Shown here: positions 1 through 64,000 of the stretch, piece by piece | How positions within the stretch are numbered: the stretch's first letter is position 1 | Layout: every line of letters begins with the position of its first letter | From: Chloroflexota bacterium | Lineage (GTDB): Bacteria > Chloroflexota > Dehalococcoidia > Dehalococcoidales > JACQON01 | Direction: 5' to 3' | Length of the DNA stretch: 64,000 nucleotides | Assembly (NCBI GenBank): GCA_016202545.1 | Contig: JACQON010000018.1 | Span: 1-64,000 of the forward strand | Position numbers and translations under genes: made by a program | The notes under the pieces: model-generated | What the model saw: the letters and a program-made list of their open reading frames with translations, nothing else | Databases searched by the model: none | What the model was told of the DNA's origin: nothing

Positions 1-38
1 GAGCGCTCTTCCAAATATGACCAATAGAGGGGACGGAA

Positions 39-812
39 ATGACAATCCTGGAAGCAGCTAATATCACCAAGCGCTTCGGCGGCCTGGAAGCGCTGAGGAA
101 TATTGACCTGAAAGTAGAAGCGGGGGAGCTAGTGGGGGTAATAGGGCCAAATGGCGCCGGAAAGACCACCCTGTTCAACATCCTGAGCGGAGTTTTCCGT
201 CCCAGCAGCGGTAAGGTCTTCTTCCGGGATGAGGACATCACCGGCATGAAGCCGCACCGGATAGCGGAAAAGGGGCTGGTGCGGACCTTCCAGGCAACCA
301 GGCTGTACTCCAACCTGCCGGTTTTGGAAAATGTGTACATCGCCTGCCATATCCCGGCCAGGCCAAATATAGCCGGAGATATAATTGGCTTGCCCTCGGT
401 CAAACGGAGGGAGAGCCAGGCCCGGCAAAGAGCCAAAGACATTGTCAGCCTGGCCGGACTGGAATCGGTGAGCCTGGAACTGGCCAGAAACCTGCCTCAT
501 GGCTATCAGAGGACATTGGGGGTGGCCGTTGCCCTGGCGGCAGAGCCAAAGCTATTGTGCCTGGATGAGCCGGTGACTGGCATGAATGCGGAGGAGACCC
601 AGTTCATGATGGGCTTTATCCAGAGGATACGTCAGCAGGGCATCACCATTCTCATTGTGGAGCACCACATGAAGGTAGTCATGAGCCTCTGCGACAAGGT
701 GGCAGTGCTCAATTTCGGCAGGAAGATAGCCGATGGCAAGCCCGAAGAGATACAGAACAACAAGGACGTTATAGAAGCCTACCTGGGGAGACAGGAAGAA
801 AGTGTTGCTTGA
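39..812 (+). CDS. livG: Branched-chain amino-acid ABC transporter ATPase LivG
   Basis: One of the two cytoplasmic ATPases of a LivFGHM-type importer for branched-chain amino acids or related acids. The 257-residue protein has Walker A GPNGAGKT at 36-43, a Q-loop at about 85, the LivG-type degenerate signature LPHGYQR at 152-158 instead of LSGGQ, Walker B LLCLDEP at 172-178 and a switch His in VEHH. Length and the degenerate signature are typical of LivG rather than LivF. The ATG follows a purine-rich AGGGGACGG site. It overlaps livF by 11 bases, so the two are co-translated. The permease and binding-protein genes must lie upstream of the window; bases 1-38 may hold the last codons of one, but no frame there is distinctive. 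The substrate cannot be read from the ATPase. Confidence 0.93.
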   Translation: MTILEAANITKRFGGLEALRNIDLKVEAGELVGVIGPNGAGKTTLFNILSGVFRPSSGKVFFRDEDITGMKPHRIAEKGLVRTFQATRLYSNLPVLENVYIACHIPARPNIAGDIIGLPSVKRRESQARQRAKDIVSLAGLESVSLELARNLPHGYQRTLGVAVALAAEPKLLCLDEPVTGMNAEETQFMMGFIQRIRQQGITILIVEHHMKVVMSLCDKVAVLNFGRKIADGKPEEIQNNKDVIEAYLGRQEESVA

Positions 813-1506
813 GCTTAAAGATGTGGTAGTCCACTACGGGAAGGCAGCGGCGCTCAAGGGGGTGTCCATCCGTATATCTGAAGGCGAGGTGGTCACCATG
901 ATTGGCTCTAACGGGGCCGGAAAGACCACTACCTTAAAGGCCGTAGCTGCCCTGGTCCGGCCTACCAGCGGGGAGGTCTGGTTTGAGGGACGCCGCATAG
1001 ACAGGCTGGCTCCGGAAAAGCTGCCTGGCATAGGTATCAGCATCTGCATGGAGGGAAGGAGGCTATTCCCGTTTATGACTGTCCTTGAGAACCTCGAGAT
1101 GGGAGCCTTTTCCTGCCGTGGCCGGGACATCAAGCGTGACCTGGAGACGACATTTGAGCTGTTCCCGGTATTGCGGCAAAGGCAGAAGCAGAAGGCGGGC
1201 ACGCTGAGTGGCGGGGAACAGCAGATGGTGACCATCGGGCGGGCGCTTATGGCCAGACCCAAGCTGCTGCTGCTGGATGAGCCTTCATTAGGGCTGGCGC
1301 CGCTGGTAATAGCTCACCTGGCGGAAACGGTGAGAGAGCTCAACCGGAGGGGGCTGACCGTGCTACTGGTAGAGCAAAACGCGCAGATGGCACTCAGGGT
1401 TGCCCACAGAGGTTATGTCCTGGAAGTGGGCAAGGTTACCGTGGAAGGAGATTCCCGCTCTCTGCTGGGCAATGACCATGTCAGGCGGGCCTACTTAGGC
1501 GTGTAG
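802..1506 (+). CDS. livF: Branched-chain amino-acid ABC transporter ATPase LivF
   Basis: Second ATPase of the Liv importer, pairing with LivG. The 234-residue protein has Walker A GSNGAGKT at 35-42, a canonical LSGGEQQ signature near 134 and Walker B LLLLDEP near 155, followed by the VEQNA switch region typical of LivF. The start is a GTG inside the end of livG, 4-10 bases after AGGAAG; it gives the usual LivF N-terminus. It is the last gene of the operon, because a convergent minus-strand gene ends only 22 bases beyond its stop. Family assignment is firm; the transported substrate is not known from these genes. Confidence 0.93.
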   Translation: MLLELKDVVVHYGKAAALKGVSIRISEGEVVTMIGSNGAGKTTTLKAVAALVRPTSGEVWFEGRRIDRLAPEKLPGIGISICMEGRRLFPFMTVLENLEMGAFSCRGRDIKRDLETTFELFPVLRQRQKQKAGTLSGGEQQMVTIGRALMARPKLLLLDEPSLGLAPLVIAHLAETVRELNRRGLTVLLVEQNAQMALRVAHRGYVLEVGKVTVEGDSRSLLGNDHVRRAYLGV

Positions 1507-1528
1507 AGATTGCAGAGGATGTAGCATA

Positions 1529-2005
1529 CTAACAACTTGGTCGGTCAACCTCTTGCCGTAAGTCCTTGAAGACCTTTTCGAATTCCTTTCTCAGCTTTGG
1601 AAATCTCATAGCGGCGGACGGATGGCAGGTTTCAATGTACCTGATGCCATCAAGTCTGGGGGTTTGCCGGGCTGTCCTCCCCATCAGGAGCACGGTGGCC
1701 GGCTTGATTTCACTGATTTCCTGTAACAGACGCGGCATCCAGCGCTTGATTTCCGCTGCCGTCGGGGGCCTGTTTTTGGGAGTGGTCTCCTTGACGATGC
1801 TGGTAATGTACAGCTTGCGGCGGTCGATATTGTGCTTTTTCAGCACCTCATCCAGGTATTTGCCGGACCTGCCGACGAAGGGTCTACCCTGCCTGACCTC
1901 TTCCTTACCTGGGTTCTGCCCCACCAGCATAATCCTGGCATTCGGCGGCCCTTCACCAGGGACGATAATCCGGGTATCCGAGGGACGACCTTCCTGTCCC
2001 ATCAT
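1529..2005 (-). CDS. Uracil-DNA glycosylase superfamily protein lacking the Fe-S cysteines
   Basis: Belongs to the uracil-DNA glycosylase superfamily closest to family 4/5 enzymes, which excise uracil from DNA. The 158-residue protein shows motif 1 GQNPGKEE at 29-36 (water-activating region), the conserved GRPFVGRSGKYLD block at 40-52 and motif 3 HPS at 128-130. Family 4 enzymes carry a 4Fe-4S cluster on four cysteines, two before motif 1 and two after it. Here the N-terminus begins just before PGEGPPNARI with no CxxC. The usual VKCRPPGNR is VKETTPKNRPP, and the later Cys is Trp89. The only cysteines are Cys127 and the C-terminal residue. Reading upstream in frame does not recover a cysteine pair. 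Activity on uracil is therefore an inference; it may be a cluster-free variant. It sits downstream of the flavin reductase at 2032-3399 with a 26-base gap and may be co-transcribed. Confidence 0.8.
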   Translation of the reverse strand: MMGQEGRPSDTRIIVPGEGPPNARIMLVGQNPGKEEVRQGRPFVGRSGKYLDEVLKKHNIDRRKLYITSIVKETTPKNRPPTAAEIKRWMPRLLQEISEIKPATVLLMGRTARQTPRLDGIRYIETCHPSAAMRFPKLRKEFEKVFKDLRQEVDRPSC

Positions 2006-2031
2006 CGTGTATACCCCTGCGTCACACCGGT

Positions 2032-3399
2032 TCAGGACTCCTCAAGGTTGCCAAGCGTTCGCAATATCAGCTCGGGAAGGGCGGGGTGTATGTGCATACC
2101 CGCCTGTATGTGGTCAATGTGTCCTCCTGAGACCATGGCATTTATCACTTCTTGAATTAGAATCGGCGCATACGGCCCTATGATGTGAAAGCCCAGTATT
2201 TTCCCGGTGTCCTTTTCCGCTATGGCCTTGGCGAACCCGCTTTCTTCCATCATCGCTTTGCCTTTGGCGATATCGCTGTATTTTGCCCTCCCCACCAGGA
2301 CTTGATGGTCCTTTCTGGCCTGCTCCTCCAGCAGCCCTACCGAGGCAATTTGGGGATGGGAATATACGGCGTGCGGGGCAGTGGTGTAGTCCATCTTGAT
2401 TTCAGCGTTGTGCAGTTTATTCTGCGCGGCCACCAGGGCCTCCCTGTTGGCTACATGGGTGAACATCTGCTGGCCATTGGCATCCCCAACGGCGTATATA
2501 CCTTTCTTGGCCGTCTCAAGGTACTCGTTGACCTTTATGAAGCCCCTTTTGTCTATCTCCACGCCGGCCTTTTCCGCTTTCAGCAGGTCAGCGTTGGACT
2601 TTCTGCCGACCGCCACCATGATTTTCTGCGCGGCGAACTCTTTTTTTGCGCCGGTGCTTGCTTCCCTGGCAATGGCGACAATGCCTCCGGCGCTGTGCCT
2701 TACCTCTTCAACCTGCGTACCGGTGTAGATGTCCATCCGTTTGCCCAGCTCCTGTTTCAATAGCCGGGATATTTCCGGCTCCTCAGATAGTACCAGACGG
2801 TCGGCCATCTCCAGCATGGAAACCCTGGCGCCCATGGCGGCGAAAAAATGCCCGTATTCGACGGCAATATAGCCGCCGCCGATGACGATGATGCTATCCG
2901 GCCTTTCCTTTAGCTGCAGCACCGTTTCATTGGTAAGATAGTCTACGCTGTCAAGTCCCTTTATGGGAGGTATCAGGGGACGGGAGCCGGAAGCGATGAA
3001 AATAGTACCGCTCCTTATCTTTGCACCATTGACTTCTATCGTGTATTCATTGATAAAATGCCCTTCGCCCTGGTAAAAGTCCAGGTTCTCGGCGGACGAG
3101 ATGCCCTGCCGCATGTGGGTCTGGTTTTCACGGACGAACTTCCTCATTCGCTCCATTATGGAGAGGAAATCGATATTCCTGACCTCCGCCTCGATACCGA
3201 GCTTTCTGGCTTCCTGTATCTCGGCGACCCTATCCGCGGCGAATATCAGCATCTTGGATGGTATGCAGCCCAGGTTGGGGCAGGTGCCGCCCAGCGGTCC
3301 CTTGTCCACCAAGGCGGTGCGCAGACCATGGTTCAAGGCTTCGGTCACGATGTTCATTCCACATCCGGAGCCGATTATGATGGCGTCGTATTTTTTCAT
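2032..3399 (-). CDS. FAD-dependent pyridine nucleotide-disulfide oxidoreductase (dihydrolipoamide dehydrogenase-like)
   Basis: A 455-residue class I flavoprotein disulfide reductase. FAD-binding Rossmann motif GSGCGMN lies at 10-16, the redox-active pair Cys40 and Cys45 in GGTCPNLGCIPSK, a central NAD(P)-binding GGGYIAVEYG near 173, the second FAD contact YAVGDA near 303 and the dimerisation domain with the catalytic His-Glu dyad HIHPALPE near the C-terminus. These are the complete features of dihydrolipoamide dehydrogenase, mercuric reductase and related enzymes. No lipoyl E2, MerR or mer cysteine-rich domain is nearby, so the physiological disulfide substrate is unknown. The start follows AAAGGGAGAGCAG on the minus strand. 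The first glycine motif is GSGCGMN rather than the commonest GxGxxG spacing, as also seen in soluble archaeal homologues. Confidence 0.88.
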   Translation of the reverse strand: MKKYDAIIIGSGCGMNIVTEALNHGLRTALVDKGPLGGTCPNLGCIPSKMLIFAADRVAEIQEARKLGIEAEVRNIDFLSIMERMRKFVRENQTHMRQGISSAENLDFYQGEGHFINEYTIEVNGAKIRSGTIFIASGSRPLIPPIKGLDSVDYLTNETVLQLKERPDSIIVIGGGYIAVEYGHFFAAMGARVSMLEMADRLVLSEEPEISRLLKQELGKRMDIYTGTQVEEVRHSAGGIVAIAREASTGAKKEFAAQKIMVAVGRKSNADLLKAEKAGVEIDKRGFIKVNEYLETAKKGIYAVGDANGQQMFTHVANREALVAAQNKLHNAEIKMDYTTAPHAVYSHPQIASVGLLEEQARKDHQVLVGRAKYSDIAKGKAMMEESGFAKAIAEKDTGKILGFHIIGPYAPILIQEVINAMVSGGHIDHIQAGMHIHPALPELILRTLGNLEES

Positions 3400-3423
3400 C
3401 TCTGCTCTCCCTTTCTATTTATT

Positions 3424-3504
3424 CTAGTGTCTTGTCAGGTTAATCATTGTGCCAATTTTTTGTTTCAGCGCACATCTTCGATTACTGACGACCTCATCCC
3501 CTTT
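3424..3504. repeat. 81-bp dispersed repeat, copy 1
   Basis: An 81-base segment beginning CTAGTG and containing TGTCAGGTTAAT, CCAATT, TTTCAGC and ACTGACGACCT followed by CCCCTTT. The same blocks in the same order and spacing occur at 10403-10483. Both copies lie just outside gene ends. No open reading frame is supported in either. Function unknown. Confidence 0.7.
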
Positions 3505-3743
3505 ACTCCCTCTTCCATGCACAACATCTCTGGTCTCCCTCTTTGAAAAAGGGGATTAAGGGGGATTTGCAGGCTCAAAATTCCCCTCAATCTCCCCTGC
3601 CTTCGCCGGAGCGGCTTGCCTTCGCTGACTTGCCCGCCTGCTCGCCGTCAAGCCTTGGCAGGCGGGAGCTTTAGCGCAAGCAGGCTTTACGAAAGGGAGA
3701 GGAAACGACTTGAAGCAGTTTTTCATTAACCTGCCAGACCGGT
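3505..3743. other. Gene-free intergenic stretch with palindromic GC-rich repeats
   Basis: No coding region is supported. It contains a decayed AAAAAGGGGATTAAGGGGGATTT block like the one at 45884-45960 and an imperfect inverted repeat built from GCCTGC and GGCAGGCGGG around 3640-3665. A further hairpin at 3730-3775 (CCAGACCGG with CCGTCTGG) overlaps the end of the DUF427 gene and may act as a terminator-like structure, but there is no T-run. Confidence 0.45.
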
Positions 3744-4064
3744 TTAAGCCGGCCGGTCAAGCCGTCTGGCGGGAGTACCTTCTACCTGTATGCCCAGACT
3801 TTTGTCAAAGGCAACGTAGTCTTTGATTGTCATTGCCGCTTCGCTCGGCTGGTAGTAGTGCCAGGCGGCGTCTTTATTGACCTTACTATCGACGACGATG
3901 TCATAGTAGCCCGCCAGCCCTTTCCAGGGACATCTGTACTGCTTGTCGCTCTTCCTGAGATACTTTTGATTTACCGATTCAGGCGGAAAGTAAAGGTTGC
4001 CTTCGACGAGTATCACCTGATCGCTTTCAGCTATTACCTTACCGTTCCACGTTGCTCTAGCCAT
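3744..4064 (-). CDS. DUF427 family protein
   Basis: A 106-residue protein of the DUF427 family, small beta-rich proteins of unknown activity. Characteristic blocks are the N-terminal ATWNGKVIAESD, the NLYFPPESV segment, the CPWKGLAGYYDIVVD core with a conserved Cys near 45, and the C-terminal AWHYYQPS plus VAFD. The last ten residues (TPARRLDRPA) are read from a GC-rich inverted repeat and are probably not part of the folded domain. It is 58 bases downstream of the betaine transporter permease on the same strand, so it may be the last gene of that operon. I do not infer a role in osmotic stress from position alone. Confidence 0.85.
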   Translation of the reverse strand: MARATWNGKVIAESDQVILVEGNLYFPPESVNQKYLRKSDKQYRCPWKGLAGYYDIVVDSKVNKDAAWHYYQPSEAAMTIKDYVAFDKSLGIQVEGTPARRLDRPA

Positions 4065-4122
4065 TGTTTGCCTCCTTTGTATTTATTGGCCAAAATATGA
4101 TGCTGGCCTTTTCCGTGATGCT

Positions 4123-4866
4123 TTAGTCCCCTCCCGTTTTAAGGCTATCCTCAATGCCGGTCAGCAACTGGTCAGCCAGCACCGCCAGCATGGCAGCGGG
4201 CAATGCGCCTTCGATAATGTAGGCCAGGTTGTCCTGAACGAGACCGGCGATGATAGGAGAGCCGAGGCCACCGGCGCCTATGACGGCGCCTATCATGGCG
4301 GTGCCGATATTGATGACGATTGATATGCGCAGCCCGGCGATGATAACACTCGCCGCCAGTGGGACTTCGACTCGAAACAGTGTCTGCGTCCGGCTCATTC
4401 CCATGCCGTAAGCAACTCCAACCAGGTCGCCGGAAACGGCGTCGAGGCCGGCAATGGTATTTCGCACGATGGGGAGCAGCCCGTAGAGGAAAAGAGCGGC
4501 TACTGTCGGCAGGAGGCCGAAACCGAGCATGGGCACAGCCAGCGCCAGAATGGCCACCGGTGGAAATGTCTGGCCGAATGAAGTTATATCGGTGATAATG
4601 GGCAGGAACTCCCTGCCGCCGGGACGAGTCGCCCACACTCCGAGCGATACGCCGATAAAGACGGTCATGGCGCTTGATATGGCGACCAGCCGTAGATGCT
4701 CAAGCACCAGCACCAGCAGGCTGGCACGAGGATGTATCACCTGAGCTTCCTGCGAGAACAGGTATCCCAGGGCTGTCTCCCATACCCACATATTGGAGAT
4801 AAGCCATGCGAACGCTGCCACCATCAACAACAGAATAAGCCAGCGTCTCGCCTGCCGATGGCTCAT
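4123..4866 (-). CDS. Glycine betaine/osmoprotectant ABC transporter permease (OpuCB type)
   Basis: A 247-residue inner-membrane permease with an N-terminal helix, then the binding-protein-dependent transport domain of five or so helices. The EAA-like loop with GLDAVSGDLVGVAYGMG followed by EVPLAASVIIAGLR is visible around 140-175. Length and motif match OpuCB/OpuBB/YehW-type betaine or choline permeases. The gene starts 3 bases after the ATPase gene stop, and together with the second, longer permease it would form a heterodimeric channel. Substrate (betaine, choline, carnitine or another quaternary amine) cannot be fixed from sequence. Confidence 0.9.
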   Translation of the reverse strand: MSHRQARRWLILLLMVAAFAWLISNMWVWETALGYLFSQEAQVIHPRASLLVLVLEHLRLVAISSAMTVFIGVSLGVWATRPGGREFLPIITDITSFGQTFPPVAILALAVPMLGFGLLPTVAALFLYGLLPIVRNTIAGLDAVSGDLVGVAYGMGMSRTQTLFRVEVPLAASVIIAGLRISIVINIGTAMIGAVIGAGGLGSPIIAGLVQDNLAYIIEGALPAAMLAVLADQLLTGIEDSLKTGGD

Positions 4867-4869
4867 AGC

Positions 4870-5967
4870 CTACGCCTCTCTGGCAGCCGTTGCATTTTCA
4901 ACATCGGTCACGGTCACCTCGCCGAGGAGACGTCCCCTGTCATCGACGACGGGGACGCTTCTCAGTCCCTGTCCGAGCATGCGTGAAAGCGCCTCTCTTA
5001 AGGTAGCCGTCTCGGCCACCGCAATGACTTCCGGGTCAGTGGCTACTATCGACTCCCTGACAGAAGCGACCTCATGCAGGCTGTCCCTGTCTATCCACCC
5101 CCGGAGTCGTTGGTTTTCATCCACCACCCAGACCCAGCGGCGGCGCACACAGGCTGCTGCCGCTTCCTCAACGGATGCGCTGATGCTTATTGAAGGTGAC
5201 TGTCTTACAAAGCCGCTAACGCTGATGCGAGACAGGCGTTTCAGGGCGCGGTCGGTGCCGACGAAATCATGAACGAACTTGTTTCGCGGCCTGGAAAGTA
5301 CCGCCTCCGGAGTATCATGCTGCACCAGCCTGCCAGCCTCCATGATGGCGATGCGGTCAGCCAGTCGAATGGCCTCATCGAGGTCGTGAGTGACCATGAT
5401 TACGGTTTTCTTCAAGCTCCGCTGGATTCGGAGAAACTGCGCCTGAAGCCTTTCTCGCGTCATGGGGTCCACTGCTCCGAATGGCTCATCCATCAGCAAG
5501 ATTGGCGGGTCAGCGGCGAGGGCGCGAGCCACGCCAATGCGCTGCGCTTCCCCGCCAGAGAGCTGGCCGGGATATTTCCCGGCGTACTCCGCCGGGTTGA
5601 GTCCCACCAGCGATAATAGCTCTTCTATTCTTTGAGCGATGCGTTCCTTTTCCCAGCTTAGAAGATGGGGGACAACGGCGATGTTCTTGGACACAGTCAT
5701 GTGCGGGAACAGCCCGACGCCTTGAATGGCGTAACCCATGGAGCGGCGAAGTTGCTCAGGCCTGACATGGGCAGTATCCTGCCCATCGACGAAGATGCGG
5801 CCGGAAGTTGGCTCAGTAAGGCGGTTGACCATACGCAAGGTGGTGGTCTTGCCACAGCCTGAAGGGCCAATGAGCATGCAGACTTCCCCCTGGTTCACCT
5901 CCAGTGAAAGCTCGCTTACGGCAACGGTGACGCCGTAACTTTTGGTTACCTTTTCCAGGCGTATCAT
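4870..5967 (-). CDS. Glycine betaine/osmoprotectant ABC transporter ATPase with CBS domains (OpuCA type)
   Basis: A 365-residue ATPase. Walker A GPSGCGKT is near 33-40, signature LSGGEAQR near 135, Walker B ILLMDEPFGAVDP near 155-168 and switch His in VTHD. After residue about 245 it continues into two CBS-like repeats (one around 250-300, the second ending VPVVDDRGRLLGEVTVTDV). In OpuCA/OpuA proteins the tandem CBS module senses ionic strength or nucleotides and gates transport, so post-translational control by osmolarity is expected by family knowledge. It overlaps the upstream permease gene by 4 bases, indicating translational coupling. Confidence 0.92.
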   Translation of the reverse strand: MIRLEKVTKSYGVTVAVSELSLEVNQGEVCMLIGPSGCGKTTTLRMVNRLTEPTSGRIFVDGQDTAHVRPEQLRRSMGYAIQGVGLFPHMTVSKNIAVVPHLLSWEKERIAQRIEELLSLVGLNPAEYAGKYPGQLSGGEAQRIGVARALAADPPILLMDEPFGAVDPMTRERLQAQFLRIQRSLKKTVIMVTHDLDEAIRLADRIAIMEAGRLVQHDTPEAVLSRPRNKFVHDFVGTDRALKRLSRISVSGFVRQSPSISISASVEEAAAACVRRRWVWVVDENQRLRGWIDRDSLHEVASVRESIVATDPEVIAVAETATLREALSRMLGQGLRSVPVVDDRGRLLGEVTVTDVENATAAREA

Positions 5968-7151
5968 TGACTTTCCTTGCCTGTCCCTTTGGGCGTGGCT
6001 AACCTAACCACCGCCCGCATTACCGCGTCTACCATCAGAGCCAGCGCGATTATGGGAATAGCGCCAAGTAAAATGAGGTCGGGAGCTGCCTGGCCGATTC
6101 CCTGAAAGATAAACCAGCCCAGTCCGCCGGCGCCGATAAGCGCGGCTACGGCGACAAGACCCACCACCTGGACCGAGGCGATTCGGACGCCTTGCAGAAC
6201 AAGCGGAGCCGCCAGAGGCGCTTCTATTTTGCGGAAGATTTGGAAGCCGCTCATGCCCATCCCCAATCCGGCGTCAACCGCCGCCGGGTCTACCTGACGT
6301 AGTCCCACATATGTATTGCGGACGATGGGCAGCAGGGAATAGATGGTAAGGGCAATGAGGGCTGGCGTGGTGCCCACCCCCCGGATGCCTAACTCGCGCA
6401 GGGCGGGAAAGGCGAAGGACAGGGCGGAAAGGGGAGGAATGAGAAAGCCAAATAGAGCCAGACTGGGTACGGTCTGGGTGATATTGGCGATGAAGAATAT
6501 CGGTCTTTCGGCGCCCTTGCTGCGCACCGCCCATATGCCGAGCGGGATGCCGAGCAGAACGCCTGTGGCAACGCTGCCACCGAGCAGGAAAAGGTGCTGG
6601 CCAAGCTCTTGCAGGAAGCGGCTCTCACGACCGGAGAACTCCTGCCATATAGAGAGGTTCTGCAGCAGTCCGGTGATGAGGAAAATCCCGAAGGCCGCTA
6701 ACGCTGTCCAGGATACCGCGTTTCTCCATGCGCCCCGGCCACGCAGTCTTTCACGGGCGGCAAATATAGCGATGTAAGCCCCGGCCAGGGTAATCCAGAA
6801 GCCGGCTCCGAGCGAGACCCTCAGCAGCGGTGATTGGTCCCCGACCAGGAGAGTGGCCGTCAGCCCCACCAGTACCAGTGCGACGACGACGATGATATTG
6901 GCGGTCATCCCCAGGTAAATAGCGCGCCGGTTCCCGCTTTTTCCCCAGCCAGATAGGCTGGATACGAGGCAGGCAAGCCACAGGATAATGATTGCGGTGG
7001 CTGCCCAGCCGGCACTATCCCACAGGCTGATGTGGGTCCCGGCCGCCAGCCGGTTGGGTCTGAGCGTCAACCAGGAGAAAAAAAGCGACGACAGCCCGAT
7101 TACAGAGCCGACCAGCGCTACATTGTTGCGGCCAAGCAACCGTTGGGCCAT
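5964..7151 (-). CDS. Glycine betaine/osmoprotectant ABC transporter permease with extra N-terminal membrane domain
   Basis: A 395-residue permease. The C-terminal 210 residues are a standard OpuC/YehY-type transport domain (GIPLGIWAVRS, then LRQVDPAAVDAGLGMGMSG and KIEAPLAAPLVLQGVR as the EAA loop). The first 180 or so residues add about five hydrophobic helices not present in the shorter OpuCB-like partner. Similar long permeases occur in YehY-type systems, where a membrane-spanning N-terminal extension is known. The gene lies between the substrate-binding protein (23-base gap) and the ATPase (4-base overlap). The start ATG is preceded by GAAAGAG. Confidence 0.88.
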   Translation of the reverse strand: MAQRLLGRNNVALVGSVIGLSSLFFSWLTLRPNRLAAGTHISLWDSAGWAATAIIILWLACLVSSLSGWGKSGNRRAIYLGMTANIIVVVALVLVGLTATLLVGDQSPLLRVSLGAGFWITLAGAYIAIFAARERLRGRGAWRNAVSWTALAAFGIFLITGLLQNLSIWQEFSGRESRFLQELGQHLFLLGGSVATGVLLGIPLGIWAVRSKGAERPIFFIANITQTVPSLALFGFLIPPLSALSFAFPALRELGIRGVGTTPALIALTIYSLLPIVRNTYVGLRQVDPAAVDAGLGMGMSGFQIFRKIEAPLAAPLVLQGVRIASVQVVGLVAVAALIGAGGLGWFIFQGIGQAAPDLILLGAIPIIALALMVDAVMRAVVRLATPKGTGKESQ

Positions 7152-7174
7152 CCTCTTTCATCTCGGAGCAGGGA

Positions 7175-8113
7175 CTATTTCAAAAACCCCTTTGAGGTGA
7201 GATAGTTGCGGGCTACATCGACGGCGTTCTGGCCCTCAAGCGCAATCCTGGCATTGAGCGTCTGGAGCGTCTCGAGGTCAAGGGTGGCAAAGACGGGGGC
7301 AAGAATTCCTTCAACCTCGGGGGATCTATTAAAGGCCTCTCCGCGCACAATCGGCGTGGGCAGGTAGACCGGTTGTACCACCAGCGGGTCATCCAGGACG
7401 ATAAGGCCGAAGGCGCTGAGAGAGCCATCTGTGCCGTAAGCCATGGCTGCGTTCACCCCGTCCGTACCCTGCGCGGCTGCCTTTTCAGTCTGTGCCGTGT
7501 CACCGCTTGATACGGTCAGGAGCTGGTCCTGTTTGAGACTGAAACCGTAAGCTGTCTGAAATGCGGGCAGGGCTGCGGCGCTGGTGGCAAACTCCTCCGA
7601 GCCGATTAGCTTCACGTAGCCGCCGCGGTTTGCGTAGGCGGCGAAGTCAGTCAATGTCCACAGGTTCTCCTTTTCGGCCAGGGCTTTCGGTATCGCTATC
7701 GCCCAGGTATTGTTGGCCGGGGCCGGTTTGAGCCAGACGATGTTGTTAGCCGCCAGGTCAAGCTGCTTCACCCTTTCATAGCCTTTGACGGCGTCTTTCC
7801 AGACATTTGGGTCTGCCTCATCAAAGAAAAAGGCGCCGTTTCCGGTATACTCCGGGTAAATATCAAGCTCACCACTGATGATGGCTTTGCGCACTATGGG
7901 AGTGGTGCCAAACTGCGATTTATCAATTACCTCAAATCCATTATCCCTGAGCATCAGTATCATAATCTGTGATAGCAGGGCTCCCTCGGTATCTATTTTT
8001 GAGCCGACCGTGATTGGCCCTTTACCAGCCTCACTGCCACCGCCTCTACAGCCCGAGACCAGGATTAGCGCTATGAGGGTCACCAGCCCGGCTATGCCAA
8101 GAAACCTCTTCAT
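7175..8113 (-). CDS. Glycine betaine/osmoprotectant-binding lipoprotein (OpuCC/OsmF type)
   Basis: First gene of the osmoprotectant operon. The 312-residue protein begins with a lipoprotein signal: a hydrophobic segment and lipobox LVSGC with Cys22, so it should be lipid-anchored outside the membrane. Mature sequence shows the QAT/OpuAC fold landmarks: ITVGSK near 34, IYPEYTGNGAFF near 111-122, the NNTWAIAIPK segment near 158 and the C-terminal LNARIALEGQNAVDVARNYL typical of the family. A good ribosome site (AAAGGAGG) precedes the ATG. Ligand-cage aromatic residues cannot be assigned confidently without an alignment. Confidence 0.9.
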   Translation of the reverse strand: MKRFLGIAGLVTLIALILVSGCRGGGSEAGKGPITVGSKIDTEGALLSQIMILMLRDNGFEVIDKSQFGTTPIVRKAIISGELDIYPEYTGNGAFFFDEADPNVWKDAVKGYERVKQLDLAANNIVWLKPAPANNTWAIAIPKALAEKENLWTLTDFAAYANRGGYVKLIGSEEFATSAAALPAFQTAYGFSLKQDQLLTVSSGDTAQTEKAAAQGTDGVNAAMAYGTDGSLSAFGLIVLDDPLVVQPVYLPTPIVRGEAFNRSPEVEGILAPVFATLDLETLQTLNARIALEGQNAVDVARNYLTSKGFLK

Positions 8114-8490
8114 TCAGCCCTCCTTTGTCTTGTGCTTGTTTAGTATCGGTGGGACCCGTCGTATTCTTGAAAATCGTTGCCCTCTGTTTGCCGTGCCCTG
8201 TATCGGTCAGGGAGTGCCAATCAATAAGCCAAGTTTACAGACATTGTAGACAAAATGCAATGGAGAAGTCATAAAATAGAGGCAGAAAAAGTTACAAAAC
8301 TATGACATTTTTGGACTTAAATGGGTTCGAAGCGAGCGGCACTTTAATATCTTATTATTGCATTTTTATTTCAAAATTGCCGCTGGCCACAAACTGGCAT
8401 AAAATGACCTTCCGCCCATGCTGTGGGACTGCTAGAATAGGGGGAAAGGCCTTTTCCGCCTTTGGGAAGCGTACGGCCTGGAGGTGAAAT
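8114..8490. other. Divergent intergenic region between osmoprotectant operon and rtcB
   Basis: No gene is supported in these 377 bases. The region is AT-rich from 8225 to 8410 and must hold the promoters of both divergent operons; only the rtcB-side candidate at 8377-8405 is recognisable. The small palindrome AAAGGCCTTT at 8447-8456 precedes the strong rtcB ribosome site GGAGGTGAAAT. Confidence 0.5.
8377..8405 (+). promoter_or_regulatory. Possible sigma-70-type promoter for rtcB
   Basis: TTGCCG at 8377-8382, a 17-base spacer and TAAAAT at 8400-8405, about 85 bases before the rtcB start. The spacer contains CTGGCC and CTGGCA half-sites. Assignment rests only on hexamer match and position. Confidence 0.35.
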
Positions 8491-9948
8491 ATGGATATCG
8501 TCCACGCTCTTGAGAAGATTTCCGATACAGTATGGGAATTACCCGTTACGTACAAGGAGGGCATGAGGGTGCCGGCCCGGATTTTCGCTACCGAGCGACT
8601 TATACGGGATATGGATGAAACGGTCTACGAGCAGATTTCGAACGTAGCCACCTTGCCGGGCGTAACCAAATATGCCATGTGCATGCCGGACGGGCATTCC
8701 GGATATGGGTTCCCTATCGGCGGCGTGGCGGCCATGGACGTGAAGACCGGCGTCATTTCCCCCGGAGGTATCGGCTTTGATATCAACTGCGGCATGCGCC
8801 TGGTGACCACCAACCTTACCTGGGACGAGGTTAAGCCTCATGTCAACCGCCTGGTCGACCGCCTCGCCCAGCGGGTGCCGGCTGGAGTTGGCAGCACCGG
8901 CTTCGTGAGGTTAAACCGGGACGAATTCCGCACCATGCTGGAGGAAGGCGCGCGCTGGTGTGTCCGTAAGGGATATGGCTGGGAGGAGGACCTGGAGCTG
9001 ACAGAGGAGAGCGGATGCATCATGGGAGCGGATGCCTCTGCCGTAAGCGAACAGGCCATTTCCCGTGGCATAAACCAGATTGGAACGCTGGGCTCTGGTA
9101 ATCACTACCTGGAGATACAGGTAGCCAGTCCGGAGAACGTGTTCGATAAAAAGGTGGCCGGGTCATTCGGAATCACTATTCCCAACCAGGTGGTGGTGAT
9201 GTTCCACTGCGGCAGCCGCGGCTTCGGCCACCAGGTGGCGTCAGATAGTTTGCAGGTGTTCCTGAAGGTGATGGAGAGCAAGTATGGCATAAAAATCCTC
9301 GACCGGGAGTTGGCCAGCGCCCCGTTTGATTCACCGGAGGGGAAGAAGTATTTCGCTGCCATGAAATGCGCCCTCAATATGTCCTTCGCCAACCGCCAGG
9401 TGATATTGTACCGCATCAGGGAGGTCTTCTCGGAGGTCTTCGGTCGTTCGGCTGAGGACATGGCTATGCACATGGTCTATGACGTGGCCCATAACACCGC
9501 CAAGCTGGAGCGTCACCTGGTAGACGGTAAAGAGCGTGAGTTGCTCGTTCACCGTAAAGGCGCCACGCGGGCCTTCGGACCTGGTCTGCCTGGGTTGCCG
9601 GCGCGCTACCGGGACATCGGCCAGCCCGTCATAATCGGGGGGAGCATGGAGACCGGCTCCTACCTGCTGGTGGGAGTTCCTGAAGGCGCTCAGAGCTTCT
9701 ACAGTACGGCGCATGGCAGCGGCAGGACGATGAGCCGGACTAGGGCCCGTAAGCTATGGCGCGGCCAGGCGCTGCAGAGTGATATGGAATCACGGGGCAT
9801 CTATGTGCGCACTGCCTCATGGTCAGGGCTTGCCGAGGAAGCAGGCAGGGCTTACAAAAGCATCGATGACGTCGTGGCGGCAACTGAGCTGGCCGGCCTG
9901 AGCCGCCGCGTGGTGCGCTTTATCCCCGTGGGCAATGTCAAAGGATAG
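8491..9948 (+). CDS. rtcB: RNA-splicing ligase RtcB (3'-phosphate, GTP-dependent)
   Basis: Joins RNA 2',3'-cyclic phosphate or 3'-phosphate ends to 5'-OH ends through an RtcB-GMP intermediate, in tRNA splicing or RNA repair. The 485-residue, intein-free protein carries the metal-binding CMPDGHSGYGFPIGG near 63-77 and GGIGFDINCGMR near 91-102, the HCGSRGFGHQV block near 233, and the C-terminal GTP-binding/guanylation segment AHGSGRTMSR near 410. The adjacent archease gene supports a functional multi-turnover ligase, since archease activates RtcB. ATG chosen for the GGAGGTGAAAT ribosome site. Bacteria of this type have no known spliced tRNAs, so RNA repair is the likelier role; that is inference. 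Confidence 0.96.
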   Translation: MDIVHALEKISDTVWELPVTYKEGMRVPARIFATERLIRDMDETVYEQISNVATLPGVTKYAMCMPDGHSGYGFPIGGVAAMDVKTGVISPGGIGFDINCGMRLVTTNLTWDEVKPHVNRLVDRLAQRVPAGVGSTGFVRLNRDEFRTMLEEGARWCVRKGYGWEEDLELTEESGCIMGADASAVSEQAISRGINQIGTLGSGNHYLEIQVASPENVFDKKVAGSFGITIPNQVVVMFHCGSRGFGHQVASDSLQVFLKVMESKYGIKILDRELASAPFDSPEGKKYFAAMKCALNMSFANRQVILYRIREVFSEVFGRSAEDMAMHMVYDVAHNTAKLERHLVDGKERELLVHRKGATRAFGPGLPGLPARYRDIGQPVIIGGSMETGSYLLVGVPEGAQSFYSTAHGSGRTMSRTRARKLWRGQALQSDMESRGIYVRTASWSGLAEEAGRAYKSIDDVVAATELAGLSRRVVRFIPVGNVKG

Positions 9949-9974
9949 GCCGGGCGCTTGTGCGGGAGTGTATT

Positions 9975-10406
9975 ATGAGTTACCGCTTTATCGAAGAAGA
10001 AGCCACGGCTGATATCGCGTTTGAAGCACGCGGGAAAGACCTCCAGGAAGTCTTTCGGAGCGCGGGGGACGCCGTGATGAATGTAATGATAGATAACCTT
10101 GACGCCATAGAGCCTCGGGAAAGCCGATTTCTTGAGCTCGATAGTGAGGCGCTTGACCTCCTGCTCCTGGACTTACTGCAGAGCCTGATTTACTATAAGG
10201 ATGCTGAGCAACTGCTGCTGCGCATAACTCAGGTGGAAATTGGTAAATTTAACGAAAGCTGGCGCCTCAGGGCCATGGGCAGAGGCGAACACCTGGACCA
10301 TGAGCGGCACCACCAACTGGTGGATGTCAAGGCTGTCACTCTCCATAACTTCAGTCTTGAGCAAGCGGACGATGGCTGGCGGGCTCACGTTATCCTGGAT
10401 GTCTAG
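9975..10406 (+). CDS. Archease, RtcB activator
   Basis: A 143-residue archease of the kind that speeds guanylation of RtcB. Family features are the N-terminal YRFIEEEATADIAFEARG, the ALFRSAGDAV-like helix, the LDLLLLDLLQSLIYYKDAEQLL segment and the C-terminal HQLVDVKAVTLHNFSLEQ, carrying the Asp and His residues used for metal binding. I chose ATG at 9975 because GGGAG lies 7 bases upstream; a GTG at 9960 would add five residues. It sits 26 bases after rtcB, forming the well-known rtcB-archease pair. The stop codon lies within the first bases of the 81-bp repeat at 10403. Confidence 0.93.
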   Translation: MSYRFIEEEATADIAFEARGKDLQEVFRSAGDAVMNVMIDNLDAIEPRESRFLELDSEALDLLLLDLLQSLIYYKDAEQLLLRITQVEIGKFNESWRLRAMGRGEHLDHERHHQLVDVKAVTLHNFSLEQADDGWRAHVILDV

Positions 10407-10483
10407 TGCACTGTCAGGTTAATTACTGAACCAATTACTGCTTCAGCACGCATTATCGCTTACTGACGACCTTATCCCCTTTT
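10403..10483. repeat. 81-bp dispersed repeat, copy 2, overlapping the archease stop codon
   Basis: Second copy of the repeat at 3424-3504, with the same block order (CTAGTG, TGTCAGGTTAAT, CCAATT, TTCAGC, ACTGACGACCT, CCCCTTT) and the same length. CTAGTG includes the TAG stop of archease, so the element abuts or invaded the gene end. Confidence 0.7.
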
Positions 10484-10484
10484 C

Positions 10485-10522
10485 ACTCTGACGATAATCG
10501 GAACGAGTAATCGGAACGAGTA
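10485..10522. repeat. Short interspersed motif TTCACTCTGACGA plus tandem TAATCGGAACGAG
   Basis: One copy of CACTCTGACGA followed by two tandem TAATCGGAACGAG units. Related arrangements occur at 36308-36361 (two TTCACTCTGACGA and two TAATCGGAACGAG units) and 38038-38064 (one of each). The number of units varies between sites. Confidence 0.65.
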
Positions 10523-10523
10523 T

Positions 10524-10831
10524 CCCCTTCTCCTACTCAGGGGCTTTGCCTCAAATGTCATTCTGAGGAGTGAAGCGACGAAGAATCTGGGCGTGTGGTT
10601 GGGGTGAGCCAATAATCCCCACCACACCCAGACCCTTCGCTACGCTCAGGGTGACACAGAAGAAGGCGCTTTTGATACAAAGCTCTACTCAGGAGAAGGG
10701 GAAGAGATAAAAGAGAGGGGGCTGCGCTCCCTCTCTTTTATCTTAACTCACACTTCCCGGCGGGAAGGGGGCCAGGGGTTCACTCAGAAGGGCTCGCTCT
10801 GAAGGGTTCACCCTGAAGGGGATGGGCGTTC
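10524..10831. repeat. Three-hairpin intergenic repeat, copy A, interrupted by an inserted element
   Basis: Hairpin 1 arms CCCCTTCTCCT (10524-10534) and AGGAGAAGGGG (10691-10701) are separated by a foreign insertion. Hairpin 2 is a perfect 14-bp stem, GATAAAAGAGAGGG at 10706-10719 with CCCTCTCTTTTATC at 10729-10742 and a 9-base loop. Hairpin 3 is CTTCCC/GGGAAG near 10752-10767. A conserved tail GGGGTTCA...CCCTGAAGGGGATGGGCGTTC ends the element. Copies B, C and D (37901, 43220, 59785) share the order. No protein is encoded. It could also terminate transcription of rtcB-archease. Confidence 0.8.
10542..10684. mobile_element. Palindromic MITE-like element nested in copy A
   Basis: About 143 bases with imperfect terminal inverted repeats: TGTCATTCTGAG at 10556-10567 against CTCAGGGTGACA at 10647-10658, and inner arms TCTGGGCGTGTGGT against CCACACCCAGA. 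It is flanked by direct repeats CTACTCAGG at 10533-10541 and 10685-10693, consistent with a 9-bp target duplication. Deleting the element and one repeat restores an uninterrupted hairpin like that of copy D. No transposase is encoded, so movement would need an enzyme in trans. A related arm pair lies at 13728-13800. Confidence 0.65.
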
Positions 10832-10981
10832 AACTGAGTTCCCCGGTGAACGAAGGCACATCCCTCCATATGCCCACGGCGGTGAGTCCATGGCGCACAT
10901 GCTGAAACTATCCACGCCGGTAATCATTTTTGAGAACTCTGCCTTCCCGGCCCGGCCGATTTTCTTTGCGCTTCAACTGCA

Positions 10982-11212
10982 GTATTCGGGCTGGGGAGCA
11001 CATCGCAGAACCTCCAGGGCGGCATCATGGGCGAGACCTACGAAATAACCGAAATGTATCCTGCGTATCTTGAGATAGCCAGGTTCCAAAATGACAAAAG
11101 GGACGAGCAAAGCTTTACTTATGCCCTCTCCGCGCCGGACAAATGCCCTGTCTGCGGCGCCACCAGGGAGCGCTTCAAATCCCATCCCCATCAGGGCTTT
11201 CGCCCATTGTAG
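10982..11212 (+). pseudogene. Rubrerythrin remnant with internal deletion
   Basis: In one frame the sequence reads a degraded rubrerythrin: GSTSQNLQGGI matches the GxTAENLQAAI region, then GETYEITEMYPAYLEIARFQNDK and QSFTYAL match the second half of the diiron four-helix domain (second EETYE...E segment). This is followed directly by KCPVCGATRERF, the last half of the rubredoxin-like domain. The helix carrying the final ExxH ligand and the first CxxC are missing, and the N-terminal half of the gene is absent. No ribosome site precedes the internal ATG at 11027. Family match is from recalled motifs; I infer a dead gene left by deletion in this repeat-rich zone. Confidence 0.7.
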
Positions 11213-11290
11213 CACACGGCCTGTTGGATGGAAATCAGACGATAGCACGCCTGGTGATTAGATATTATTGGCTGGCTTTGGGCGCTCAAG

Positions 11291-12016
11291 CTACAGCAAA
11301 TTACCTTGTTGCTGGGCGATGGTCTTAAACCGGTAGCCAACGCCGGGGACAGTGATGATATGTTCGGGGCTCTCGGAATCGCGCTCGAGGCTCTTGCGCA
11401 GGCGGCCGATAAACACGTGCAGGTATTGCTTTTCCTCGCCGTACTCCGGTCCCCAGACCTTCTTCAGCAGCGTACCGTGGCTGACCACCTTATCGGCGTT
11501 CAAGACCAGTTCCCGCAGCAGGTTATATTCAGTAGGCGTAAGCCTTACTTCCTGGCCGCTAAGGGAGACGCGCCTTTCGGCGAAATTGACTTCCATTTCG
11601 CCGCAGACGAAGGAGGCCTGGAGTGGAGTGGGGCCGGCGGCGCTGCTGCGGCGGAGTATCGCTTTTACCCTGGCAATCAGCTCCTCAACCCCGAACGGCT
11701 TGGTGACGTAATCGTCAGCGCCGATGTCCAGGCATTGAGTAATGCTGTCCTGGTCAGTACAGCCACTGAGCATGATGATGGGAATTGCCGACCACTGGCG
11801 GATACGGCGGCAGACCTCAACGCCATCTATTCCGGGCATCACGATGTCCAGAATGATGAGGTCGAGATGTTCACTATCCATTTTCTGGACAGCGTCAGCA
11901 CCATCGGCTGCCACCATGACCTGATAGTTGGCAGCTTCCAACCTGGCCCGGATAAACCTCCTGATTGCCGGGTCATCATCGACAACGAGAATGCATGGTT
12001 TCGGTATGGCCGCCAT
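11291..12016 (-). CDS. OmpR/PhoB-family response regulator
   Basis: A 241-residue two-component response regulator. The receiver domain (1-125) has the acidic pair DDD at 13-15, phospho-acceptor Asp57 in LIILDIVMPG, Ser/Thr in MLSG near 88 and Lys in YVTKPF near 109. The C-terminal winged helix has LTPTEYNLLRELV near 165 and HTLHV-type HVFIGRLRKSLE plus VPGVGYRF at the end, closest to KdpE/PhoB proteins. No histidine kinase gene is adjacent, so it is an orphan here and its signal is unknown. Its target promoters cannot be identified. The start ATG lacks a strong ribosome site. Confidence 0.9.
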   Translation of the reverse strand: MAAIPKPCILVVDDDPAIRRFIRARLEAANYQVMVAADGADAVQKMDSEHLDLIILDIVMPGIDGVEVCRRIRQWSAIPIIMLSGCTDQDSITQCLDIGADDYVTKPFGVEELIARVKAILRRSSAAGPTPLQASFVCGEMEVNFAERRVSLSGQEVRLTPTEYNLLRELVLNADKVVSHGTLLKKVWGPEYGEEKQYLHVFIGRLRKSLERDSESPEHIITVPGVGYRFKTIAQQQGNLL

Positions 12017-12462
12017 ACTCTCAAGACCGGTGTTACCTGCGACAACAGCCGTCTTCCGGCATGGTGCACCGCTAAGGCCTGCGTGTGAACGTGCCAGCTG
12101 CTTCAGTGGCCTGTTGGCATATAATAAATCTAATAAATGCCAAATGTCAACAACGGCTAAGGAGATTGTTTACGAAATTGATACATCCTGAAGGGTATTT
12201 GTACGTCTTGCGTCTGGTGATAGGTGACCCTTCGTTTCACTCAGGATGACAGGCAGTATAGCAGATTGCTGAAAAAGGGCTCTCCCCCTTTACGAAAGAG
12301 AGAGAAATATTCAATGAATTTCTAAGACGCCACACTAGAGGTGATTTGAACAGACAGAGGCGGACTTTTACACCGCCAGCCCGCGATGCTATACTGAAGG
12401 CGCTATGCAGCACCCGCGCTCCTGAGCGCGGGACTTCAGGCGGTGATACAGCGGTGATACAC
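12017..12462. other. Intergenic region upstream of response regulator and metallopeptidase
   Basis: No gene is supported. It includes a fragment of the palindromic element family (ACCCTTCGTTTCACTCAGGATGACA, 12227-12251, interrupted relative to other copies) and a short tandem duplication CGGTGATACA/GCGGTGATAC immediately before the peptidase start. Divergent promoters must lie here but no clear hexamer pair stands out. Confidence 0.4.
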
Positions 12463-13686
12463 ATGAAGGCAAAAGCGTTTCTCTTTATTATACTACTGGG
12501 TTTTATAGCCTTCGGCGGCTTTCCGGCATACGGGCAGGAAAGCCCGATAGTCCTGAAGTCAGTGCAGATAGAGAACCGGTTTCCCGAAGGGGTAATGTTC
12601 CAGGTTGCGGCCGAGACAACCGCCTCGGCCAAAATCCAGGAGGTCAGGCTGGAAATGAGAGTGAAGGGAAGCGACCGTGGGGCTTATGCCTATCTCGAAT
12701 TTACCCCGGCTACGGCGGTGGAGGGCAGCTACTTGCTGCGCACCGGTGGAGCGCAATATAAGCCGCCGGGTACTTTGATAGAGTATTACTTCATCATTAC
12801 GGACAGTGAAAAACGGACTCTTGAGACGCCGAAAGAGACTTATCTCTATCTGGACAACCGCTTTGAATGGAGCATGGTCGCCGAAGGGCTGGTGGAGGTC
12901 TATTACTACGGGCCAACCAGGACCAGGGCTGAGCTCATCATGAGTGCCGGGGCCGAGACGATACAGGGAATGGGCGGTCTGCTGGGCGTCCAGCCGGCCC
13001 AGCCGGTAAGGATTATCACCTATAACAATCCTGAGCACATGGCCTCCGCCTTGCCATTCCAGGGTGAAGCAATTCAACGGGAGCTGCTGACGCAGGGCCA
13101 GGCCTGGTACGAGTACGGCATACTGCTGGTGCTGGGCGGCGATGCCCGGGCGGACGGCGTCGCCAGCCATGAGATGACGCACATGCTGGTCGCAGAAGCG
13201 ACCAGGTACGCCTATGTGGACATACCGGTATGGCTCAACGAAGGACTGGCCGAGTACGGCAATATCAACCCGGGCGTCTCCTATGATAGGTTGCTCGCTG
13301 AAGCCATCTCCACCAACCGGCTGCTGCCTCTGCGGCACATGCTGAGAATGCCCGGGACATCTCGTGACATCATCCTCTTCTACGGTCAAGCCCGGGCGAT
13401 GGTCAAATACATGGTGGATACCTACGGCGAAGGCAAGGTCAAGGAGCTTTTTGCTGCCTTCAACAAGGGGCTGCGGATAGATGAAGCTCTGAAAGCCACC
13501 TACGGGTTCGACCAGGATGGCCTGGATAACGCCTGGCGCTCAACTCTGGGTTTGCCACCGGTGGAACCGGCCCCGCAGGTTACGTCGCCGCCTGCGCCGC
13601 GCCCTTCGCCGGCAGAGACGCCGAAACCTCAGCCGCCGGTCACCAGACGTCCCGTCTTCGGCTGCGCCGGCCCGTTTTCCCGCTAG
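12463..13686 (+). CDS. Secreted gluzincin metallopeptidase (peptidase MA-like)
   Basis: A 407-residue exported protein. Residues 1-24 form a Sec signal peptide ending at AYGQ. Two beta-rich segments follow, and a zinc-protease core contains HEMTH at 236-240 with the downstream glutamate in WLNEGLAEYGN, about 25 residues later, a gluzincin arrangement as in the peptidase MA family. The last 50 residues are proline-rich (PPVEPAPQV...KPQPPVTRRP), suggesting a cell-wall-spanning or disordered tail. I chose ATG 12463 because it starts the signal peptide; upstream in-frame codons to 12346 give an implausible N-terminus. Substrate unknown. Confidence 0.82.
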   Translation: MKAKAFLFIILLGFIAFGGFPAYGQESPIVLKSVQIENRFPEGVMFQVAAETTASAKIQEVRLEMRVKGSDRGAYAYLEFTPATAVEGSYLLRTGGAQYKPPGTLIEYYFIITDSEKRTLETPKETYLYLDNRFEWSMVAEGLVEVYYYGPTRTRAELIMSAGAETIQGMGGLLGVQPAQPVRIITYNNPEHMASALPFQGEAIQRELLTQGQAWYEYGILLVLGGDARADGVASHEMTHMLVAEATRYAYVDIPVWLNEGLAEYGNINPGVSYDRLLAEAISTNRLLPLRHMLRMPGTSRDIILFYGQARAMVKYMVDTYGEGKVKELFAAFNKGLRIDEALKATYGFDQDGLDNAWRSTLGLPPVEPAPQVTSPPAPRPSPAETPKPQPPVTRRPVFGCAGPFSR

Positions 13687-13719
13687 TACCTGGTTTCAGA
13701 AAAGAGCGTAAAGATGTCC

Positions 13720-13812
13720 ATCATGGAGACCCTTCGCCATGCTCAGGGTGACAAAGCCCCAAAATGTCATTCTGAGCGCAGCGAAGGGGCGGCGAAGAAT
13801 CCAGATTATTAG
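13720..13812. repeat. Palindromic element arms between peptidase and peptide-transport operon
   Basis: Contains AGACCCTTCGCCATGCTCAGG plus TGACA, a short spacer, then TGTCATTCTGAGCGCAGCG and GAAGAATCC: the same inverted arms as the element nested at 10542-10684 but in opposite order. It lies at the converging ends of two genes and could fold into a terminator-like hairpin. Confidence 0.6.
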
Positions 13813-13845
13813 GCGGACTTATGCAACTTAGTACTAGTCCGTATG

Positions 13846-14808
13846 TCATCTAATCTTGGGGTTAAGGGCATCATTGAGCGCATCGCCCAGCAGGTTGAAG
13901 GCAAAGATAATAATAGCCACGGTGCCCACGGGAAACAGTAGCAGGTAAGGCGTTGTCCTCAGGATGCTGATGTCGCCGTTATCCCATATCATGACGCCCA
14001 GGCTGGGCACCGGCGGCTGGACGCCCAGTCCCAGCCAGCTAAGTATCACCTCGGAGCCGGCGATGCTCCCCATGCCGACGGAGACAAGAACGATTATGGG
14101 AGGCAGGATATTGGGGAAAATGTGGCGGAAGATGATTCTCCAGTGAGAAGCCCCCAGGGCCCTGGCCGCCATGACATACTGGCTTTCTTTCAGGCTGAGT
14201 ACCTGTCCCCGCACCACTCTCGCCATGCCCACCCAGCTTACTATCGCCAGCGCCCCGAATACTACCATGTAATCGACAAAGCCGGACCTGACTATGCCCT
14301 CGATGCCAACCGTGCCTTCGAGGCCCCGTACCCACTCGGTGACCCGCGGCTTCAGCGTGGCGGCAATGAGGATGACCAGCAGGATATCGGGAAAGGCCAG
14401 GAAGACTTCGCCAACGCGCATGATGACGCTATCGATAAAGCGGCCGAAGTAGCCGGATATCAGCCCCATGGCAATGCCGAGCACAAGCCCGCCGGCAGCC
14501 ATAGCAGCGACCGTTACGATTACCGTGGTGCGGATGCCGAAGATGACACGGCTGAAGACGTCCCGTCCCAGGCGGTCCGTTCCAAAGGGATGTTCCCAGC
14601 CGGGCGCTTTCAATGCCTGGCCCAGGTTCTGCTGGTCATAGCCATAGGGGGCAACCAGCGGGGCGAATATGCCGGCGCCGTAAAGAAGGAGTATTATCGC
14701 CAGACACACCATGCCCTTCTTATTGCGCATGAAGCGTTGCCCGGCGTAAATCCATAAGCTCCGGCCTCTGGCCGGTCTCTTCTTTTTCTCTTCTTCAAAA
14801 GACCGCAT
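13846..14808 (-). CDS. Peptide/nickel-type ABC transporter permease (OppC/DppC)
   Basis: A 320-residue inner-membrane permease. After a cytosolic N-terminus and one helix it has the OppC N-domain LAPYGYDQQNLGQALKAPGWEHPFGTDRLGRDVFSR (about 50-88) and then the transport domain with LSLKESQYVMAARALGAS near 208 and HIFPNILPPIIV as the EAA loop. The last gene of a five-gene operon (ATPases, binding protein, OppB, OppC), starting 7 bases after oppB. Family knowledge: imports di-/oligopeptides, sometimes nickel or sugars; the exact substrate is set by the binding protein. Confidence 0.92.
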   Translation of the reverse strand: MRSFEEEKKKRPARGRSLWIYAGQRFMRNKKGMVCLAIILLLYGAGIFAPLVAPYGYDQQNLGQALKAPGWEHPFGTDRLGRDVFSRVIFGIRTTVIVTVAAMAAGGLVLGIAMGLISGYFGRFIDSVIMRVGEVFLAFPDILLVILIAATLKPRVTEWVRGLEGTVGIEGIVRSGFVDYMVVFGALAIVSWVGMARVVRGQVLSLKESQYVMAARALGASHWRIIFRHIFPNILPPIIVLVSVGMGSIAGSEVILSWLGLGVQPPVPSLGVMIWDNGDISILRTTPYLLLFPVGTVAIIIFAFNLLGDALNDALNPKIR

Positions 14809-14815
14809 GGCAGCC

Positions 14816-15745
14816 TCAGTCGTACCTTATACGGGGGTCGATAAACCGGTAGCCAATGTCAACTATCAGATTGGCCAGGACATAGGCGGCGGCTATCATC
14901 AAGCTCAGGGCGGTGATAATGGGATAGTCGCGGGCAAAAAAGGCGTCCAGCGCCAGCCGGCCGATTCCGGGGATGCCGAAGTATGTCTCGGTGACTATGG
15001 CGCCGCTCACCAGCGTTGCCAGGCTCAGCCCTATGACCGTAAATACGGGAATCATGGCATTTCTGAGCACGTGATGCCAGTACACCCTGAGCTCGTGAAG
15101 CCCCTTGGCCCTGGCGGTCCTCACGTAGTCCTGCGATAGCACCTCCACTATGCTGTTGCGGCTCATCCGGGCGATAAAGGCAATGCCGGGAAGGCCCAGG
15201 ATGAGGGCCGGCATGACGACGCGCAAATCAAACAGGCCGCCCCAGCCATGGCTGGGCAGAATACCCAGCCAGAGAACAAACAGCATGAGCAAAAAGGGCG
15301 CCGTGATGAATACCGGCATGGAATAGAACAGCAGCGCGCCGCTGATGATACTGGTATCCTGCCACCGCCCCTGCCAGCGTGCCGCTAGCATCCCGAGTGG
15401 TATCCCCAGGACAATCGAAAGTATCAGCGCAGCCAGCCCGAGCTGGCTGGAGACCCACACCCTTTTCCCGATGAGGCTGGCCACGGTCTGGCCACGGTAC
15501 TTGAAGCTCTCGCCAAGGTTGCCTCTCAGCGCATTGCCAATGTAAATCCCGTACTGCACCAGGACCGGCTTATCCAATCCCCGTTGCTCGCGGACACGCT
15601 CGACCACTGCCGGGTCCTGGTACTGCTGCATGATAATCTGAACGGGGTCACCGGGGCCGTAGAAGTTGAGCAGGAAGGTGACCAGCCCCACTATTAGCAG
15701 CAGGATTGGCGTCCATATAAGGCGGCGCAGGATATAGGCACCCAT
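14816..15745 (-). CDS. Peptide/nickel-type ABC transporter permease (OppB/DppB)
   Basis: A 309-residue permease with the OppB N-terminal block: one helix, FYGPGDPVQ, and RGLDKPVLVQYGIYIGNALRGNLGES near 55-80. The transport domain contains LSQDYVRTARAKGLHELRVYWHHVLRNAMIPV near 205-235 (EAA loop) and a final helix pair. It starts 2 bases after the stop of the binding-protein gene and is followed by oppC. Membrane partner of OppC. Confidence 0.92.
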   Translation of the reverse strand: MGAYILRRLIWTPILLLIVGLVTFLLNFYGPGDPVQIIMQQYQDPAVVERVREQRGLDKPVLVQYGIYIGNALRGNLGESFKYRGQTVASLIGKRVWVSSQLGLAALILSIVLGIPLGMLAARWQGRWQDTSIISGALLFYSMPVFITAPFLLMLFVLWLGILPSHGWGGLFDLRVVMPALILGLPGIAFIARMSRNSIVEVLSQDYVRTARAKGLHELRVYWHHVLRNAMIPVFTVIGLSLATLVSGAIVTETYFGIPGIGRLALDAFFARDYPIITALSLMIAAAYVLANLIVDIGYRFIDPRIRYD

Positions 15746-15747
15746 GC

Positions 15748-17328
15748 TTATTTCTCCAGGTAGACAAAGCGGTACCTCGGCACAACTATCGGCAGCAGCA
15801 GATAGTTCTTGACCTCCGGTTTGATTAGCACATACCCTTCACCCGGGTGCCACAGCAGCACCCAGGGAGCGTCCTCAAGGATTATCTGTTCCGCCTGCCG
15901 ATAAAGCTGGAAGCGGGCCGTTTCATCCGGCTCAGTGCGGGCGGCCTCAAGCAGGCGGTCGACTTCGGGATTGCTGTAGCCCGTCTGGTTATTGATGCTC
16001 TGGCTGTGGAAGAGAAGGTCGAGGAAGTTCTGGGGGTCGGGATAGTCAGCCACCCAGGCTATGGCGTACATCTGGAGGCGGCGGGCGTCCAGGTCACGGA
16101 GGAAAGTGGCGAACTCCACCTGCTGTACATCCACCTGGATGCCGAGGTTATCCCGCCACATAGCCAGTATTGCCTCCAGGTCGAGTCCGACGGCTGTGCC
16201 CAATGCCCCCGGAACGGTGAGCGTAATGCGTGGCAGCCTGGCGGGGTCGGCGCCATACTTCGACTCCGCCAGCAGCTTTCTGGCCTTCTCCGGGTCATAG
16301 CGCAGGCCAGTCAGGTCAGCGGAATAGCCGGGGAAGCCCGGCGGCAGGATGGTATAAGCCGGCTTGACCCGGCCAGCCAGCACGGTGCTCGCTACTACGT
16401 CCTTGTTTATGGCGTAGCTCAGGGCCTGGCGCACCTTAATGTCGTCAAAGGGCGGACGGCTGACGTTCATGCCGAGGTAGGATGTCTGGAAGCCGGGCGT
16501 GGCCGTGTGAAGCTCTTTGCTCAATGGCGAGCTCGGGTCACGCACCCGGTCAAGGTCTGCCAGCCCGACGCCGGTAATCTGTATCTCATCGTTCTCATAC
16601 ATGACCATTGGCGTACCGCCGCCGAGAAAGAATTTCACGGTGTCCAGCCTGGCAGGTCCCAGGTGGTAGTCGGGGAAACGCTCCAGGATAATGAGCTCAC
16701 CGGGTAGATATTCCTTCAGCTTGAAGGGGCCGGTGCCGTTGGGCTGCTTGAACCACTCAGTGCTGGCTTCAACATTGTCGCGGTCAAGCACAAAAGCGGT
16801 AGGGTAGGTCAGCTTGGCCAAGAAATATGTCTTGGGCGCATCAATCGTTATCTCAATAGTACGGTCGTCAATGACCCTGACCCCGGATACCTCCTGGCTT
16901 TCACCTGCCAGCTTCGCCCTCACTCCTACTATATCGCCCAGGTAGGTGTCCACCGTCGTTGACAGGGTCTTGGGGTCGGCAGCCCTTTCCAGTGACCACT
17001 TGACGTCGTTTGCCGTGACCGCCTTGCCGTTGTGGAACTTGGCATCACGCCGCAGGGTGAAGGTGTAAGTCTTTCTATCAGAGCTGATGCTCCATTTTTC
17101 CGCCAGGTCCGGGACCACTTTTAGATTGGTGTCCAGCGTCACCAGTCCTCCGAAGACTTCGACAACTATCACTGCGGAGTCGACGTCACTGGTAAGGTGC
17201 GGGTCCAGGGTAGACGGCTCATCCCCGAGCCGGACAAGCTCGCCTCCGCCCGCCGGCGGCTGTTTTGCGCAGCCGACCAGCAGCAGCATCAAGGCCATAA
17301 GGATGGTCAGGACCGTCTTAGCTTTCAT
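15748..17328 (-). CDS. Peptide ABC transporter substrate-binding lipoprotein (SBP family 5)
   Basis: A 526-residue extracellular binding protein. The N-terminus is a lipoprotein signal with lipobox LLVGC (Cys20) and a short QPPAGGG linker. Family 5 landmarks are LGDEPSTLDPHL near 32-43, the YTFTLRRDAKFHNGKAVTANDVKWSLERAADP block near 93-125 and FDDIKVRQALSYAINKD near 295. It is 102 bases from oppF and 2 bases from oppB. Peptides are the commonest ligands in this family, but nickel, opines and sugars are also known, so the ligand is left open. Confidence 0.92.
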   Translation of the reverse strand: MKAKTVLTILMALMLLLVGCAKQPPAGGGELVRLGDEPSTLDPHLTSDVDSAVIVVEVFGGLVTLDTNLKVVPDLAEKWSISSDRKTYTFTLRRDAKFHNGKAVTANDVKWSLERAADPKTLSTTVDTYLGDIVGVRAKLAGESQEVSGVRVIDDRTIEITIDAPKTYFLAKLTYPTAFVLDRDNVEASTEWFKQPNGTGPFKLKEYLPGELIILERFPDYHLGPARLDTVKFFLGGGTPMVMYENDEIQITGVGLADLDRVRDPSSPLSKELHTATPGFQTSYLGMNVSRPPFDDIKVRQALSYAINKDVVASTVLAGRVKPAYTILPPGFPGYSADLTGLRYDPEKARKLLAESKYGADPARLPRITLTVPGALGTAVGLDLEAILAMWRDNLGIQVDVQQVEFATFLRDLDARRLQMYAIAWVADYPDPQNFLDLLFHSQSINNQTGYSNPEVDRLLEAARTEPDETARFQLYRQAEQIILEDAPWVLLWHPGEGYVLIKPEVKNYLLLPIVVPRYRFVYLEK

Positions 17329-17432
17329 TGGCCACCTCCTGTCAGAATAAAGCTATTATGAGCTATCGGCATCATTCCCATTTTGTTTGCATAATGTTAA
17401 AAGATAGCCTGGCGGAGCCGGAATCCCATCGG

Positions 17433-18407
17433 TTAGCTCCTCCAGCAGGCTATCCAGTGTTCAGGCTCTTTCATCTCCATTACCGGGGTCGCCTCACGGC
17501 AGGTATCTGCGGCCTCAGCGCAATGAGAACGGAAGCTGCATCCGCCGGGCTGGCTGAAAGCTTCAGCGACATCCACGGTGACGGCCATCCTCTGCCGTTC
17601 CTTCTCAATGGTGGGGTCCGGGACAGGCACTGCTGAGAGGAGCGCCCTGGTATAAGGGTGAAGCGGGTTATCAAAAATATGGTCCCTTGTCCCGAGCTCC
17701 ACTAATCTACCCCGGTACATGACCGCAACGTGGTTACTCGTTGAGCCTACCACGGCAAGGTCGTGCGCAATGAACAAATAGGTCAGGTTTAACCTTGACT
17801 GGAGGTCTTCAAGAAGATGGATAATCTGTGCCTGGACGCAGACGTCCAGCGAGGATACCGGCTCATCGCAAACAATGAACTCCGGCCCTACGGTCAGGGC
17901 GCGGGCGATGCCGATTCTCTGGCGCTCTCCGGCGCTGAACTCATGGGGATAGCGGTGGGCCATGGCCGGGTCCAGGCCTACTAGGGACAGCATCTCCTCT
18001 ACCCGTTTACTGTACTCTCTGCGGGGCGTGAGATGGTGGATGTTTAAAGGTTCGGAGATAATATCGGCGGCGTTCATCCGCGGGTTCAGCGAGCCATAAG
18101 GGTCCTGAAAAATCGCCTGTATATGACGCCGGACCTGCCTCAATTCCTTGCCTCGCAGCTTACACAGGTCTGTCTGCTGGAAGAGCACCTCGCCTGCGGT
18201 AGGCCGGTATAGCTGGAGCAAGCACATTCCCAGGGTTGTCTTTCCGGAGCCGCTCTCGCCCACCAGGCCAAAGGTCTCACCGCGCCTGATATTGAAGCTG
18301 ACATCATCGACAGCCTTTATCTCGCTGCCTTTTCGGGGCAGCAACGCCCCGGAGACGACGGGGAAATACATTTTCAAGTTCTTGATTTCAATGAGGTTAT
18401 TATCCAT
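17433..18407 (-). CDS. Peptide ABC transporter ATPase (OppF/DppF)
   Basis: A 324-residue ATPase with Walker A GESGSGKT near 53-60, QDPYGSLNPRM Q-loop near 104, signature FSAGERQRIGIARAL near 157 and Walker B FIVCDEPVSSLD near 179. The C-terminal oligopeptide-transporter domain has HPYTRALLSAVPVPDP followed by four cysteines in C-x5-C-x5-C-x11-C-like spacing typical of OppD/F 4Fe-4S or metal sites (GGCSFRSHCAEAADTCREA). It pairs with OppD, 34 bases upstream. Confidence 0.92.
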   Translation of the reverse strand: MDNNLIEIKNLKMYFPVVSGALLPRKGSEIKAVDDVSFNIRRGETFGLVGESGSGKTTLGMCLLQLYRPTAGEVLFQQTDLCKLRGKELRQVRRHIQAIFQDPYGSLNPRMNAADIISEPLNIHHLTPRREYSKRVEEMLSLVGLDPAMAHRYPHEFSAGERQRIGIARALTVGPEFIVCDEPVSSLDVCVQAQIIHLLEDLQSRLNLTYLFIAHDLAVVGSTSNHVAVMYRGRLVELGTRDHIFDNPLHPYTRALLSAVPVPDPTIEKERQRMAVTVDVAEAFSQPGGCSFRSHCAEAADTCREATPVMEMKEPEHWIACWRS

Positions 18408-18441
18408 TTCAACCCTATCGGTTCACGCCACGCGGTTACTT

Positions 18442-19260
18442 TCAAGTCGTAGATAGCTGCCCTCTTTTCCTGTCAATGCGAGGCACACATTGGAGCAGCT
18501 TCAGCGTATAGGGATGCTTAGGATGATGAAAGACCTCTTCGCTCGTCCCGGATTCCACCAGCTTGCCACCGTACATTATATTTATCCTGTCGGCGTAGCG
18601 GGCGACTATCCCCAGGTTATGCGTGATAAGCAGCACGGATGTCCCCATCTGCCGGGCCAGCGCAGTCATCATGTCCAGTATCTGGGCCTGTGTAGTCACG
18701 TCCAGCGCTGTCGTGGGTTCATCGGCAATCAGTATTTCCGGACTGCAACTCAAGGCCATGGCTACCATGCCCCGCTGCCTCATGCCGCCGGAGAACTGGT
18801 GCGGGTAGTCCCGGTAGCGCTGCTCCGCGTCCCGGATACCCACCATGCGCAGTAGCTCGATAACGCGCTGCCGAGCTGCCTTTTCGTCCATCCCCAGGCG
18901 CACCTTTAACGTCTCGGCAATCTGCGTCCCGATTCTCATGACGGGATTGAGCGAGGTCATCGGCTCCTGAAACACCATGCCGATATGCCTGCCGCGGATT
19001 GTCCGCATCATCTTCTCTGAGATGTGAAGCAAGTCCTCGCCATTGAAGAGGACCTGGCCGCCGACTACCTTGCCTGAGTACGGTACAAGTCGCATAATAG
19101 AAAGCGCGGTCACCGATTTGCCGGAGCCGCTCTCCCCCACCAGCGCCACTGTCTCCGCCCTGCCGATGTCAAAAGATACGCCGTCAACCGCTTTGATTGT
19201 GGCTTCGGCGATGTAAAAATGGGTCTTGAGGTCATTGACCTGCAGCAGAACACCGGCCAT
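18442..19260 (-). CDS. Peptide ABC transporter ATPase (OppD/DppD)
   Basis: First gene of the peptide-transport operon. The 272-residue protein has Walker A GESGSGKS near 43-50, QEPMTSLNPVM Q-loop near 98, FSGGMRQRGMVAMAL signature near 152, Walker B ILIADEPTTALD near 173 and the terminal HPKHPYTLKLLQCVP motif. I start at ATG 19260 (MAGVLLQV), the standard OppD start; an upstream in-frame ATG at 19284 would add eight residues. The C-terminus is shorter than in most OppD (about 320), lacking the cysteine-rich tail present in the partner OppF. Confidence 0.9.
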   Translation of the reverse strand: MAGVLLQVNDLKTHFYIAEATIKAVDGVSFDIGRAETVALVGESGSGKSVTALSIMRLVPYSGKVVGGQVLFNGEDLLHISEKMMRTIRGRHIGMVFQEPMTSLNPVMRIGTQIAETLKVRLGMDEKAARQRVIELLRMVGIRDAEQRYRDYPHQFSGGMRQRGMVAMALSCSPEILIADEPTTALDVTTQAQILDMMTALARQMGTSVLLITHNLGIVARYADRINIMYGGKLVESGTSEEVFHHPKHPYTLKLLQCVPRIDRKRGQLSTT

Positions 19261-19359
19261 CGTCTCGCCAACTCCTGTGACCATAGTAAGAGTCGTCTAT
19301 AATCTGGATAATAGCAGAATCCTGTCCTGGCCGCAAAATTTGATACCAGAAGTCATTCC

Positions 19360-19389
19360 TTGCCCGACAAGCCGCAATCGTGATAAGAT
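19360..19389 (+). promoter_or_regulatory. Possible promoter of lepA-hemW
   Basis: TTGCCC at 19360-19365, an 18-base spacer and TAAGAT at 19384-19389, ending 11 bases before the lepA start. Would give a very short leader. Weak hexamer match only. Confidence 0.3.
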
Positions 19390-19400
19390 TCAATTAGGGC

Positions 19401-21191
19401 ATGGATAACATAAGAAATTTCTGCATCATCGCTCACATCGACCACGGCAAATCAACCCTCGCTGACCGCATACTCGAGCTAACAGGAGTGCTCCATACTA
19501 CCGCTAATGCCCAGGTGCTGGACAGCATGGCACTGGAGCGTGAACGTGGTATCACTATCAAGGCGAAGTCAGTGAGGATGCCGTATCAATCGAGAAGTGG
19601 CCAGAGTTACATACTCAACCTTATTGACACTCCTGGACACGTAGATTTCAACTATGAAGTGTCGAGGAGCTTGAAGGCGTGCGAAGGCGCTCTCCTGCTG
19701 GTCGATGCCGCGCAAGGAGTGGAGGCGCAGACCATCGCCAATGCCTACCTGGCAATTGATGCCGGGCTTGAGATTATTCCGGTCATCAACAAGATTGACC
19801 TTCCCAATGCTATGATTGACGAATGCCGCCTGCAACTGGAAGATATGCTAGGCTTGCCGGCCAAGGACGCTTTACTCATCTCTGCCAAGGATGGGACCGG
19901 TGTCCCCAACTTGCTTGAAGCAATCGTTTCCCGGCTTCCATCACCCCGAGGCGGCGTGGATGAGCCTCTGAGGTGCCTTATCTTTGACTCCTATTATGAC
20001 TCCTACCGCGGGGTGATAGCGCACATCCGCCTTTTCTCCGGCAGCTTGCGCCGCGGCGACAGGATAATGATAAAGTCCACATCCAAAGTATGCGAGGTTG
20101 ACGAAGTAGGCTACTTCTTGCCGCAGATTACCCCCAGCGATAAGTTGATGGCGGGAGAGGTTGGATATGTCGCTGCCACCATCAGAAAGGCTGGCGATAT
20201 CCACGTCGGCGATTGTATCATATCGCCGGACCGTCCTGAAACCGCGGCGATACCTGGATTCAGGCGCTCCCAGCCTATGGTGTTCTGCGGTATCTATCCT
20301 ATCAACAGCAGCGATTACAGTAAGCTTGCAGCGGCATTGGAGAAGTTTCAGCTTAACGATTCGTCCATTGTATATGAAAAGGAGAGTTCTGCGGCGCTGG
20401 GCCACGGTTACCGCCTCGGCTTTCTGGGCATGCTGCACATGGAAATCACTCTGGAAAGACTGAAGAGAGAATACGGGCAGGAGCTTATATCCACTATGCC
20501 CTCGGTTATCTACAAAGTGGTCACTACCCGCGGGGAGACCCTGATGATAGACAACCCCTCCAGGTTTCCCACCGCTGCTTATATCGACCATATCGAAGAG
20601 CCCATAATCAGGGCGCGAATCATCGTCCCCAACGCCTTCGTGGGGCCGTGCATGGAGTTGTCCGAATCCAGACGCGGCACCCTGGTGAGCATGGAACACC
20701 TGGACACCCGGCGGGCGCTTCTAACTTACGATTTCCCTCTCGCTGAAACGGTCACCGGCTACTATGATAAGCTCAAGAGCGTCAGCCGGGGATATGCCAG
20801 CATGGACTACGACCTTGCCGGCTATCGCAGCAGCGACCTCGTCAAGGTGGATGTGCTCGTCAAGGAGAACCAGGTTGACGCTCTGTCCTTTATTACTGTG
20901 CGCGATAGCGCCATTCCAAAAGGCCGGGCGCTGATACACAAACTGAGGAAGCTCATTCCCAGGCATCTGTTCGAGATACCCTTGCAGGCTGCCATCGGTG
21001 GCAAGGTAATAGCCAGAGAAAACATCGTCCCGCTGAGAAAGGATGTACTGTCAAAATGCTACGGTGGTGACATAACACGAAAGAGAAAACTCCTGGAGAA
21101 GCAGAAGGAAGGTAAGAAGCGAATGAAGATGGTGGGTTCGGTGGAGGTGCCTCAGGAGGCATTCATGTTGCTGTTGAAGATGGAGGAGTGA
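19401..21191 (+). CDS. lepA: Elongation factor 4 (LepA) GTPase
   Basis: A 596-residue translational GTPase that back-translocates or remodels stalled ribosomes. G motifs are complete: G1 AHIDHGKST near 11-19, G2 RGITIKA near 50, G3 DTPGH near 76, G4 NKID near 130 and G5 SAKDGTG near 166. LepA-specific C-terminal blocks are present: FLGMLHMEI near 343, GGKVIARENI near 534, KCYGGDITRKRKLLEKQKEGKKRMK near 553 and the end VPQEAFMLLLK. The usual length for the family. The gene overlaps hemW by 4 bases, an arrangement common in Firmicutes and Dehalococcoides-type genomes. Confidence 0.97.
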   Translation: MDNIRNFCIIAHIDHGKSTLADRILELTGVLHTTANAQVLDSMALERERGITIKAKSVRMPYQSRSGQSYILNLIDTPGHVDFNYEVSRSLKACEGALLLVDAAQGVEAQTIANAYLAIDAGLEIIPVINKIDLPNAMIDECRLQLEDMLGLPAKDALLISAKDGTGVPNLLEAIVSRLPSPRGGVDEPLRCLIFDSYYDSYRGVIAHIRLFSGSLRRGDRIMIKSTSKVCEVDEVGYFLPQITPSDKLMAGEVGYVAATIRKAGDIHVGDCIISPDRPETAAIPGFRRSQPMVFCGIYPINSSDYSKLAAALEKFQLNDSSIVYEKESSAALGHGYRLGFLGMLHMEITLERLKREYGQELISTMPSVIYKVVTTRGETLMIDNPSRFPTAAYIDHIEEPIIRARIIVPNAFVGPCMELSESRRGTLVSMEHLDTRRALLTYDFPLAETVTGYYDKLKSVSRGYASMDYDLAGYRSSDLVKVDVLVKENQVDALSFITVRDSAIPKGRALIHKLRKLIPRHLFEIPLQAAIGGKVIARENIVPLRKDVLSKCYGGDITRKRKLLEKQKEGKKRMKMVGSVEVPQEAFMLLLKMEE

Positions 21192-22294
21192 GCGTGAGAG
21201 GGCTTTATGTCCATGTTCCTTTCTGCGCCAGGAAGTGCAGCTATTGCGATTTTTATTCCCTGCCGGCGCGGCTGGATTTACTAGAAGCTTACGTACAGGC
21301 AGTGGTGCATGAGTCCCACAGATATGGCGGGTTGTCCTTCCAGACATTATATCTGGGAGGAGGCACACCGAGCTTGCTCGGGCCCGGACATCTCAGAGAG
21401 CTTGTCGGCGGTATCGGTAAATCAGTCGACCTTTCCGAGCTTATCGAGTCTACCATCGAAGTAAATCCCGAATCTGCCACCGGTGCGCTGCTCGAAGCTG
21501 CCAGGGAGGCGGGTATAAACCGCGTCTCTATCGGCGTGCAGTCACTTTCTGACTATGAGCTCCAGGGCGTCGGTAGAATCCACACCGCAGCCCAGGCTGT
21601 CGAAGCTATAATACTGGCCAGCAGGCTTGGCTTCAAGTCCGTCTCCGCCGACCTGATTATCGGGCTTCCCGGACAGACGTGGTCGGCATTGCACAGGACG
21701 CTGGGAACTCTTGTCGGCGCTGGCATTGAGCACGTTTCACTGTACTGTCTATCTCTTGAAAAGGGCACACCTCTGGAGAAGAGTCCGCCGCTGGATTTGC
21801 CATCCGATGACACGCAAGCTCAGCTCTTTGAGCAGGCAAGGTCATTCCTTCTCGGTCACGGGTTTATTCATTACGAGATATCGAACTTCGCCCTCAAAGG
21901 GTATGAATGCCTGCACAATCTCAACTACTGGCGTGGAGGAGAGTATGTCGGACTGGGCCCCGCGGCCGCCTCTCACCTTTACGGCAGACGATTCCGGAAC
22001 CGTGCCGACCTGGATGCTTACATTGACAGACCAGGCTACCTGACCGAAGATGTCGAAGAACTGGATGTGAGAGACAAAGCCTCCGAGGAAGCCATGCTGC
22101 GCCTTCGTCTGCTGGTGGAAGGACTGGATGCCGGCGAGCTGGCGGCAAAGTTCGGGCGGGACAACATCGAACCCCTTGCCGACCGGCTGGAACGCATGGC
22201 CCATGACGGGCTGCTCGTTTTCGATGGCCTGCGGTACAGGTTAGCGCCTTCCAGGGTGCTCACGTCAAATCCAATATTTGCCGAAGTCCTCTGA
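21188..22294 (+). CDS. hemW: HemW-type radical SAM protein (heme chaperone, formerly HemN-like)
   Basis: A 368-residue radical SAM protein with CX3CX2C at Cys13, Cys17 and Cys20 in VPFCARKCSYCDF, then GGGTPSLL near 56-63 and the HemW-type ISNFALKGYECLHNLNYWRGGEYVGLGPAAAS near 235-266. HemW inserts heme into target proteins and binds heme; unlike HemN it lacks the extra N-terminal cysteine of coproporphyrinogen III dehydrogenase. The start is the GTG that overlaps the lepA stop by 4 bases; a second GTG two codons on is an alternative. No other heme gene is near. Confidence 0.92.
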   Translation: MSVRGLYVHVPFCARKCSYCDFYSLPARLDLLEAYVQAVVHESHRYGGLSFQTLYLGGGTPSLLGPGHLRELVGGIGKSVDLSELIESTIEVNPESATGALLEAAREAGINRVSIGVQSLSDYELQGVGRIHTAAQAVEAIILASRLGFKSVSADLIIGLPGQTWSALHRTLGTLVGAGIEHVSLYCLSLEKGTPLEKSPPLDLPSDDTQAQLFEQARSFLLGHGFIHYEISNFALKGYECLHNLNYWRGGEYVGLGPAAASHLYGRRFRNRADLDAYIDRPGYLTEDVEELDVRDKASEEAMLRLRLLVEGLDAGELAAKFGRDNIEPLADRLERMAHDGLLVFDGLRYRLAPSRVLTSNPIFAEVL

Positions 22295-22539
22295 TACCGG
22301 CTGGCACGGATAAATTCCAGAAGCTCCGACGTCTTTCAAATATACCTGCTACACCCGTAGCCTGAAAACCGTACAGTGTGTCCCGCACACCGCACACTGG
22401 CAGTTTGACTATTGGAGCGACAATCACATATAATTTCAGTCGAGAGCGAAGCGGGGGTTGCACTACTAACGCAGGTGATTAAGACCTCTTGCTTTGGTGC
22501 GGTTTCGTACGGCTTTAAGGACAAGCCAGGTACGATTTC

Positions 22540-22615
22540 GGGCGGTTAGCTCAGTGGTTAGAGCGCTTGCTTCACACGCAAGAGGTCACTGGTTCAAGTC
22601 CAGTACCGCCCACCA
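22540..22615 (+). tRNA. tRNA-Val (anticodon CAC), CCA encoded
   Basis: Full cloverleaf: acceptor GGGCGGT (22540-22546) pairs with ACCGCCC (22605-22611), discriminator A, then CCA at 22613-22615. The D arm is GCTC...GAGC. The anticodon stem CTTGC/GCAAG encloses TTCACAC, with anticodon CAC reading the valine codon GUG. The T arm is CTGG-TTCAAGT-CCAG. Its 3' end is the boundary of the island that follows. Confidence 0.95.
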
Positions 22616-22748
22616 TCTTTTTGTGTTCACGAAACGCAACAAAGTGTAGCCAAAAGTTTAGGAAGGTTCGCAATCCATTTAATCCTTGTCTGCTGAAAAC
22701 AATCCGTCTGATTGTTTAGATTGACGCCCACATCTACTCTTGAACATC

Positions 22749-22777
22749 TTGACAAATTGCAAAAGGGGTATTATTAT
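22749..22777 (+). promoter_or_regulatory. Strong sigma-70-type promoter of the first island gene
   Basis: TTGACA at 22749-22754, exact 17-base spacer, TATTAT at 22772-22777, followed 15 bases later by AGGAGGT and the ATG at 22806. One of the best promoter matches in the window. Confidence 0.6.
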
Positions 22778-22805
22778 ACAAACATTCTCTACAGGAGGTT
22801 CGAAA

Positions 22806-22973
22806 ATGGGAGTAGCCGACATAATTATCCTAATCGGTAGCATTTTTCTTGTAGTGGAGGGAATAATTAAGCTCGTCAAGCCCGACTTCCGCATCAGGGG
22901 TAATGCTCTGCCTTGTGGTATTACAATGATAATCCTCGGCGTGGGACTTCTTCTGAAAGCGTTAGGTCTCTAG
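22806..22973 (+). CDS. Small two-helix membrane protein, hypothetical
   Basis: A 55-residue protein with two hydrophobic segments, about residues 3-22 (VADIIILIGSIFLVVEGI) and 37-54 (CGITMIILGVGLLLKALG), joined by a basic loop. Good ribosome site (AGGAGGT, 7 bases before the ATG) and a good promoter support expression. I do not recognise the family. It is the first gene of the tRNA-Val island. Confidence 0.7.
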   Translation: MGVADIIILIGSIFLVVEGIIKLVKPDFRIRGNALPCGITMIILGVGLLLKALGL

Positions 22974-23135
22974 AAGAGTACAGTAACAGTCCGTGTTCTT
23001 GTCGCCCCGCTCATTAGCATCTAGCTGTGTTAGAGAGCTCCGGATGTAGTGAGACAGTATCCTGACCAGAGCCAAGTGGAAATATTACAACAGTTCGTTC
23101 AGGATCGACCAAAATACATTAGGAGGAGGTTGACT

Positions 23136-23390
23136 ATGCTGTTCATGATTACCCAGGTTCACGCTGCAGAGTCATGTTCCATAGAGGCCGGAGGCTCCAG
23201 TGTCCTCTATAACCCCAAGGCGAAGGGAACCAAGCTGCAGGCCATGTATGGAGCCTTTCCGCAGCACACCATCTGGTATGTAGTAGAAGCCGATAGCGTG
23301 GAGGCCGTGCAGGAATTCCTGACACCCGGCTTTCTGCGTTGCACCTCCACGGTCACTCCCATTTCATCTGTGCCTATGGTGAAGAAGTAG
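23136..23390 (+). CDS. DUF3303-like small protein
   Basis: An 84-residue protein. MLFMITQVHA at the start, HTIWYVVEADSVEAVQEFL in the middle and a terminal CTSTVTPI strand suggest a ferredoxin-like dimeric alpha-beta fold as in DUF3303 proteins (MLFM...E plus YVVEA...EF). The start is fixed by AGGAGGAGG six bases before ATG 23136. Role unknown. Lies between two other small island genes with the same orientation. Confidence 0.65.
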   Translation: MLFMITQVHAAESCSIEAGGSSVLYNPKAKGTKLQAMYGAFPQHTIWYVVEADSVEAVQEFLTPGFLRCTSTVTPISSVPMVKK

Positions 23391-23475
23391 CCAATCCAGG
23401 AAGAGCAGCTAGCACCAAAGGCCACACGTGCATAACAATATTAGTCCTGTCGAGGACAAAAAAAGGAGGTCAGAA

Positions 23476-23649
23476 ATGTCGTCATTCAAGTGTAAGGACA
23501 TCGGTATGAAGTGTAAATTCGAGGTAAAGGATGAGAATCAAGATGAGCTCATGTCAGTAATTGCCCTGCATGCTGAGAAAACCCACAATATGAAAGCACC
23601 GTTTCCGGCTGATATGATGGATAAAGTAAAAAAAGCAATCAGGAAGTAA
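23476..23649 (+). CDS. DUF1059 family small protein
   Basis: A 57-residue protein starting MSSFKCKDIGMKCKFEVKD, with two cysteines (Cys6, Cys13) and a helical ELMSVIALHAEKTHNM segment: the standard DUF1059 pattern (CxDxGxxCxF...HAxxxH). These proteins are predicted to be small metal-binding regulators or stress proteins of unknown activity. Ribosome site AAAGGAGG just upstream fixes the start at 23476. Confidence 0.82.
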   Translation: MSSFKCKDIGMKCKFEVKDENQDELMSVIALHAEKTHNMKAPFPADMMDKVKKAIRK

Positions 23650-23714
23650 CTCCGACACAGGCGGCTGGGGATGCTTTATACTTCTTTTGGGCAATTTAGA
23701 GAGGAGGAAGCACT

Positions 23715-23936
23715 ATGCCCACAAAATGGATGGTAGTCCATGCTCACTATAAGTATAAGAGAGGACAACGATGGCAAGGAGAACCTCCTGAGCGCTCTGA
23801 TTTTGATGCTAGCTTCGATGAAAAGGACAAGGTTTACAGATGTCCCAAGTGCAAGAAGGCGGTTGCTGGCATAGAACGTGGGAGGCGTAATAGACTCTAC
23901 ATCCTTCGCAAGGACGTCTTAGTCGATGTGGGGTAA
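23715..23936 (+). CDS. Small zinc-knuckle-like hypothetical protein
   Basis: A 73-residue basic protein. It has one CxxC (RCPKCKK near 42-48) and a basic C-terminal part (GRRNRLYILRKD). A single CxxC could contribute to a zinc site in a dimer, but that is a guess. GAGAGGAGG before the ATG supports translation. Family not recognised. Confidence 0.6.
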   Translation: MPTKWMVVHAHYKYKRGQRWQGEPPERSDFDASFDEKDKVYRCPKCKKAVAGIERGRRNRLYILRKDVLVDVG

Positions 23937-24256
23937 TGGTCTAAAGCCGAGTTTTTGACGTTCTGCCTATGGCGGGCGGTTTCATGATGCTGTTAGTTCT
24001 GCTGTCACCCTTCTCCGGCTAGATACCAATACAACTCTGTTGAGACGCTTGATATTGCTCATCTAAGGTGATTCGGACTGTGCCACTACTTATAGGCTGA
24101 AAGCCAGTTCAAACGTTCTGGTTCTGCGTATTGTCCAGTACCGCCCAGTTTACTTGGCTCTAACGTAAGATAAACTCTCTTTATTCCCATATGCTCTGAA
24201 TCATTGACACCGCCAATTCAGTGAAATAGAATTTCACTATACTATTATATAACTAA
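23937..24256. other. Island intergenic region containing the middle att-like copy
   Basis: No gene is supported in these 320 bases. They include the middle partial tRNA copy (24109-24147) and, just before the next gene, an AT-rich stretch with TATACT at 24238-24243 that could be a -10 element. Confidence 0.5.
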
Positions 24257-25210
24257 ATGGGTTTAAACATGCCAAATAAAAATAAAGATGATATGTTAAT
24301 TTCCTTACGGGAAATACGAGAAACTATCAAGAGATCTGGTTACCTCTTGGAACAAAGGGTCGAACCAATAATTGGACAGGGATTTGGTTATGTTGAGACC
24401 AATCCAATCTTCAAGGACCCCGATACTGGTAAATCGCGCGAAATCGATATATCCGCCTTATCAGCATCAAGATTATATAATGATGATATGAGTTTCATCT
24501 TTCCAATGCTGTTATGCGAATGCGAGAATAATTCTCAACCCACAGTATTTTTTACTGGGGAATCGGTTATTCCATACTTACGGCGCGATGACTTGAAATT
24601 ATCTGGTCTACCTATCAAATTTTGGAATAATCGTGCCAAAGAATACATGGGTTTCGCAGATTTCACTGGCATGGAAAATTTCCATCATTACTGCATGGGC
24701 AAGATAGCAACACAATACTGCTCTTTTCAATTGAAGAAAGATAAATCGTGTTGGATAGCGTTACATAGCGATGAGCAACATGATACATTCGATAAACTAA
24801 TCAAAGTCGTAGATTACGAAGTAAATAAACACTTTGAAAGCTGGTATCTTTCTGACAAAGCTGAAGAGCCTGTGAATATACAAATATACTATCCATTGGT
24901 AATACTTCAAAGTGGTTTATATACCGCTCATCTAAATAACAACCGCTTAATACTTAAAAAAACAAATCATGTGCAATTTCGACAGCAGTTCTTTTCATCA
25001 CAGGATAAAATGGAAACATATCAAATTGATATTATCGTTGAATCTTATCTGCCGAGTTATTTAGAGACCATAGCAATTGAAACAGAAAAGATGAAGCAAG
25101 TTTTTCAACGAAAGAAAAAAATGGTATTTAAGTCAATTCAACAAATAATAGAAGAGACTAAAAAAGAAGAAGGTTCCCCAAAGTCATACAGGAAATATTT
25201 TGATTTCTAG
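24257..25210 (+). CDS. AT-rich orphan protein with a possible PD-(D/E)XK-like core
   Basis: A 317-residue protein not recognised by family. Codon usage is far more AT-rich than in neighbouring genes (runs of AAA, ATA, TTA), a sign of recent transfer. An N-terminal helix (LISLREIRETIKRSGYLLEQRVEPII) is followed by REIDISA near 53 and LLCECEN near 77. This spacing of an Asp strand and an ExE strand resembles restriction-endonuclease-like nuclease folds, but the usual Lys is not seen. The C-terminus is a long lysine-rich coiled-coil-like helix. The start is uncertain: ATG 24257 has no ribosome site and ATG 24269 is equally possible. A nuclease or defence role is only a hypothesis. Confidence 0.6.
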   Translation: MGLNMPNKNKDDMLISLREIRETIKRSGYLLEQRVEPIIGQGFGYVETNPIFKDPDTGKSREIDISALSASRLYNDDMSFIFPMLLCECENNSQPTVFFTGESVIPYLRRDDLKLSGLPIKFWNNRAKEYMGFADFTGMENFHHYCMGKIATQYCSFQLKKDKSCWIALHSDEQHDTFDKLIKVVDYEVNKHFESWYLSDKAEEPVNIQIYYPLVILQSGLYTAHLNNNRLILKKTNHVQFRQQFFSSQDKMETYQIDIIVESYLPSYLETIAIETEKMKQVFQRKKKMVFKSIQQIIEETKKEEGSPKSYRKYFDF

Positions 25211-25404
25211 AAACATAACCTGAACACCATCTCAAACGTTTTGGTTCTGTCTATCGTCCAGTACTGCCCACCATGAAGGTAATAATATTACCTTGAACTA
25301 TCTACCAGCTTCACCGAAAGTTCATGTTTTCCTGATTTTGCCTTCGTAAAGGCGGTGATGTTACCGCCTTTCCTATTTGATATTTACATGCTTCGGCATC
25401 TTTC

Positions 25405-26973
25405 TCACACTGGCATAATGCCGTGCTTTTTCTTGGGCCGTTCCTCTGTTTTGCCCAGAGTCATTTTCAGGGCTTTTATTAGGCTCGGCCTGGTCTCGGC
25501 GGGGTCAATTACATCATCTACGTGCAGGTTTGCCGCAGCTCTGTACGGATTGGCAAACTGCTCTCGATATTCCTCTATTTTCTGCTTCAGCAGCTCCTGC
25601 GGGTTCTCTGCCTTTTCCAGCTCTTTCCTGAATATTATCGGGGCTGCGCCTTCAGCTCCCATCACCGCCAGTTCGGTGCTGGGCCAGCAGAACACGAAAT
25701 CAGCGCCCAGGTCCTTGCTGCACATCCCGATGTATGCGCCGCCGTAGGCCTTTCTGATGGTGACCGTCAGCTTGGGTACGGTGGCTTCAGAGTAGGCGTA
25801 AAGCATTTTGGCCCCGTGCCTGATTATCCCCCCCCATTCCTGTGCAGTGCCGGGCAAGTAGCCGGGCACGTCAACCAGCGTCACCAGCGGGATATTGAAG
25901 GCGTCGCAGAACCTGATGAACCTGGATGCCTTATCGCTGGCATCGATGTCCAGGCATCCGGCTTTGGACAGCGGCTGATTGGCGATTATCCCCACCGGCC
26001 ACCCGTCCAGCCGGGAAAAGCAGGTGATGATGTTGGTGGCAAAGCTCGGAAACAGTTCAAAGTAGTTTTTCTGGCCGTCCCCTCTCTGGTCGAATACCCT
26101 TTCAATTATTCGGTGCATATCATAGGCCTTAGCCGCATCGGCGGGGACAACATCGAACAGGGACGAGTCAGTGCGGTCCGGCGTATCCCCCTGGTCAATC
26201 CTTTTCGGACTCTCCCGCCAGCTTGAAGGCAAATAGCCGAGCAGCTCCCTTATACCCTGGAAACACTCCTGCTCGCTGTTCTCAGAGCGACAGGCAACCC
26301 CCGCCTTTTTCTGGGCGGCGGCGGCCCCGCCGAGCTCTTCCTCGCTAATCTCCTCCGCCATCACCGCCTTGATTACCCTCGGCCCGGTGATAAAGGCATG
26401 ACTTAAGCCTTTGACCATGAATACGAAGTCCATTAATGCCGGGGAATAAACGGCGCCGCCAGCGGTCGGTCCCAATATAGCGCATATTTGCGGCACCAGA
26501 CCCGAGGCCATGGTATTCCTGAAGAACATCTGTCCGTAGGGGGCCAGAGCATCCACGCCGTCCTGAATCCTGGCTCCTCCGGAGTCATTCAGCCCTATAA
26601 TGGGACAGCCCGCTTTTATGGCTCTATCGATGATGTCGCAGACCTTTCTGCCATGTATTTCCGATAGCGTGCCGCCTATGCTGGTGAAATCCTGGGAATA
26701 AATATAAACCCTGCGGCCGTCAATCTCGCCGCAGCCGGTAATCACGGCGTCCGCGGGCACGCTCTCGTAGGCGGTGCTTCTGCTTTTGGCAAACATTCCT
26801 ATCTCGCAGAATGTCCCCTTGTCCAGCAGCAGGTCTATCCGTTCCCTGGCGGTCAGCTTGTCCCTCTTTTTCTGCCTCTCCATCTGCTCCTTTCCGCCCA
26901 TCTCCGCAATATGCGTCCGGCGTTTTCTGAGGTCGGCAAGCTGCTTTTCTTTTTTCTCTTTATCCGCAGTCAT
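25405..26973 (-). CDS. Acyl-CoA carboxylase carboxyltransferase subunit (propionyl-CoA carboxylase beta / methylmalonyl-CoA decarboxylase alpha type)
   Basis: A 522-residue biotin-dependent carboxyltransferase that moves CO2 between biotin and propionyl-CoA. It shows the N-terminal KKRDKLTARERIDLLLDKGTF block, the oxyanion-type GGTLSEIHGRK near 99 and GGARIQDGVDALA near 130, and in the C-domain VTLVDVPGYLPGTAQEWGG near 390 and IRKAYGGAYIGM near 428. It abuts the epimerase gene by one base and closes the methylmalonyl-CoA gene set. No biotin carboxylase or biotin carrier gene is present in the window, so whether it runs as a carboxylase or as a sodium-pumping decarboxylase cannot be decided. 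Confidence 0.92.
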   Translation of the reverse strand: MTADKEKKEKQLADLRKRRTHIAEMGGKEQMERQKKRDKLTARERIDLLLDKGTFCEIGMFAKSRSTAYESVPADAVITGCGEIDGRRVYIYSQDFTSIGGTLSEIHGRKVCDIIDRAIKAGCPIIGLNDSGGARIQDGVDALAPYGQMFFRNTMASGLVPQICAILGPTAGGAVYSPALMDFVFMVKGLSHAFITGPRVIKAVMAEEISEEELGGAAAAQKKAGVACRSENSEQECFQGIRELLGYLPSSWRESPKRIDQGDTPDRTDSSLFDVVPADAAKAYDMHRIIERVFDQRGDGQKNYFELFPSFATNIITCFSRLDGWPVGIIANQPLSKAGCLDIDASDKASRFIRFCDAFNIPLVTLVDVPGYLPGTAQEWGGIIRHGAKMLYAYSEATVPKLTVTIRKAYGGAYIGMCSKDLGADFVFCWPSTELAVMGAEGAAPIIFRKELEKAENPQELLKQKIEEYREQFANPYRAAANLHVDDVIDPAETRPSLIKALKMTLGKTEERPKKKHGIMPV

Positions 26974-27372
26974 TTAATGTTCCACCACTTCCAGCAGCAC
27001 TTTGGTTCCTTTAGGGTGCAGAAAGGCCATTTTGGAGCCGCCAGCCCCTCTCCTCGGCTCGTTATCAATGAGCGGGACGCCCTTCTTCTTGAGCATCCTG
27101 AGCGTTTCTCCGATGTCCTGGACACCCAGCGCCAGATGGTGTATCCCTTCCCCGCGCTTTTCGATGTGCCGGGCTATCGGGCTTTCTGAATCAGTGGACT
27201 CAAGCAACTCAATCCTGCTGTCGCCTATCGGGAGCATGGCCACTTTGACCTTCTGCTCCGTTACGGTCTCCACCGCTGCTACCTTCAAGCCGAGCACATC
27301 GCGGTATAGCTTTAGCGCGTCGGCTATGCTGCTGACCGCAATTCCTATGTGGTCAATTCTTACCACTGTCAC
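26974..27372 (-). CDS. mce: Methylmalonyl-CoA epimerase
   Basis: A 132-residue vicinal-oxygen-chelate protein that interconverts (R)- and (S)-methylmalonyl-CoA. Metal ligands are visible: His7 in DHIGIAV, and in the second module EGIHHLALGV near 85-94 and the final Glu in VLLEVVEH. Length is the norm for the family. It overlaps the mutase small subunit gene by 20 bases and is followed immediately by the carboxyltransferase gene, linking it firmly to the propionyl/succinyl-CoA pathway. Confidence 0.93.
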   Translation of the reverse strand: MTVVRIDHIGIAVSSIADALKLYRDVLGLKVAAVETVTEQKVKVAMLPIGDSRIELLESTDSESPIARHIEKRGEGIHHLALGVQDIGETLRMLKKKGVPLIDNEPRRGAGGSKMAFLHPKGTKVLLEVVEH

Positions 27373-27772
27373 TTTTCACCTCTAAGCTTGTTTTGATAAA
27401 ATCAACGATTTTGGAAATTGGCGTGCCCGGCCCGAATACCCGGTCTATGCCCGCCTCTTTTAACCTGGGAACGTCCTTGTCAGGTATAATACCGCCGCCT
27501 ATGAATAAGACTTGCCGTCGGGACTTTTCCTTAAAAAGTCGCACCGTCTTCGGGAACAGGGCCATATGAGCCCCGGAGAGGCAGCTCAGGCCAATTATGT
27601 CCACATCCTCCTGTATAGCGGCTTCGACTATGTGCTCCGGCGTCAGGTGCAGGCCGAGGTAGACTACTTCCATGCCGGCATCTCTCAGTCCGCGGGCTAT
27701 CACCTTGGCTCCCCGGTCATGCCCGTCCAGGCCGGGCTTGGCTATCAAGACTCTTATCTTTCTGCTTTTCAT
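27353..27772 (-). CDS. Methylmalonyl-CoA mutase, B12-binding small subunit
   Basis: A 139-residue cobalamin-binding domain. The base-off/His-on motif DxHxxG is GLDGHDRG near 14-21, with the later SGLSCLSGAHM-like serine region near 60 and a GGGIIPDKD loop near 92. In many anaerobes and archaea the mutase is split so that this domain is a separate subunit, which is what is seen here: the catalytic subunit gene starts upstream, with an 11-base gap. The long overlap with the epimerase gene suggests tight translational coupling. Confidence 0.93.
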   Translation of the reverse strand: MKSRKIRVLIAKPGLDGHDRGAKVIARGLRDAGMEVVYLGLHLTPEHIVEAAIQEDVDIIGLSCLSGAHMALFPKTVRLFKEKSRRQVLFIGGGIIPDKDVPRLKEAGIDRVFGPGTPISKIVDFIKTSLEVKSDSGKN

Positions 27773-27783
27773 GTCAAACCTTC

Positions 27784-29418
27784 TCAGGCCAGGATGATTG
27801 GCTCTCTATACTCTCCGAAGACGTCGCGCAGGGCGTCACTTATCTCACCCGCGGTGGCATAGGCCTTGACCGCCTCGACCATCGCCGGCATGATGTTTTC
27901 GCTGCCCGCTGCCCTCCGGCGCACTTCGCCCAGAACCTGCCGCACCTTCTGGTTGTTCCGCTTGAGCCTCATCCGCTTTAATCTCTCTATCTGCTTTTTC
28001 TCTCCCCCTTCCGGGATTTCAAATAGCTCCAACCCGGACTCCTCAGCGGTGGTGAATTTGTTGACGCCAACGACAATTTGCTCGCCGGAATCCACCGCCA
28101 GCTGATAATCATAGGCTGACCTGGCGATTTCCTTCTGGATATACCCCGATTTTACCGCCTCTACGGCGCCACCCATGCGGTCAATAAGTTCGATGTATTT
28201 TTGAACCTCCTGCTCTATGTGGTTGGTTAGCCACTCCACATAGTATGAGCCGCCAAGCGGGTCAACGGTGTCAGCAACTCCGCTTTCATGGGCGATAATC
28301 TGCTGTGTCCTCAGAGACAACTGCACGGCCTCCTCGCTGGGCAAGGCTAATGCCTCGTCGTATGAACAGGCATGGGCTGATTGGCAGCCTGCCAGCACTG
28401 AGGCCAGCGTCTCGATTGTCACCCTGACGATGTTATTGAGCGGTTGCTGCTTGGTGAGGGTAGAGCCGTCCCCCTGGACGTGGAACCGGAACATCATTGA
28501 CCGTGGATTTCGGGCGCTGAACCTTTCCTTCATAATCCTGGCCCACTTTCGCCGCATCGCCCTGAATTTAGCCACTTCCTCAAGAAGGTTAATGTTACAG
28601 GCCATCATAAAGGAGAACCGGGGGGCAAACGAGTCAACATCCATGCCCCTGTCCAGCATTGCCTGCACATAGGCAATGCCGTCGGCCAGGGTAAAGGCCG
28701 CTTCCTGAATTGCCGTGGCCCCAGCATCCCGCATATGGTAGCCGCAGATGCTCAGGGAATTCCACTTAGGCATCTCCTGCGCGCAGTAGGCGCACAGGTC
28801 GGTTACCAGCCGCATGGACGGCTCCGGGGCGAAGATATAGGTGTTCCTGGCAATGTATTCCTTCAGTATATCATTCTGGATGGTGCCGGCAAGCTGGCTT
28901 CTATCCGTACCTTGCTTCTCGGCAGCGGCAATATACATGGCCATTATGATGGGAGCGGTGGCATTTATGGTCATGGACGTGCTTACATCGGCCAGGGGTA
29001 TGCCTTCCCACAGCTCTTCCATGTCCTGGAGCGAATCTATGGCTACTCCGCACCGGCCGACTTCTCCGACTGCCATGGGGTGGTCTGAATCATATCCCAT
29101 CTGGGTTGGCAGGTGGAAGGCAACGCTAAAGCCGGTATTGCCCTGCTCGAACAGGTACTTGTACCGCCGGTTGGTCTCTTCCACAGTGGCAAATCCAGCG
29201 TACTGGCGCATGGTCCATAGCCGGCCCCTGTAGCCGGAGGGCATTATGTGCCGGGTAAAGGGATAATCTCCGGGAAGGCTATCGTCTTTCTCGAACTCTT
29301 CCAGGTCAGCCGTGGTATACACCCGTTTGACCGCCGTGCCATCGACCGTTGTCCTGAACTCCTTTTTCCTCTCCGCTACCTCTTCCATCTGTTTGTCTTC
29401 CCTGCCGGTCGTTTTCAT
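27784..29418 (-). CDS. Methylmalonyl-CoA mutase, large catalytic subunit
   Basis: A 544-residue TIM-barrel subunit that isomerises methylmalonyl-CoA and succinyl-CoA with adenosylcobalamin supplied by the small subunit. Substrate-binding RLWTMRQYAGFATVEETNRRYKYL lies near 66-89, then SVAFHLPTQMGYDSDHP near 98 and DVSTSMTINATAPIIMAMY near 145. The protein ends without a B12 domain, as expected for the split form. ATG 29418 is used; an internal ATG 10 codons on is an alternative start. Isobutyryl-CoA mutase and related enzymes share this architecture; the epimerase next door favours methylmalonyl-CoA. Confidence 0.92.
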   Translation of the reverse strand: MKTTGREDKQMEEVAERKKEFRTTVDGTAVKRVYTTADLEEFEKDDSLPGDYPFTRHIMPSGYRGRLWTMRQYAGFATVEETNRRYKYLFEQGNTGFSVAFHLPTQMGYDSDHPMAVGEVGRCGVAIDSLQDMEELWEGIPLADVSTSMTINATAPIIMAMYIAAAEKQGTDRSQLAGTIQNDILKEYIARNTYIFAPEPSMRLVTDLCAYCAQEMPKWNSLSICGYHMRDAGATAIQEAAFTLADGIAYVQAMLDRGMDVDSFAPRFSFMMACNINLLEEVAKFRAMRRKWARIMKERFSARNPRSMMFRFHVQGDGSTLTKQQPLNNIVRVTIETLASVLAGCQSAHACSYDEALALPSEEAVQLSLRTQQIIAHESGVADTVDPLGGSYYVEWLTNHIEQEVQKYIELIDRMGGAVEAVKSGYIQKEIARSAYDYQLAVDSGEQIVVGVNKFTTAEESGLELFEIPEGGEKKQIERLKRMRLKRNNQKVRQVLGEVRRRAAGSENIMPAMVEAVKAYATAGEISDALRDVFGEYREPIILA

Positions 29419-29452
29419 ACGCTCCTACACTTCGGCCTTTCCAGCATTTGTA

Positions 29453-30211
29453 TCAGAAGGTGAATAAATTTGCGCCACCGCTTACTTCTATGGCTTCGCC
29501 AGTAACATAGCTTGCCTCTTCAGAAGCAAGAAAGGCTACCACGTTGGCCACTTCCTGCGGGTCACCGGCACGGCGCATGGCCAAGCGCTTGATAATGCGC
29601 TCCCGGAATTCCGGGGCCACCTCGTAGAAACTTCCTCCCCAGAAGACTCCCAGCACCACGGCGTTGCAGGTAACGCCTTTACGCGCCCCCTCCAGCGCAA
29701 CCGTCTTGGTGAGACCGATGAGGCCAGCCTTGGTAGCAGCATAGCTGCACTGACCTATACCGCCCATGGTGCCTGATATGGATGAAATGTTCACGATTCG
29801 GCCCCATCCACGCTCCAGCATGCCGGGGAGACAGCACTTAATGGTATTGAATGCGCCGGTGAGGTTGACTGCCAAATCCCGGTCCCAGTCCGCCTTGCTC
29901 ATGTTCACCAGAGTCACCGCGCGCACTATGCCAAAAGCGGCATTGTTGACCAGGATGTCAACGGGACCCAGCTCCGCCCCTATCTTCTGGACGCCAGCCT
30001 GGACCTCGTCCAAATTTGACACATCCATTTTTACCGCCGCGGCCTTCCTGCCCAGAGCCCGGATTTCCTCAGCCACGGCTTCGGCCTTTTCCAGCTTGCT
30101 ATGTCCGGTGACGGCTATATTACACCCCTTGTTAGCCAGGGTAAGTGCGTATACCCTGCCCAGGGCGCCAGAGCCACCCGTGACCAGAGCTACTTTACCT
30201 TCGATAGACAT
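29453..30211 (-). CDS. Short-chain dehydrogenase/reductase (FabG-like, probably 3-hydroxyacyl-CoA)
   Basis: A 252-residue NAD(P)-dependent SDR. Cofactor motif TGGSGALG is at 11-18, NNAA near 88, catalytic Ser in NISSISG near 138 and YxxxK as SYAATKAG near 152. The start MSIEGKVALV is preferred; an upstream ATG at 30238 adds nine atypical residues. Position between the methylmalonyl-CoA genes and a 3-hydroxyacyl-CoA dehydrogenase suggests an acyl-CoA substrate such as acetoacetyl-CoA, but SDR specificity is not readable from sequence. Confidence 0.88.
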   Translation of the reverse strand: MSIEGKVALVTGGSGALGRVYALTLANKGCNIAVTGHSKLEKAEAVAEEIRALGRKAAAVKMDVSNLDEVQAGVQKIGAELGPVDILVNNAAFGIVRAVTLVNMSKADWDRDLAVNLTGAFNTIKCCLPGMLERGWGRIVNISSISGTMGGIGQCSYAATKAGLIGLTKTVALEGARKGVTCNAVVLGVFWGGSFYEVAPEFRERIIKRLAMRRAGDPQEVANVVAFLASEEASYVTGEAIEVSGGANLFTF

Positions 30212-30244
30212 AAATGCCCTCTCTCTACATATTTGCATGGCCGC

Positions 30245-31096
30245 TTAGCTATAGTCATAAAAGCCCTTACCTGTCTTACGTCCCAGCCAGCCAGCAGCGA
30301 CCATTTTATTCATCAGGGTAGGTATTATGAACTGCGGGTCTTTCGTATCATCATACATCGCTTTGGCGATAAGGCATACCACGTCAATGCCGACGAGGTC
30401 AGATAGGCCCAGCGGTCCCATGGGATGGTTTAAGCCCAAACTAACCGCTTTATCTATATCTTCCCTGGTAGCGGTACCCGTCTCTAAAATACGGACCGCA
30501 TTCAGTAGCTGGGGCACCATTAACCTATTGACGATAAATCCCGGCGTATCTTTGGCAGTGACCACAGTCTTGTTTAATGACTCCACGAATTTCCTGGCGG
30601 TTTCAAAAGTGTCGTCGCTGGTAACGATGGTCCTCACAATCTCCACCAGTTTCATGATAGGTGCAGGATTGAAAAAGTGCAAGCCCAGCACCTTGTCCGG
30701 CCTGGCGGTCACCACCGCGGCATCAATGATGGACAGGCAGGAAGTGTTGGTAGCCAGAATGGCATGTTTGGGGCTGACTTTATCCAGGTCAGCGAATATC
30801 CTTTTCTTTAAGTCCATGTTTTCTATGGCAGCCTCTATAACCAGGTCGCAGGTGCCAAAATCAGCGGTACTGGTGGTGCCCTTAATCCTGCCGTACACCG
30901 TCTTTTTGTCCTGCGCCGACATTTTCCCCTTTTCCACGCTCTTGGTCAGGAATGAATTGATAGACGCCAGGCCTTTGCTCAGAAGCTGGTCGTTTATTTC
31001 CGAAACTATCACCCGGTAACCTGACTGAGCGCACGTTATCACGATGCCGGAACCCATTGTTCCGCAACCCGCTACGCCGACTGTCTTTACTTCCAT
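30245..31096 (-). CDS. 3-hydroxyacyl-CoA (3-hydroxybutyryl-CoA) dehydrogenase
   Basis: A 283-residue NAD-dependent enzyme. Rossmann motif GVAGCGTMGSGI at 7-18, catalytic His in GLHFFNPAPIMKLVE near 138-152, followed by TPGFIVNRL near 180 and the C-terminal GLNHPMGPLGLSDLVGIDV helix. Length and motifs match the short single-domain enzymes of butyrate-type or beta-oxidation pathways. Good ribosome site AAAGGAGGAG. It lies in a run of CoA-ester genes, all on the minus strand. Confidence 0.93.
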   Translation of the reverse strand: MEVKTVGVAGCGTMGSGIVITCAQSGYRVIVSEINDQLLSKGLASINSFLTKSVEKGKMSAQDKKTVYGRIKGTTSTADFGTCDLVIEAAIENMDLKKRIFADLDKVSPKHAILATNTSCLSIIDAAVVTARPDKVLGLHFFNPAPIMKLVEIVRTIVTSDDTFETARKFVESLNKTVVTAKDTPGFIVNRLMVPQLLNAVRILETGTATREDIDKAVSLGLNHPMGPLGLSDLVGIDVVCLIAKAMYDDTKDPQFIIPTLMNKMVAAGWLGRKTGKGFYDYS

Positions 31097-31163
31097 AATG
31101 CTCCTCCTTTTCGTTTCGCCCTGTCGTGCTTAATCTCGGATTTGCCTTCCCCGCCAACCAGCT

Positions 31164-32396
31164 TCAGCCGACCGCCCCTTCCCGCTGCAGCTCGTCAATA
31201 CCCTGCTCGGTATAGCCGATTTCCTCCAGTATTTCCCGGGTATGCTCGCCCGGTTTTGGGGGCAGCCTTCGGGCTCCGGCCGGGGTATCTGATAGCTTGA
31301 TGGCGGCGCCAACCTGCCTGACCTTGCCCGTCTCAGGATGCTCTATCTCCAGAACCATGTTGCGGCACCGCACCTGGGGGTCACTGAAGGCCTCGCTCAG
31401 CGAGTAGACCTTGCTCACAGCTATATCCTTCTTGCTCAGGAGGTTAAACCACTCGTCCCTGGTCCTGGTGAGGAAAATCTGCTTAAGATAAGAGGAAATC
31501 TCTTCCCATTTCTCACCCTGCGGCTTTCGCAGCCGGTGGTCGGGCTTGAAATGGAAGGGGGAGAAGTCCGGCCTCCCCATCTCCCGGCACAGGTTCTCCC
31601 AGAGCCAGGGCTCAAGGCAACCGATGGCGAGAAAGCGGCCGTCTTTGGTCTCATAGACGTTGTAGTAAGGATAAGCGCCGCTCAGATAGGTTTCCCCTCG
31701 CTTTGGCTCCACGCCGGACTGAAAATAGTACGCCGTAATATAGGTCAGAAACGAGATAACGCTGTCCGTCATGGATATGTCCACGTATTGTCCCCGGCCC
31801 GTTTTGTTTCTGGCAACGAGGGCGCTGAGGATGCCTGTGGCGGCATGCAGGCCCGCACCCATGTCAGCTATCAGATTCAGAGGAATAGTGGGCCGGCCAT
31901 CGCTGTTGCCAATTAATCCTAGCGCTCCGCCCATAGCGATGTAGTTGATGTCATGCCCGGGCAGGTCGCGGTAGGGGCCGTCCTGCCCGTAGCCGGTGAT
32001 GGAGCAATATATGACCGTGGGGTTTACGCTGGATACGGCCTGGTAGTCTACGCCCAAACGCCTGGCCACGCCAGGCCTGAACCCTTCAATAATGACATCT
32101 GCCCTCTTGGCTAGCTGGAGACAGATGTGGCGGCCCTTTTCTGACTTCAGGTCAAGCACAATGCTCCTCTTGTTCCTGTTGAAGGACTGATGGGCCTCAT
32201 CGGTTCCAGTGCGGAATCCAGCCTGGCGAGCGCCGCCGGTCAGCGGCGCCTCGACTTTAATTACCTCAGCTCCCAAATCGCCCAGCATCATGGTGCAGTA
32301 AGGGCCGGGGCCTATCCTGGTAAGGTCCATGATGTTTATGCCTGCCAGAGCCGCCAACCCGCTCATCTTGTGCTGGCTGTCCTCAGTGCCGGTCAT
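31164..32396 (-). CDS. Class III (CaiB/BaiF, formyl-CoA-type) CoA-transferase
   Basis: A 410-residue family III CoA-transferase that shuttles CoA between carboxylic acids through an aspartyl-CoA intermediate. N-terminal LTRIGPGPYCTMMLGDLGAEVIKVE (about 25-49), then NKRSIVLDLKSEKGR near 75, catalytic Asp178 in LIADMGAGLHAA and GRGQYVDISMTDSV near 205. Typical length is near 400. It overlaps the enoyl-CoA hydratase gene by 4 bases, so the two are translationally coupled: likely activation of a carboxylic acid followed by hydration/dehydration of the acyl-CoA. Confidence 0.93.
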   Translation of the reverse strand: MTGTEDSQHKMSGLAALAGINIMDLTRIGPGPYCTMMLGDLGAEVIKVEAPLTGGARQAGFRTGTDEAHQSFNRNKRSIVLDLKSEKGRHICLQLAKRADVIIEGFRPGVARRLGVDYQAVSSVNPTVIYCSITGYGQDGPYRDLPGHDINYIAMGGALGLIGNSDGRPTIPLNLIADMGAGLHAATGILSALVARNKTGRGQYVDISMTDSVISFLTYITAYYFQSGVEPKRGETYLSGAYPYYNVYETKDGRFLAIGCLEPWLWENLCREMGRPDFSPFHFKPDHRLRKPQGEKWEEISSYLKQIFLTRTRDEWFNLLSKKDIAVSKVYSLSEAFSDPQVRCRNMVLEIEHPETGKVRQVGAAIKLSDTPAGARRLPPKPGEHTREILEEIGYTEQGIDELQREGAVG

Positions 32397-33163
32397 TTCG
32401 CCTTGAAACCGGGCTTTCTCTTTTCCACGAATGCCCTGGTGCCCTCGATGAAGTCCTCGGTGGACAGGAGCGCCGTCTCCAGGTCATGCTCCAGCTTGAG
32501 GCCCTCGTCCAGGGACATGCTGGTACCCCTGACCATGGCTTCCTTGGCCGCCCTGACCGCCAGAGGCGCTGGCTGGCAGATGGCCTCTGCCCATGCCCTG
32601 GCCGTGGTCATGAGCTCTGCTAGCGGCACCACTTTGTTCACCAGGCCGATGCGGTATGCCTCCTGGGCATCTACTGGCTTGCCCGTAAATAGTAGCTCGG
32701 CTGCCTTGCACCACGGTATCATCCTGGGGAGACGCTGTGTACCGCCCCATCCGGGTATTATACCCAGGTTCACCTCCGGCACGCCGAGGCGGGCGTTCTC
32801 CGCGGCTATCCTTATATCGCAGGCGAGGACGATTTCCAGCCCGCCACCCAGCGCCACGCCATTGATGGCGGCAATGAGCGGCTTCCATATCTCAAGGCCG
32901 CGCATGTGCGTGGCAGGCATCAGCCATGGAGTATCACGGTGTTCCCTCAGGAAGGGCAGCAAGTCCTTAATATCAGCCCCGGCACAGAAGGCTTTCTCGC
33001 CGGCACCGGTGATGATACCAACCCATGCCTCGGGGTCATCGCGGAACTTTACCATCGCTTCGCTCAGCTCCCGCCATGCCTGTACGTTCATAGCATTCAT
33101 GGCTTCCGGCCGGTTGAGGGTGAAGATGGCTATTCTCCCTTCCCTGGTGTAATCAATCGCCAT
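32393..33163 (-). CDS. Enoyl-CoA hydratase/isomerase (crotonase family)
   Basis: A 256-residue crotonase. Oxyanion-hole segments AFCAGADIKDL near 59-69 and NGVALGGGLE at 101-110 are present, and both acid-base glutamates of true hydratases are kept: Glu110 in GGGLE and Glu130 in GVPEVNLGIIPGWGG. That supports hydratase activity rather than only isomerase or decarboxylase roles. First gene of the minus-strand CoA-ester run; the ATG follows AGGAGG (minus strand). Confidence 0.92.
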   Translation of the reverse strand: MAIDYTREGRIAIFTLNRPEAMNAMNVQAWRELSEAMVKFRDDPEAWVGIITGAGEKAFCAGADIKDLLPFLREHRDTPWLMPATHMRGLEIWKPLIAAINGVALGGGLEIVLACDIRIAAENARLGVPEVNLGIIPGWGGTQRLPRMIPWCKAAELLFTGKPVDAQEAYRIGLVNKVVPLAELMTTARAWAEAICQPAPLAVRAAKEAMVRGTSMSLDEGLKLEHDLETALLSTEDFIEGTRAFVEKRKPGFKAK

Positions 33164-33384
33164 AGCGGACCTCCTTGTTACTAGATTCAGAGATAAGGCA
33201 GGAATCGGGCGAGGAACCCCCTGTCACCAAGAGAACACCTCCGATATCAGCTTCGCCTGGCCGAGTTACAGACAAAAAGTGCCCAGGCAAATTCTAGCAG
33301 GGGTGCTTCATCGCTGTCAAGCATAGTTGAGCGTGGTTGACATCCTTTGAAGGCATGTGCTAAACTAGCAACAGCAGCTTAAAA
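33164..33384. other. Intergenic region upstream of the CoA-ester run and tup operon
   Basis: No gene is supported. The divergent promoters of the enoyl-CoA hydratase gene and of tupABC must be in this region; no convincing hexamer pair was found. Confidence 0.4.
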
Positions 33385-33500
33385 GTCGGATATCTCCGAG
33401 CCTACTCTCCTACAGTTAATCCATGGAGACTGGCCAGTAGGGTATCGCTGGAAACGGCGATGCCTCCCGTATTTGAAAAGGAGAAGTCAATGCGCCGACG
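33385..33500 (+). promoter_or_regulatory. Putative molybdenum/tungsten-cofactor (Moco-type) riboswitch aptamer
   Basis: A structured leader before tupA. Closing pairs are GTCGG (33385-33389) with CCGAC (33495-33499) and TCTCC (33393-33397) with GGAGA (33480-33484). An internal 7-bp hairpin pairs GTATCGC (33442-33448) with GCGATGC (33457-33463) around TGGAAACG, followed by GCCTCCC. The conserved-looking GGCCAGTAGGGTA and GGAAACGG...TGCCTCCC blocks match my recollection of the Moco RNA motif, which precedes molybdate/tungstate transport and cofactor genes. A terminator lies directly downstream. Assignment needs a covariance-model search. Confidence 0.7.
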
Positions 33501-33515
33501 TTTGCCGTGTTGTCG

Positions 33516-33543
33516 GGCACCTCCTTTCGAGGTGCCTTTTTTT
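33516..33543 (+). terminator. Rho-independent terminator in the tupA leader
   Basis: Perfect 8-bp stem GGCACCTC (33516-33523) with GAGGTGCC (33529-33536), loop CTTTC and seven T (33537-33543). It sits between the putative aptamer and tupA, 40 bases before the start codon, so read-through must be regulated. A second GTCGG at 33512-33516 could compete with the aptamer for CCGAC 33495-33499. Confidence 0.88.
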
Positions 33544-33583
33544 ATCCTGGCATTGCGCTCGACGGAATTTGAAGGGGGGAAGA

Positions 33584-34459
33584 ATGAGTAAAATAATCTA
33601 TCGTTTCTTAGGGTTACTGGTGCTAATAACCATGCTTGCCGGCCTGGGTGGATGCGCTGGCGCCGGGGGCGTGGAGCCACTGCCGCCGAAGCAGAGGCTT
33701 AGAGTGGCCACCACCACCAGCCTCTATGACACCGGCTTGTGGGGATACCTGGAGCCGATGTTCGAAAAGCAGTACGGGGTTGAGCTTGATGTCATATACG
33801 CTGGCACCGGCATTGCCCTGGAATTTGGTAGAAGAGGCGACGTGGATGCTATCACTGTCCACGATAGGGCAGCCGAGGAGAAGTTCATCGCTGATGGCTA
33901 CGGCGTAAAGCGTGTCCCCTTTGCCCATAACTATTTTCTCATCGTTGGGCCGCCTGCCGACCCTGCGGGCATCAAGGGACTGGAGCCCGAGGCGGCATTC
34001 AAGAAGCTGATAGAGAGCTGGAAGGGCAGCTTCGTCTCCAGAGGAGACAACTCCGGCACGCATGCCAAGGAGAAGTCGATATGGAAAAAGGCTGGCTACG
34101 ATTACGAGGCGGTGCAAAAGGCAGGTGCCTGGTACATAGAAGGAGGGAAGGGGATGGGGCCGACTTTGCTGATGGCCAGCGAGAAGCAGGCTTATACGCT
34201 GACTGATATAGGCACCTATGTATTTTACAAAAGCAAGCTGGAGTTGGTGCCGATTGTGGACAAGGGCGAGACATTGCTCAATGTTTACTCGGCGATGGCC
34301 GTAAACCCAGCAAAGGTTCCCGGAGTTAACATTGATATGGCCAATAACCTGATAAGCTTTCTCATCTCGCCTGCAATACAGAAGCTTATCGGCAGCTACG
34401 GCGTAAAAGAGTACGGGATGCAGCTATTTGTCCCCGGCGACGTGGCAGGAACTAAATAG
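33584..34459 (+). CDS. tupA: Tungstate-binding lipoprotein TupA
   Basis: Extracellular oxyanion-binding protein of the TupABC tungstate importer. The 291-residue protein has a lipoprotein signal ending LGGC (Cys24), and the TupA ligand motif TTTS at 43-46 in VATTTSLYDTGLWGYL. Further landmarks are RRGDVDAITVHDR near 88, the SRGDNSGTHAKEKSIWKKAG segment near 148 that provides oxyanion contacts, and YTLTDIGTY near 205. TTTS followed by YDTG points to tungstate (TupA) rather than ModA molybdate proteins. The ATG at 33584 follows AGGGGGGAAG. Expression is probably set by the upstream aptamer-terminator. Confidence 0.92.
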   Translation: MSKIIYRFLGLLVLITMLAGLGGCAGAGGVEPLPPKQRLRVATTTSLYDTGLWGYLEPMFEKQYGVELDVIYAGTGIALEFGRRGDVDAITVHDRAAEEKFIADGYGVKRVPFAHNYFLIVGPPADPAGIKGLEPEAAFKKLIESWKGSFVSRGDNSGTHAKEKSIWKKAGYDYEAVQKAGAWYIEGGKGMGPTLLMASEKQAYTLTDIGTYVFYKSKLELVPIVDKGETLLNVYSAMAVNPAKVPGVNIDMANNLISFLISPAIQKLIGSYGVKEYGMQLFVPGDVAGTK

Positions 34460-34503
34460 GACATGCTTTACATAATGTTAACGATTGACAGGATGGAAGT
34501 CGC

Positions 34504-35193
34504 TTGGCCGAGATATGGAACGGCTTCATCAGAGCGATAGAGCTCATAATCTCGCTTGACCCGGAGGTTATGGAGATAGCCGGGAGGTCGCTGATGATTT
34601 CGGTGACCTCCGCTCTCCTTGCCTGGGCCATTTGTATGCCTCTGGCCAGTCTCATCCACTTTAACCGTTTTCTTGGCAAGAGGGCACTAATAAATCTAAT
34701 TCAGACGTTCTATAGTGTCCCCACCGTCGTTATTGGCCTGTTTGTCTTTGTCCTCTTCTCCCGGGCCGGGCCGCTAGGTGGGTTTAACATAATGTTTACG
34801 CCGGCGGTCATGGTGGTGGGACAGACTTTGCTGATAACGCCGGTGCTGCTCGGCCTCACCATCTCTGCCCTCAGCGGGGTGGACAAGTCAATAGTCGATA
34901 CCGCTCGCTCACTCGGCGCCAGCGGACTTCAAGCGGCGTTTGTGGTGGTCAAGGAGTCGAGATTTGCCGTCGTGGCGGCGGTCGTCATGGGCTTTGGCCG
35001 GGCAATCTCTGAAGTGGGAGTAGCTCTTATGGTGGGGGGCAATATCAAGGGCTTTACCAGGGTCATCACCACGGCTATATCTCTGGAGACATCGAAAGGC
35101 GACCTGGAGCTGTCAATAGCCCTGGGCATAATTCTTATAATCATCGCCCTGGCCATCAATTTAGCTTTGAACAGGATTCAGCAGAGGTCATAA
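34504..35193 (+). CDS. tupB: Tungstate ABC transporter permease TupB
   Basis: A 229-residue integral membrane permease with about five helices and the transport-domain loop SGVDKSIVDTARSLGASGLQAAFVVVKESRFAVVAAVVMGFGRAISEVG near 124-172 (EAA loop followed by the family-typical GFGRAISEVG). Starts at TTG 34504, 44 bases after tupA; no in-frame ATG fits. The stop overlaps the tupC start by one base (TAATG). Confidence 0.92.
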   Translation: MAEIWNGFIRAIELIISLDPEVMEIAGRSLMISVTSALLAWAICMPLASLIHFNRFLGKRALINLIQTFYSVPTVVIGLFVFVLFSRAGPLGGFNIMFTPAVMVVGQTLLITPVLLGLTISALSGVDKSIVDTARSLGASGLQAAFVVVKESRFAVVAAVVMGFGRAISEVGVALMVGGNIKGFTRVITTAISLETSKGDLELSIALGIILIIIALAINLALNRIQQRS

Positions 35194-36281
35194 TGGCGCT
35201 GATAGAGACGGTAAACCTGTGCCAGAGGTATGGCGGACAATATGTCCTGAAAGACGTCAACCTGAAGGTGGACCGCGGTGAGGTCTTCGGGTTGATTGGC
35301 CCTACCGGGGCTGGCAAGACCACGCTGTTACGGCTGATAGACCTCATTGATACGCCTTCATCGGGCAAAATATACTTCGACGGCGTGGACACCGCCGCCT
35401 CAGGCAAGCTGAGATTCGAGCTGCGCCGCCGGATGGCGTTTGTCCTCCAGAAGCCGGTAGTGTTCAACGCTAGCGTCTATGACAACGTCGCCTGCGGCCT
35501 GAGATGGAGGAGAGTGGGGAAGCGAGCTACCCGGCAGAAAGTGGAAGATATGCTGGAAATGGTAGGCCTCTCAGCCTATAAGGACAGAAATGCGCGCAGC
35601 CTGTCTGGGGGCGAGGCCCAGAGGGTGGCCATAGCCAGGGCTATGGTGGTCGAACCGGAGGTATTGCTGCTGGACGAGCCTACAGCTAACCTGGACCCGG
35701 TCTCGGCGGCGACGGTTGAAGAACTGATAGCCCGTATCATCGAACGACGGGCTGTCACCGTAGTAATGACCACCCATGACATGTCTCAGGGTCAGCGCCT
35801 GGCTGACAGGATAGGTGTGCTCATGGACGGCAGCGTCCTCCAGACCGGTGCCCCGAGAGAAGTGTTCAGTTTTCCCAGGAGCCGACGGGTGGCCGAGTTT
35901 GTCGGCGTCGAGAACATAATAGACGGAGTAATCGTATCAAACGAGGATGGCCTGGTCTCCGTGGACGCCGGCGGCAAGACTATCCAGGCGGTTTCCGCTC
36001 TGGCTGCTGGAGAGAGAGTTTGCGCCTGCGTCAGGCCGGAGGATGTGATACTGGCGGTGTCGCCGCCGTCCAGCAGCGCCAGAAACATGTTTGCCGGCGA
36101 GATAACCAGGCTGGTCTCAGCAGGCTCCATCGCCAGGGTGGAGATGGACTGCGGCTTTCCTCTGAGCGTCCTGGTCACCAAAAGGTCGGTGGACGAACTG
36201 GGGCTGGAGAAGGGAAAGAGGGTATATGCCAGCTTTAAGGCTACCGCAGTGCATATAATAACAAAGGGAAAGGCGGACTAG
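35193..36281 (+). CDS. tupC: Tungstate ABC transporter ATPase TupC with C-terminal oxyanion-binding domain
   Basis: A 362-residue ATPase. Walker A GPTGAGKT 36-43, QKPVVFNASV Q-loop near 89, LSGGEAQR signature near 139 and Walker B VLLLDEPTANLD near 160. After about residue 240 it carries a TOBE/Mop-like regulatory domain (VCACVRPEDVILAV, then GEITRLVSAGSIARVEMDCG) of the kind that binds tungstate or molybdate and inhibits transport when metal is plentiful. It overlaps tupB by one base and ends the operon. Confidence 0.92.
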   Translation: MALIETVNLCQRYGGQYVLKDVNLKVDRGEVFGLIGPTGAGKTTLLRLIDLIDTPSSGKIYFDGVDTAASGKLRFELRRRMAFVLQKPVVFNASVYDNVACGLRWRRVGKRATRQKVEDMLEMVGLSAYKDRNARSLSGGEAQRVAIARAMVVEPEVLLLDEPTANLDPVSAATVEELIARIIERRAVTVVMTTHDMSQGQRLADRIGVLMDGSVLQTGAPREVFSFPRSRRVAEFVGVENIIDGVIVSNEDGLVSVDAGGKTIQAVSALAAGERVCACVRPEDVILAVSPPSSSARNMFAGEITRLVSAGSIARVEMDCGFPLSVLVTKRSVDELGLEKGKRVYASFKATAVHIITKGKAD

Positions 36282-36307
36282 CCCCATGCCGTCTGGCTGG
36301 CCACTGG

Positions 36308-36361
36308 TTCACTCTGACGATTCACTCTGACGATAATCGGAACGAGTAATCGGAACGAGTA
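36308..36361. repeat. Tandem TTCACTCTGACGA / TAATCGGAACGAG motif between tupC and peptidase
   Basis: Two TTCACTCTGACGA units followed by two TAATCGGAACGAG units, the largest array of this short interspersed motif in the window. It lies between two converging genes. Confidence 0.65.
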
Positions 36362-36379
36362 TAGCGCCGCGTCTTCCCC

Positions 36380-37681
36380 TTATTTCCCCTGGCTGCAAAT
36401 GTCCATGGCAAGGAGCGCATAGAGGCTGGTCATGGTCTCCATGTCGGAGAAGGTGAAGAACTCCCCCTTGCCGCGGGCTTCGGAGTAATAGTGGGCCGGC
36501 GGCCCGTAAGTCACCGCCGGGATACCCGTCTGGTTAAAGCAGTTGACGTCCCGCCACATGCTGCTCAATGGCGCCGGTATCTTCCGTGGCGGAAGCTTGT
36601 CCCCTAAGAACTTGCCGTGCGCCTTGTCTATTGCCTGTAGCAGCGGCTCCACCCCCTTGCCCTCGGCACCCGGAGCGGCGGCATACATTTCTACCTCCAC
36701 TTTGACGCCCAGGCCTTTGAGGAAGGACTCCAACTCTTTCTTCACCTGGTTGTAGGTCAGGTTGGGCGGGAAGTAGATATGAACATAGAGGCTGCACACT
36801 CCGGGGGCGCACAAAGTCCAGTAGGGCAGCCCGCCGCGGATGGCGGCGATGTTCACCTTGCCCACGGAGACGCCGCTGTAGCCGCCCAGGGAGAACTCAT
36901 ACCGGTGTTTTTTCTCAAAGTCCCGCGCCCACTGGGTGAGTGCCTGGATTATGGCTGACATCCTGATGACGGCGCTGGGGTCTTCCTCTGGTCGCTCAGG
37001 ATGATATAGCAAAGGCGTATATATCTTTTCTCCCAGCACGGTTATCTTGAAACGGACATCGCCGCATTCCACCCAGGTGGGGATGTAGTCGCTTCCCTCG
37101 GCTACTATGGCGTAGTCAGCAGTTATACCGTGGTTCACCAGATGGTAGGCGCCGCCGCCGACGCCGGCGTACTTGGCGCCCTGGAACTCATCCACCGGGG
37201 TGAAGCACATCTCACCAACTACTGCGGTCAGTATGAGGTCTCCGGGCAGCTGTAGGCCGCTCTCCTTGATGGCCCTGGCTGCCATCATGAAGCAGGCCAT
37301 AGGCCCTTTATCGTTGATTACGTCCCGTCCGTAGACTCGGTCGCCTTCTATCCAGGCATTGTAGCCGATGGGGTTGGTCTCCCGGTGACACCACAGGTCA
37401 TCATCGCCAAGCTGGAATTCGGTATCCATGTGGCTGTTAAACAGCAGGCTCCGGCCTCCTCCCGAGCCGGGAAGAAGGCCGATAGCGTTATATCGCTCCT
37501 GCGCCACCTCCTGGCTGGTGGTCTTGAAGCCGTTGGCCTGCAGCCAGCCGAGGATGAATTGGCCTACTTCACCCTCGTGGCCGTCGGGGCTGCGGCGGCG
37601 GCCAAGCTCCAGCGCCAGCTCGGCCACTTCACCGCCACGGATGCGTCCCACTACCGCTTTTTCTGAAGACGAGAGTGACAT
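36380..37681 (-). CDS. M20-family zinc peptidase/amidohydrolase
   Basis: A 433-residue M20/M25/M40 metallohydrolase, as in ArgE/DapE or carboxypeptidase G2. Metal site landmarks: His in FNSHMDTEF near 78-86, bridging Asp in GRDVINDKGPMACF near 118-132, Glu in VVGEMCFTP near 155, and the C-terminal His in GPPAHYYSEARGKGEFF near 400. The dimerisation domain lies between. Start ATG 37681 is favoured by AAGGAGG; an upstream ATG at 37717 is less likely. Between tupC and the nitrogenase-like operon; no functional link is implied. Substrate (N-acyl amino acid or peptide) unknown. Confidence 0.88.
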   Translation of the reverse strand: MSLSSSEKAVVGRIRGGEVAELALELGRRRSPDGHEGEVGQFILGWLQANGFKTTSQEVAQERYNAIGLLPGSGGGRSLLFNSHMDTEFQLGDDDLWCHRETNPIGYNAWIEGDRVYGRDVINDKGPMACFMMAARAIKESGLQLPGDLILTAVVGEMCFTPVDEFQGAKYAGVGGGAYHLVNHGITADYAIVAEGSDYIPTWVECGDVRFKITVLGEKIYTPLLYHPERPEEDPSAVIRMSAIIQALTQWARDFEKKHRYEFSLGGYSGVSVGKVNIAAIRGGLPYWTLCAPGVCSLYVHIYFPPNLTYNQVKKELESFLKGLGVKVEVEMYAAAPGAEGKGVEPLLQAIDKAHGKFLGDKLPPRKIPAPLSSMWRDVNCFNQTGIPAVTYGPPAHYYSEARGKGEFFTFSDMETMTSLYALLAMDICSQGK

Positions 37682-38329
37682 TAATGCCTCCTTCTGCCGA
37701 TAATACAGGCGGGTCAACCTCTCGGTCCGAGGTGTAGTGATTTATTCTAGACGGCTATCATTTCTTTGTCAATCTCAGCCTTTAGAGGCTGTTTATCAAC
37801 ACTTTGCCATTGCGAAGGCGAAGGCCGAAACAATCGTTCATGCCGCTTGCCAGCGGCACTACAAAGTATTAAAAGGGGGTTTCCCACATTCGTACCGACC
37901 TCACCCCCTTAATACCCCGCTCCTATAAGGAGCGGGGGAAAGTAATTTTAAGATAGGGGCTCCGCCCCTATCTTCTACTTAACTCCCCCTTCCTGTTGGG
38001 AAGGGGGTCAGGGGTTCACCCAGAAGGGCTCGTCCTGTTCACTCTGACGACTAATCGGAACGAGAAGGCTCGCTCTGAAGGGTTCACCCTGAAGGGGATG
38101 GGCGTTCGACTAAAGTCAGCCGATAATGTTCAAGTATACGGAACTCGTACTTTCGTAAGAGTCTCAAGCGACACTCTGTGCCTGGTGGGAGAGTGCTTCA
38201 CTGTCCCTTCGCTTCGCTCAGGGCTTCGGCTCACAATGACGTGCGGAGTTATCTGCCATGTAGTTGCTAAATGCCCTCGTCCTTACATCTCTTTACATAA
38301 TGTAGTACAATTGCTCGGTGTGCTGTACT
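37682..38329. repeat. Repeat-filled region before the nitrogenase-like operon, with three-hairpin repeat copy B
   Basis: Copy B of the three-hairpin repeat spans 37901-38107. Hairpin 1 is CCCCGCTCCT (37915-37924) with AGGAGCGGGG (37928-37937). Hairpin 2 is AAGATAGGGGC (37950-37960) with GCCCCTATCTT (37964-37974). Hairpin 3 is CCCCCTTCC with GGGAAGGGGG, and the tail has an extra TTCACTCTGACGA/TAATCGGAACGAG pair inside it before ...CCCTGAAGGGGATGGGCGTTC. A decayed CCCTTCGCTTCGCTCAGGG element is at 38205-38225. No gene is supported. Confidence 0.75.
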
Positions 38330-38363
38330 CCGGCGTTGACATGCGCCGGGCATTTACTATAAC
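38330..38363 (+). promoter_or_regulatory. Promoter with overlapping palindrome upstream of the nitrogenase-like operon
   Basis: TTGACA (38336-38341), 16-base spacer, TATAAC (38358-38363). The -35 is embedded in a perfect inverted repeat CCGGCG (38330-38335), 8-base centre, CGCCGG (38344-38349). A repressor bound there would block the -35 element. The regulator is not identified and no NifA-type UAS or sigma-54 site is seen. Confidence 0.55.
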
Positions 38364-38438
38364 ATGGGTCAAACAGGACTTAGCGCTTGACCAGTATCAT
38401 AACCTGTCTTGACAATCTTTATGGTGAAAGGGGCAAAA

Positions 38439-39299
38439 ATGGCTAGGGAAATTGGCGTTTATGGCAAAGGCGGCATCGGCAAATCTACAATTGTTTCTAA
38501 CACCAGCGCTGCCATTGCCGAGAAGGGGGCCAAGGTAATGCAGATTGGCTGCGACCCAAAGGCGGATTCCACCAATTCGCTGCTGGACGGCAGGTACATC
38601 CCCACCATACTGGACACCGTGCTCGAGGCCGATACAGTACGTGAGTTCCGCAGCGTTGACGTCTCAAAGGTCATCTTTGAGGGCTACCGTGGCATAATAT
38701 GCGCCGAGTGTGGCGGGCCTGACCCCGGCATCGGCTGCGCCGGCAGGGGAATCATCACCGCCATTGAGCTGATGAAAGAGCAGGGGGCTTTTGAAAAGGT
38801 TAACCCGGATTACGTCCTTTATGACGTTTTGGGAGACGTGGTCTGCGGTGGATTCGCCATGCCTCTGCGGCAGGGGATAGCCAAGCAGGTATATATCGTG
38901 GTATCGGCCAACTTTGCCTCACTATATGCTGCCAACAACCTGTGCAAGGCCATCGTCAGGTTCGGTGAAAGAGGTGGCGGCAAGCTAGCCGGGCTGATTG
39001 CCAACCATATCAGCACCCCTGAGGAGAAAGAGATTGTAAACGAGTTCGCCGCCATGACTAAGACCGAGGTGATAGAATATATACCGTACTCCAGGGAGCT
39101 GGCCAGAAGCGACCTTCAGGGGCAGACCGTCATCCAATCAGCCCCGGATTCAGAGATAGCCGACGTCTTTCGAAGGTTAGCTGCCAAGATTGCTGAGAGG
39201 GAGCAGCAGATAATACCAGCCCCGGTTCAAGCCCCTGAGCTCCGGAAGTGGGGCCAGAGCTGTCTGGAGCGGCTGCAAGCTTCGGGAATCAAAGAGTAA
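38439..39299 (+). CDS. NifH-like nitrogenase iron-protein homologue
   Basis: A 286-residue P-loop ATPase of the NifH/BchL/CfbC family, an ATP-driven electron donor. Walker A GKGGIGKS at 9-16, CDPKADST at 38-45 (switch I area), and both intersubunit 4Fe-4S cysteines: Cys100 in GIGCAGRG and Cys136 in DVVCGGFAMP. GGPDPGIGCAGRG replaces the GGPEPGVGCAGRG of true NifH, and the region around 62-85 diverges, placing it among nitrogenase-like iron proteins rather than NifH proper (inference). Start ATG 38439 is chosen for AAAGGGG 7 bases upstream; ATG 38409 is an alternative. First gene of an H-D-K operon with a 20-base gap to the next. Confidence 0.92.
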   Translation: MAREIGVYGKGGIGKSTIVSNTSAAIAEKGAKVMQIGCDPKADSTNSLLDGRYIPTILDTVLEADTVREFRSVDVSKVIFEGYRGIICAECGGPDPGIGCAGRGIITAIELMKEQGAFEKVNPDYVLYDVLGDVVCGGFAMPLRQGIAKQVYIVVSANFASLYAANNLCKAIVRFGERGGGKLAGLIANHISTPEEKEIVNEFAAMTKTEVIEYIPYSRELARSDLQGQTVIQSAPDSEIADVFRRLAAKIAEREQQIIPAPVQAPELRKWGQSCLERLQASGIKE

Positions 39300-39319
39300 T
39301 AAACTGCGAGAGGTGCTCC

Positions 39320-40852
39320 ATGAAAAAATTGCCGCTGGAAGAAAAGGTAGCCCCCATCAGAGAGCGCCGGACTGGCGCCATCAGGGCTTATATGGGTACG
39401 GCCAGGCAGCTCCTGGCAGACATTAAGAGCGGGAAATTGAAGGCCTGCGACCGTGCTTTCACCAATACCTGGACCTGCTCCAGTTCAATAATGGCTGGCC
39501 CAATTAGAATGGCGACTGTCTCAGACGGCGTGGTAATCATGCATTCACCAATGGGCTGTATCTCCAACCTTTCCCAGTTCCTGGCCCCCGGATTACAACC
39601 GCATGAGGAAACAAAGCAGGACCAGGGCGGCTACACTCCCAACCAACCGGCCACATACTACTGCTCCAACCTGACCGAAGAAGAGGTCATTTTCGGCGCT
39701 GAGAAGAAGCTGAGGGAAACAATCATTGTCGCTGATAAAAGGCATCACCCGAAATCAATCTGGATATTCACCTCCTGCGTTTCCGGCATCATGGGGGACG
39801 ATATCGAGGGTGTGGTAAAGGAAACCCAGGCGGAGGTTGGGGCGACGATTGTCCCGATTCGCTGCGAGGCTTTCCAGAGCCGCATCTGCCAGTGGGGACA
39901 CGACTCCGCCGGCCATGCCATACTCAAATACCTGGTGAAGAAGCCGGAAAAGAAACGAAACGACATGATAAATATGATGGCTTCAACGGCAGTGTGGGCG
40001 GAAGACAGGATACACCTGGCGGAACTGCTGGGCAAGGTGGGCATACAGTGCAATACCGTGCCTGACTATGCGGTTACCGAGTCCTTCCGGATTCTGTCTG
40101 AAGCAGCCTGCTCGGTCGCCCTCTGTCCTACATGGAGCGACTATCTGGGCAAGGGACTGGAGCAGGAATACGGGATACCATATGTCAGGGACATCCTGCC
40201 GCTGGGAACCGCCAGGACAGAGCAGTGGCTGCGCAAAATAGCCGTTCACTGCGGTAAGGAAGAGGAAATGGAGCAGCTCATCAAAGAGGAACGGGCCGCG
40301 GTAATGCCCAGGATAGAGGCACTGAGGAAACAATGGCAGGGTATGAAGGTCTTTGTCAGCTGCGGAATAACCAGGTCCCTGCACCTGCCCCATATGCTGG
40401 TGAACGATTTTGGCATGGAACTGGTGGGAATAAATCCTTTCGAGTTCGATGAAGAAGCCATTGTAGACCTGGAAAACCTGTTGAAACTGACCGGAGGCAA
40501 GGATTTCCTGGTACACGTGTCGGATTGCCAGACTCTGGAGATGGCCAATTACATAAAGAAGCTGGATGTAGACCTGTTTCTGGGCCACCGTGGGTCAGTG
40601 GGTTTCATATTCAAGCATGGCGTGCCCGGACTGCGTGTCGGGGTGGCCTACGGGTCGCGCCACGGGTTGCGCCGGGATATGGACAGCGGGAGGCAGATGG
40701 GTTTCTCCGGGGTTCTAAGCTATGCCAGGTATCTGGACAACGTCATCAAGAACCCATCTTTCAGCGAGAAGCTTTCAGCGCATACCAGATTGCCGTTCAA
40801 GGAGTCGTGGTATGAGCAGGACCCGACGGTAAACATGGTCGACCCGCTGTAG
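39320..40852 (+). CDS. NifD-like nitrogenase alpha-subunit homologue
   Basis: A 510-residue NifD/NifE/BchN-type protein. Three P-cluster-type cysteines: Cys53 (TWTCSS), Cys80 (SPMGC, as in the NifD PVGC motif) and Cys153 (TSCVSGIMGDDI). Cys269 in CSVALCPTWSDYL aligns with FeMo-co ligand Cys275 of NifD, with the following EQEYGIPY matching EEKYGIPW. The other ligand, His442 in SGPYHGF, is Met460 in SGRQMGF. QWGHDSAGH near 191-199 resembles the homocitrate/cofactor region QSLGHH. These alignments are by eye. They suggest a NifB-type cofactor with altered coordination, not a molybdenum nitrogenase. ATG 39320 follows GAGGTG. Substrate unknown; C-S or other small-molecule reduction is possible. 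Confidence 0.88.
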   Translation: MKKLPLEEKVAPIRERRTGAIRAYMGTARQLLADIKSGKLKACDRAFTNTWTCSSSIMAGPIRMATVSDGVVIMHSPMGCISNLSQFLAPGLQPHEETKQDQGGYTPNQPATYYCSNLTEEEVIFGAEKKLRETIIVADKRHHPKSIWIFTSCVSGIMGDDIEGVVKETQAEVGATIVPIRCEAFQSRICQWGHDSAGHAILKYLVKKPEKKRNDMINMMASTAVWAEDRIHLAELLGKVGIQCNTVPDYAVTESFRILSEAACSVALCPTWSDYLGKGLEQEYGIPYVRDILPLGTARTEQWLRKIAVHCGKEEEMEQLIKEERAAVMPRIEALRKQWQGMKVFVSCGITRSLHLPHMLVNDFGMELVGINPFEFDEEAIVDLENLLKLTGGKDFLVHVSDCQTLEMANYIKKLDVDLFLGHRGSVGFIFKHGVPGLRVGVAYGSRHGLRRDMDSGRQMGFSGVLSYARYLDNVIKNPSFSEKLSAHTRLPFKESWYEQDPTVNMVDPL

Positions 40853-40867
40853 AAACGAGGGAACAAG

Positions 40868-42184
40868 ATGAGAGAGGTACTGAGCAAGATACTGAGGGGC
40901 CCGAGATATGCTTGCTCCCTGGGGGGAGCCATGACCACGATTCTAGCCATCAACAGGGGCGTCCCCCTGGTGCATTCATCGCCCGGCTGTGGCTATAACC
41001 TTACCCTGGGGCAGGTCATCGCCAGCGGCTACCAGGGTCAGGGGTATACCGGGGGCGCCTGCATCCCATCAACCAGGTTCACGGCCAAACAGGTGGTCTA
41101 CGGAGGCGAGGACCGGCTCAGACAGCAGCTCAAGGCGACCCTTGACTGGGTCGACAGCGATTTTGTGGCCATATTGACCGGCTGTACCGCCGACCTCATC
41201 GGGGATGACATAGCCGCCATAGCCGGGGAGTTCAATAACGGAGGAGTGCCCGTTTTCCACTTCACCACCGGGGGGTTCAAAGGTAACTCCTTCCGGGGCC
41301 ATGAGATAGTCCTGGAGGGGTTGGCCAGCCAGTTGATGAAGGAGTCAGCCAGGAGAGAAAAGGGGCAGGTAAACGTCTTTGGCGTTGTCCCGTACCAGGA
41401 TATCTTCTGGAGAGGCGACCTGGCAGAGATAAGACGGCTACTGGAAAAGCTGGGGCTGAAGCCCAACATGATGTTCGGGCACAAGGTCTTCGGCCTGGAG
41501 TCATGGCGCAAAGCGCCGGAAGCCGAGCTTAATCTGCTGCTATCCCCATGGGTGGGAATGGGATTTGTCAAGGAGTTTGAACAAAGGCTCGGAGTGCCTT
41601 ATCTTGTCGTCCCTGAGCTTCCGGTAGGGCCTACTGCGACCAGCGCGCTGCTGAGAAAGGTCGGTGAGAAGCTGAATATCGACAGGGAGCTAGTGGAGAA
41701 GGTGGTAGCCGAGGAGGAGAAGGAAGCATACTACTACCTGGATGACGCCTCAGACTTATACATAGATTTCGGATGGCATTTTAATTTTGCCGTAATCAGT
41801 GACAGCAACCTCGCCATTGGAATAACTAAGTTCCTGACCAATGATATGGGCTATGTGCCCCATCTGGTTGTCATAACTGACGACCCTCCCGACAAATATC
41901 GGGAAGCTATCGTAAACGAGCTTTCCAGCCTCAATCATGGTTTGAAGCCCCAGGTTGTCTTCGAAAGCAATTCAGACTCAATCTGGGAGATAGTAGGGAA
42001 AACCGAGGCAGATGTAATACTGGGTAGCTCTCTTGACCGACCGGTAGCCCAGCAGCTTTCCGCGTCTCACGTGTGCATCAGCCGCCCGGCAGTGGAGAGG
42101 CTGATTACCAATAACACGCTGTGCGGATACAGGGGCGGTCTTGAGCTATTAGCGGAAATAGTGACGGCTGCGTTTCGCGCTTAG
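40868..42184 (+). CDS. NifK-like nitrogenase beta-subunit homologue
   Basis: A 438-residue partner of the NifD-like protein. P-cluster-type cysteines Cys16 (RYACSLGGA), Cys41 (SSPGCGYN) and Cys106 (LTGCTADLIGDDI) match the three in NifK, and the segment TTGGFKGNSFRGHE near 136-149 matches the region holding Ser188. With the D-like subunit this gives six potential P-cluster ligands. It is shorter than NifK (about 520), lacking the N-terminal extension, as in NifN, BchB and other nitrogenase-like beta subunits. Starts 15 bases after the D-like gene with GAGGG before the ATG. Last gene of the operon. Confidence 0.88.
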   Translation: MREVLSKILRGPRYACSLGGAMTTILAINRGVPLVHSSPGCGYNLTLGQVIASGYQGQGYTGGACIPSTRFTAKQVVYGGEDRLRQQLKATLDWVDSDFVAILTGCTADLIGDDIAAIAGEFNNGGVPVFHFTTGGFKGNSFRGHEIVLEGLASQLMKESARREKGQVNVFGVVPYQDIFWRGDLAEIRRLLEKLGLKPNMMFGHKVFGLESWRKAPEAELNLLLSPWVGMGFVKEFEQRLGVPYLVVPELPVGPTATSALLRKVGEKLNIDRELVEKVVAEEEKEAYYYLDDASDLYIDFGWHFNFAVISDSNLAIGITKFLTNDMGYVPHLVVITDDPPDKYREAIVNELSSLNHGLKPQVVFESNSDSIWEIVGKTEADVILGSSLDRPVAQQLSASHVCISRPAVERLITNNTLCGYRGGLELLAEIVTAAFRA

Positions 42185-42219
42185 GCGGAAATAATGCGGC
42201 CACAGCTCGTCCCGGGAAG

Positions 42220-43119
42220 CTACTTAAGAGCCAGGGTCCGGGATAGGTCATGATTTATCAGCCCCACGGCATCGGCCCGGCACTGCCGGCAATGCCGCAT
42301 CTGCTTGATGATATCGGCACAGGCATCCTGCACCTGCTTCCGGTGGGCCGGGCTGGGAGGGCTCAGATGGGCGAACTCGCCCTGCGGAATCAGGGGCATG
42401 ATGTTTTGCATGTAGGCCCCCAGCTCTCTAGCCTTCTTAGCGACCTCAATGAGATGTTCATCATTTAGCGATGGAATCATTACCGAATTCACCTTGACTA
42501 CGATACCCCTGTCTACGGCGCCCTTTATGCCGGCTATCTGCCTGGAGAGCAGCAATCCGGCTGCCTCCACGCCTCGAAGGTACTTGCCCCGGTAGCGCAC
42601 CCAGCGGTAGATATGTTTCCCGATGGCGGGGTCCACAGCGCTCATCGTCACGGTGATGGTGGATACCCCCAGGCTGGATAGCGAGTCCAGCCTTTCAGGA
42701 AGCAGCAGCCCGTTGGTGCTCATGCAGAACTGCAGGTAGGGGAAGCTCTCCCTGAGCAGCCGGAAGGTGCTGAAGGTCTCTTCATTGGCCAAAGGGTCAC
42801 CCGGGCCGGCAACAGCGGCCACTTCGATATTGGGGAACCTCGCTATCGCCTCTCTCACCCTGTCAAGGGCCTCAATCGAGGTCAAGACCCGGCTGGTTAC
42901 GCCGGGCAGGGTCTCATGGACGCAATCGTAGCGCCTGACGCAGTAGCCGCACTTTATGTTGCATCTGGGGGCCACCGGCAGGTGAATGCGTCCCAGCTTG
43001 TGTCTGGCCGCTTCGTTGAAGCAGGGGTGTCTTTTAATTTTCCTGAGATGCTCAGGGTCTATGTACTCCTCTGCATCTGGGGCCTGTGTAAATTCTGCGG
43101 AATATGCTTCGTCTTTCAT
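42220..43119 (-). CDS. NifB-like radical SAM cofactor maturase (compact, no NifX domain)
   Basis: A 299-residue radical SAM enzyme with the full NifB signature. HPCF with Cys33 (K1-cluster ligand), the SAM-cluster motif CX3CX2C at Cys53, Cys57 and Cys60, CVRRYDC with Cys66, GPGDPLAN near 104 and the C-terminal CRQCRADAVGL with Cys277 and Cys280. NifB fuses two 4Fe-4S units with carbide to give NifB-co, the precursor of all nitrogenase cofactors. It ends before the NifX-like domain of longer NifB. Convergent with the K-like gene (35-base gap). Its presence beside H-D-K, with no E or N scaffold, implies direct delivery of a NifB-derived cluster to the D-like subunit. Confidence 0.9.
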   Translation of the reverse strand: MKDEAYSAEFTQAPDAEEYIDPEHLRKIKRHPCFNEAARHKLGRIHLPVAPRCNIKCGYCVRRYDCVHETLPGVTSRVLTSIEALDRVREAIARFPNIEVAAVAGPGDPLANEETFSTFRLLRESFPYLQFCMSTNGLLLPERLDSLSSLGVSTITVTMSAVDPAIGKHIYRWVRYRGKYLRGVEAAGLLLSRQIAGIKGAVDRGIVVKVNSVMIPSLNDEHLIEVAKKARELGAYMQNIMPLIPQGEFAHLSPPSPAHRKQVQDACADIIKQMRHCRQCRADAVGLINHDLSRTLALK

Positions 43120-43431
43120 AGAAGATGCTCGCGATATGATTTCTCATCTTAATTAGTTGCGGGGGCACCTGTCAAATAGTTGTGCTCGTTCAAGTGATTA
43201 GTGACACTTTCTATTCACCTCACCCCCTTAAATCCCCCTCTCCTCTCAAGGAGAGGGGGAAGAAAATAGAAAGAAGGGGGCCATGCCCCCTTCTTTAAAA
43301 ACATTTCCCCTTCCCCTGATTTTAGGGGAAGGGGATTAAGGGGATAGGGTCACAACATTTGAGGAAGAGAGACAGAAAGAAAGATAGTATAACTGTTACT
43401 AATCTATCTGAACTAGCTCAAATAGTGGGGA
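43120..43431. repeat. Intergenic region with three-hairpin repeat copy C
   Basis: Copy C lies at 43220-43347. Hairpin 1 is CCCCCTCTCCT (43234-43244) with AGGAGAGGGGG (43249-43259). Hairpin 2 is AAAGAAGGGGGC (43270-43281) with GCCCCCTTCTTT (43285-43296). Hairpin 3 is CCCCTTCCCCT with AGGGGAAGGGG near 43306-43333. The tail differs from A, B and D (ends GGATTAAGGGGATAGGG). It could terminate transcripts entering from the far side. No gene is supported. Confidence 0.75.
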
Positions 43432-43605
43432 CTAGCTGAACCTGAATACCCGCAGCGCCACTATCGATGTCGCTACAATCCATATCGGTACGACTATGGC
43501 GCTGGCAAAGGCGTTAGCTGCCTCGACCCTCTTGGCTATTGCGCCGATGATGAACCCCAGGTTAAGGAAGATGATATTGGCAAAAATAACCAGGATAAAA
43601 TAATT
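43432..43605 (-). pseudogene. ABC-2-type permease C-terminal remnant
   Basis: An open frame of 57 codons without a start reads a last-two-helix permease end: FILVIFANIIFLNLGFIIGAIAK, then RVEAANAFASAIVVPIWIVATSI, ending ALRVFRFS. The pattern NLGFxIGAxAKxxEAAxAxAxxIxxP and a terminal ALRVFRx are what I recall from ABC-2 drug or polysaccharide exporters. A stop codon lies immediately upstream in frame, and the middle appears deleted. Apparently a decayed gene. Confidence 0.55.
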
Positions 43606-43713
43606 TTACATAATAATCTGACCCTTGTGGTACTGTGATATAATGGTGACATGGAAAATTTGAGCCTGGCTTTCAATACAGGCCTTTTCTGTCGGCATAA
43701 GGAGCCGAAATAG

Positions 43714-44628
43714 ATGGAAATACAGGGGCTGGTATTCGCCCTTCTTGCCGCCATGGCCTATGCCGCGGCGGTTGTCTTTGTCAGGAGGGGAACGCATCAC
43801 GCCGGGGAAGCCACCACCGCCGTCACCATCAGCGTCTTTGTCGGCGTTATCTTTTTCTCCATAACCACTTCAATCAGCGGAGAATGGGGCGCGCTGTTAT
43901 CACTCTCCTGGCGACAGGTCCTGCTGCTGTCCGCGGCTGGCATCGTTCACTTTGTCGCCGGTCGGCTCACCGGCTTTGCCGCTTACCGGCTAATAGGAGC
44001 GAACAAAGCCAGCCCATTTACGCTGACCACTCCCTTCTATACCCTCATTCTGGGCATAGTTTTCTTGAACGAGTCCCTTACCGTTTACCTCATCATCGGG
44101 ATTGTGTGTATCTTTATCGGGGCTTTGCTGGTGAGCACGGAAAGAAAGAGTGTAGCCGCCGGGGAAACGACGGGGCGGTTCTCTGGAATAGAGGCTAAGG
44201 GCATCATTTACGCACTGGGAGCCGCCCTTTTCTGGGGGATATCCCCGATATTGATAAGGCCGGTGATGAGGGAATTCGGCTCCGCTTCTGCCGCAGCTCT
44301 GGTCTCCTACATTGCCGCCTCTATCGTCATGGCCGGCTACCTTCTTGCCAATAGCAACCACAGGAAGCAGCTAAGCCGCTTGGGCTTTTCCGCCACGCTG
44401 CTATCTCTCATTGCCGGAGGACTGGGTAATTCCCTGGCCCACCTGTTCAATTTTACCGCCCTCAGCTACGGCGCCGCCAGCGTGGTGACGCCGATTATCA
44501 GCACCAACGTTCTTCTTACTTTGCTGTTCTCCTTTCTGCTTAACCGCAATATTGAACTATTCACCCCGAAAGTCGTCATAGGGATGGTGGCTACCGTGGC
44601 CGGCGCTTTCCTCATCTCATACTTCTAG
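43714..44628 (+). CDS. EamA-family DMT transporter, tandem copy 1
   Basis: A 304-residue drug/metabolite exporter with ten hydrophobic helices arranged as two EamA repeats (about 1-140 and 155-304), each ending in a conserved NESL/NRNIELFT-type loop. Its sequence is clearly paralogous to the following gene: shared GLVFALL, AGRLxGFxAYRLIGANK, FLNExLT, STERKS, AALFWGISPILIR and SFLLNRxIELFT. Start ATG 43714 has a weak ribosome site (AAGGAGCC). Exported solute unknown. A TATAAT at about 43640 may be its -10. Confidence 0.88.
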   Translation: MEIQGLVFALLAAMAYAAAVVFVRRGTHHAGEATTAVTISVFVGVIFFSITTSISGEWGALLSLSWRQVLLLSAAGIVHFVAGRLTGFAAYRLIGANKASPFTLTTPFYTLILGIVFLNESLTVYLIIGIVCIFIGALLVSTERKSVAAGETTGRFSGIEAKGIIYALGAALFWGISPILIRPVMREFGSASAAALVSYIAASIVMAGYLLANSNHRKQLSRLGFSATLLSLIAGGLGNSLAHLFNFTALSYGAASVVTPIISTNVLLTLLFSFLLNRNIELFTPKVVIGMVATVAGAFLISYF

Positions 44629-44959
44629 TCCCGGGCTATTATCCCCAAAATAGCGCTGTCACATCAAAATCCAGGCCATTGAAAGTCCTTCCGGGTGGGT
44701 CTATACCTCCCGGAGGACGACAGGGGCTAATTCAGGGCACTTTTTACCATTTTCAGGCCTTTAATGCGGTAACTCCCCCTCTTTACACCTCCTTTCCTCA
44801 CTAAGGGAAGGAGGCCAGGGGTTCACCCTGAAGGGGATAGGTTACTAAATGACATTATATTAACCTCTTTGACACTTGCTGGCTGTCATTGTATCATTAT
44901 TCAGTTATGCGCCAAGCATCTGTCAGAACCGCTGTCTCAAACCAGCGAAGGCGATATTA
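44629..44959. repeat. Intergenic region with a partial three-hairpin repeat (copy E)
   Basis: 44771-44841 carries only the third hairpin, CCTCCTTTCC with GGGAAGGAGG, and the tail AGGGGTTCACCCTGAAGGGGA. The remainder holds a small inverted repeat CCGGGTGGG...CCTCCCGGAGG near 44690-44720. No gene is supported. Confidence 0.6.
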
Positions 44960-45868
44960 GTGGACAAGGGACTAGTTTTTGCCCTTCTTGGAGCAGCAGC
45001 CTTCGCTGGAAGCACCGTCTTTATCAGAAGAGGGGTAGCCTGGACGGGGGAGTCTTTCACAGCAGTAGCAATCAGCATATTTCTGGGAGTGCCCTTTTTC
45101 GCAGTGGCCACCTCCATTGCCGGGGAGTGGCATAAACTCTGGTCCATCTCCGGGCAGGGCTTTATATTACTTGCAACAGCCGGCATAATACACTTTATCG
45201 CCGGGCGACTCTTAGGCTTCAATGCTTACCGCCTGATAGGGGCCAATAAGTCAACTGCTCTATTGCGCAGCGGGCCCCTTTATACCGTGGTCGTCGGGGT
45301 CGCTTTTTTGAATGAGCCGCTCACTTCTTCTCTGATAATAGGCGTGTTGTGCATTTCCGCCGGAGCCACATTAATTAGCACGGAAAGAAAAAGCATAGGC
45401 GAAGAAAGACAGGGCGGTTGGCTTTCGAGGAGAGAAATCAGAGGGCTTTTCTCTGCGCTGGGGGCAGCCGTCTTCTGGGGAATATCTCCCATCCTAATCA
45501 GGATAGTGGCCGAGGATTTGAATGCTCCATCCGTTTCCGCTTTGGTCTCCTATGTCGCCGCCAGCATAGTTATGGCCGTCTTTTTTATCGGCAGGCAATA
45601 TAGAAATCAACTCGGTCAACTCCGCCTGCCCAGCGCTATAGCCTGGCTGGTCATCGGCGGAGCACTTGTCTCAGTCGCTCACTTTTTCAACTATTCTGCC
45701 CTCGGTCATAGTCCAGCCAGCATAGTGGCGCCCATCATGAGCACCAGCGTTCTTTTCACCTTCCTGTTCTCCTTCCTGCTTAACCGCGATATTGAGCTGT
45801 TCACTGTGAAAGTCATCATAGGGATGCTGGCCACCATAGTCGGCACTTTCTTTCTTTTCTACTTTTAG
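44960..45868 (+). CDS. EamA-family DMT transporter, tandem copy 2
   Basis: A 302-residue two-repeat DMT exporter, paralogue of the gene just upstream. I start at GTG 44960 (MDKGLVFALLGAAAF), which aligns with the first residues of copy 1 (MEIQGLVFALLAAMA) and has GAAGG about 9 bases upstream; an ATG at 44876 would add 28 non-aligning residues. Ten helices, with the paired motifs AGRLLGFNAYRLIGANK near 90-106 and AAVFWGISPILIRIV near 172-186. Tandem duplication with divergence suggests related but not identical substrates, or a heterodimer; neither is proven. Confidence 0.85.
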   Translation: MDKGLVFALLGAAAFAGSTVFIRRGVAWTGESFTAVAISIFLGVPFFAVATSIAGEWHKLWSISGQGFILLATAGIIHFIAGRLLGFNAYRLIGANKSTALLRSGPLYTVVVGVAFLNEPLTSSLIIGVLCISAGATLISTERKSIGEERQGGWLSRREIRGLFSALGAAVFWGISPILIRIVAEDLNAPSVSALVSYVAASIVMAVFFIGRQYRNQLGQLRLPSAIAWLVIGGALVSVAHFFNYSALGHSPASIVAPIMSTSVLFTFLFSFLLNRDIELFTVKVIIGMLATIVGTFFLFYF

Positions 45869-45883
45869 TCCACTGCAAATAGC

Positions 45884-45960
45884 GGACCTCTCCCTTTAGT
45901 AAAGGGAGATTGAGAGGGATTTGAAATCCCCCTTAGTCCCCCTTTGCCAAAGGGGGAAGA
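45884..45960. repeat. CTCCCTTT/AAAGGGAG hairpin repeat
   Basis: Two adjacent hairpins, CTCCCTTTAGTAAAGGGAG and TCCCCCTTTGCCAAAGGGGGA, separated by GATTTGAAATC, itself a palindrome. Related to the AAAAAGGGGATTAAGGGGGATTT block near 3546. Located right after the DMT pair and may act as a transcription barrier. Confidence 0.55.
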
Positions 45961-46030
45961 AAACACCCCTTGAGAAAGGATAGGCTATAAGTTGACATAA
46001 TACCCAGCACAAATATGGTATAATGACGGT

Positions 46031-46669
46031 ATGAAACGCGGTATGAAGGTGTTAATCGAACATTATAAGGCTAAGGAATACTGGTTTATAAAATACATAA
46101 CCTGGGGTGTCATTGGCATTGTTTGTTTCGCAATACTGGTGCACATTCTAAAGGAAGTTGGTTTTATCCCTGCTCAAAAAGTATTCGATTTTCTTAATCA
46201 GTGGGCAGTAGCTCTCGGTGCTGCTGTCACGCTGCTGCTCGCGATGGCAGCATTCCTGACTATTATGGACAACCGTTATGCCAGAACGGTAGACAGAAAA
46301 GAACGCTTGTTAAATGAGATTATTGAGTGGGCTTTCGGCATTGAAAAAGCAGCGACCCTTCGGCGAAAACGGGAAAGAGATGAATTATGGGATGCTAAAC
46401 AGAAGTACTTATCTTCAAAAGCAATGAGTGATTACATTAAGACTGTAGTCTCTTCTTGTTTTAATGTTCTTTTAAATGAATTGGAACCTGTCATTTCTCA
46501 GCTAGAGGAGACGATAAAAGCTACCGAGGAAGCACTTAGCGCCCAAAAGCCAGGCAGTAGTAAACCAAATACCGATAATCTAGTACCACAAGAGAAAGTA
46601 TTAAGAAAACAAATTGTAGCTTTAACCATAGAAATTGCTAGACTAAAAGCTAAAAACGTATCAACATAA
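46031..46669 (+). CDS. Hypothetical membrane-anchored coiled-coil protein
   Basis: A 212-residue protein not recognised by family. Residues 23-41 and 55-75 are hydrophobic helices (ITWGVIGIVCFAILVHIL and WAVALGAAVTLLLAMAAFLTIM). The rest is charged and mostly helical, with coiled-coil character at 85-125 and 150-212 separated by a flexible KPGSSKPNTDN segment. So it is a small membrane protein with a long cytosolic coiled coil. Base composition is AT-richer than neighbours. TATAAT at 46019-46024 ends six bases before the ATG at 46031, suggesting a leaderless transcript; ATG 46046 is an alternative start. Confidence 0.65.
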   Translation: MKRGMKVLIEHYKAKEYWFIKYITWGVIGIVCFAILVHILKEVGFIPAQKVFDFLNQWAVALGAAVTLLLAMAAFLTIMDNRYARTVDRKERLLNEIIEWAFGIEKAATLRRKRERDELWDAKQKYLSSKAMSDYIKTVVSSCFNVLLNELEPVISQLEETIKATEEALSAQKPGSSKPNTDNLVPQEKVLRKQIVALTIEIARLKAKNVST

Positions 46670-47070
46670 ACACCTCTCTCATTGTTTCCAGAATCGTCTG
46701 TTATACCAATGTCAAAACTATAAAAAACTGGGGCGCACAATATATGTTATGTAAGATGAGCTTGTAATCTTCTCCCCGTTTTCGCTGAGTTTTGAAACAA
46801 AGCTTTCGGCAAAGCAAGGATTTTCTTAAAGTGATAACTTTCCCACCAGCCAGTCCATAGATTAAGAGGCATGGCCGGGGTTGACAGCGGCACGAAGTGG
46901 CATTATTATTTGTAGTAACCGTTTATAGCAATGCTTACGATATCTTCGGGCAGGACAGCAAAGGCGTCTGGTCTATCCCCCGCAAGGGCATGGAGGTTTA
47001 TATTTAACTCGGTCAGGCAGGCCTCTATTTCAGGTTAGGGCACTAAAATAAGCACGGGAAAGGATGGAAC
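46670..47070. other. Intergenic region, nothing recognisable
   Basis: No gene is supported in these 401 bases. A 30-codon open stretch ends at about 47008 (reads ...YSNAYDIFGQDSKG...) and could be the tail of a lost gene, but it matches no family I know. Confidence 0.4.
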
Positions 47071-48519
47071 ATGATAAAGGACAACCGGGAGTACATACAG
47101 GTTCTGGAGAAGGAGGGGCAGCTTAAGCGGGTCAAGGCCGAGGTGGACTGGGAACTTGAGCTGGGGGCGGTATCCAGGAAAAGCATAGACGAGCATGGCC
47201 CGGCCCTGCTCTTCGAGAACATCAAAGGCTACCCCCGGGGTTTCCCCGTCTTTGCCAACATCATGACCGCAGCCAAGCCGGTGCTTCAAGCGAGGATTGC
47301 CCTGGCGCTCAGTATGCCCAAGGACTCGCATCCCCTGGAAATCGTGGATGAGTACGCCAGGCGCGCCGCCGGGAAACCGGTAAAGCCCAGGATAGTGAAG
47401 ACCGGCCCCTGCAAGGAGAACATACTTAAGGGCAAGGACATTGACCTGTTCATGTTCCCCACGCCGCGCATACATGGAATCGACGGCGGCAGATATATAG
47501 GCACCTGGCACGCTGATATCACCAAGGACCCCGCCTCAGACTGGGTCAACTGGGGCATGTACCGCCATGTTATCCACGACAAGAAGAGGCTCGGCACCTA
47601 TATGTCCTACACCAGCCACGGCATGTCCCATTTCTTCAAAAATGAGGCAGAGGGCAAGGATACGCCTACCGCCATAGCCATCGGCGCCGACCCCATATCC
47701 ACCCTGGTCAGTACCACTGACCTGCCGGCCGGGATAAGCGAGGTAGAGGTGGCCGGTGCTATAGGCGGCGAACCCATCGAGATGGTCAAGTGCGAGACCG
47801 TAGACCTGTATGTGCCGGCGACATCGGAAATAGTCATCGAAGGCTTCATCAGGGCCAGGGAGATGATGGAAGAGGGGCCGTTTGGAGAGTATACCGGCTA
47901 TAGCGCTGGCGGCCGTCTGCCCCGCCCGTACATAGATGTCACCTGCGTTACCTTCAGGAATAACCCGATACTTACCATAACCAACATGGGCAAGCCCTAC
48001 GAAGAGTACAACACCATAACCAGCATCACCACCAGCGCCCAGATTGCCAATGAGCTGCGGGCCCGGGCGATTCCGTTCAAATCAGTCTATTCTCCGGTCC
48101 ACTTCGCCGGTATCGTAATCTCGGCCAAGATGCAGTACCCGGGATTCGCTCAAACCCTCGCCTCGGCGGTGTGGTCGTCCCGGGCCGGAGCCTGGGGCAC
48201 TTACGTCATACTGGTTGGCGACGATATCGACCCCAGCAACATAGAAGACGTGATGTGGTGCCTGACCACCAGGATGCACCCGAAGAACGGCCTGGTGGTC
48301 GTGCCCAATGCGCCTCTGGATGCGCTGGCGGCCTATCTAGCCCCGGTCGAGAGAAGAGGCACAGATTACTTCACCGGCTACCACGTGCTGTTCAACGCTA
48401 CCTTCCCCATGGAGTGGCCCAAGGAAGAGACGCCGGTCATAATGGACTGGGAGCACGGCTGGCCGGCTGATGTAAGGCAGAAAGTCCTCTCCAAATGGAA
48501 GGAATATGGCATTAGCTAG
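47071..48519 (+). CDS. UbiD-family (prenylated-FMN) decarboxylase
   Basis: A 482-residue UbiD-type decarboxylase or carboxylase acting on aromatic or alpha,beta-unsaturated acids with the prenylated-FMN cofactor. Family features: N-terminal IQVLEKEGQLKRVKAEVD, the PTPRIHGIDGGRYIGTWHADITKDPASDWVNWGMYR block near 130-165 (cofactor and Mn/K site), SHGMSHFF near 181 and GPFGEYTGYSAGGRLPRPYIDVT near 268. Catalytic Glu-Arg-Glu residues are expected but not assigned with certainty. No ubiX flavin prenyltransferase is in the window. Anaerobic aromatic degradation is one possible context. Confidence 0.9.
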   Translation: MIKDNREYIQVLEKEGQLKRVKAEVDWELELGAVSRKSIDEHGPALLFENIKGYPRGFPVFANIMTAAKPVLQARIALALSMPKDSHPLEIVDEYARRAAGKPVKPRIVKTGPCKENILKGKDIDLFMFPTPRIHGIDGGRYIGTWHADITKDPASDWVNWGMYRHVIHDKKRLGTYMSYTSHGMSHFFKNEAEGKDTPTAIAIGADPISTLVSTTDLPAGISEVEVAGAIGGEPIEMVKCETVDLYVPATSEIVIEGFIRAREMMEEGPFGEYTGYSAGGRLPRPYIDVTCVTFRNNPILTITNMGKPYEEYNTITSITTSAQIANELRARAIPFKSVYSPVHFAGIVISAKMQYPGFAQTLASAVWSSRAGAWGTYVILVGDDIDPSNIEDVMWCLTTRMHPKNGLVVVPNAPLDALAAYLAPVERRGTDYFTGYHVLFNATFPMEWPKEETPVIMDWEHGWPADVRQKVLSKWKEYGIS

Positions 48520-48603
48520 AAAGCACTCCCTGGCTCCGTCGAAGGATGTAGCCGGAGCAGGTCGGCCAACGGCTCGACTGGCCAGGGTTTTCGGGACGGC
48601 GGT

Positions 48604-50367
48604 ATGATGGAGACAGCGACGGGTACGCTTACGGTTGCCTATTTCTCAATGGAATTTGCCGTTGACCCGGCTATTCCTACCTATAGTGGCGGCCTGGGCA
48701 TACTGGCCGGAGATACCATGCGCGCCGCTGCTGACCTGGGTTTGCCGGCAGCAGGCGTAACTCTCCTGCACCGCAAGGGCTATTTCCGCCAGCACCTGGA
48801 TGAGGATGGCAACCAGTCGGCGTCGCCGGTTGAGTGGTCTCCAGAGAAGTACTTACAAAAGATGCCTCCCCGGGTGATGGCGACCATATGCAGCCGCCAG
48901 GTCCAGGTACAGGCGTGGCGTTACCTTGTGCGTGGCCAGTTCGGGCATACCGTGCCGGTCTACTTTCTGGATACGGCTCTACCGGAGAACACCCCCTGGG
49001 ACCAGCACCTCACTGACTACCTCTACGGGGGCGATGCTCATTATCGCCTGTGCCAGGAGGTCATCCTCGGCTGGGGCGGGACTGCCATGCTGAGGATGCT
49101 GGGATACCATAACACCAAGGCATGCCACATAAATGAAGGGCACTCCGCACTGGCTTGCCTGGCGCTGCTGGAAGAGCAGACCTGGGGGCGTGGTGCGGGC
49201 AACGACGCTACGCCTGCAGATGTTGAGGCGGTCCGTCAGCGCTGCGTCTTTACCACTCATACCCCTCTGCCAGTCGGGCATGACGGCTTTCCCCTTGACC
49301 TGGTCCGGGGAGTCCTGGGCAGCAAGCGAGTCGATGACCTGATGGCGATTCAATGTTGCTCTGATGGTGCCCTGAGCATGACCAACCTAGCTCTGAACCT
49401 GTCCCGCTATGTTAACGGTGTCTCCATGCGCCACGAAGAGGTCTCCCGAAACATGTTCACCAACCACCGTATTAATGCCATCACCAACGGCGTGCATGTG
49501 GGCACCTGGACATCAGCGCCATTCTGCCGCCTCTATGACCATTGCATCCCGGAGTGGCGCCGTGACAACTTGTACCTGAGATACGCCATAAACATACCGC
49601 TCGGTGAAATCCGGCAGGCGCACGCCGAGGCCAAGCAAGGGCTGCTCGCCGAGGTAGAACAGCGGACCGGGGTGCGCCTGGACCCGGCGGTGATGACCAT
49701 TGGCCTTGCCCGCCGTGTCACGGCATATAAGCGTAGCGACCTTCTGTTCTCCGACCTGGAGCGACTTACGAGTATAGCCCGGCAGGCCGGGCCGCTCCAG
49801 GTCATCTGTGGAGGGAAAGCCCACCCGGCAGATGAGGGCGGCAAGGCGCTTATACGGCGCATCTTCCAGGCAAAGAGCGCCCTCGAAGGCATCATACCAG
49901 TGGTCTATCTTGAGGACTATGACATGGCGCTGGCCAAATATCTATGCTCCGGCGTTGACCTGTGGCTGAATACGCCGCAGAAGCCGCGCGAGGCATCAGG
50001 CACCAGCGGCATGAAGGCAGCGCTCAACGGAGTCCCCAGCTTGAGCATCCTGGATGGATGGTGGCTTGAGGGCCATATAGAAGGGGTTACCGGATGGTGT
50101 ATCGGCGACGCCTGCTATCCTGAAACCAGGCCTGATAGGGACGCGCCTACTCTCTATGACAAGCTGGAACAGGTTATTGCCCCTTTGTTTTACCAGCAGC
50201 AGGACGGGTTCGCCAGCGTGATGCGCTCGGCCATCGCTATGAATGGCTCCTACTTCAACACCCAGCGTATGCTGGGGCAATATCTCCAGAACGCCTATCT
50301 CCGGGGCGATACCAACCTGGCTGTGCCCGCTGCTGATATCGCAGCCACCGTGTCCCCCTCCCGATAA
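48604..50367 (+). CDS. glgP: Alpha-glucan (glycogen/maltodextrin) phosphorylase, short GT35 form
   Basis: A 587-residue PLP-dependent phosphorylase that releases glucose-1-phosphate from alpha-1,4-glucan. N-terminal VAYFSMEFAVDPAIPTYSGGLGILAGD near 10-36, HxNEGH-type HINEGHSALA near 171, ITNGVHVGTW near 290, and the C-terminal cofactor-binding block PREASGTSGMKAALNGVPSLSILDGWW near 460-486, where Lys in SGMK forms the PLP Schiff base. It is of the short family (about 550-600 residues) that lacks the long N-terminal regulatory domain, so no allosteric phosphorylation site is expected. It stands alone here, with no glgA, glgB or glgC nearby. Confidence 0.9.
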   Translation: MMETATGTLTVAYFSMEFAVDPAIPTYSGGLGILAGDTMRAAADLGLPAAGVTLLHRKGYFRQHLDEDGNQSASPVEWSPEKYLQKMPPRVMATICSRQVQVQAWRYLVRGQFGHTVPVYFLDTALPENTPWDQHLTDYLYGGDAHYRLCQEVILGWGGTAMLRMLGYHNTKACHINEGHSALACLALLEEQTWGRGAGNDATPADVEAVRQRCVFTTHTPLPVGHDGFPLDLVRGVLGSKRVDDLMAIQCCSDGALSMTNLALNLSRYVNGVSMRHEEVSRNMFTNHRINAITNGVHVGTWTSAPFCRLYDHCIPEWRRDNLYLRYAINIPLGEIRQAHAEAKQGLLAEVEQRTGVRLDPAVMTIGLARRVTAYKRSDLLFSDLERLTSIARQAGPLQVICGGKAHPADEGGKALIRRIFQAKSALEGIIPVVYLEDYDMALAKYLCSGVDLWLNTPQKPREASGTSGMKAALNGVPSLSILDGWWLEGHIEGVTGWCIGDACYPETRPDRDAPTLYDKLEQVIAPLFYQQQDGFASVMRSAIAMNGSYFNTQRMLGQYLQNAYLRGDTNLAVPAADIAATVSPSR

Positions 50368-50429
50368 ACCGCCGGGGCAAACGGAGCGTACCGGGCAGTA
50401 TTCGGCGCCTATGTCTCGTGACGCCGGAG

Positions 50430-51668
50430 CTACACCAAACGCAGGAACACCCAGTAGACCATCGCATTGACCGCAGTCAGCGGCGCGCCTATCCTGACAA
50501 ACTCGACGAAGCTCAGAGTTGCCCCCGACTTCTTCTCCGCATTATGTATTATGATGACGTTGCTGGCTGCCCCCAGGATGGAGAGGTTGCCGGCGATAGT
50601 GCTTCCAGCCGCCAGTGCTATCATCTCCCTGGTCCCGCTTCCGAGCTGGACGAGAACGGGCAAATACAGGGCCACCAGCGGGACATTGGAAATCAATTGA
50701 CTCAGCAGCGTGCTTATCACCAGAATCATGCTCACCGAGGCCAGGTTCGAGCCGGTGGCATTTATCGCCGATTGGAAAAAGCCGGAGTTCCAGACGCTTT
50801 CCATAAGGACAAACATGGCGGCAAAGAAAATCAACGTGTGCCAGTCTATTCTCTTGAGTATCCTCAACCTGTGCTGGCTCAGCGCCACGATGGGGAAGGC
50901 TGACGCAAGCGCAACATAGGTCAACCTGAAGTCAATCCGTATGTTCAGGAATACCAGCGCTATCTTGACTATTACCAGGCCTACCAGCAGGAGCAAGGAA
51001 GCTTTACAAAGCTGTGCCAGGCATGGGTCTTGAATTGGCTCATAGGAATGATTCAAAGGCTGGCTGTGAAAATGTCTCCTGTAGAAAAGGCGCAGCATAA
51101 GATAAGCCAGGAGGAGGTTCACTATAGTGGGCGCCAGCAGAAACCTGAAGAAGGTTACGAATGGATTGGCGATGCTTCCGTGGATGGCAACGAGCAGGTT
51201 TTGCGGATTTCCAATGGGACTCATGGCGCTGCCTATGGTTATGGCGAAGGCCAGGCTGAGCAACAGGATTTTGGGCTGTGTATCGGTCTTTCTGGCAAGC
51301 GACAGCACTACAGGAGTCCCGATAATGGCCAGTGTGTCGTTCATGAGGAAAGCGGAGAGAAATCCCATGCCGAACAGGACCAGAAGTACCAGCGAGCTTA
51401 GCGATTTTGCCCTGCTGAAGAACCGGTAAGATAAATGAGAAAGATACCCACTGTCTTCAAGGGCTTGTCCGATGATAAACACACCGAACAAGAACAGCAT
51501 GACATCGGGATTTATTGACTTCGCCGCCTGCCCTATGGAAATCTGGCCGGTGAAGAAGACCCCGAGAGCGCCAAGCAGCATTACCTGCCATATCTGCAGC
51601 CTTATGTTCCCCACCTGCCGCACGGCGATGAGCACGAACACAGCTAGCAGGATAGCTATGGAGACCAT
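50430..51668 (-). CDS. ArsB/NhaD/DASS-type ion transporter
   Basis: A 412-residue integral membrane carrier with about ten to eleven helices, in the ion-transporter superfamily that includes ArsB arsenite pumps, citrate and dicarboxylate carriers and NhaD antiporters. Landmarks: NPDVMLFLFGVFIIGQALEDSG near 53, AFLMNDTLAIIGTPVVL near 105, GSAMSPIGNPQNLLVA near 145, and in the second half FNSNVPLVALYLPV-like LISNVPLVALYLPVL near 335 and AGNLSILGAASNVII near 372. GNP and NVP pairs mark substrate-binding loops in each half. The ion cannot be named. Adjacent MFS genes are on both strands. Confidence 0.85.
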   Translation of the reverse strand: MVSIAILLAVFVLIAVRQVGNIRLQIWQVMLLGALGVFFTGQISIGQAAKSINPDVMLFLFGVFIIGQALEDSGYLSHLSYRFFSRAKSLSSLVLLVLFGMGFLSAFLMNDTLAIIGTPVVLSLARKTDTQPKILLLSLAFAITIGSAMSPIGNPQNLLVAIHGSIANPFVTFFRFLLAPTIVNLLLAYLMLRLFYRRHFHSQPLNHSYEPIQDPCLAQLCKASLLLLVGLVIVKIALVFLNIRIDFRLTYVALASAFPIVALSQHRLRILKRIDWHTLIFFAAMFVLMESVWNSGFFQSAINATGSNLASVSMILVISTLLSQLISNVPLVALYLPVLVQLGSGTREMIALAAGSTIAGNLSILGAASNVIIIHNAEKKSGATLSFVEFVRIGAPLTAVNAMVYWVFLRLV

Positions 51669-51698
51669 ATCAACCAGTCGAACCTTTTACCGGAACCT

Positions 51699-52964
51699 TT
51701 ATCCCTTGTTTCCGATAGAAGCCCTGCCCGCTTCCGGCCTGGTCAGGGCCGCCAGCAAAGTGGCGACAAACATCGCCAGCGCCCCGATTAAGAAGGCGCT
51801 GGAATAGCTATTGCTGATGTCAAAGGCAATTCCTCCCACGGCCGGACCGATGGCAGCACCAATCCCGAAACTGGCCTCAAGCAAGCCCAATATAGCGCCG
51901 ATGTTTCTCAGTTTGAATGTCTCGCTGACCAGCGCCCCGGCGCTGCTGCCCAGACCGCTGTAGGCAAAGCCATAGACCAGGGCAAACAAATAGAACATCC
52001 ATAGCTCCCGCGCCCAGATAAGCCACAGCATGGCTACTGCCTGTAGCAGCAAGCAAATAATAACAACCCGCTTGCTGCCCGCCCTGTCCGCGGCGATGCC
52101 CATCAGCAGCCTGCCGAAGATGGCGCTCCCGCCCATCAAGCTCAGTACCCCGGCCGCCGCTTCAGGTGACATGCCGATATCGGTGGCGTGGGGCACCAGG
52201 TGGGTGTACAACAGGAACAGGGACAGTGCCCAGGGCAACCAGATGAAGACCATGAGCCAGAAGCTCCGGGTCTTGAACACCTCTGATAGCGAATGGGCAT
52301 CCGTTTGAACGAATCCCTTCTCTTTTCCGGCATCTGTTGACCCTGAGCTTGCTCCGTCAGGAAAAGCGCCAATCTCATACGGGTCTCTCTTCAACAGCCC
52401 GGTTAGAGGCATCACCACCAGCCAGGCAGCCAGCCCCATAATCAGATACGCCGTTTGCCAGTCCATGATGGAAATAAGGTAAGTGGCCACCGGTGCTACA
52501 ATGACTATCCCCACAGCTTGCCCGGTGCCGGCGATACCCAGGGCCAGTCCCCGCCGCCTGGCAAACCACCTTGAGATTACGGCTGTGGGCACCACAAATG
52601 TACCGCCGGTGCCCATACCCAGCAGCAGGCTGTAGGTTATGAATAGCTGCCACAGGGAACCTGTCTGGCTGGTCAATACCAGGCTCAGGCCAGTCAGCGC
52701 GCCCATAACGAGAACGACAATCCTTGGTCCGTATCTATCTAAAGCCCAGCCGCTGATAAAGGCGAACACCCCACCGACCAGACGATTGACCGAGGCGATG
52801 GCGGAGGTGGCGGCACGGCCCAGGGCGAACTGGCTTTCTATGGACTTGAAGAAGACGCCGAAGGACAGGTTTACCCCATTAAGGACGATAAATACCAGGA
52901 AAAAGGCGATTACTATCATCCAACCGTAAAACAGTTTATCTTCTGGCCGTACTCGTGACAGCAA
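51699..52964 (-). CDS. MFS transporter (OFA/monocarboxylate-type), minus strand
   Basis: A 421-residue, 12-helix major facilitator of the oxalate/formate-antiporter-like type: LFYGWMIVIAFF start, GRAATSAIASVNRLVGG motif near 48, RYGPRIVVLVMGALTG (motif A-like) near 80 and WFARRRGLALGIAGTGQAVG near 132. TTG at 52964 is used because GGAGG lies 9 bases upstream. It is 30 bases downstream of the ArsB-type carrier. Substrate unknown; paralogous to the two plus-strand MFS genes that follow. Confidence 0.86.
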   Translation of the reverse strand: MLSRVRPEDKLFYGWMIVIAFFLVFIVLNGVNLSFGVFFKSIESQFALGRAATSAIASVNRLVGGVFAFISGWALDRYGPRIVVLVMGALTGLSLVLTSQTGSLWQLFITYSLLLGMGTGGTFVVPTAVISRWFARRRGLALGIAGTGQAVGIVIVAPVATYLISIMDWQTAYLIMGLAAWLVVMPLTGLLKRDPYEIGAFPDGASSGSTDAGKEKGFVQTDAHSLSEVFKTRSFWLMVFIWLPWALSLFLLYTHLVPHATDIGMSPEAAAGVLSLMGGSAIFGRLLMGIAADRAGSKRVVIICLLLQAVAMLWLIWARELWMFYLFALVYGFAYSGLGSSAGALVSETFKLRNIGAILGLLEASFGIGAAIGPAVGGIAFDISNSYSSAFLIGALAMFVATLLAALTRPEAGRASIGNKG

Positions 52965-53178
52965 AGGTGGTTCCTCCGCAAAAAGCTGGAATAAAGATAG
53001 CCATTTGATGGGACCCAGAGGTCTTTCAGGCTATTCCACCGGGGGAATACGCGGCACCTGGTCCGGAGCAGGAGAAGGTAATTTCCACATGCTGTTAGGT
53101 ATTATCCCACAACGCAGCGCCATTTTCCAGCGCAGTTTGTGCGAGGGCGAAAGCTAGGCGGGAAACGGTTCTTCGCTG
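52965..53178. other. Intergenic region, upstream of the minus-strand MFS gene
   Basis: No gene is supported. It must contain the promoter of the minus-strand MFS gene. Followed directly by a response-regulator remnant. Confidence 0.4.
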
Positions 53179-53295
53179 CTACCTGACGGCAAAGAGAGCG
53201 GTGATCCTGGGCATGATTTCATCTGGGTCGATGGGCTTGGCGACACAGCCATTGGCGCCAAGACTTATGTTAGTTGTATATATGGAGACCACGTA
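53179..53295 (-). pseudogene. Response-regulator receiver-domain remnant
   Basis: An open frame of 38 codons ending in a stop reads LGANGCVAKPIDPDEIMPRITALFAVR, which is the C-terminal helix-strand-helix of a CheY-like receiver with the conserved Lys-Pro (LGAxGxxxKPIDPxxL). In-frame stop at the 5' side and no start codon. The N-terminal phosphoacceptor part is missing. Confidence 0.6.
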
Positions 53296-53430
53296 CTAAG
53301 CAAAGATTGCCGGTCGAACTAAAGGGAATGACCGTGAGGCCGTTTAAAGAGACTAATAAACAACCTCGGACCAGTTGATTTATGCCGCGCAAGCGGCTAC
53401 CATTGGATTATTGTTGTCACAGGAGTTCAG
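53296..53430. other. Short intergenic region upstream of the plus-strand MFS pair
   Basis: No gene is supported; holds the leader of the MFS gene at 53431 with AGGAG before its GTG. Confidence 0.4.
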
Positions 53431-54714
53431 GTGAATAGCCATCATTTACATCCGGAACAGGCCTCCAGGTTTTATTATGGCTATGTCATTGTGGGGGCCG
53501 CCTCCGGCATTCAACTGCTGAGCTGGGGGATGTGGGCTACCTTCCCTATTTTTATGGAGCCGATGATAGCGGAGTTCGGCTGGACGAGAGGGGCTACCTC
53601 GGCCGCCTTTTCACTTTACTTGGTAGTCCTTGCCCTGGCCGGCGTAGTGGTGGGGCGACTGGCTGACAAATTCAACCCCAGGGTGATTATCACCGTCTGC
53701 GGTCTGGCTTTTGGTGTTGGCTATCTGTTGACCTCGCAGGTCAGTGCCATCTGGCAGCTATACCTGTTCTACGGGATGCTGTTAGGCATCGGCAACAGCG
53801 ACTGGCTACCCAATTTGTCCGCAGTGACCCGGTGGTTCGTCAAGAAGCGGGGGCTGATGGTGGGCATCGCCACATCAGCCTGGGGCCTGAGCGTGCTGGT
53901 CATGCCGGCGCCGGCAGCCTGGCTCATATCCGCTTACGGGTGGCGCAACTCATTTATCATTATCGGCATCGTTACCATGGTGCTTGTTATCGCTGCCGCC
54001 CAGTTGATAAGGCGCGACCCCGGAGAAATGGGACTGTCGCCCTATGGTGCCGATGAGATAGACAAGGAGAGCCTGAGCCGGCAATACGGTGGGCTGTCTT
54101 TTCAGGAGACGCTGCGCACCCGCCAGCTATGGATATTCAATGCCATTTCGCTTCTTTTCAACATTGCCTACGCCGCCTATGCTATACACATCGTTATCTA
54201 TGCCACCGGGCTGGGGATTTCGCTGGCCAGCGCTGCCGCCATACTGGTTGTCACCGGCGCGGTCAGTTTCCCCGGCGGAGTAATCATGGCCACCACTGGT
54301 GACAAGATTGGCTACCGGTCGGCCCTGACTATCACCTGTGTCCTGCTGCTGGCGGCCTCGCTCTGGCTCCGCCTTGCTGGCGAACTATGGACGTTCTATG
54401 TCTTTGCAGTCATCTTCGGCTTTGCCTACGGCGCCTGGTTCGCCCTGATGCCCCTGGTGCCGGCTGAGCTGTTCGGGCTGAAGGCGCATGGCTCCATCAT
54501 GGGCTTCACCGGTTTTGCCTCTACCATGGGCCAGGCCGCCGGACCGGTTATGGCTGGCTACATCTTCGATATGACCGGCGGCTATCAGCTATCTTTCCTA
54601 ATATCCAGCATAGTGACCACCGTGAGTCTCGCCCTGAGCTTGCTGCTGAGGCCAGTGCGGCATGGCGAGTCTTCGTCGGTCATGGCTTCAGCACAAAAGG
54701 AGAACTCGGATTGA
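53431..54714 (+). CDS. MFS transporter (OFA/monocarboxylate-type), first of a pair
   Basis: A 427-residue, 12-helix MFS carrier. YYGYVIVGAASGIQLLSWGMWATFPIF start, GWTRGATSAAFSLYLVVLALAG near 51, DKFNPRVIITVCGLA near 82 and WFVKKRGLMVGIATSAWG near 138 match the OFA/monocarboxylate subgroup. Start GTG 53431 follows AGGAGTTCAG. It overlaps the next MFS gene by 4 bases, so the two are co-translated. Confidence 0.86.
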   Translation: MNSHHLHPEQASRFYYGYVIVGAASGIQLLSWGMWATFPIFMEPMIAEFGWTRGATSAAFSLYLVVLALAGVVVGRLADKFNPRVIITVCGLAFGVGYLLTSQVSAIWQLYLFYGMLLGIGNSDWLPNLSAVTRWFVKKRGLMVGIATSAWGLSVLVMPAPAAWLISAYGWRNSFIIIGIVTMVLVIAAAQLIRRDPGEMGLSPYGADEIDKESLSRQYGGLSFQETLRTRQLWIFNAISLLFNIAYAAYAIHIVIYATGLGISLASAAAILVVTGAVSFPGGVIMATTGDKIGYRSALTITCVLLLAASLWLRLAGELWTFYVFAVIFGFAYGAWFALMPLVPAELFGLKAHGSIMGFTGFASTMGQAAGPVMAGYIFDMTGGYQLSFLISSIVTTVSLALSLLLRPVRHGESSSVMASAQKENSD

Positions 54715-55961
54715 GCAGAGCTAAGACCACCGACTTTTTTTACGGCTATGTTATAGTTGCCGCCGCCGTGATGATATCGATAGTCGGCTGGGTGCTGTTC
54801 AACGTCTACAGCGTCTTTTTTGAGCCAATGCTGACCGAGTTCGGCTGGAGCAGGACGGTTACTTCGGGGGCATATTCGCTATTCATCGCAATCCAGGGGC
54901 CGCTGAGCATAGTCCTGGGCAGGTTGAACGACAAAGTTGGTCCCAGGGTAATCATGATAGTCTGCGGGTTTTCCTTCAGCCTGGGCTATTTTTTGATGTC
55001 ACGGATAACACAGGTATGGGAGTTGTACCTCTTTTTGGGGGTGCTGGCTGGCGGCGGTATGACTGCGGTGTGGGTGCCTTTGCTGTCAACTGTGGCCAGG
55101 TGGTTTGTCAAAAGAAGGGCGATGATGTGCGGGCTGGTCACCGCGGGCATCCAGGTGAGCATGGCAACTATGCCGCTGCTGGCTAGCTGGCTCATATCTA
55201 TCTACGGCTGGCGCAACTCCTACGTCATTTTCGCCGCCCTCACCCTGGTGGTATTCTTGGGCGGCGGGATGTTCCTCAAGCGTGACCCCGGTCAAATAGG
55301 GCAACCTGCATACGGTGAAGACGAGGCGGGTGGAGAGGTGATGAACTCGGGAGTCCACGGGCTATCCCTGGCCGAGGCGCTTCAAACCAGGCAGCTCTGG
55401 ATGTTCACTTTCACATCAACCACCATAACCATGGTTAGCGTCCTTATCATGGTGCACATCGTCATATTTGCAATCGATTTCGGAGTCCCGGCGATGGGCG
55501 CTGCCAGCGTGCTGGCGGTGAGCGGCATATCAGGCATACCAGGCGCCATCCTGCTGGGCCATGTCGCCGACAGAATTGGAAATAGACGGACGCTGGTTAT
55601 CATAGCCGTCCTGTTTCTGGTGACCCCGCTCTGGGCCATGATAACCAGTGAGCTATGGATGTTTTACCTGTTTGCCGCCATCTTCGGCGTCGCCTTTGCC
55701 GGCTATTTCACCATACAATCGCCCATGGTGGCCGAGCTATTCGGACTGCGCTCACATGGCGTAACCTTCGGGCTTATCTATTCCATCACTATGATAGGCG
55801 GAGCCTTCGGGCCTCTCCTCGCCGGTTACGTATTCGATGTAACCGGCAGCTATCAGCTAGCCTTTTTGCTCTCTGCCGTGCTCGGCCTGGTGGGCCTCAT
55901 CCTGGCCCTGCTGTTGAAGCCGGTTCCCCGCCAGAAGCACCAGAGACTATCATCGGAATAG
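54711..55961 (+). CDS. MFS transporter (OFA/monocarboxylate-type), second of a pair
   Basis: A 416-residue MFS paralogue of the preceding gene. FFYGYVIVAAAVMISIVGWVLFNVYSVFF start, EFGWSRTVTSGAYSLFIAIQG near 43, DKVGPRVIMIVCGF near 75 and WFVKRRAMMCGLVTAGIQ near 131. Starts at TTG 54711 overlapping the stop of the first gene by 4 bases; AAGGAG precedes it. Two adjacent, translationally coupled MFS genes may encode a heterodimer or two related carriers. Confidence 0.86.
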   Translation: MSRAKTTDFFYGYVIVAAAVMISIVGWVLFNVYSVFFEPMLTEFGWSRTVTSGAYSLFIAIQGPLSIVLGRLNDKVGPRVIMIVCGFSFSLGYFLMSRITQVWELYLFLGVLAGGGMTAVWVPLLSTVARWFVKRRAMMCGLVTAGIQVSMATMPLLASWLISIYGWRNSYVIFAALTLVVFLGGGMFLKRDPGQIGQPAYGEDEAGGEVMNSGVHGLSLAEALQTRQLWMFTFTSTTITMVSVLIMVHIVIFAIDFGVPAMGAASVLAVSGISGIPGAILLGHVADRIGNRRTLVIIAVLFLVTPLWAMITSELWMFYLFAAIFGVAFAGYFTIQSPMVAELFGLRSHGVTFGLIYSITMIGGAFGPLLAGYVFDVTGSYQLAFLLSAVLGLVGLILALLLKPVPRQKHQRLSSE

Positions 55962-55979
55962 TAACTTTATGTCAAGCAG

Positions 55980-56567
55980 TTACTTCAGGAGTTTAGCCAT
56001 CCTGAAGTTCTCGGAGTCCTTTATCTTGAAGGAGGCCGGCGCTTCCTTTGCGTATCCCGCTTTCCGGTACAGGTTGAGTGCAGGCTGGTTGCCCACTTCC
56101 ACATCCAGCATGATTCTACTCACCGATTCTGCCATCTCCGCTTCAATTGCTAGAAGAAGCCTGGTTGCCACACCAAGCCTCCTGAACTCAGGGTACACCG
56201 CCAGGCTGTTAACGTAGCATTCACCCGCCATCAGTTTTAGCGCCCGGCGCATGTTAACCCAGTAAAAGAACCTCGGCATAAAGCGCCACCCCAGGTGTTT
56301 GGCCAGCAGCCGCCTAGTGTTGACCACTTCCTCCTCCTCATGTTTCCGGCTATAAACGGCGAGCAATCCTGCCACCTTGCCATCTACCTCGGCGAAGTAC
56401 GAATGGCTCAGGCTGAAAAGGTTCCCCGGCTGCTGGAACAGGCGTTTAGCTGTCTCTTCCACCCTGGGGGCAAAGAGAATGGAAAAGCCCGGCCATGATA
56501 GCACCAGCAGGCGGGCGAAGTCATCGCTGTCTTCAGATCTTCCTTTCCTTACTGCGATGTCTGCCAT
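55980..56567 (-). CDS. GNAT-family N-acetyltransferase
   Basis: A 195-residue GNAT acetyltransferase. The core shows YFAEVDGKVAGLLAVYS (beta 4) near 55, then the acetyl-CoA pyrophosphate loop NSLAVYPEFRRLGVATRLL near 120 (RxxGxA), and MLDVEVGNQPALNLYRKAGY near 152 with the typical NxxAxxLYxKxGF motif. Resembles RimI-type enzymes that acetylate protein N-termini, but substrate is unknown. Confidence 0.88.
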   Translation of the reverse strand: MADIAVRKGRSEDSDDFARLLVLSWPGFSILFAPRVEETAKRLFQQPGNLFSLSHSYFAEVDGKVAGLLAVYSRKHEEEEVVNTRRLLAKHLGWRFMPRFFYWVNMRRALKLMAGECYVNSLAVYPEFRRLGVATRLLLAIEAEMAESVSRIMLDVEVGNQPALNLYRKAGYAKEAPASFKIKDSENFRMAKLLK

Positions 56568-56654
56568 AGCTTCACCCCTGATTCAGGTTCAATATCAAGC
56601 CGTGCCAGCGCCCAGGAATACGGCCATGCTCGTTTCCCTGTGCCGAACAGCGCC

Positions 56655-57029
56655 TTACCACTGTTTTGGCCGGCTGCTTTTGGCCATATCCTCAAAGAAA
56701 GTGCCCGGCTCGCCCACATACAGCCCGGCGGCACCGTTCACGGTGCTGAAGTGGGCCGTAGTGCCCTTCTGGCACAAGGTGAAGTCGCCGGCAGCCGCAG
56801 TATAGGTCTTGCCCTCCGCCGCTATCTGCACCCGGCCTTCGGTGAGGTACAGGATAAAATCGCCCTCTTTGAAATGCCAGTCAAAGGCGGTCTCCGGGTC
56901 GAAGCGCCACAGCCCGGAGCACATGTGCTTGCTCTCCGGCGCCCCGATGGCCTGCTTGGCGTTGTCGCCTTTTATGTACGGATTTCTTTCATACCTCAGC
57001 GATTTGCCTTCCACAAGGACAACTGCCAT
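56655..57029 (-). CDS. Cupin-domain protein
   Basis: A 124-residue single-domain cupin. Motif 1 resembles WHFKEGDFILYLTEGRVQI near 51-69 with metal-ligand His and Glu, and motif 2 GDFTLCQKGTTAHFSTVN near 81-98 supplies His. The N-terminal part (MAVVLVEGKSLRYERNPYIKGD) is the usual edge strand. Start at ATG 57029 follows GGAGGAG; upstream ATG 57092 is unlikely. Cupins of this size act as isomerases, sensors or binding proteins; no specific role can be given. Confidence 0.82.
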   Translation of the reverse strand: MAVVLVEGKSLRYERNPYIKGDNAKQAIGAPESKHMCSGLWRFDPETAFDWHFKEGDFILYLTEGRVQIAAEGKTYTAAAGDFTLCQKGTTAHFSTVNGAAGLYVGEPGTFFEDMAKSSRPKQW

Positions 57030-57148
57030 CTTCGTTTCTCCTCCTGCAGGTAATATCGAACAGCACATAAAGCTGGCGGGTCTTTGCGGCAAGCGGCAAG
57101 CTTCGTTATCCTGGATACCCCCTCCCGTAGCTCTTTCTCAGTATATAG

Positions 57149-57319
57149 CTAGTTGAACCGCCGGGCAACAGTGATTCCTTTTTTCTCCAGCGTCTCACGG
57201 TTTCTGTCGTGAAACCGTGCCAGCCCCATGTCTGAGGTCGCCCCTGCCATCGGCGGCACGTTGAACTCGAAGCCATGGGACTCGTCAACGCAGACAATTG
57301 AAGAGACTTCTTTGCGCAT
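57149..57319 (-). CDS. Small hypothetical protein (56 residues)
   Basis: A short open frame running from ATG at 57319 to TAG at 57149-57151 between the cupin gene and the divergent Lrp gene. The predicted peptide is mixed and polar (MRKEVSSIVCVDESHG start, ending KKGITVARRFN) with one Cys. The family is not recognised. No ribosome site is obvious. It could be a real small gene or the tail of a decayed one. Confidence 0.4.
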   Translation of the reverse strand: MRKEVSSIVCVDESHGFEFNVPPMAGATSDMGLARFHDRNRETLEKKGITVARRFN

Positions 57320-57324
57320 AGTGC

Positions 57325-57353
57325 TTGCAAAAGACGGTGTAATATGCTATTTT
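57325..57353 (+). promoter_or_regulatory. Promoter giving a possibly leaderless lrp transcript
   Basis: TTGCAA (57325-57330), exact 17-base spacer, TATTTT (57348-57353). Transcription would start at or next to the ATG at 57361, and there is no ribosome-binding site before that ATG. Confidence 0.45.
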
Positions 57354-57360
57354 ATAAATA

Positions 57361-57798
57361 ATGAGCGTGAAAATTGACCTTCTCGATAGGCGAGTGCTGG
57401 ACTTGATGATGCAGAACGCATATCAGAGCAACGGTGCTTTGGCCAGGCAGCTTGGTGTCAACGCCGCCACCGTCAGGCGCAGGGTGAAAAAGCTCATCCA
57501 GGGGGGCATGGCAAGGATTATCGCTGTCCCCGACCCACGCAAGCTGGGGACGCCGCTGAGAGCCCTTATCGCTTTTGACGTGGCCAATGACAGCATGGAT
57601 TCGGTCATGACGGCATTGAGCACCCGTGCCGAGGTCAAATGGCTGGCCGCCACCACCGGCCGGTTCGACGTCATCGCTTCGGTGTGGCTTCCTTCCACCA
57701 GCGAGCTGTTAAGCTTCATGAAGGAAGAGGTAGGCAAGCTAGAGGGGATAAGGAACGCTGAAATATTCCTCTGCCTTCGTGTGCAGAAAGGCATCTGA
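57361..57798 (+). CDS. Lrp/AsnC-family transcriptional regulator
   Basis: A 145-residue regulator. N-terminal helix-turn-helix with LLDRRVLDLMMQNAYQSNGALARQLGVNAATVRRRVKKLIQGGM (about 6-50), linked to a C-terminal RAM/AsnC effector-binding beta domain (about 62-145). Such proteins form octamers and respond to amino acids. The adjacent convergent genes are an unknown protein and glutamate dehydrogenase, so a nitrogen-metabolism target is plausible but unproven. Translation seems leaderless (see the promoter at 57325-57353). Confidence 0.9.
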   Translation: MSVKIDLLDRRVLDLMMQNAYQSNGALARQLGVNAATVRRRVKKLIQGGMARIIAVPDPRKLGTPLRALIAFDVANDSMDSVMTALSTRAEVKWLAATTGRFDVIASVWLPSTSELLSFMKEEVGKLEGIRNAEIFLCLRVQKGI

Positions 57799-57804
57799 GG
57801 AACG

Positions 57805-58161
57805 TCAGCTCTGGCGGAGCTTTACCTCATAGGAGCCGAAGACGAAGTCCAGGTCATCCTGCAAAGCGGCCACCTTTGTCGCCGGGGAAAGCTCATCATT
57901 GATGTCGAGCATTAGCCTGGTCTCGCCTCTGGCTGAACCGACGATATGTGCCCTGACGCACTCTTTCCCCGCCTTGCCTCTATCATCAGGAACTCTGAAT
58001 GTCAGCGTGCCGCGTGAGATAAACGATGACGAGTCTTCAGGCATGGAGTACGTTTCCAGCTTGGACTCGCTGACGACCATCCCCTGCTTGACAACGAAAT
58101 CCCTCACTTCGTCATACAACAGCTCGGGCTGTACCAGTTGATACGTTTTTCTAATCTGCAT
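57805..58161 (-). CDS. Hypothetical protein (118 residues)
   Basis: Not recognised. The protein alternates short strands and helices: YQLVQPELLYDEVRDFVVKQG, SESKLETYSMPED, SRGTLTFRVPDD, CVRAHIVGSARGETRLMLDI, SPATKVAALQDDLDFVFGSYEV. It looks like a compact alpha-beta fold with no clear catalytic residues. I start at ATG 58161 because AGAGGA lies about 8 bases upstream; ATG 58191 has none. Downstream of gdhA on the same strand, 54 bases away. Confidence 0.55.
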   Translation of the reverse strand: MQIRKTYQLVQPELLYDEVRDFVVKQGMVVSESKLETYSMPEDSSSFISRGTLTFRVPDDRGKAGKECVRAHIVGSARGETRLMLDINDELSPATKVAALQDDLDFVFGSYEVKLRQS

Positions 58162-58215
58162 GTTGTCTGTTTCCTCTAACGATACCTTCATTGGCCGCTT
58201 TTGTCAATTTGCGCG

Positions 58216-59496
58216 CTACGGATATATGCCCCTCAGGCACATAGCGACTGTCAGCCGGCGTAGAGCCAGCACATAAGCTGCCACCCTCATGTTTACTTTT
58301 TCACTCTGGCTTATCTCCCAAACTTCCGTAAAAGAATTGGTCATGATTTTTCCCAGATACTCATTCACCTGCGACTCATCCCAGAAGAAACTCTGCAAGC
58401 CTTGTACCCACTCCAGATATGACACTACCACGCCGCCCATGTTGGCCAGTATGTCAGGAACAACAAGTACGCCGTTATCAGAGAGAATCATATCTGCTTC
58501 GGGCGTCGTCGGATTGTTGGCGCCTTCTATGACCACCTTTGTCTTCACTGAAGCAGCGTTGGCCTGATTTAGCTGGCCCCCGAGAGCTGCCGGCACCAGG
58601 ATATCACATGGTACTCCCAAAAGCTCATCATTGGTCACATTTTCGGTATCTTTAAAATCGCATACTGCCCCTGTTTCTCTTTTGTAAGCCAGCAGCTTGT
58701 CCACATTCAGACCGTTCTGGTTGTAAACACCACCCCTGGAGTCGCTTATTGCCACCACGCGACAACCTTCTCTGGCCAGTAACCTGGCCGCCACGGCTCC
58801 CACATTTCCGAAGCCCTGAATAGCAACGGTTGCTTCTCTGGGATTCATACCCAGGTTCTTCGTGGCCAGTAAAGCACTGATGGTACAACCGCGCCCTGTG
58901 GCCTCGAATCTACCCTTGCTGCCGCCTATCTCGATAGGCTTGCCGGTGACAACCGCCGGCACGGAGTGGCCCTTACCCATGCTGTAGGTATCCATTATCC
59001 AGGCCATAACCTGCGGATTGGTGCCTACATCAGGAGCGGGGATATCACATTCAGGACCTATCACGATGCTGATTTCAGCAGTGTAGCGCCTGGTCAACCG
59101 CTCCAGCTCATCTTGGGACATGACCTTCGGGTCACAAATCACGGCTCCCTTGGCACCGCCGAACGGGACATTGGCAACTGCGGTTTTTAGAGTCATCAAA
59201 GCTGCTAAGGCCCTCGTCTCATCCAGGGTGACATCAGGGTGATAACGGATTCCCCCTTTAGCCGGCCCTCTAGTATCGTTATGTAAAACCCTGAAGCCGG
59301 TGAAGATTTTCGCATTCCCATCATCGAATTTAACCGGAAAGTGGACTATCAACTCCCGCTCACATTCATTCAGCTTCAAGCGGCATCTTTCAGGAACGTT
59401 GAGCCTATCACAGACATCATTAATCAGCTTTCTTACGTTGCTGAAAGCTTGCCCATCTCCACTGGCCTCACTGACATTTGGTCGTTGCAGATTCAC
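58216..59496 (-). CDS. gdhA: Glutamate dehydrogenase (Glu/Leu/Phe/Val dehydrogenase family)
   Basis: A 426-residue NAD(P)-dependent glutamate dehydrogenase. Lys80 (GPAKGGIR), Lys104 (MTLKTAVANVPFGGAKG) and catalytic Lys116 (GGAKG) bind and deaminate substrate, with Asp in CDIPAPDVGT near 157. The C-terminal Rossmann domain carries VAIQGFGNVG near 220-229 and an ELLxxPCDILVPAALGGQLN block near 297-315. The start is GTG 59496, 8 bases after AAAGGAG. Oxidative or biosynthetic direction cannot be read from sequence. Upstream is a 697-base repeat-bearing region with a TATAAT-like -10 on the minus strand (59698-59703) near a TTGTC-AAAA-GACAA palindrome. Confidence 0.94.
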   Translation of the reverse strand: MNLQRPNVSEASGDGQAFSNVRKLINDVCDRLNVPERCRLKLNECERELIVHFPVKFDDGNAKIFTGFRVLHNDTRGPAKGGIRYHPDVTLDETRALAALMTLKTAVANVPFGGAKGAVICDPKVMSQDELERLTRRYTAEISIVIGPECDIPAPDVGTNPQVMAWIMDTYSMGKGHSVPAVVTGKPIEIGGSKGRFEATGRGCTISALLATKNLGMNPREATVAIQGFGNVGAVAARLLAREGCRVVAISDSRGGVYNQNGLNVDKLLAYKRETGAVCDFKDTENVTNDELLGVPCDILVPAALGGQLNQANAASVKTKVVIEGANNPTTPEADMILSDNGVLVVPDILANMGGVVVSYLEWVQGLQSFFWDESQVNEYLGKIMTNSFTEVWEISQSEKVNMRVAAYVLALRRLTVAMCLRGIYP

Positions 59497-60124
59497 TGTC
59501 TAACTCCTTTTATGCTCCTTTCGAGGCAACTCGATTTACTCCACTGACTGTGACTGCTGGAGCGCGCAATTTAGTCCTGCTGGAGCGGCCCGTTCACATA
59601 TGTCTGCTGCTAAACAAGGCTTTGGCGGTCAGCGTCTTCGCCTATATCTAGTGCGGTCATCGGCCTTTGTCTGAACTCAACTGGTATCATCGCCGTAATT
59701 ATAGCATACTGTCCTTGTCAAAAGACAATAAGCACTTTGCCTGACGTAATCTCCTCTATTCTAGCCAACTTATCTCCTGTGTTCTCACCCCTTTATCCCC
59801 TTCTCCTGGTCAGGAGAAGGGGAAGAGATTTATGATAGGGGGCGTGCCCCCTATCATTCACTTAATTCCCCCTTCCCGACGGGAAGGGGGACAGGGGTTC
59901 ACCCTGAAGGGGATGGGCGTTCTCGCCTTAGCCAAGCCGAAGATGGCATCCTCGCACGGTGACGATGATGTCCGATAGCAGCTCTATTTGCCTGACGCGA
60001 TACTAGTAGCGGATTGGAACGAACATTTTCATATTTCGTGGTGCAAATAGGCTGGTAGATTGTGAGAGGCGTTAGCGAGAAACAATGACGGCAGAGGCTA
60101 CCAAACGGGTATCAAGTTGCGCCC
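59497..60124. repeat. Long intergenic region with three-hairpin repeat copy D
   Basis: Copy D is at 59785-59922. Hairpin 1 is CCCCTTCTCCTG (59797-59808) with CAGGAGAAGGGG (59811-59822). Hairpin 2 is ATGATAGGGGGC (59832-59843) with GCCCCCTATCAT (59846-59857). Hairpin 3 is CCCCCTTCCC (59868-59877) with GGGAAGGGGG (59881-59890). The tail is GGGGTTCACCCTGAAGG then GGATGGGCGTTC. A TTGTC-AAAA-GACAA palindrome lies at 59715-59728. No gene is supported. Confidence 0.75.
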
Positions 60125-60153
60125 TTGCTGGACATCGAAGGGTATGCTATACT
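60125..60153 (+). promoter_or_regulatory. Promoter of the rpsB operon
   Basis: TTGCTG (60125-60130), exact 17-base spacer, TATACT (60148-60153), about 40 bases before the rpsB start. The extended -10 TATGC precedes the hexamer. Confidence 0.6.
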
Positions 60154-60193
60154 GTTTAGCTAGTAATCAGCATCTAGAAAGGGAGTCGAGATT

Positions 60194-60989
60194 TTGCCGG
60201 ATACAACCACAATTAAGCAGCTTTTGGAGGCTGGAGCTCACTTCGGGCACCAGACCAGTCGCTGGCACCCCCGCATGAAGAATTATATCTTCACCAAGCG
60301 GGAGGGAATCCATATCATCGACCTGGAGAAAACCGCCGTCATGCTGGGCAAGGCGTGTGAGGTTGTCAGGCAGATAGTGGCTGAAGGCGGCACCATCATC
60401 TTTGTTGGCACCAAGAAGCAAGCCCAGGAGGCTATAGAACAAGAGGCCAAGCGTTGTGGCATGTATTACGTCAACCAGCGCTGGCTGGGAGGAATGCTGA
60501 CCAACTTCGGCACCATCCAGGCCCGGATAGACCATCTGGTACACCTGGAAGACCAGCAGTCCAGAGGGGAGTTCAGCCGCTTACCCAAGAAAGAAGCCCT
60601 CAAGCTTGAGAAGGAAATCGCACGGCTTAACCGGTATTTGGGAGGCTTCAAGGAGATGACCAGGCTGCCAAGCGCCCTTTTCATCGTTGACCCCACCAAA
60701 GAGAGGATTGCCCTGGCTGAAGCCAAACGTATGCAGATACCGGTAGTTGCCATAGCTGATACCAATTGCAACCCTGACGAGATAGACCATCCTATTCCGG
60801 CCAATGACGATGCCATAAGGGCCATCAGGTTGATATGCAGCAAGATTGCTGATGCGGTTATTGAAGGCAAAGCCAGTTTGACCGCAGGTCTAGCCGAGAC
60901 GGAGAAGAAAGATGGTGCGGAGAGCAAGCCCGGGGAAATCGGGGACGCGGTGATTTTTACGCCTGAAGATGAATACCATGAGGTAAAAA

Positions 60990-60997
<8 letters not shown>
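60194..60997 (+). CDS. rpsB: 30S ribosomal protein uS2
   Basis: A 267-residue uS2. [41 protein letters not shown] near 7-48, [36 protein letters not shown] near 73-108, and [31 protein letters not shown] near 183-213 are universal blocks. The acidic C-terminal tail after 225 is longer than in many species. It starts at TTG 60194 (leaving the normal [15 protein letters not shown]-terminus) after GGGAGTCGAG. It overlaps the EF-Ts gene by 8 bases. Confidence 0.97.
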
Positions 60998-62783
<1,786 letters not shown>

Positions 62784-62831
62784 GTCAGATTGGCCCTCTG
62801 CCCCAGGCCATGACAACAGCCACTTCATCCT

Positions 62832-63530
62832 ATGAAACAATCCAATCGCTTTCCTAGCCATGTAGCCATTATCATGGACGGTAACCGCAGGTGGGCAGAA
62901 CGGCAAGGCCTGTCCACTACCGAGGGGCACCGGGCGGGAATAGAAAATATGCGCCGGGTACTGGAGCACCTGAGCAACCGCGGGTTGAAGTACCTCACGG
63001 TCTACGCCTTCTCCACCGAGAACTGGCAGCGCAATAATAGGGAAGTCCAGGGACTGCTCGGTCTCCTGGAAGAAATGATAGACGAAGAGGTAGCCGAGCT
63101 TCACAGGAGAGGCGCCAGGATCCGCCATATTGGACGGCTTGAAGGACTACCTCCGGCTATCCAGGAAGCACTAAAAAGAGGGGTAGAGCTGACAAGCAGT
63201 AATGCCGGAACGACCGTCAGTTTCGCCTTCAACTACGGGGCACGCACTGAGATTCTGGATGCAGTCCGCCGCATTGTGGCTGATGGCCTCCCACCTCAAG
63301 ATATAGATGAGAAACTGTTCAACAGCTACCTGTATACCGCCGATTTGCCTGACGTTGACCTGGTTATCCGCACCGGCGGCGAAGTTCGCCTGAGCAATTT
63401 CCTGATGTGGCAGGCGGCTTACAGTGAATATTACTTCACCAATGCCCTGTGGCCCGACTTCGATAAGGAAGAGATTGATAAAGCTCTTCTCTCCTACAGC
63501 CAGAGGGAGAGACGTTTCGGCGGGGATTAG
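62832..63530 (+). CDS. uppS: Isoprenyl transferase (undecaprenyl diphosphate synthase)
   Basis: A 232-residue cis-prenyltransferase making the lipid carrier for peptidoglycan. Catalytic Asp16 in HVAIIMDGNRRWAERQG, GHRAGIEN near 35, TVYAFSTENWQR near 57, and the terminal substrate motif RTGGEVRLSNFLMWQAAYSEYYF near 180-202 match UppS. Follows frr with a 48-base gap and leads to cdsA, the standard cell-envelope continuation of this operon. Confidence 0.96.
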   Translation: MKQSNRFPSHVAIIMDGNRRWAERQGLSTTEGHRAGIENMRRVLEHLSNRGLKYLTVYAFSTENWQRNNREVQGLLGLLEEMIDEEVAELHRRGARIRHIGRLEGLPPAIQEALKRGVELTSSNAGTTVSFAFNYGARTEILDAVRRIVADGLPPQDIDEKLFNSYLYTADLPDVDLVIRTGGEVRLSNFLMWQAAYSEYYFTNALWPDFDKEEIDKALLSYSQRERRFGGD

Positions 63531-63633
63531 CATTGGTCACCGCTGGTCGCCTCCGGCCGTTTTTCTCCCCATCCCCCCCTTCAGGTGATGGAGTACCACG
63601 CGAGAGCCCTTACTTCAGGACCGGTATCCAGGT

Positions 63634-64000
63634 ATGCTCAGGCAACGGCTGATAACTGCGCTCACGGTCTTCCCCATCCTGGTGGCTGCCGTCTGGTTTG
63701 ACCGGCCACTGCCCTGGTTTACGGTGCTAGTGGCTGGATGGGGCCTCATGGCGGTCTTTGAGTTCTATAGGGTGGCGGCTGTGCCCAGGGCACTCGCCGG
63801 CCTCGGGCTGGTCTTGAGCTTGCTGTTCATCGTTAGCCCCCATTTTGACTACGACTTCTTCCTCCCGTCGCTGCTGACACTGGCGGTGGTGCTGCCCCTG
63901 GTTTCGCTCCTGGCATTGCGTCACAAGGAAGGAGCTTTCGCCGGCTGGGCCTGGATGGCGGCCGGAATTCTCTATCTCGGCTGGATGCTGAGCCATCTGA
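63634..64000 (+). CDS. cdsA: Phosphatidate cytidylyltransferase CdsA, 5' part only
   Basis: Open frame of 122 codons from ATG 63634 running off the window end, with no stop. MLRQRLITALTVFPILVAAVWFDRPLPWFTVLVAGWGLMAVFEFYRV shows the start of a polytopic membrane enzyme with repeated hydrophobic helices; CdsA typically begins LKxRxITALxxxPxxLxxxxxG. It follows uppS, exactly where cdsA lies in many bacteria. The catalytic C-terminal signature is beyond the window. Makes CDP-diacylglycerol. Confidence 0.85.
   Translation, partial: MLRQRLITALTVFPILVAAVWFDRPLPWFTVLVAGWGLMAVFEFYRVAAVPRALAGLGLVLSLLFIVSPHFDYDFFLPSLLTLAVVLPLVSLLALRHKEGAFAGWAWMAAGILYLGWMLSHL

Follow-up and report, generated by a model that had tools for sequence, protein, structure and literature searches.

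Several bacterial insertion sequences take repeated palindromes as their targets: in the parts of Tobes and Pareja (2006, PMC1525189) on which we draw, ISPsy8, ISRm22, ISPpu9, ISPa11, IS1397 and IS621 are described as REP-targeting elements, of which ISPsy8 and ISRm22 insert at the symmetry axis of the palindrome, with duplications of 3 bp (ISPsy8) and 6 bp (ISRm22). Inverted repeats are also the targets of IS1272 (IS1182 family), which, according to the portion of PMC5678879 used here, replaces the stem-loop and leaves no duplication. Bacterial MITEs, for their part, are short and geneless, have terminal inverted repeats and a target duplication, and are presumably moved in trans. As for IS903, Hu and Derbyshire are said to have reported that it prefers palindromic targets in the laboratory.

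The element analyzed here lies in a window of 64,000 nucleotides from a Chloroflexota bacterium (contig JACQON010000018.1, positions 1 to 64,000). Like ISPsy8 and ISRm22 it sits at the axis of a palindrome, but with a duplication of 9 bp; unlike IS1272, it has left the arms of the inverted repeat in place. Membership in the REPIN/RAYT group is unlikely, given the 9-bp duplication and a partner transposase of the DDE type. From sequence comparison we put at roughly 85% the probability that positions 10542-10684 are a MITE mobilized by a transposase that carries an N-terminal SWIM zinc finger and belongs to an IS903-related transposon. In sum, the nested MITE is well supported and of an ordinary kind; its partner transposon is unusual, and the target rule is clear.

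The insertion and its host hairpin

The features of the locus, with one empty hairpin for comparison, are:

10524..10534, unstranded: left arm CCCCTTCTCCT of the interrupted host hairpin, from arm complementarity
10533..10541, + strand: left copy of the target duplication CTACTCAGG, 9 bp, from sequence comparison
10542..10684, + strand: mobile unit, read as a MITE, 143 bp; edges set by the 9-bp duplication, ends recurring in other copies
10542..10555, + strand: left terminal inverted repeat GGCTTTGCCTCAAA; recurs in other copies
10556..10656, unstranded: interior palindromic segment TGTCATTCTGAG...CTCAGGGTGACA, a passenger of the MITE; motif also found without the outer ends
10671..10684, - strand: right terminal inverted repeat, reading AGCTTTGTATCAAA on that strand; recurs in other copies
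10685..10693, + strand: right copy of the target duplication CTACTCAGG, 9 bp, from sequence comparison
10691..10701, unstranded: right arm AGGAGAAGGGG of the interrupted host hairpin, from arm complementarity
10705..10743, unstranded: uninterrupted purine-left hairpin, the next one in the host repeat
59797..59822, unstranded: copy D, an empty pyrimidine-left hairpin of the kind found at the insertion

The two copies of CTACTCAGG are 100% identical, and the arms TCCCCTTCTCCT (10523-10534) and AGGAGAAGGGGA (10691-10702) are 100% complementary. Excision of the insert together with one copy of CTACTCAGG restores a CCCCTTCTCCT-ACTC-AGGAGAAGGGG hairpin, and the flanks joined through one copy of the duplication read GTATCCCCTTCTCCTACTCAGGAGAAGGGGAAGA. 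The base 5' of the left copy is C while the last base of the element is T, and the base 3' of the right copy is A while the first base of the element is G; since both flanking bases differ from those at the opposite ends of the element, the duplication is exactly 9 bp long. The proposal of the earlier note that a MITE-like unit is a younger insertion nested in an older hairpin repeat, with a 9-bp target duplication around it, is thus borne out as regards the duplication and supported as regards the nesting.

The same note had placed the ends of the element at TGTCATTCTGAG and CTCAGGGTGACA, and here the comparison leads elsewhere. The 9-mers do not abut the palindrome at 10556-10656: 14 bases separate them on the left and 28 on the right, all of which are part of the mobile unit, whose termini are GGCTTTGCC.../...ATACAAAGCT. 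The unit in the window runs from GGCTTTG... to ...CAAAGCT; end calling over the copies gives GG-CTTTG.../...CAAAG-CC, two bases beyond the CTTTG core. As an element end TGTCATTCTGAG is ruled out, because the duplications sit outside GGCTTTG/CAAAGCC. In other copies of the same genome the outer ends are constant, while the 9-mers and the arms differ. A different interior, GTCATTCCC...GGGAATGAC, lies between the same outer ends in copies from two other genomes (G138 and G040), so that at least two unrelated interiors are enclosed by one kind of end; in this the element departs from bacterial MITEs in general. With its 143 bp, the unit in the window leaves no room for a transposase gene. Elsewhere in the window, at 13742-13776, CTCAGGGTGACA and TGTCATTCTGAG flank AAGCCCCAAAA in a back-to-back arrangement and lack GGCTTTG ends, indicating that the motif of the interior segment exists independently of the outer ends.

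The host repeats consist of three hairpins of pyrimidine-left, purine-left and pyrimidine-left polarity, and are found in the window at 37915-37995, 43233-43320 and 59796-59880. Uninterrupted hairpins of the same kind as the interrupted one number 23 in the assembly of the genome itself (up to 2 mismatches). No other genome of the host's family was found among the relatives searched, and the pre-insertion state is therefore visible only in paralogous empty hairpins.

Duplications at other copies

The earlier note had suggested looking for flanking 9-bp repeats at similar elements. We did so for 51 distinct short copies with paired ends, at loci from the host's own genome and from genomes of the same order. 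A 9-bp duplication with at most one mismatch, at a fixed offset, flanks 29 of them (22 exact, 7 with one mismatch), against a mean of 1.4 and a maximum of 6 when the partners were shuffled 1000 times; the duplication in the window is thus not a chance match. With a shift of one base allowed at each end the count rises to 35, leaving 16 of the 51 copies without a duplication. A pair of ends at 203-1200 of locus L080 (2 mismatches, not an element) was excluded before all counts, whereas L169 and L170, apparently a single site represented, in opposite orientations, at two contig ends, were counted twice. Three copies (L005, L039, L205) lie within palindromes but have mismatched 9-mers on the two sides, and are possibly hybrids from recombination between copies; at L205 the palindrome around the copy is pyrimidine-left and no direct duplication is present.

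Target preference

Targets with at most one mismatch and sufficiently long flanks form a set of 40 sites, used for the target logo and for the best-offset stem test below. In the logo, T at -3 (82%), C at -2 (72%) and C at 1 (78%) are matched on the other side by G at 9 (88%), G at +2 (65%) and A at +3 (72%): the motif is dyad-symmetric, with pyrimidines on the left and purines on the right, and is centred on the duplication. Of 46 targets, 23 have a stem score of at least 8; the same holds for 17 of 868 control sites located 60-420 bases away and for 0.7% of 1500 sites in the window. When the targets come from a pattern search that makes no use of hairpins, the fraction is 16 of 29. With the best offset allowed, 23 of the 40 targets have a stem, versus a mean of 7.3 and a maximum of 14 with exchanged flanks (200 shuffles). 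Complementarity at zero offset (at least 5 of 6 pairs) does not exceed the range of the control, being present in 8 of 43 targets versus a mean of 4.6 and a maximum of 12 with exchanged flanks; these 43 sites leave out L131, L158 and L159, which have short flanks and are included among the 46. For the 29 targets with a stem of 6 or more, the median distance from the dyad to the centre of the duplication is 1.0 base.

The best reading of these data is that the transposon prefers symmetric pyrimidine/purine sites, which here are mostly hairpin repeats. Mechanistically, a transposase dimer would bind both ends of the element and read the symmetric site in double-stranded DNA; cuts in the two strands would be staggered by 9 bp over the dyad, which would place the insert in the loop whenever a hairpin repeat fits the motif.

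A different view is that insertion is guided by structure, the transposase recognizing an extruded cruciform or a hairpin loop rather than a motif in the duplex. Strong hairpins do make up half of the targets, with the duplication near the loop, and the IS1272 paper (PMC5678879) includes, among the pathways it draws, one in which the loop is duplicated. At equal motif score, however, hairpins are no less frequent among sites in the window than among insertion targets: for scores of 16-20 the figures are 13 of 13 window sites and 57% of 7 insertions, with the motif trained on these same targets. Moreover, targets that are not hairpins keep the polarity, with 6.5 of 8 pyrimidines on the left and 6.0 of 8 purines on the right. 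Polarity is also seen in the host's own genome, where manual merging of 40 overlapping matches leaves 32 distinct hairpins of the purine-left type, next to 38 (23 + 15) of the pyrimidine-left type: the five hairpin insertions with a duplication (L001, L002, L006, L010, L012) are all in pyrimidine-left hairpins and none is in a purine-left one, but the probability of this by chance is about 0.05, which makes the argument weak. A further copy in this genome, L004, lies outside any hairpin. Purine-left sites of the matching form are rare in nine relatives, at 3 against 235, too few to tell the two readings apart. We consider recognition of a structure unlikely, and weakly favor recognition of a duplex motif.

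It is also conceivable that there is no target preference, insertion occurring anywhere and only the copies in harmless intergenic palindromes surviving. Such palindromes are certainly abundant in the relatives (235 in the 9 genomes), but selection against gene damage would not yield a dyad so close to the centre of the duplication, nor enrichment of particular bases at -3, -2, 1, 9, +2 and +3, and we regard this account as improbable. Least credible of all is that the whole composite is a single old repeat that moves together with its hairpin arms and includes the 9-mers: two copies in the same genome (on contigs C16 and C34) did match a query that included the arms, but uninterrupted arms occur elsewhere in that genome, the 9-mer and arms are private to each copy (CTTATCAAG in CCCCCTTTCC, TTCACCAAT in CCCCTTCCC, CCTTAAAGG in CCCCTTCT), and different 9-mers around the same element already contradict the idea.

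Full-size transposons with matching ends

A search for a mobile element with the same ends and 9-bp duplications, also recommended in the earlier note, was successful. Four full-size elements could be delimited, all in other genomes of the order: L079 (3000 bp), L080 (3399 bp), L110 (3729 bp) and L108 (3939 bp). The transposases enclosed by L079 and L080 have 417-418 amino acids, and SWIM and DDE_Tnp_1 domains were recognized in both when scanned. All four elements carry further ORFs beside the transposase; the cargo is a RhuM-like protein in L079 (1622-2806 of the locus) and a DinD-like (Bro-N) protein in L080 (2642-3490), and is different again in L110 and L108. By eye, the end AGCTTTGTATCAAAAGTGCCTTCT of the MITE at L002 and the end GGCTTTGTATCATAAGTGCCTTCT of L079 share about 20 matching bases in the same polarity, as do both ends of L083 and both ends of L110. 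All four elements sit in pyrimidine-left palindromes, and the one that hosts L110, CCCCTTCTCC-TGAAATCAA-GGAGAAGGGG, is a hairpin of the kind interrupted in the window. L037 was considered as an autonomous element and rejected: although it has the end and the subterminal repeats, neither of its two neighboring genes shows a transposase domain apart from short HTH matches. Among the more distant relatives, L109, L111-L115, L117-L121, L203, L204, L206 and L207 yielded no convincing end pair flanked by a duplication.

Of 156 genomes of the same order, 31 contain the end sequence GGGCTTTGTATCAAAAGT with no more than 2 mismatches, and 13 contain the transposase (E up to 0.001); 8 of those 13 have a match of nearly whole length, in one case with two stops in the matched stretch. 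The transposase gene was not found in the host's own genome, an assembly 88% complete, and at this level of completeness the MITEs there look stranded. Two contigs of this assembly, C33 and C6, start inside copies of the element (position 1 of L007 and of L008); the assembly thus breaks at the element, and an autonomous copy could hide in a gap. Of 400 genomes drawn from the phylum, 5 have the transposase (E up to 1e-20). A scan of contigs gave 16 transposase loci, including ones from Dehalococcoidia, Thermoflexus, Acidimicrobiaceae and Enhygromyxa, with more distant ones in archaeal bins. At 4249-8358 of L116, from the myxococcote Enhygromyxa salina, a related transposase is accompanied by GGCTTTG ends GGCTTTGCTCAG and a 9-bp duplication GAGTTCTGA; no obvious hairpin could be seen by eye in its flanks.

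Relation to IS903

The partner transposons share several traits with IS903. The ends of both begin with GGCTTTGT... (the IS903 copies examined have ends GGCTTTGTTGAATAAATC); a 9-bp duplication is present in 8 of the 21 IS903 copies examined (6 distinct sites); and the DDE domains are homologous (profile E 1e-17, with about 25% identity between IS903 and the SWIM-DDE transposases in blastp). DDE transposases of the IS4/IS5 type carry the signature Y-(2)-R-(3)-E-(6)-K, which in L079 reads YHKRSNVETAFSMIK, and all four signature residues are conserved without exception in 7 sequences. There are differences as well. IS903 is 1057 bp long and has a single gene, whereas the full-size partners span 3.0-3.9 kb and contain further ORFs; the ends diverge beyond GGCTTTGT; and the 6 distinct IS903 sites show no strong palindrome or dyad. 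In the IS903 protein the match to the IS5_2 model is complete and starts at residue 24, which leaves no room for an N-terminal SWIM domain. While the IS903 transposase scores 356 bits against NCBIfam transpos_IS5_2, the SWIM-DDE transposases score 122-134 bits, below the cut-off of 140 bits in all 5 that were scanned, though this is the best model for each. In view of the remote homology and of the score below the cut-off, we call the transposon IS903-related rather than a member of the IS903 group. A predicted structure of the transposase was too poor for use (mean pLDDT 50), and the single match of a sequence search of the PDB (E 0.089) was taken as chance.

It is possible, though we hold it as a tentative proposal, that these transposons are an undescribed IS903-related branch, present in Chloroflexota, in Myxococcota and more distantly elsewhere, in which a SWIM domain fused to the transposase putatively reads dyad pyrimidine/purine sites, and changing cargo and MITEs would be carried into host hairpin repeats as safe landing sites. 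A literature search that included the terminal sequences found no description in print of the element or of a SWIM-bearing transposase, ISfinder being outside its scope. The main reading, of a MITE moved by such a partner, assigns a hitherto anonymous repeat to a defined transposon for which a target rule can be stated, and would explain the nesting of repeats in these genomes; it also draws attention to a transposase whose target is narrow and symmetric, a property that can be tested in vitro.

Sequence context

An Rfam search of positions 9000-13000 of the window gave zero matches. Two further repeats lie beside the host repeat: a tandem 13-mer, TAATCGGAACGAG, present twice at 10495-10520, and three 17-mers resembling GGGTTCACTCAGAAGGG, in steps of 14 bases, at 10776-10820. 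Directly upstream of the insertion, at 8491-10406, an archease gene (9960-10406) follows an RtcB ligase gene.
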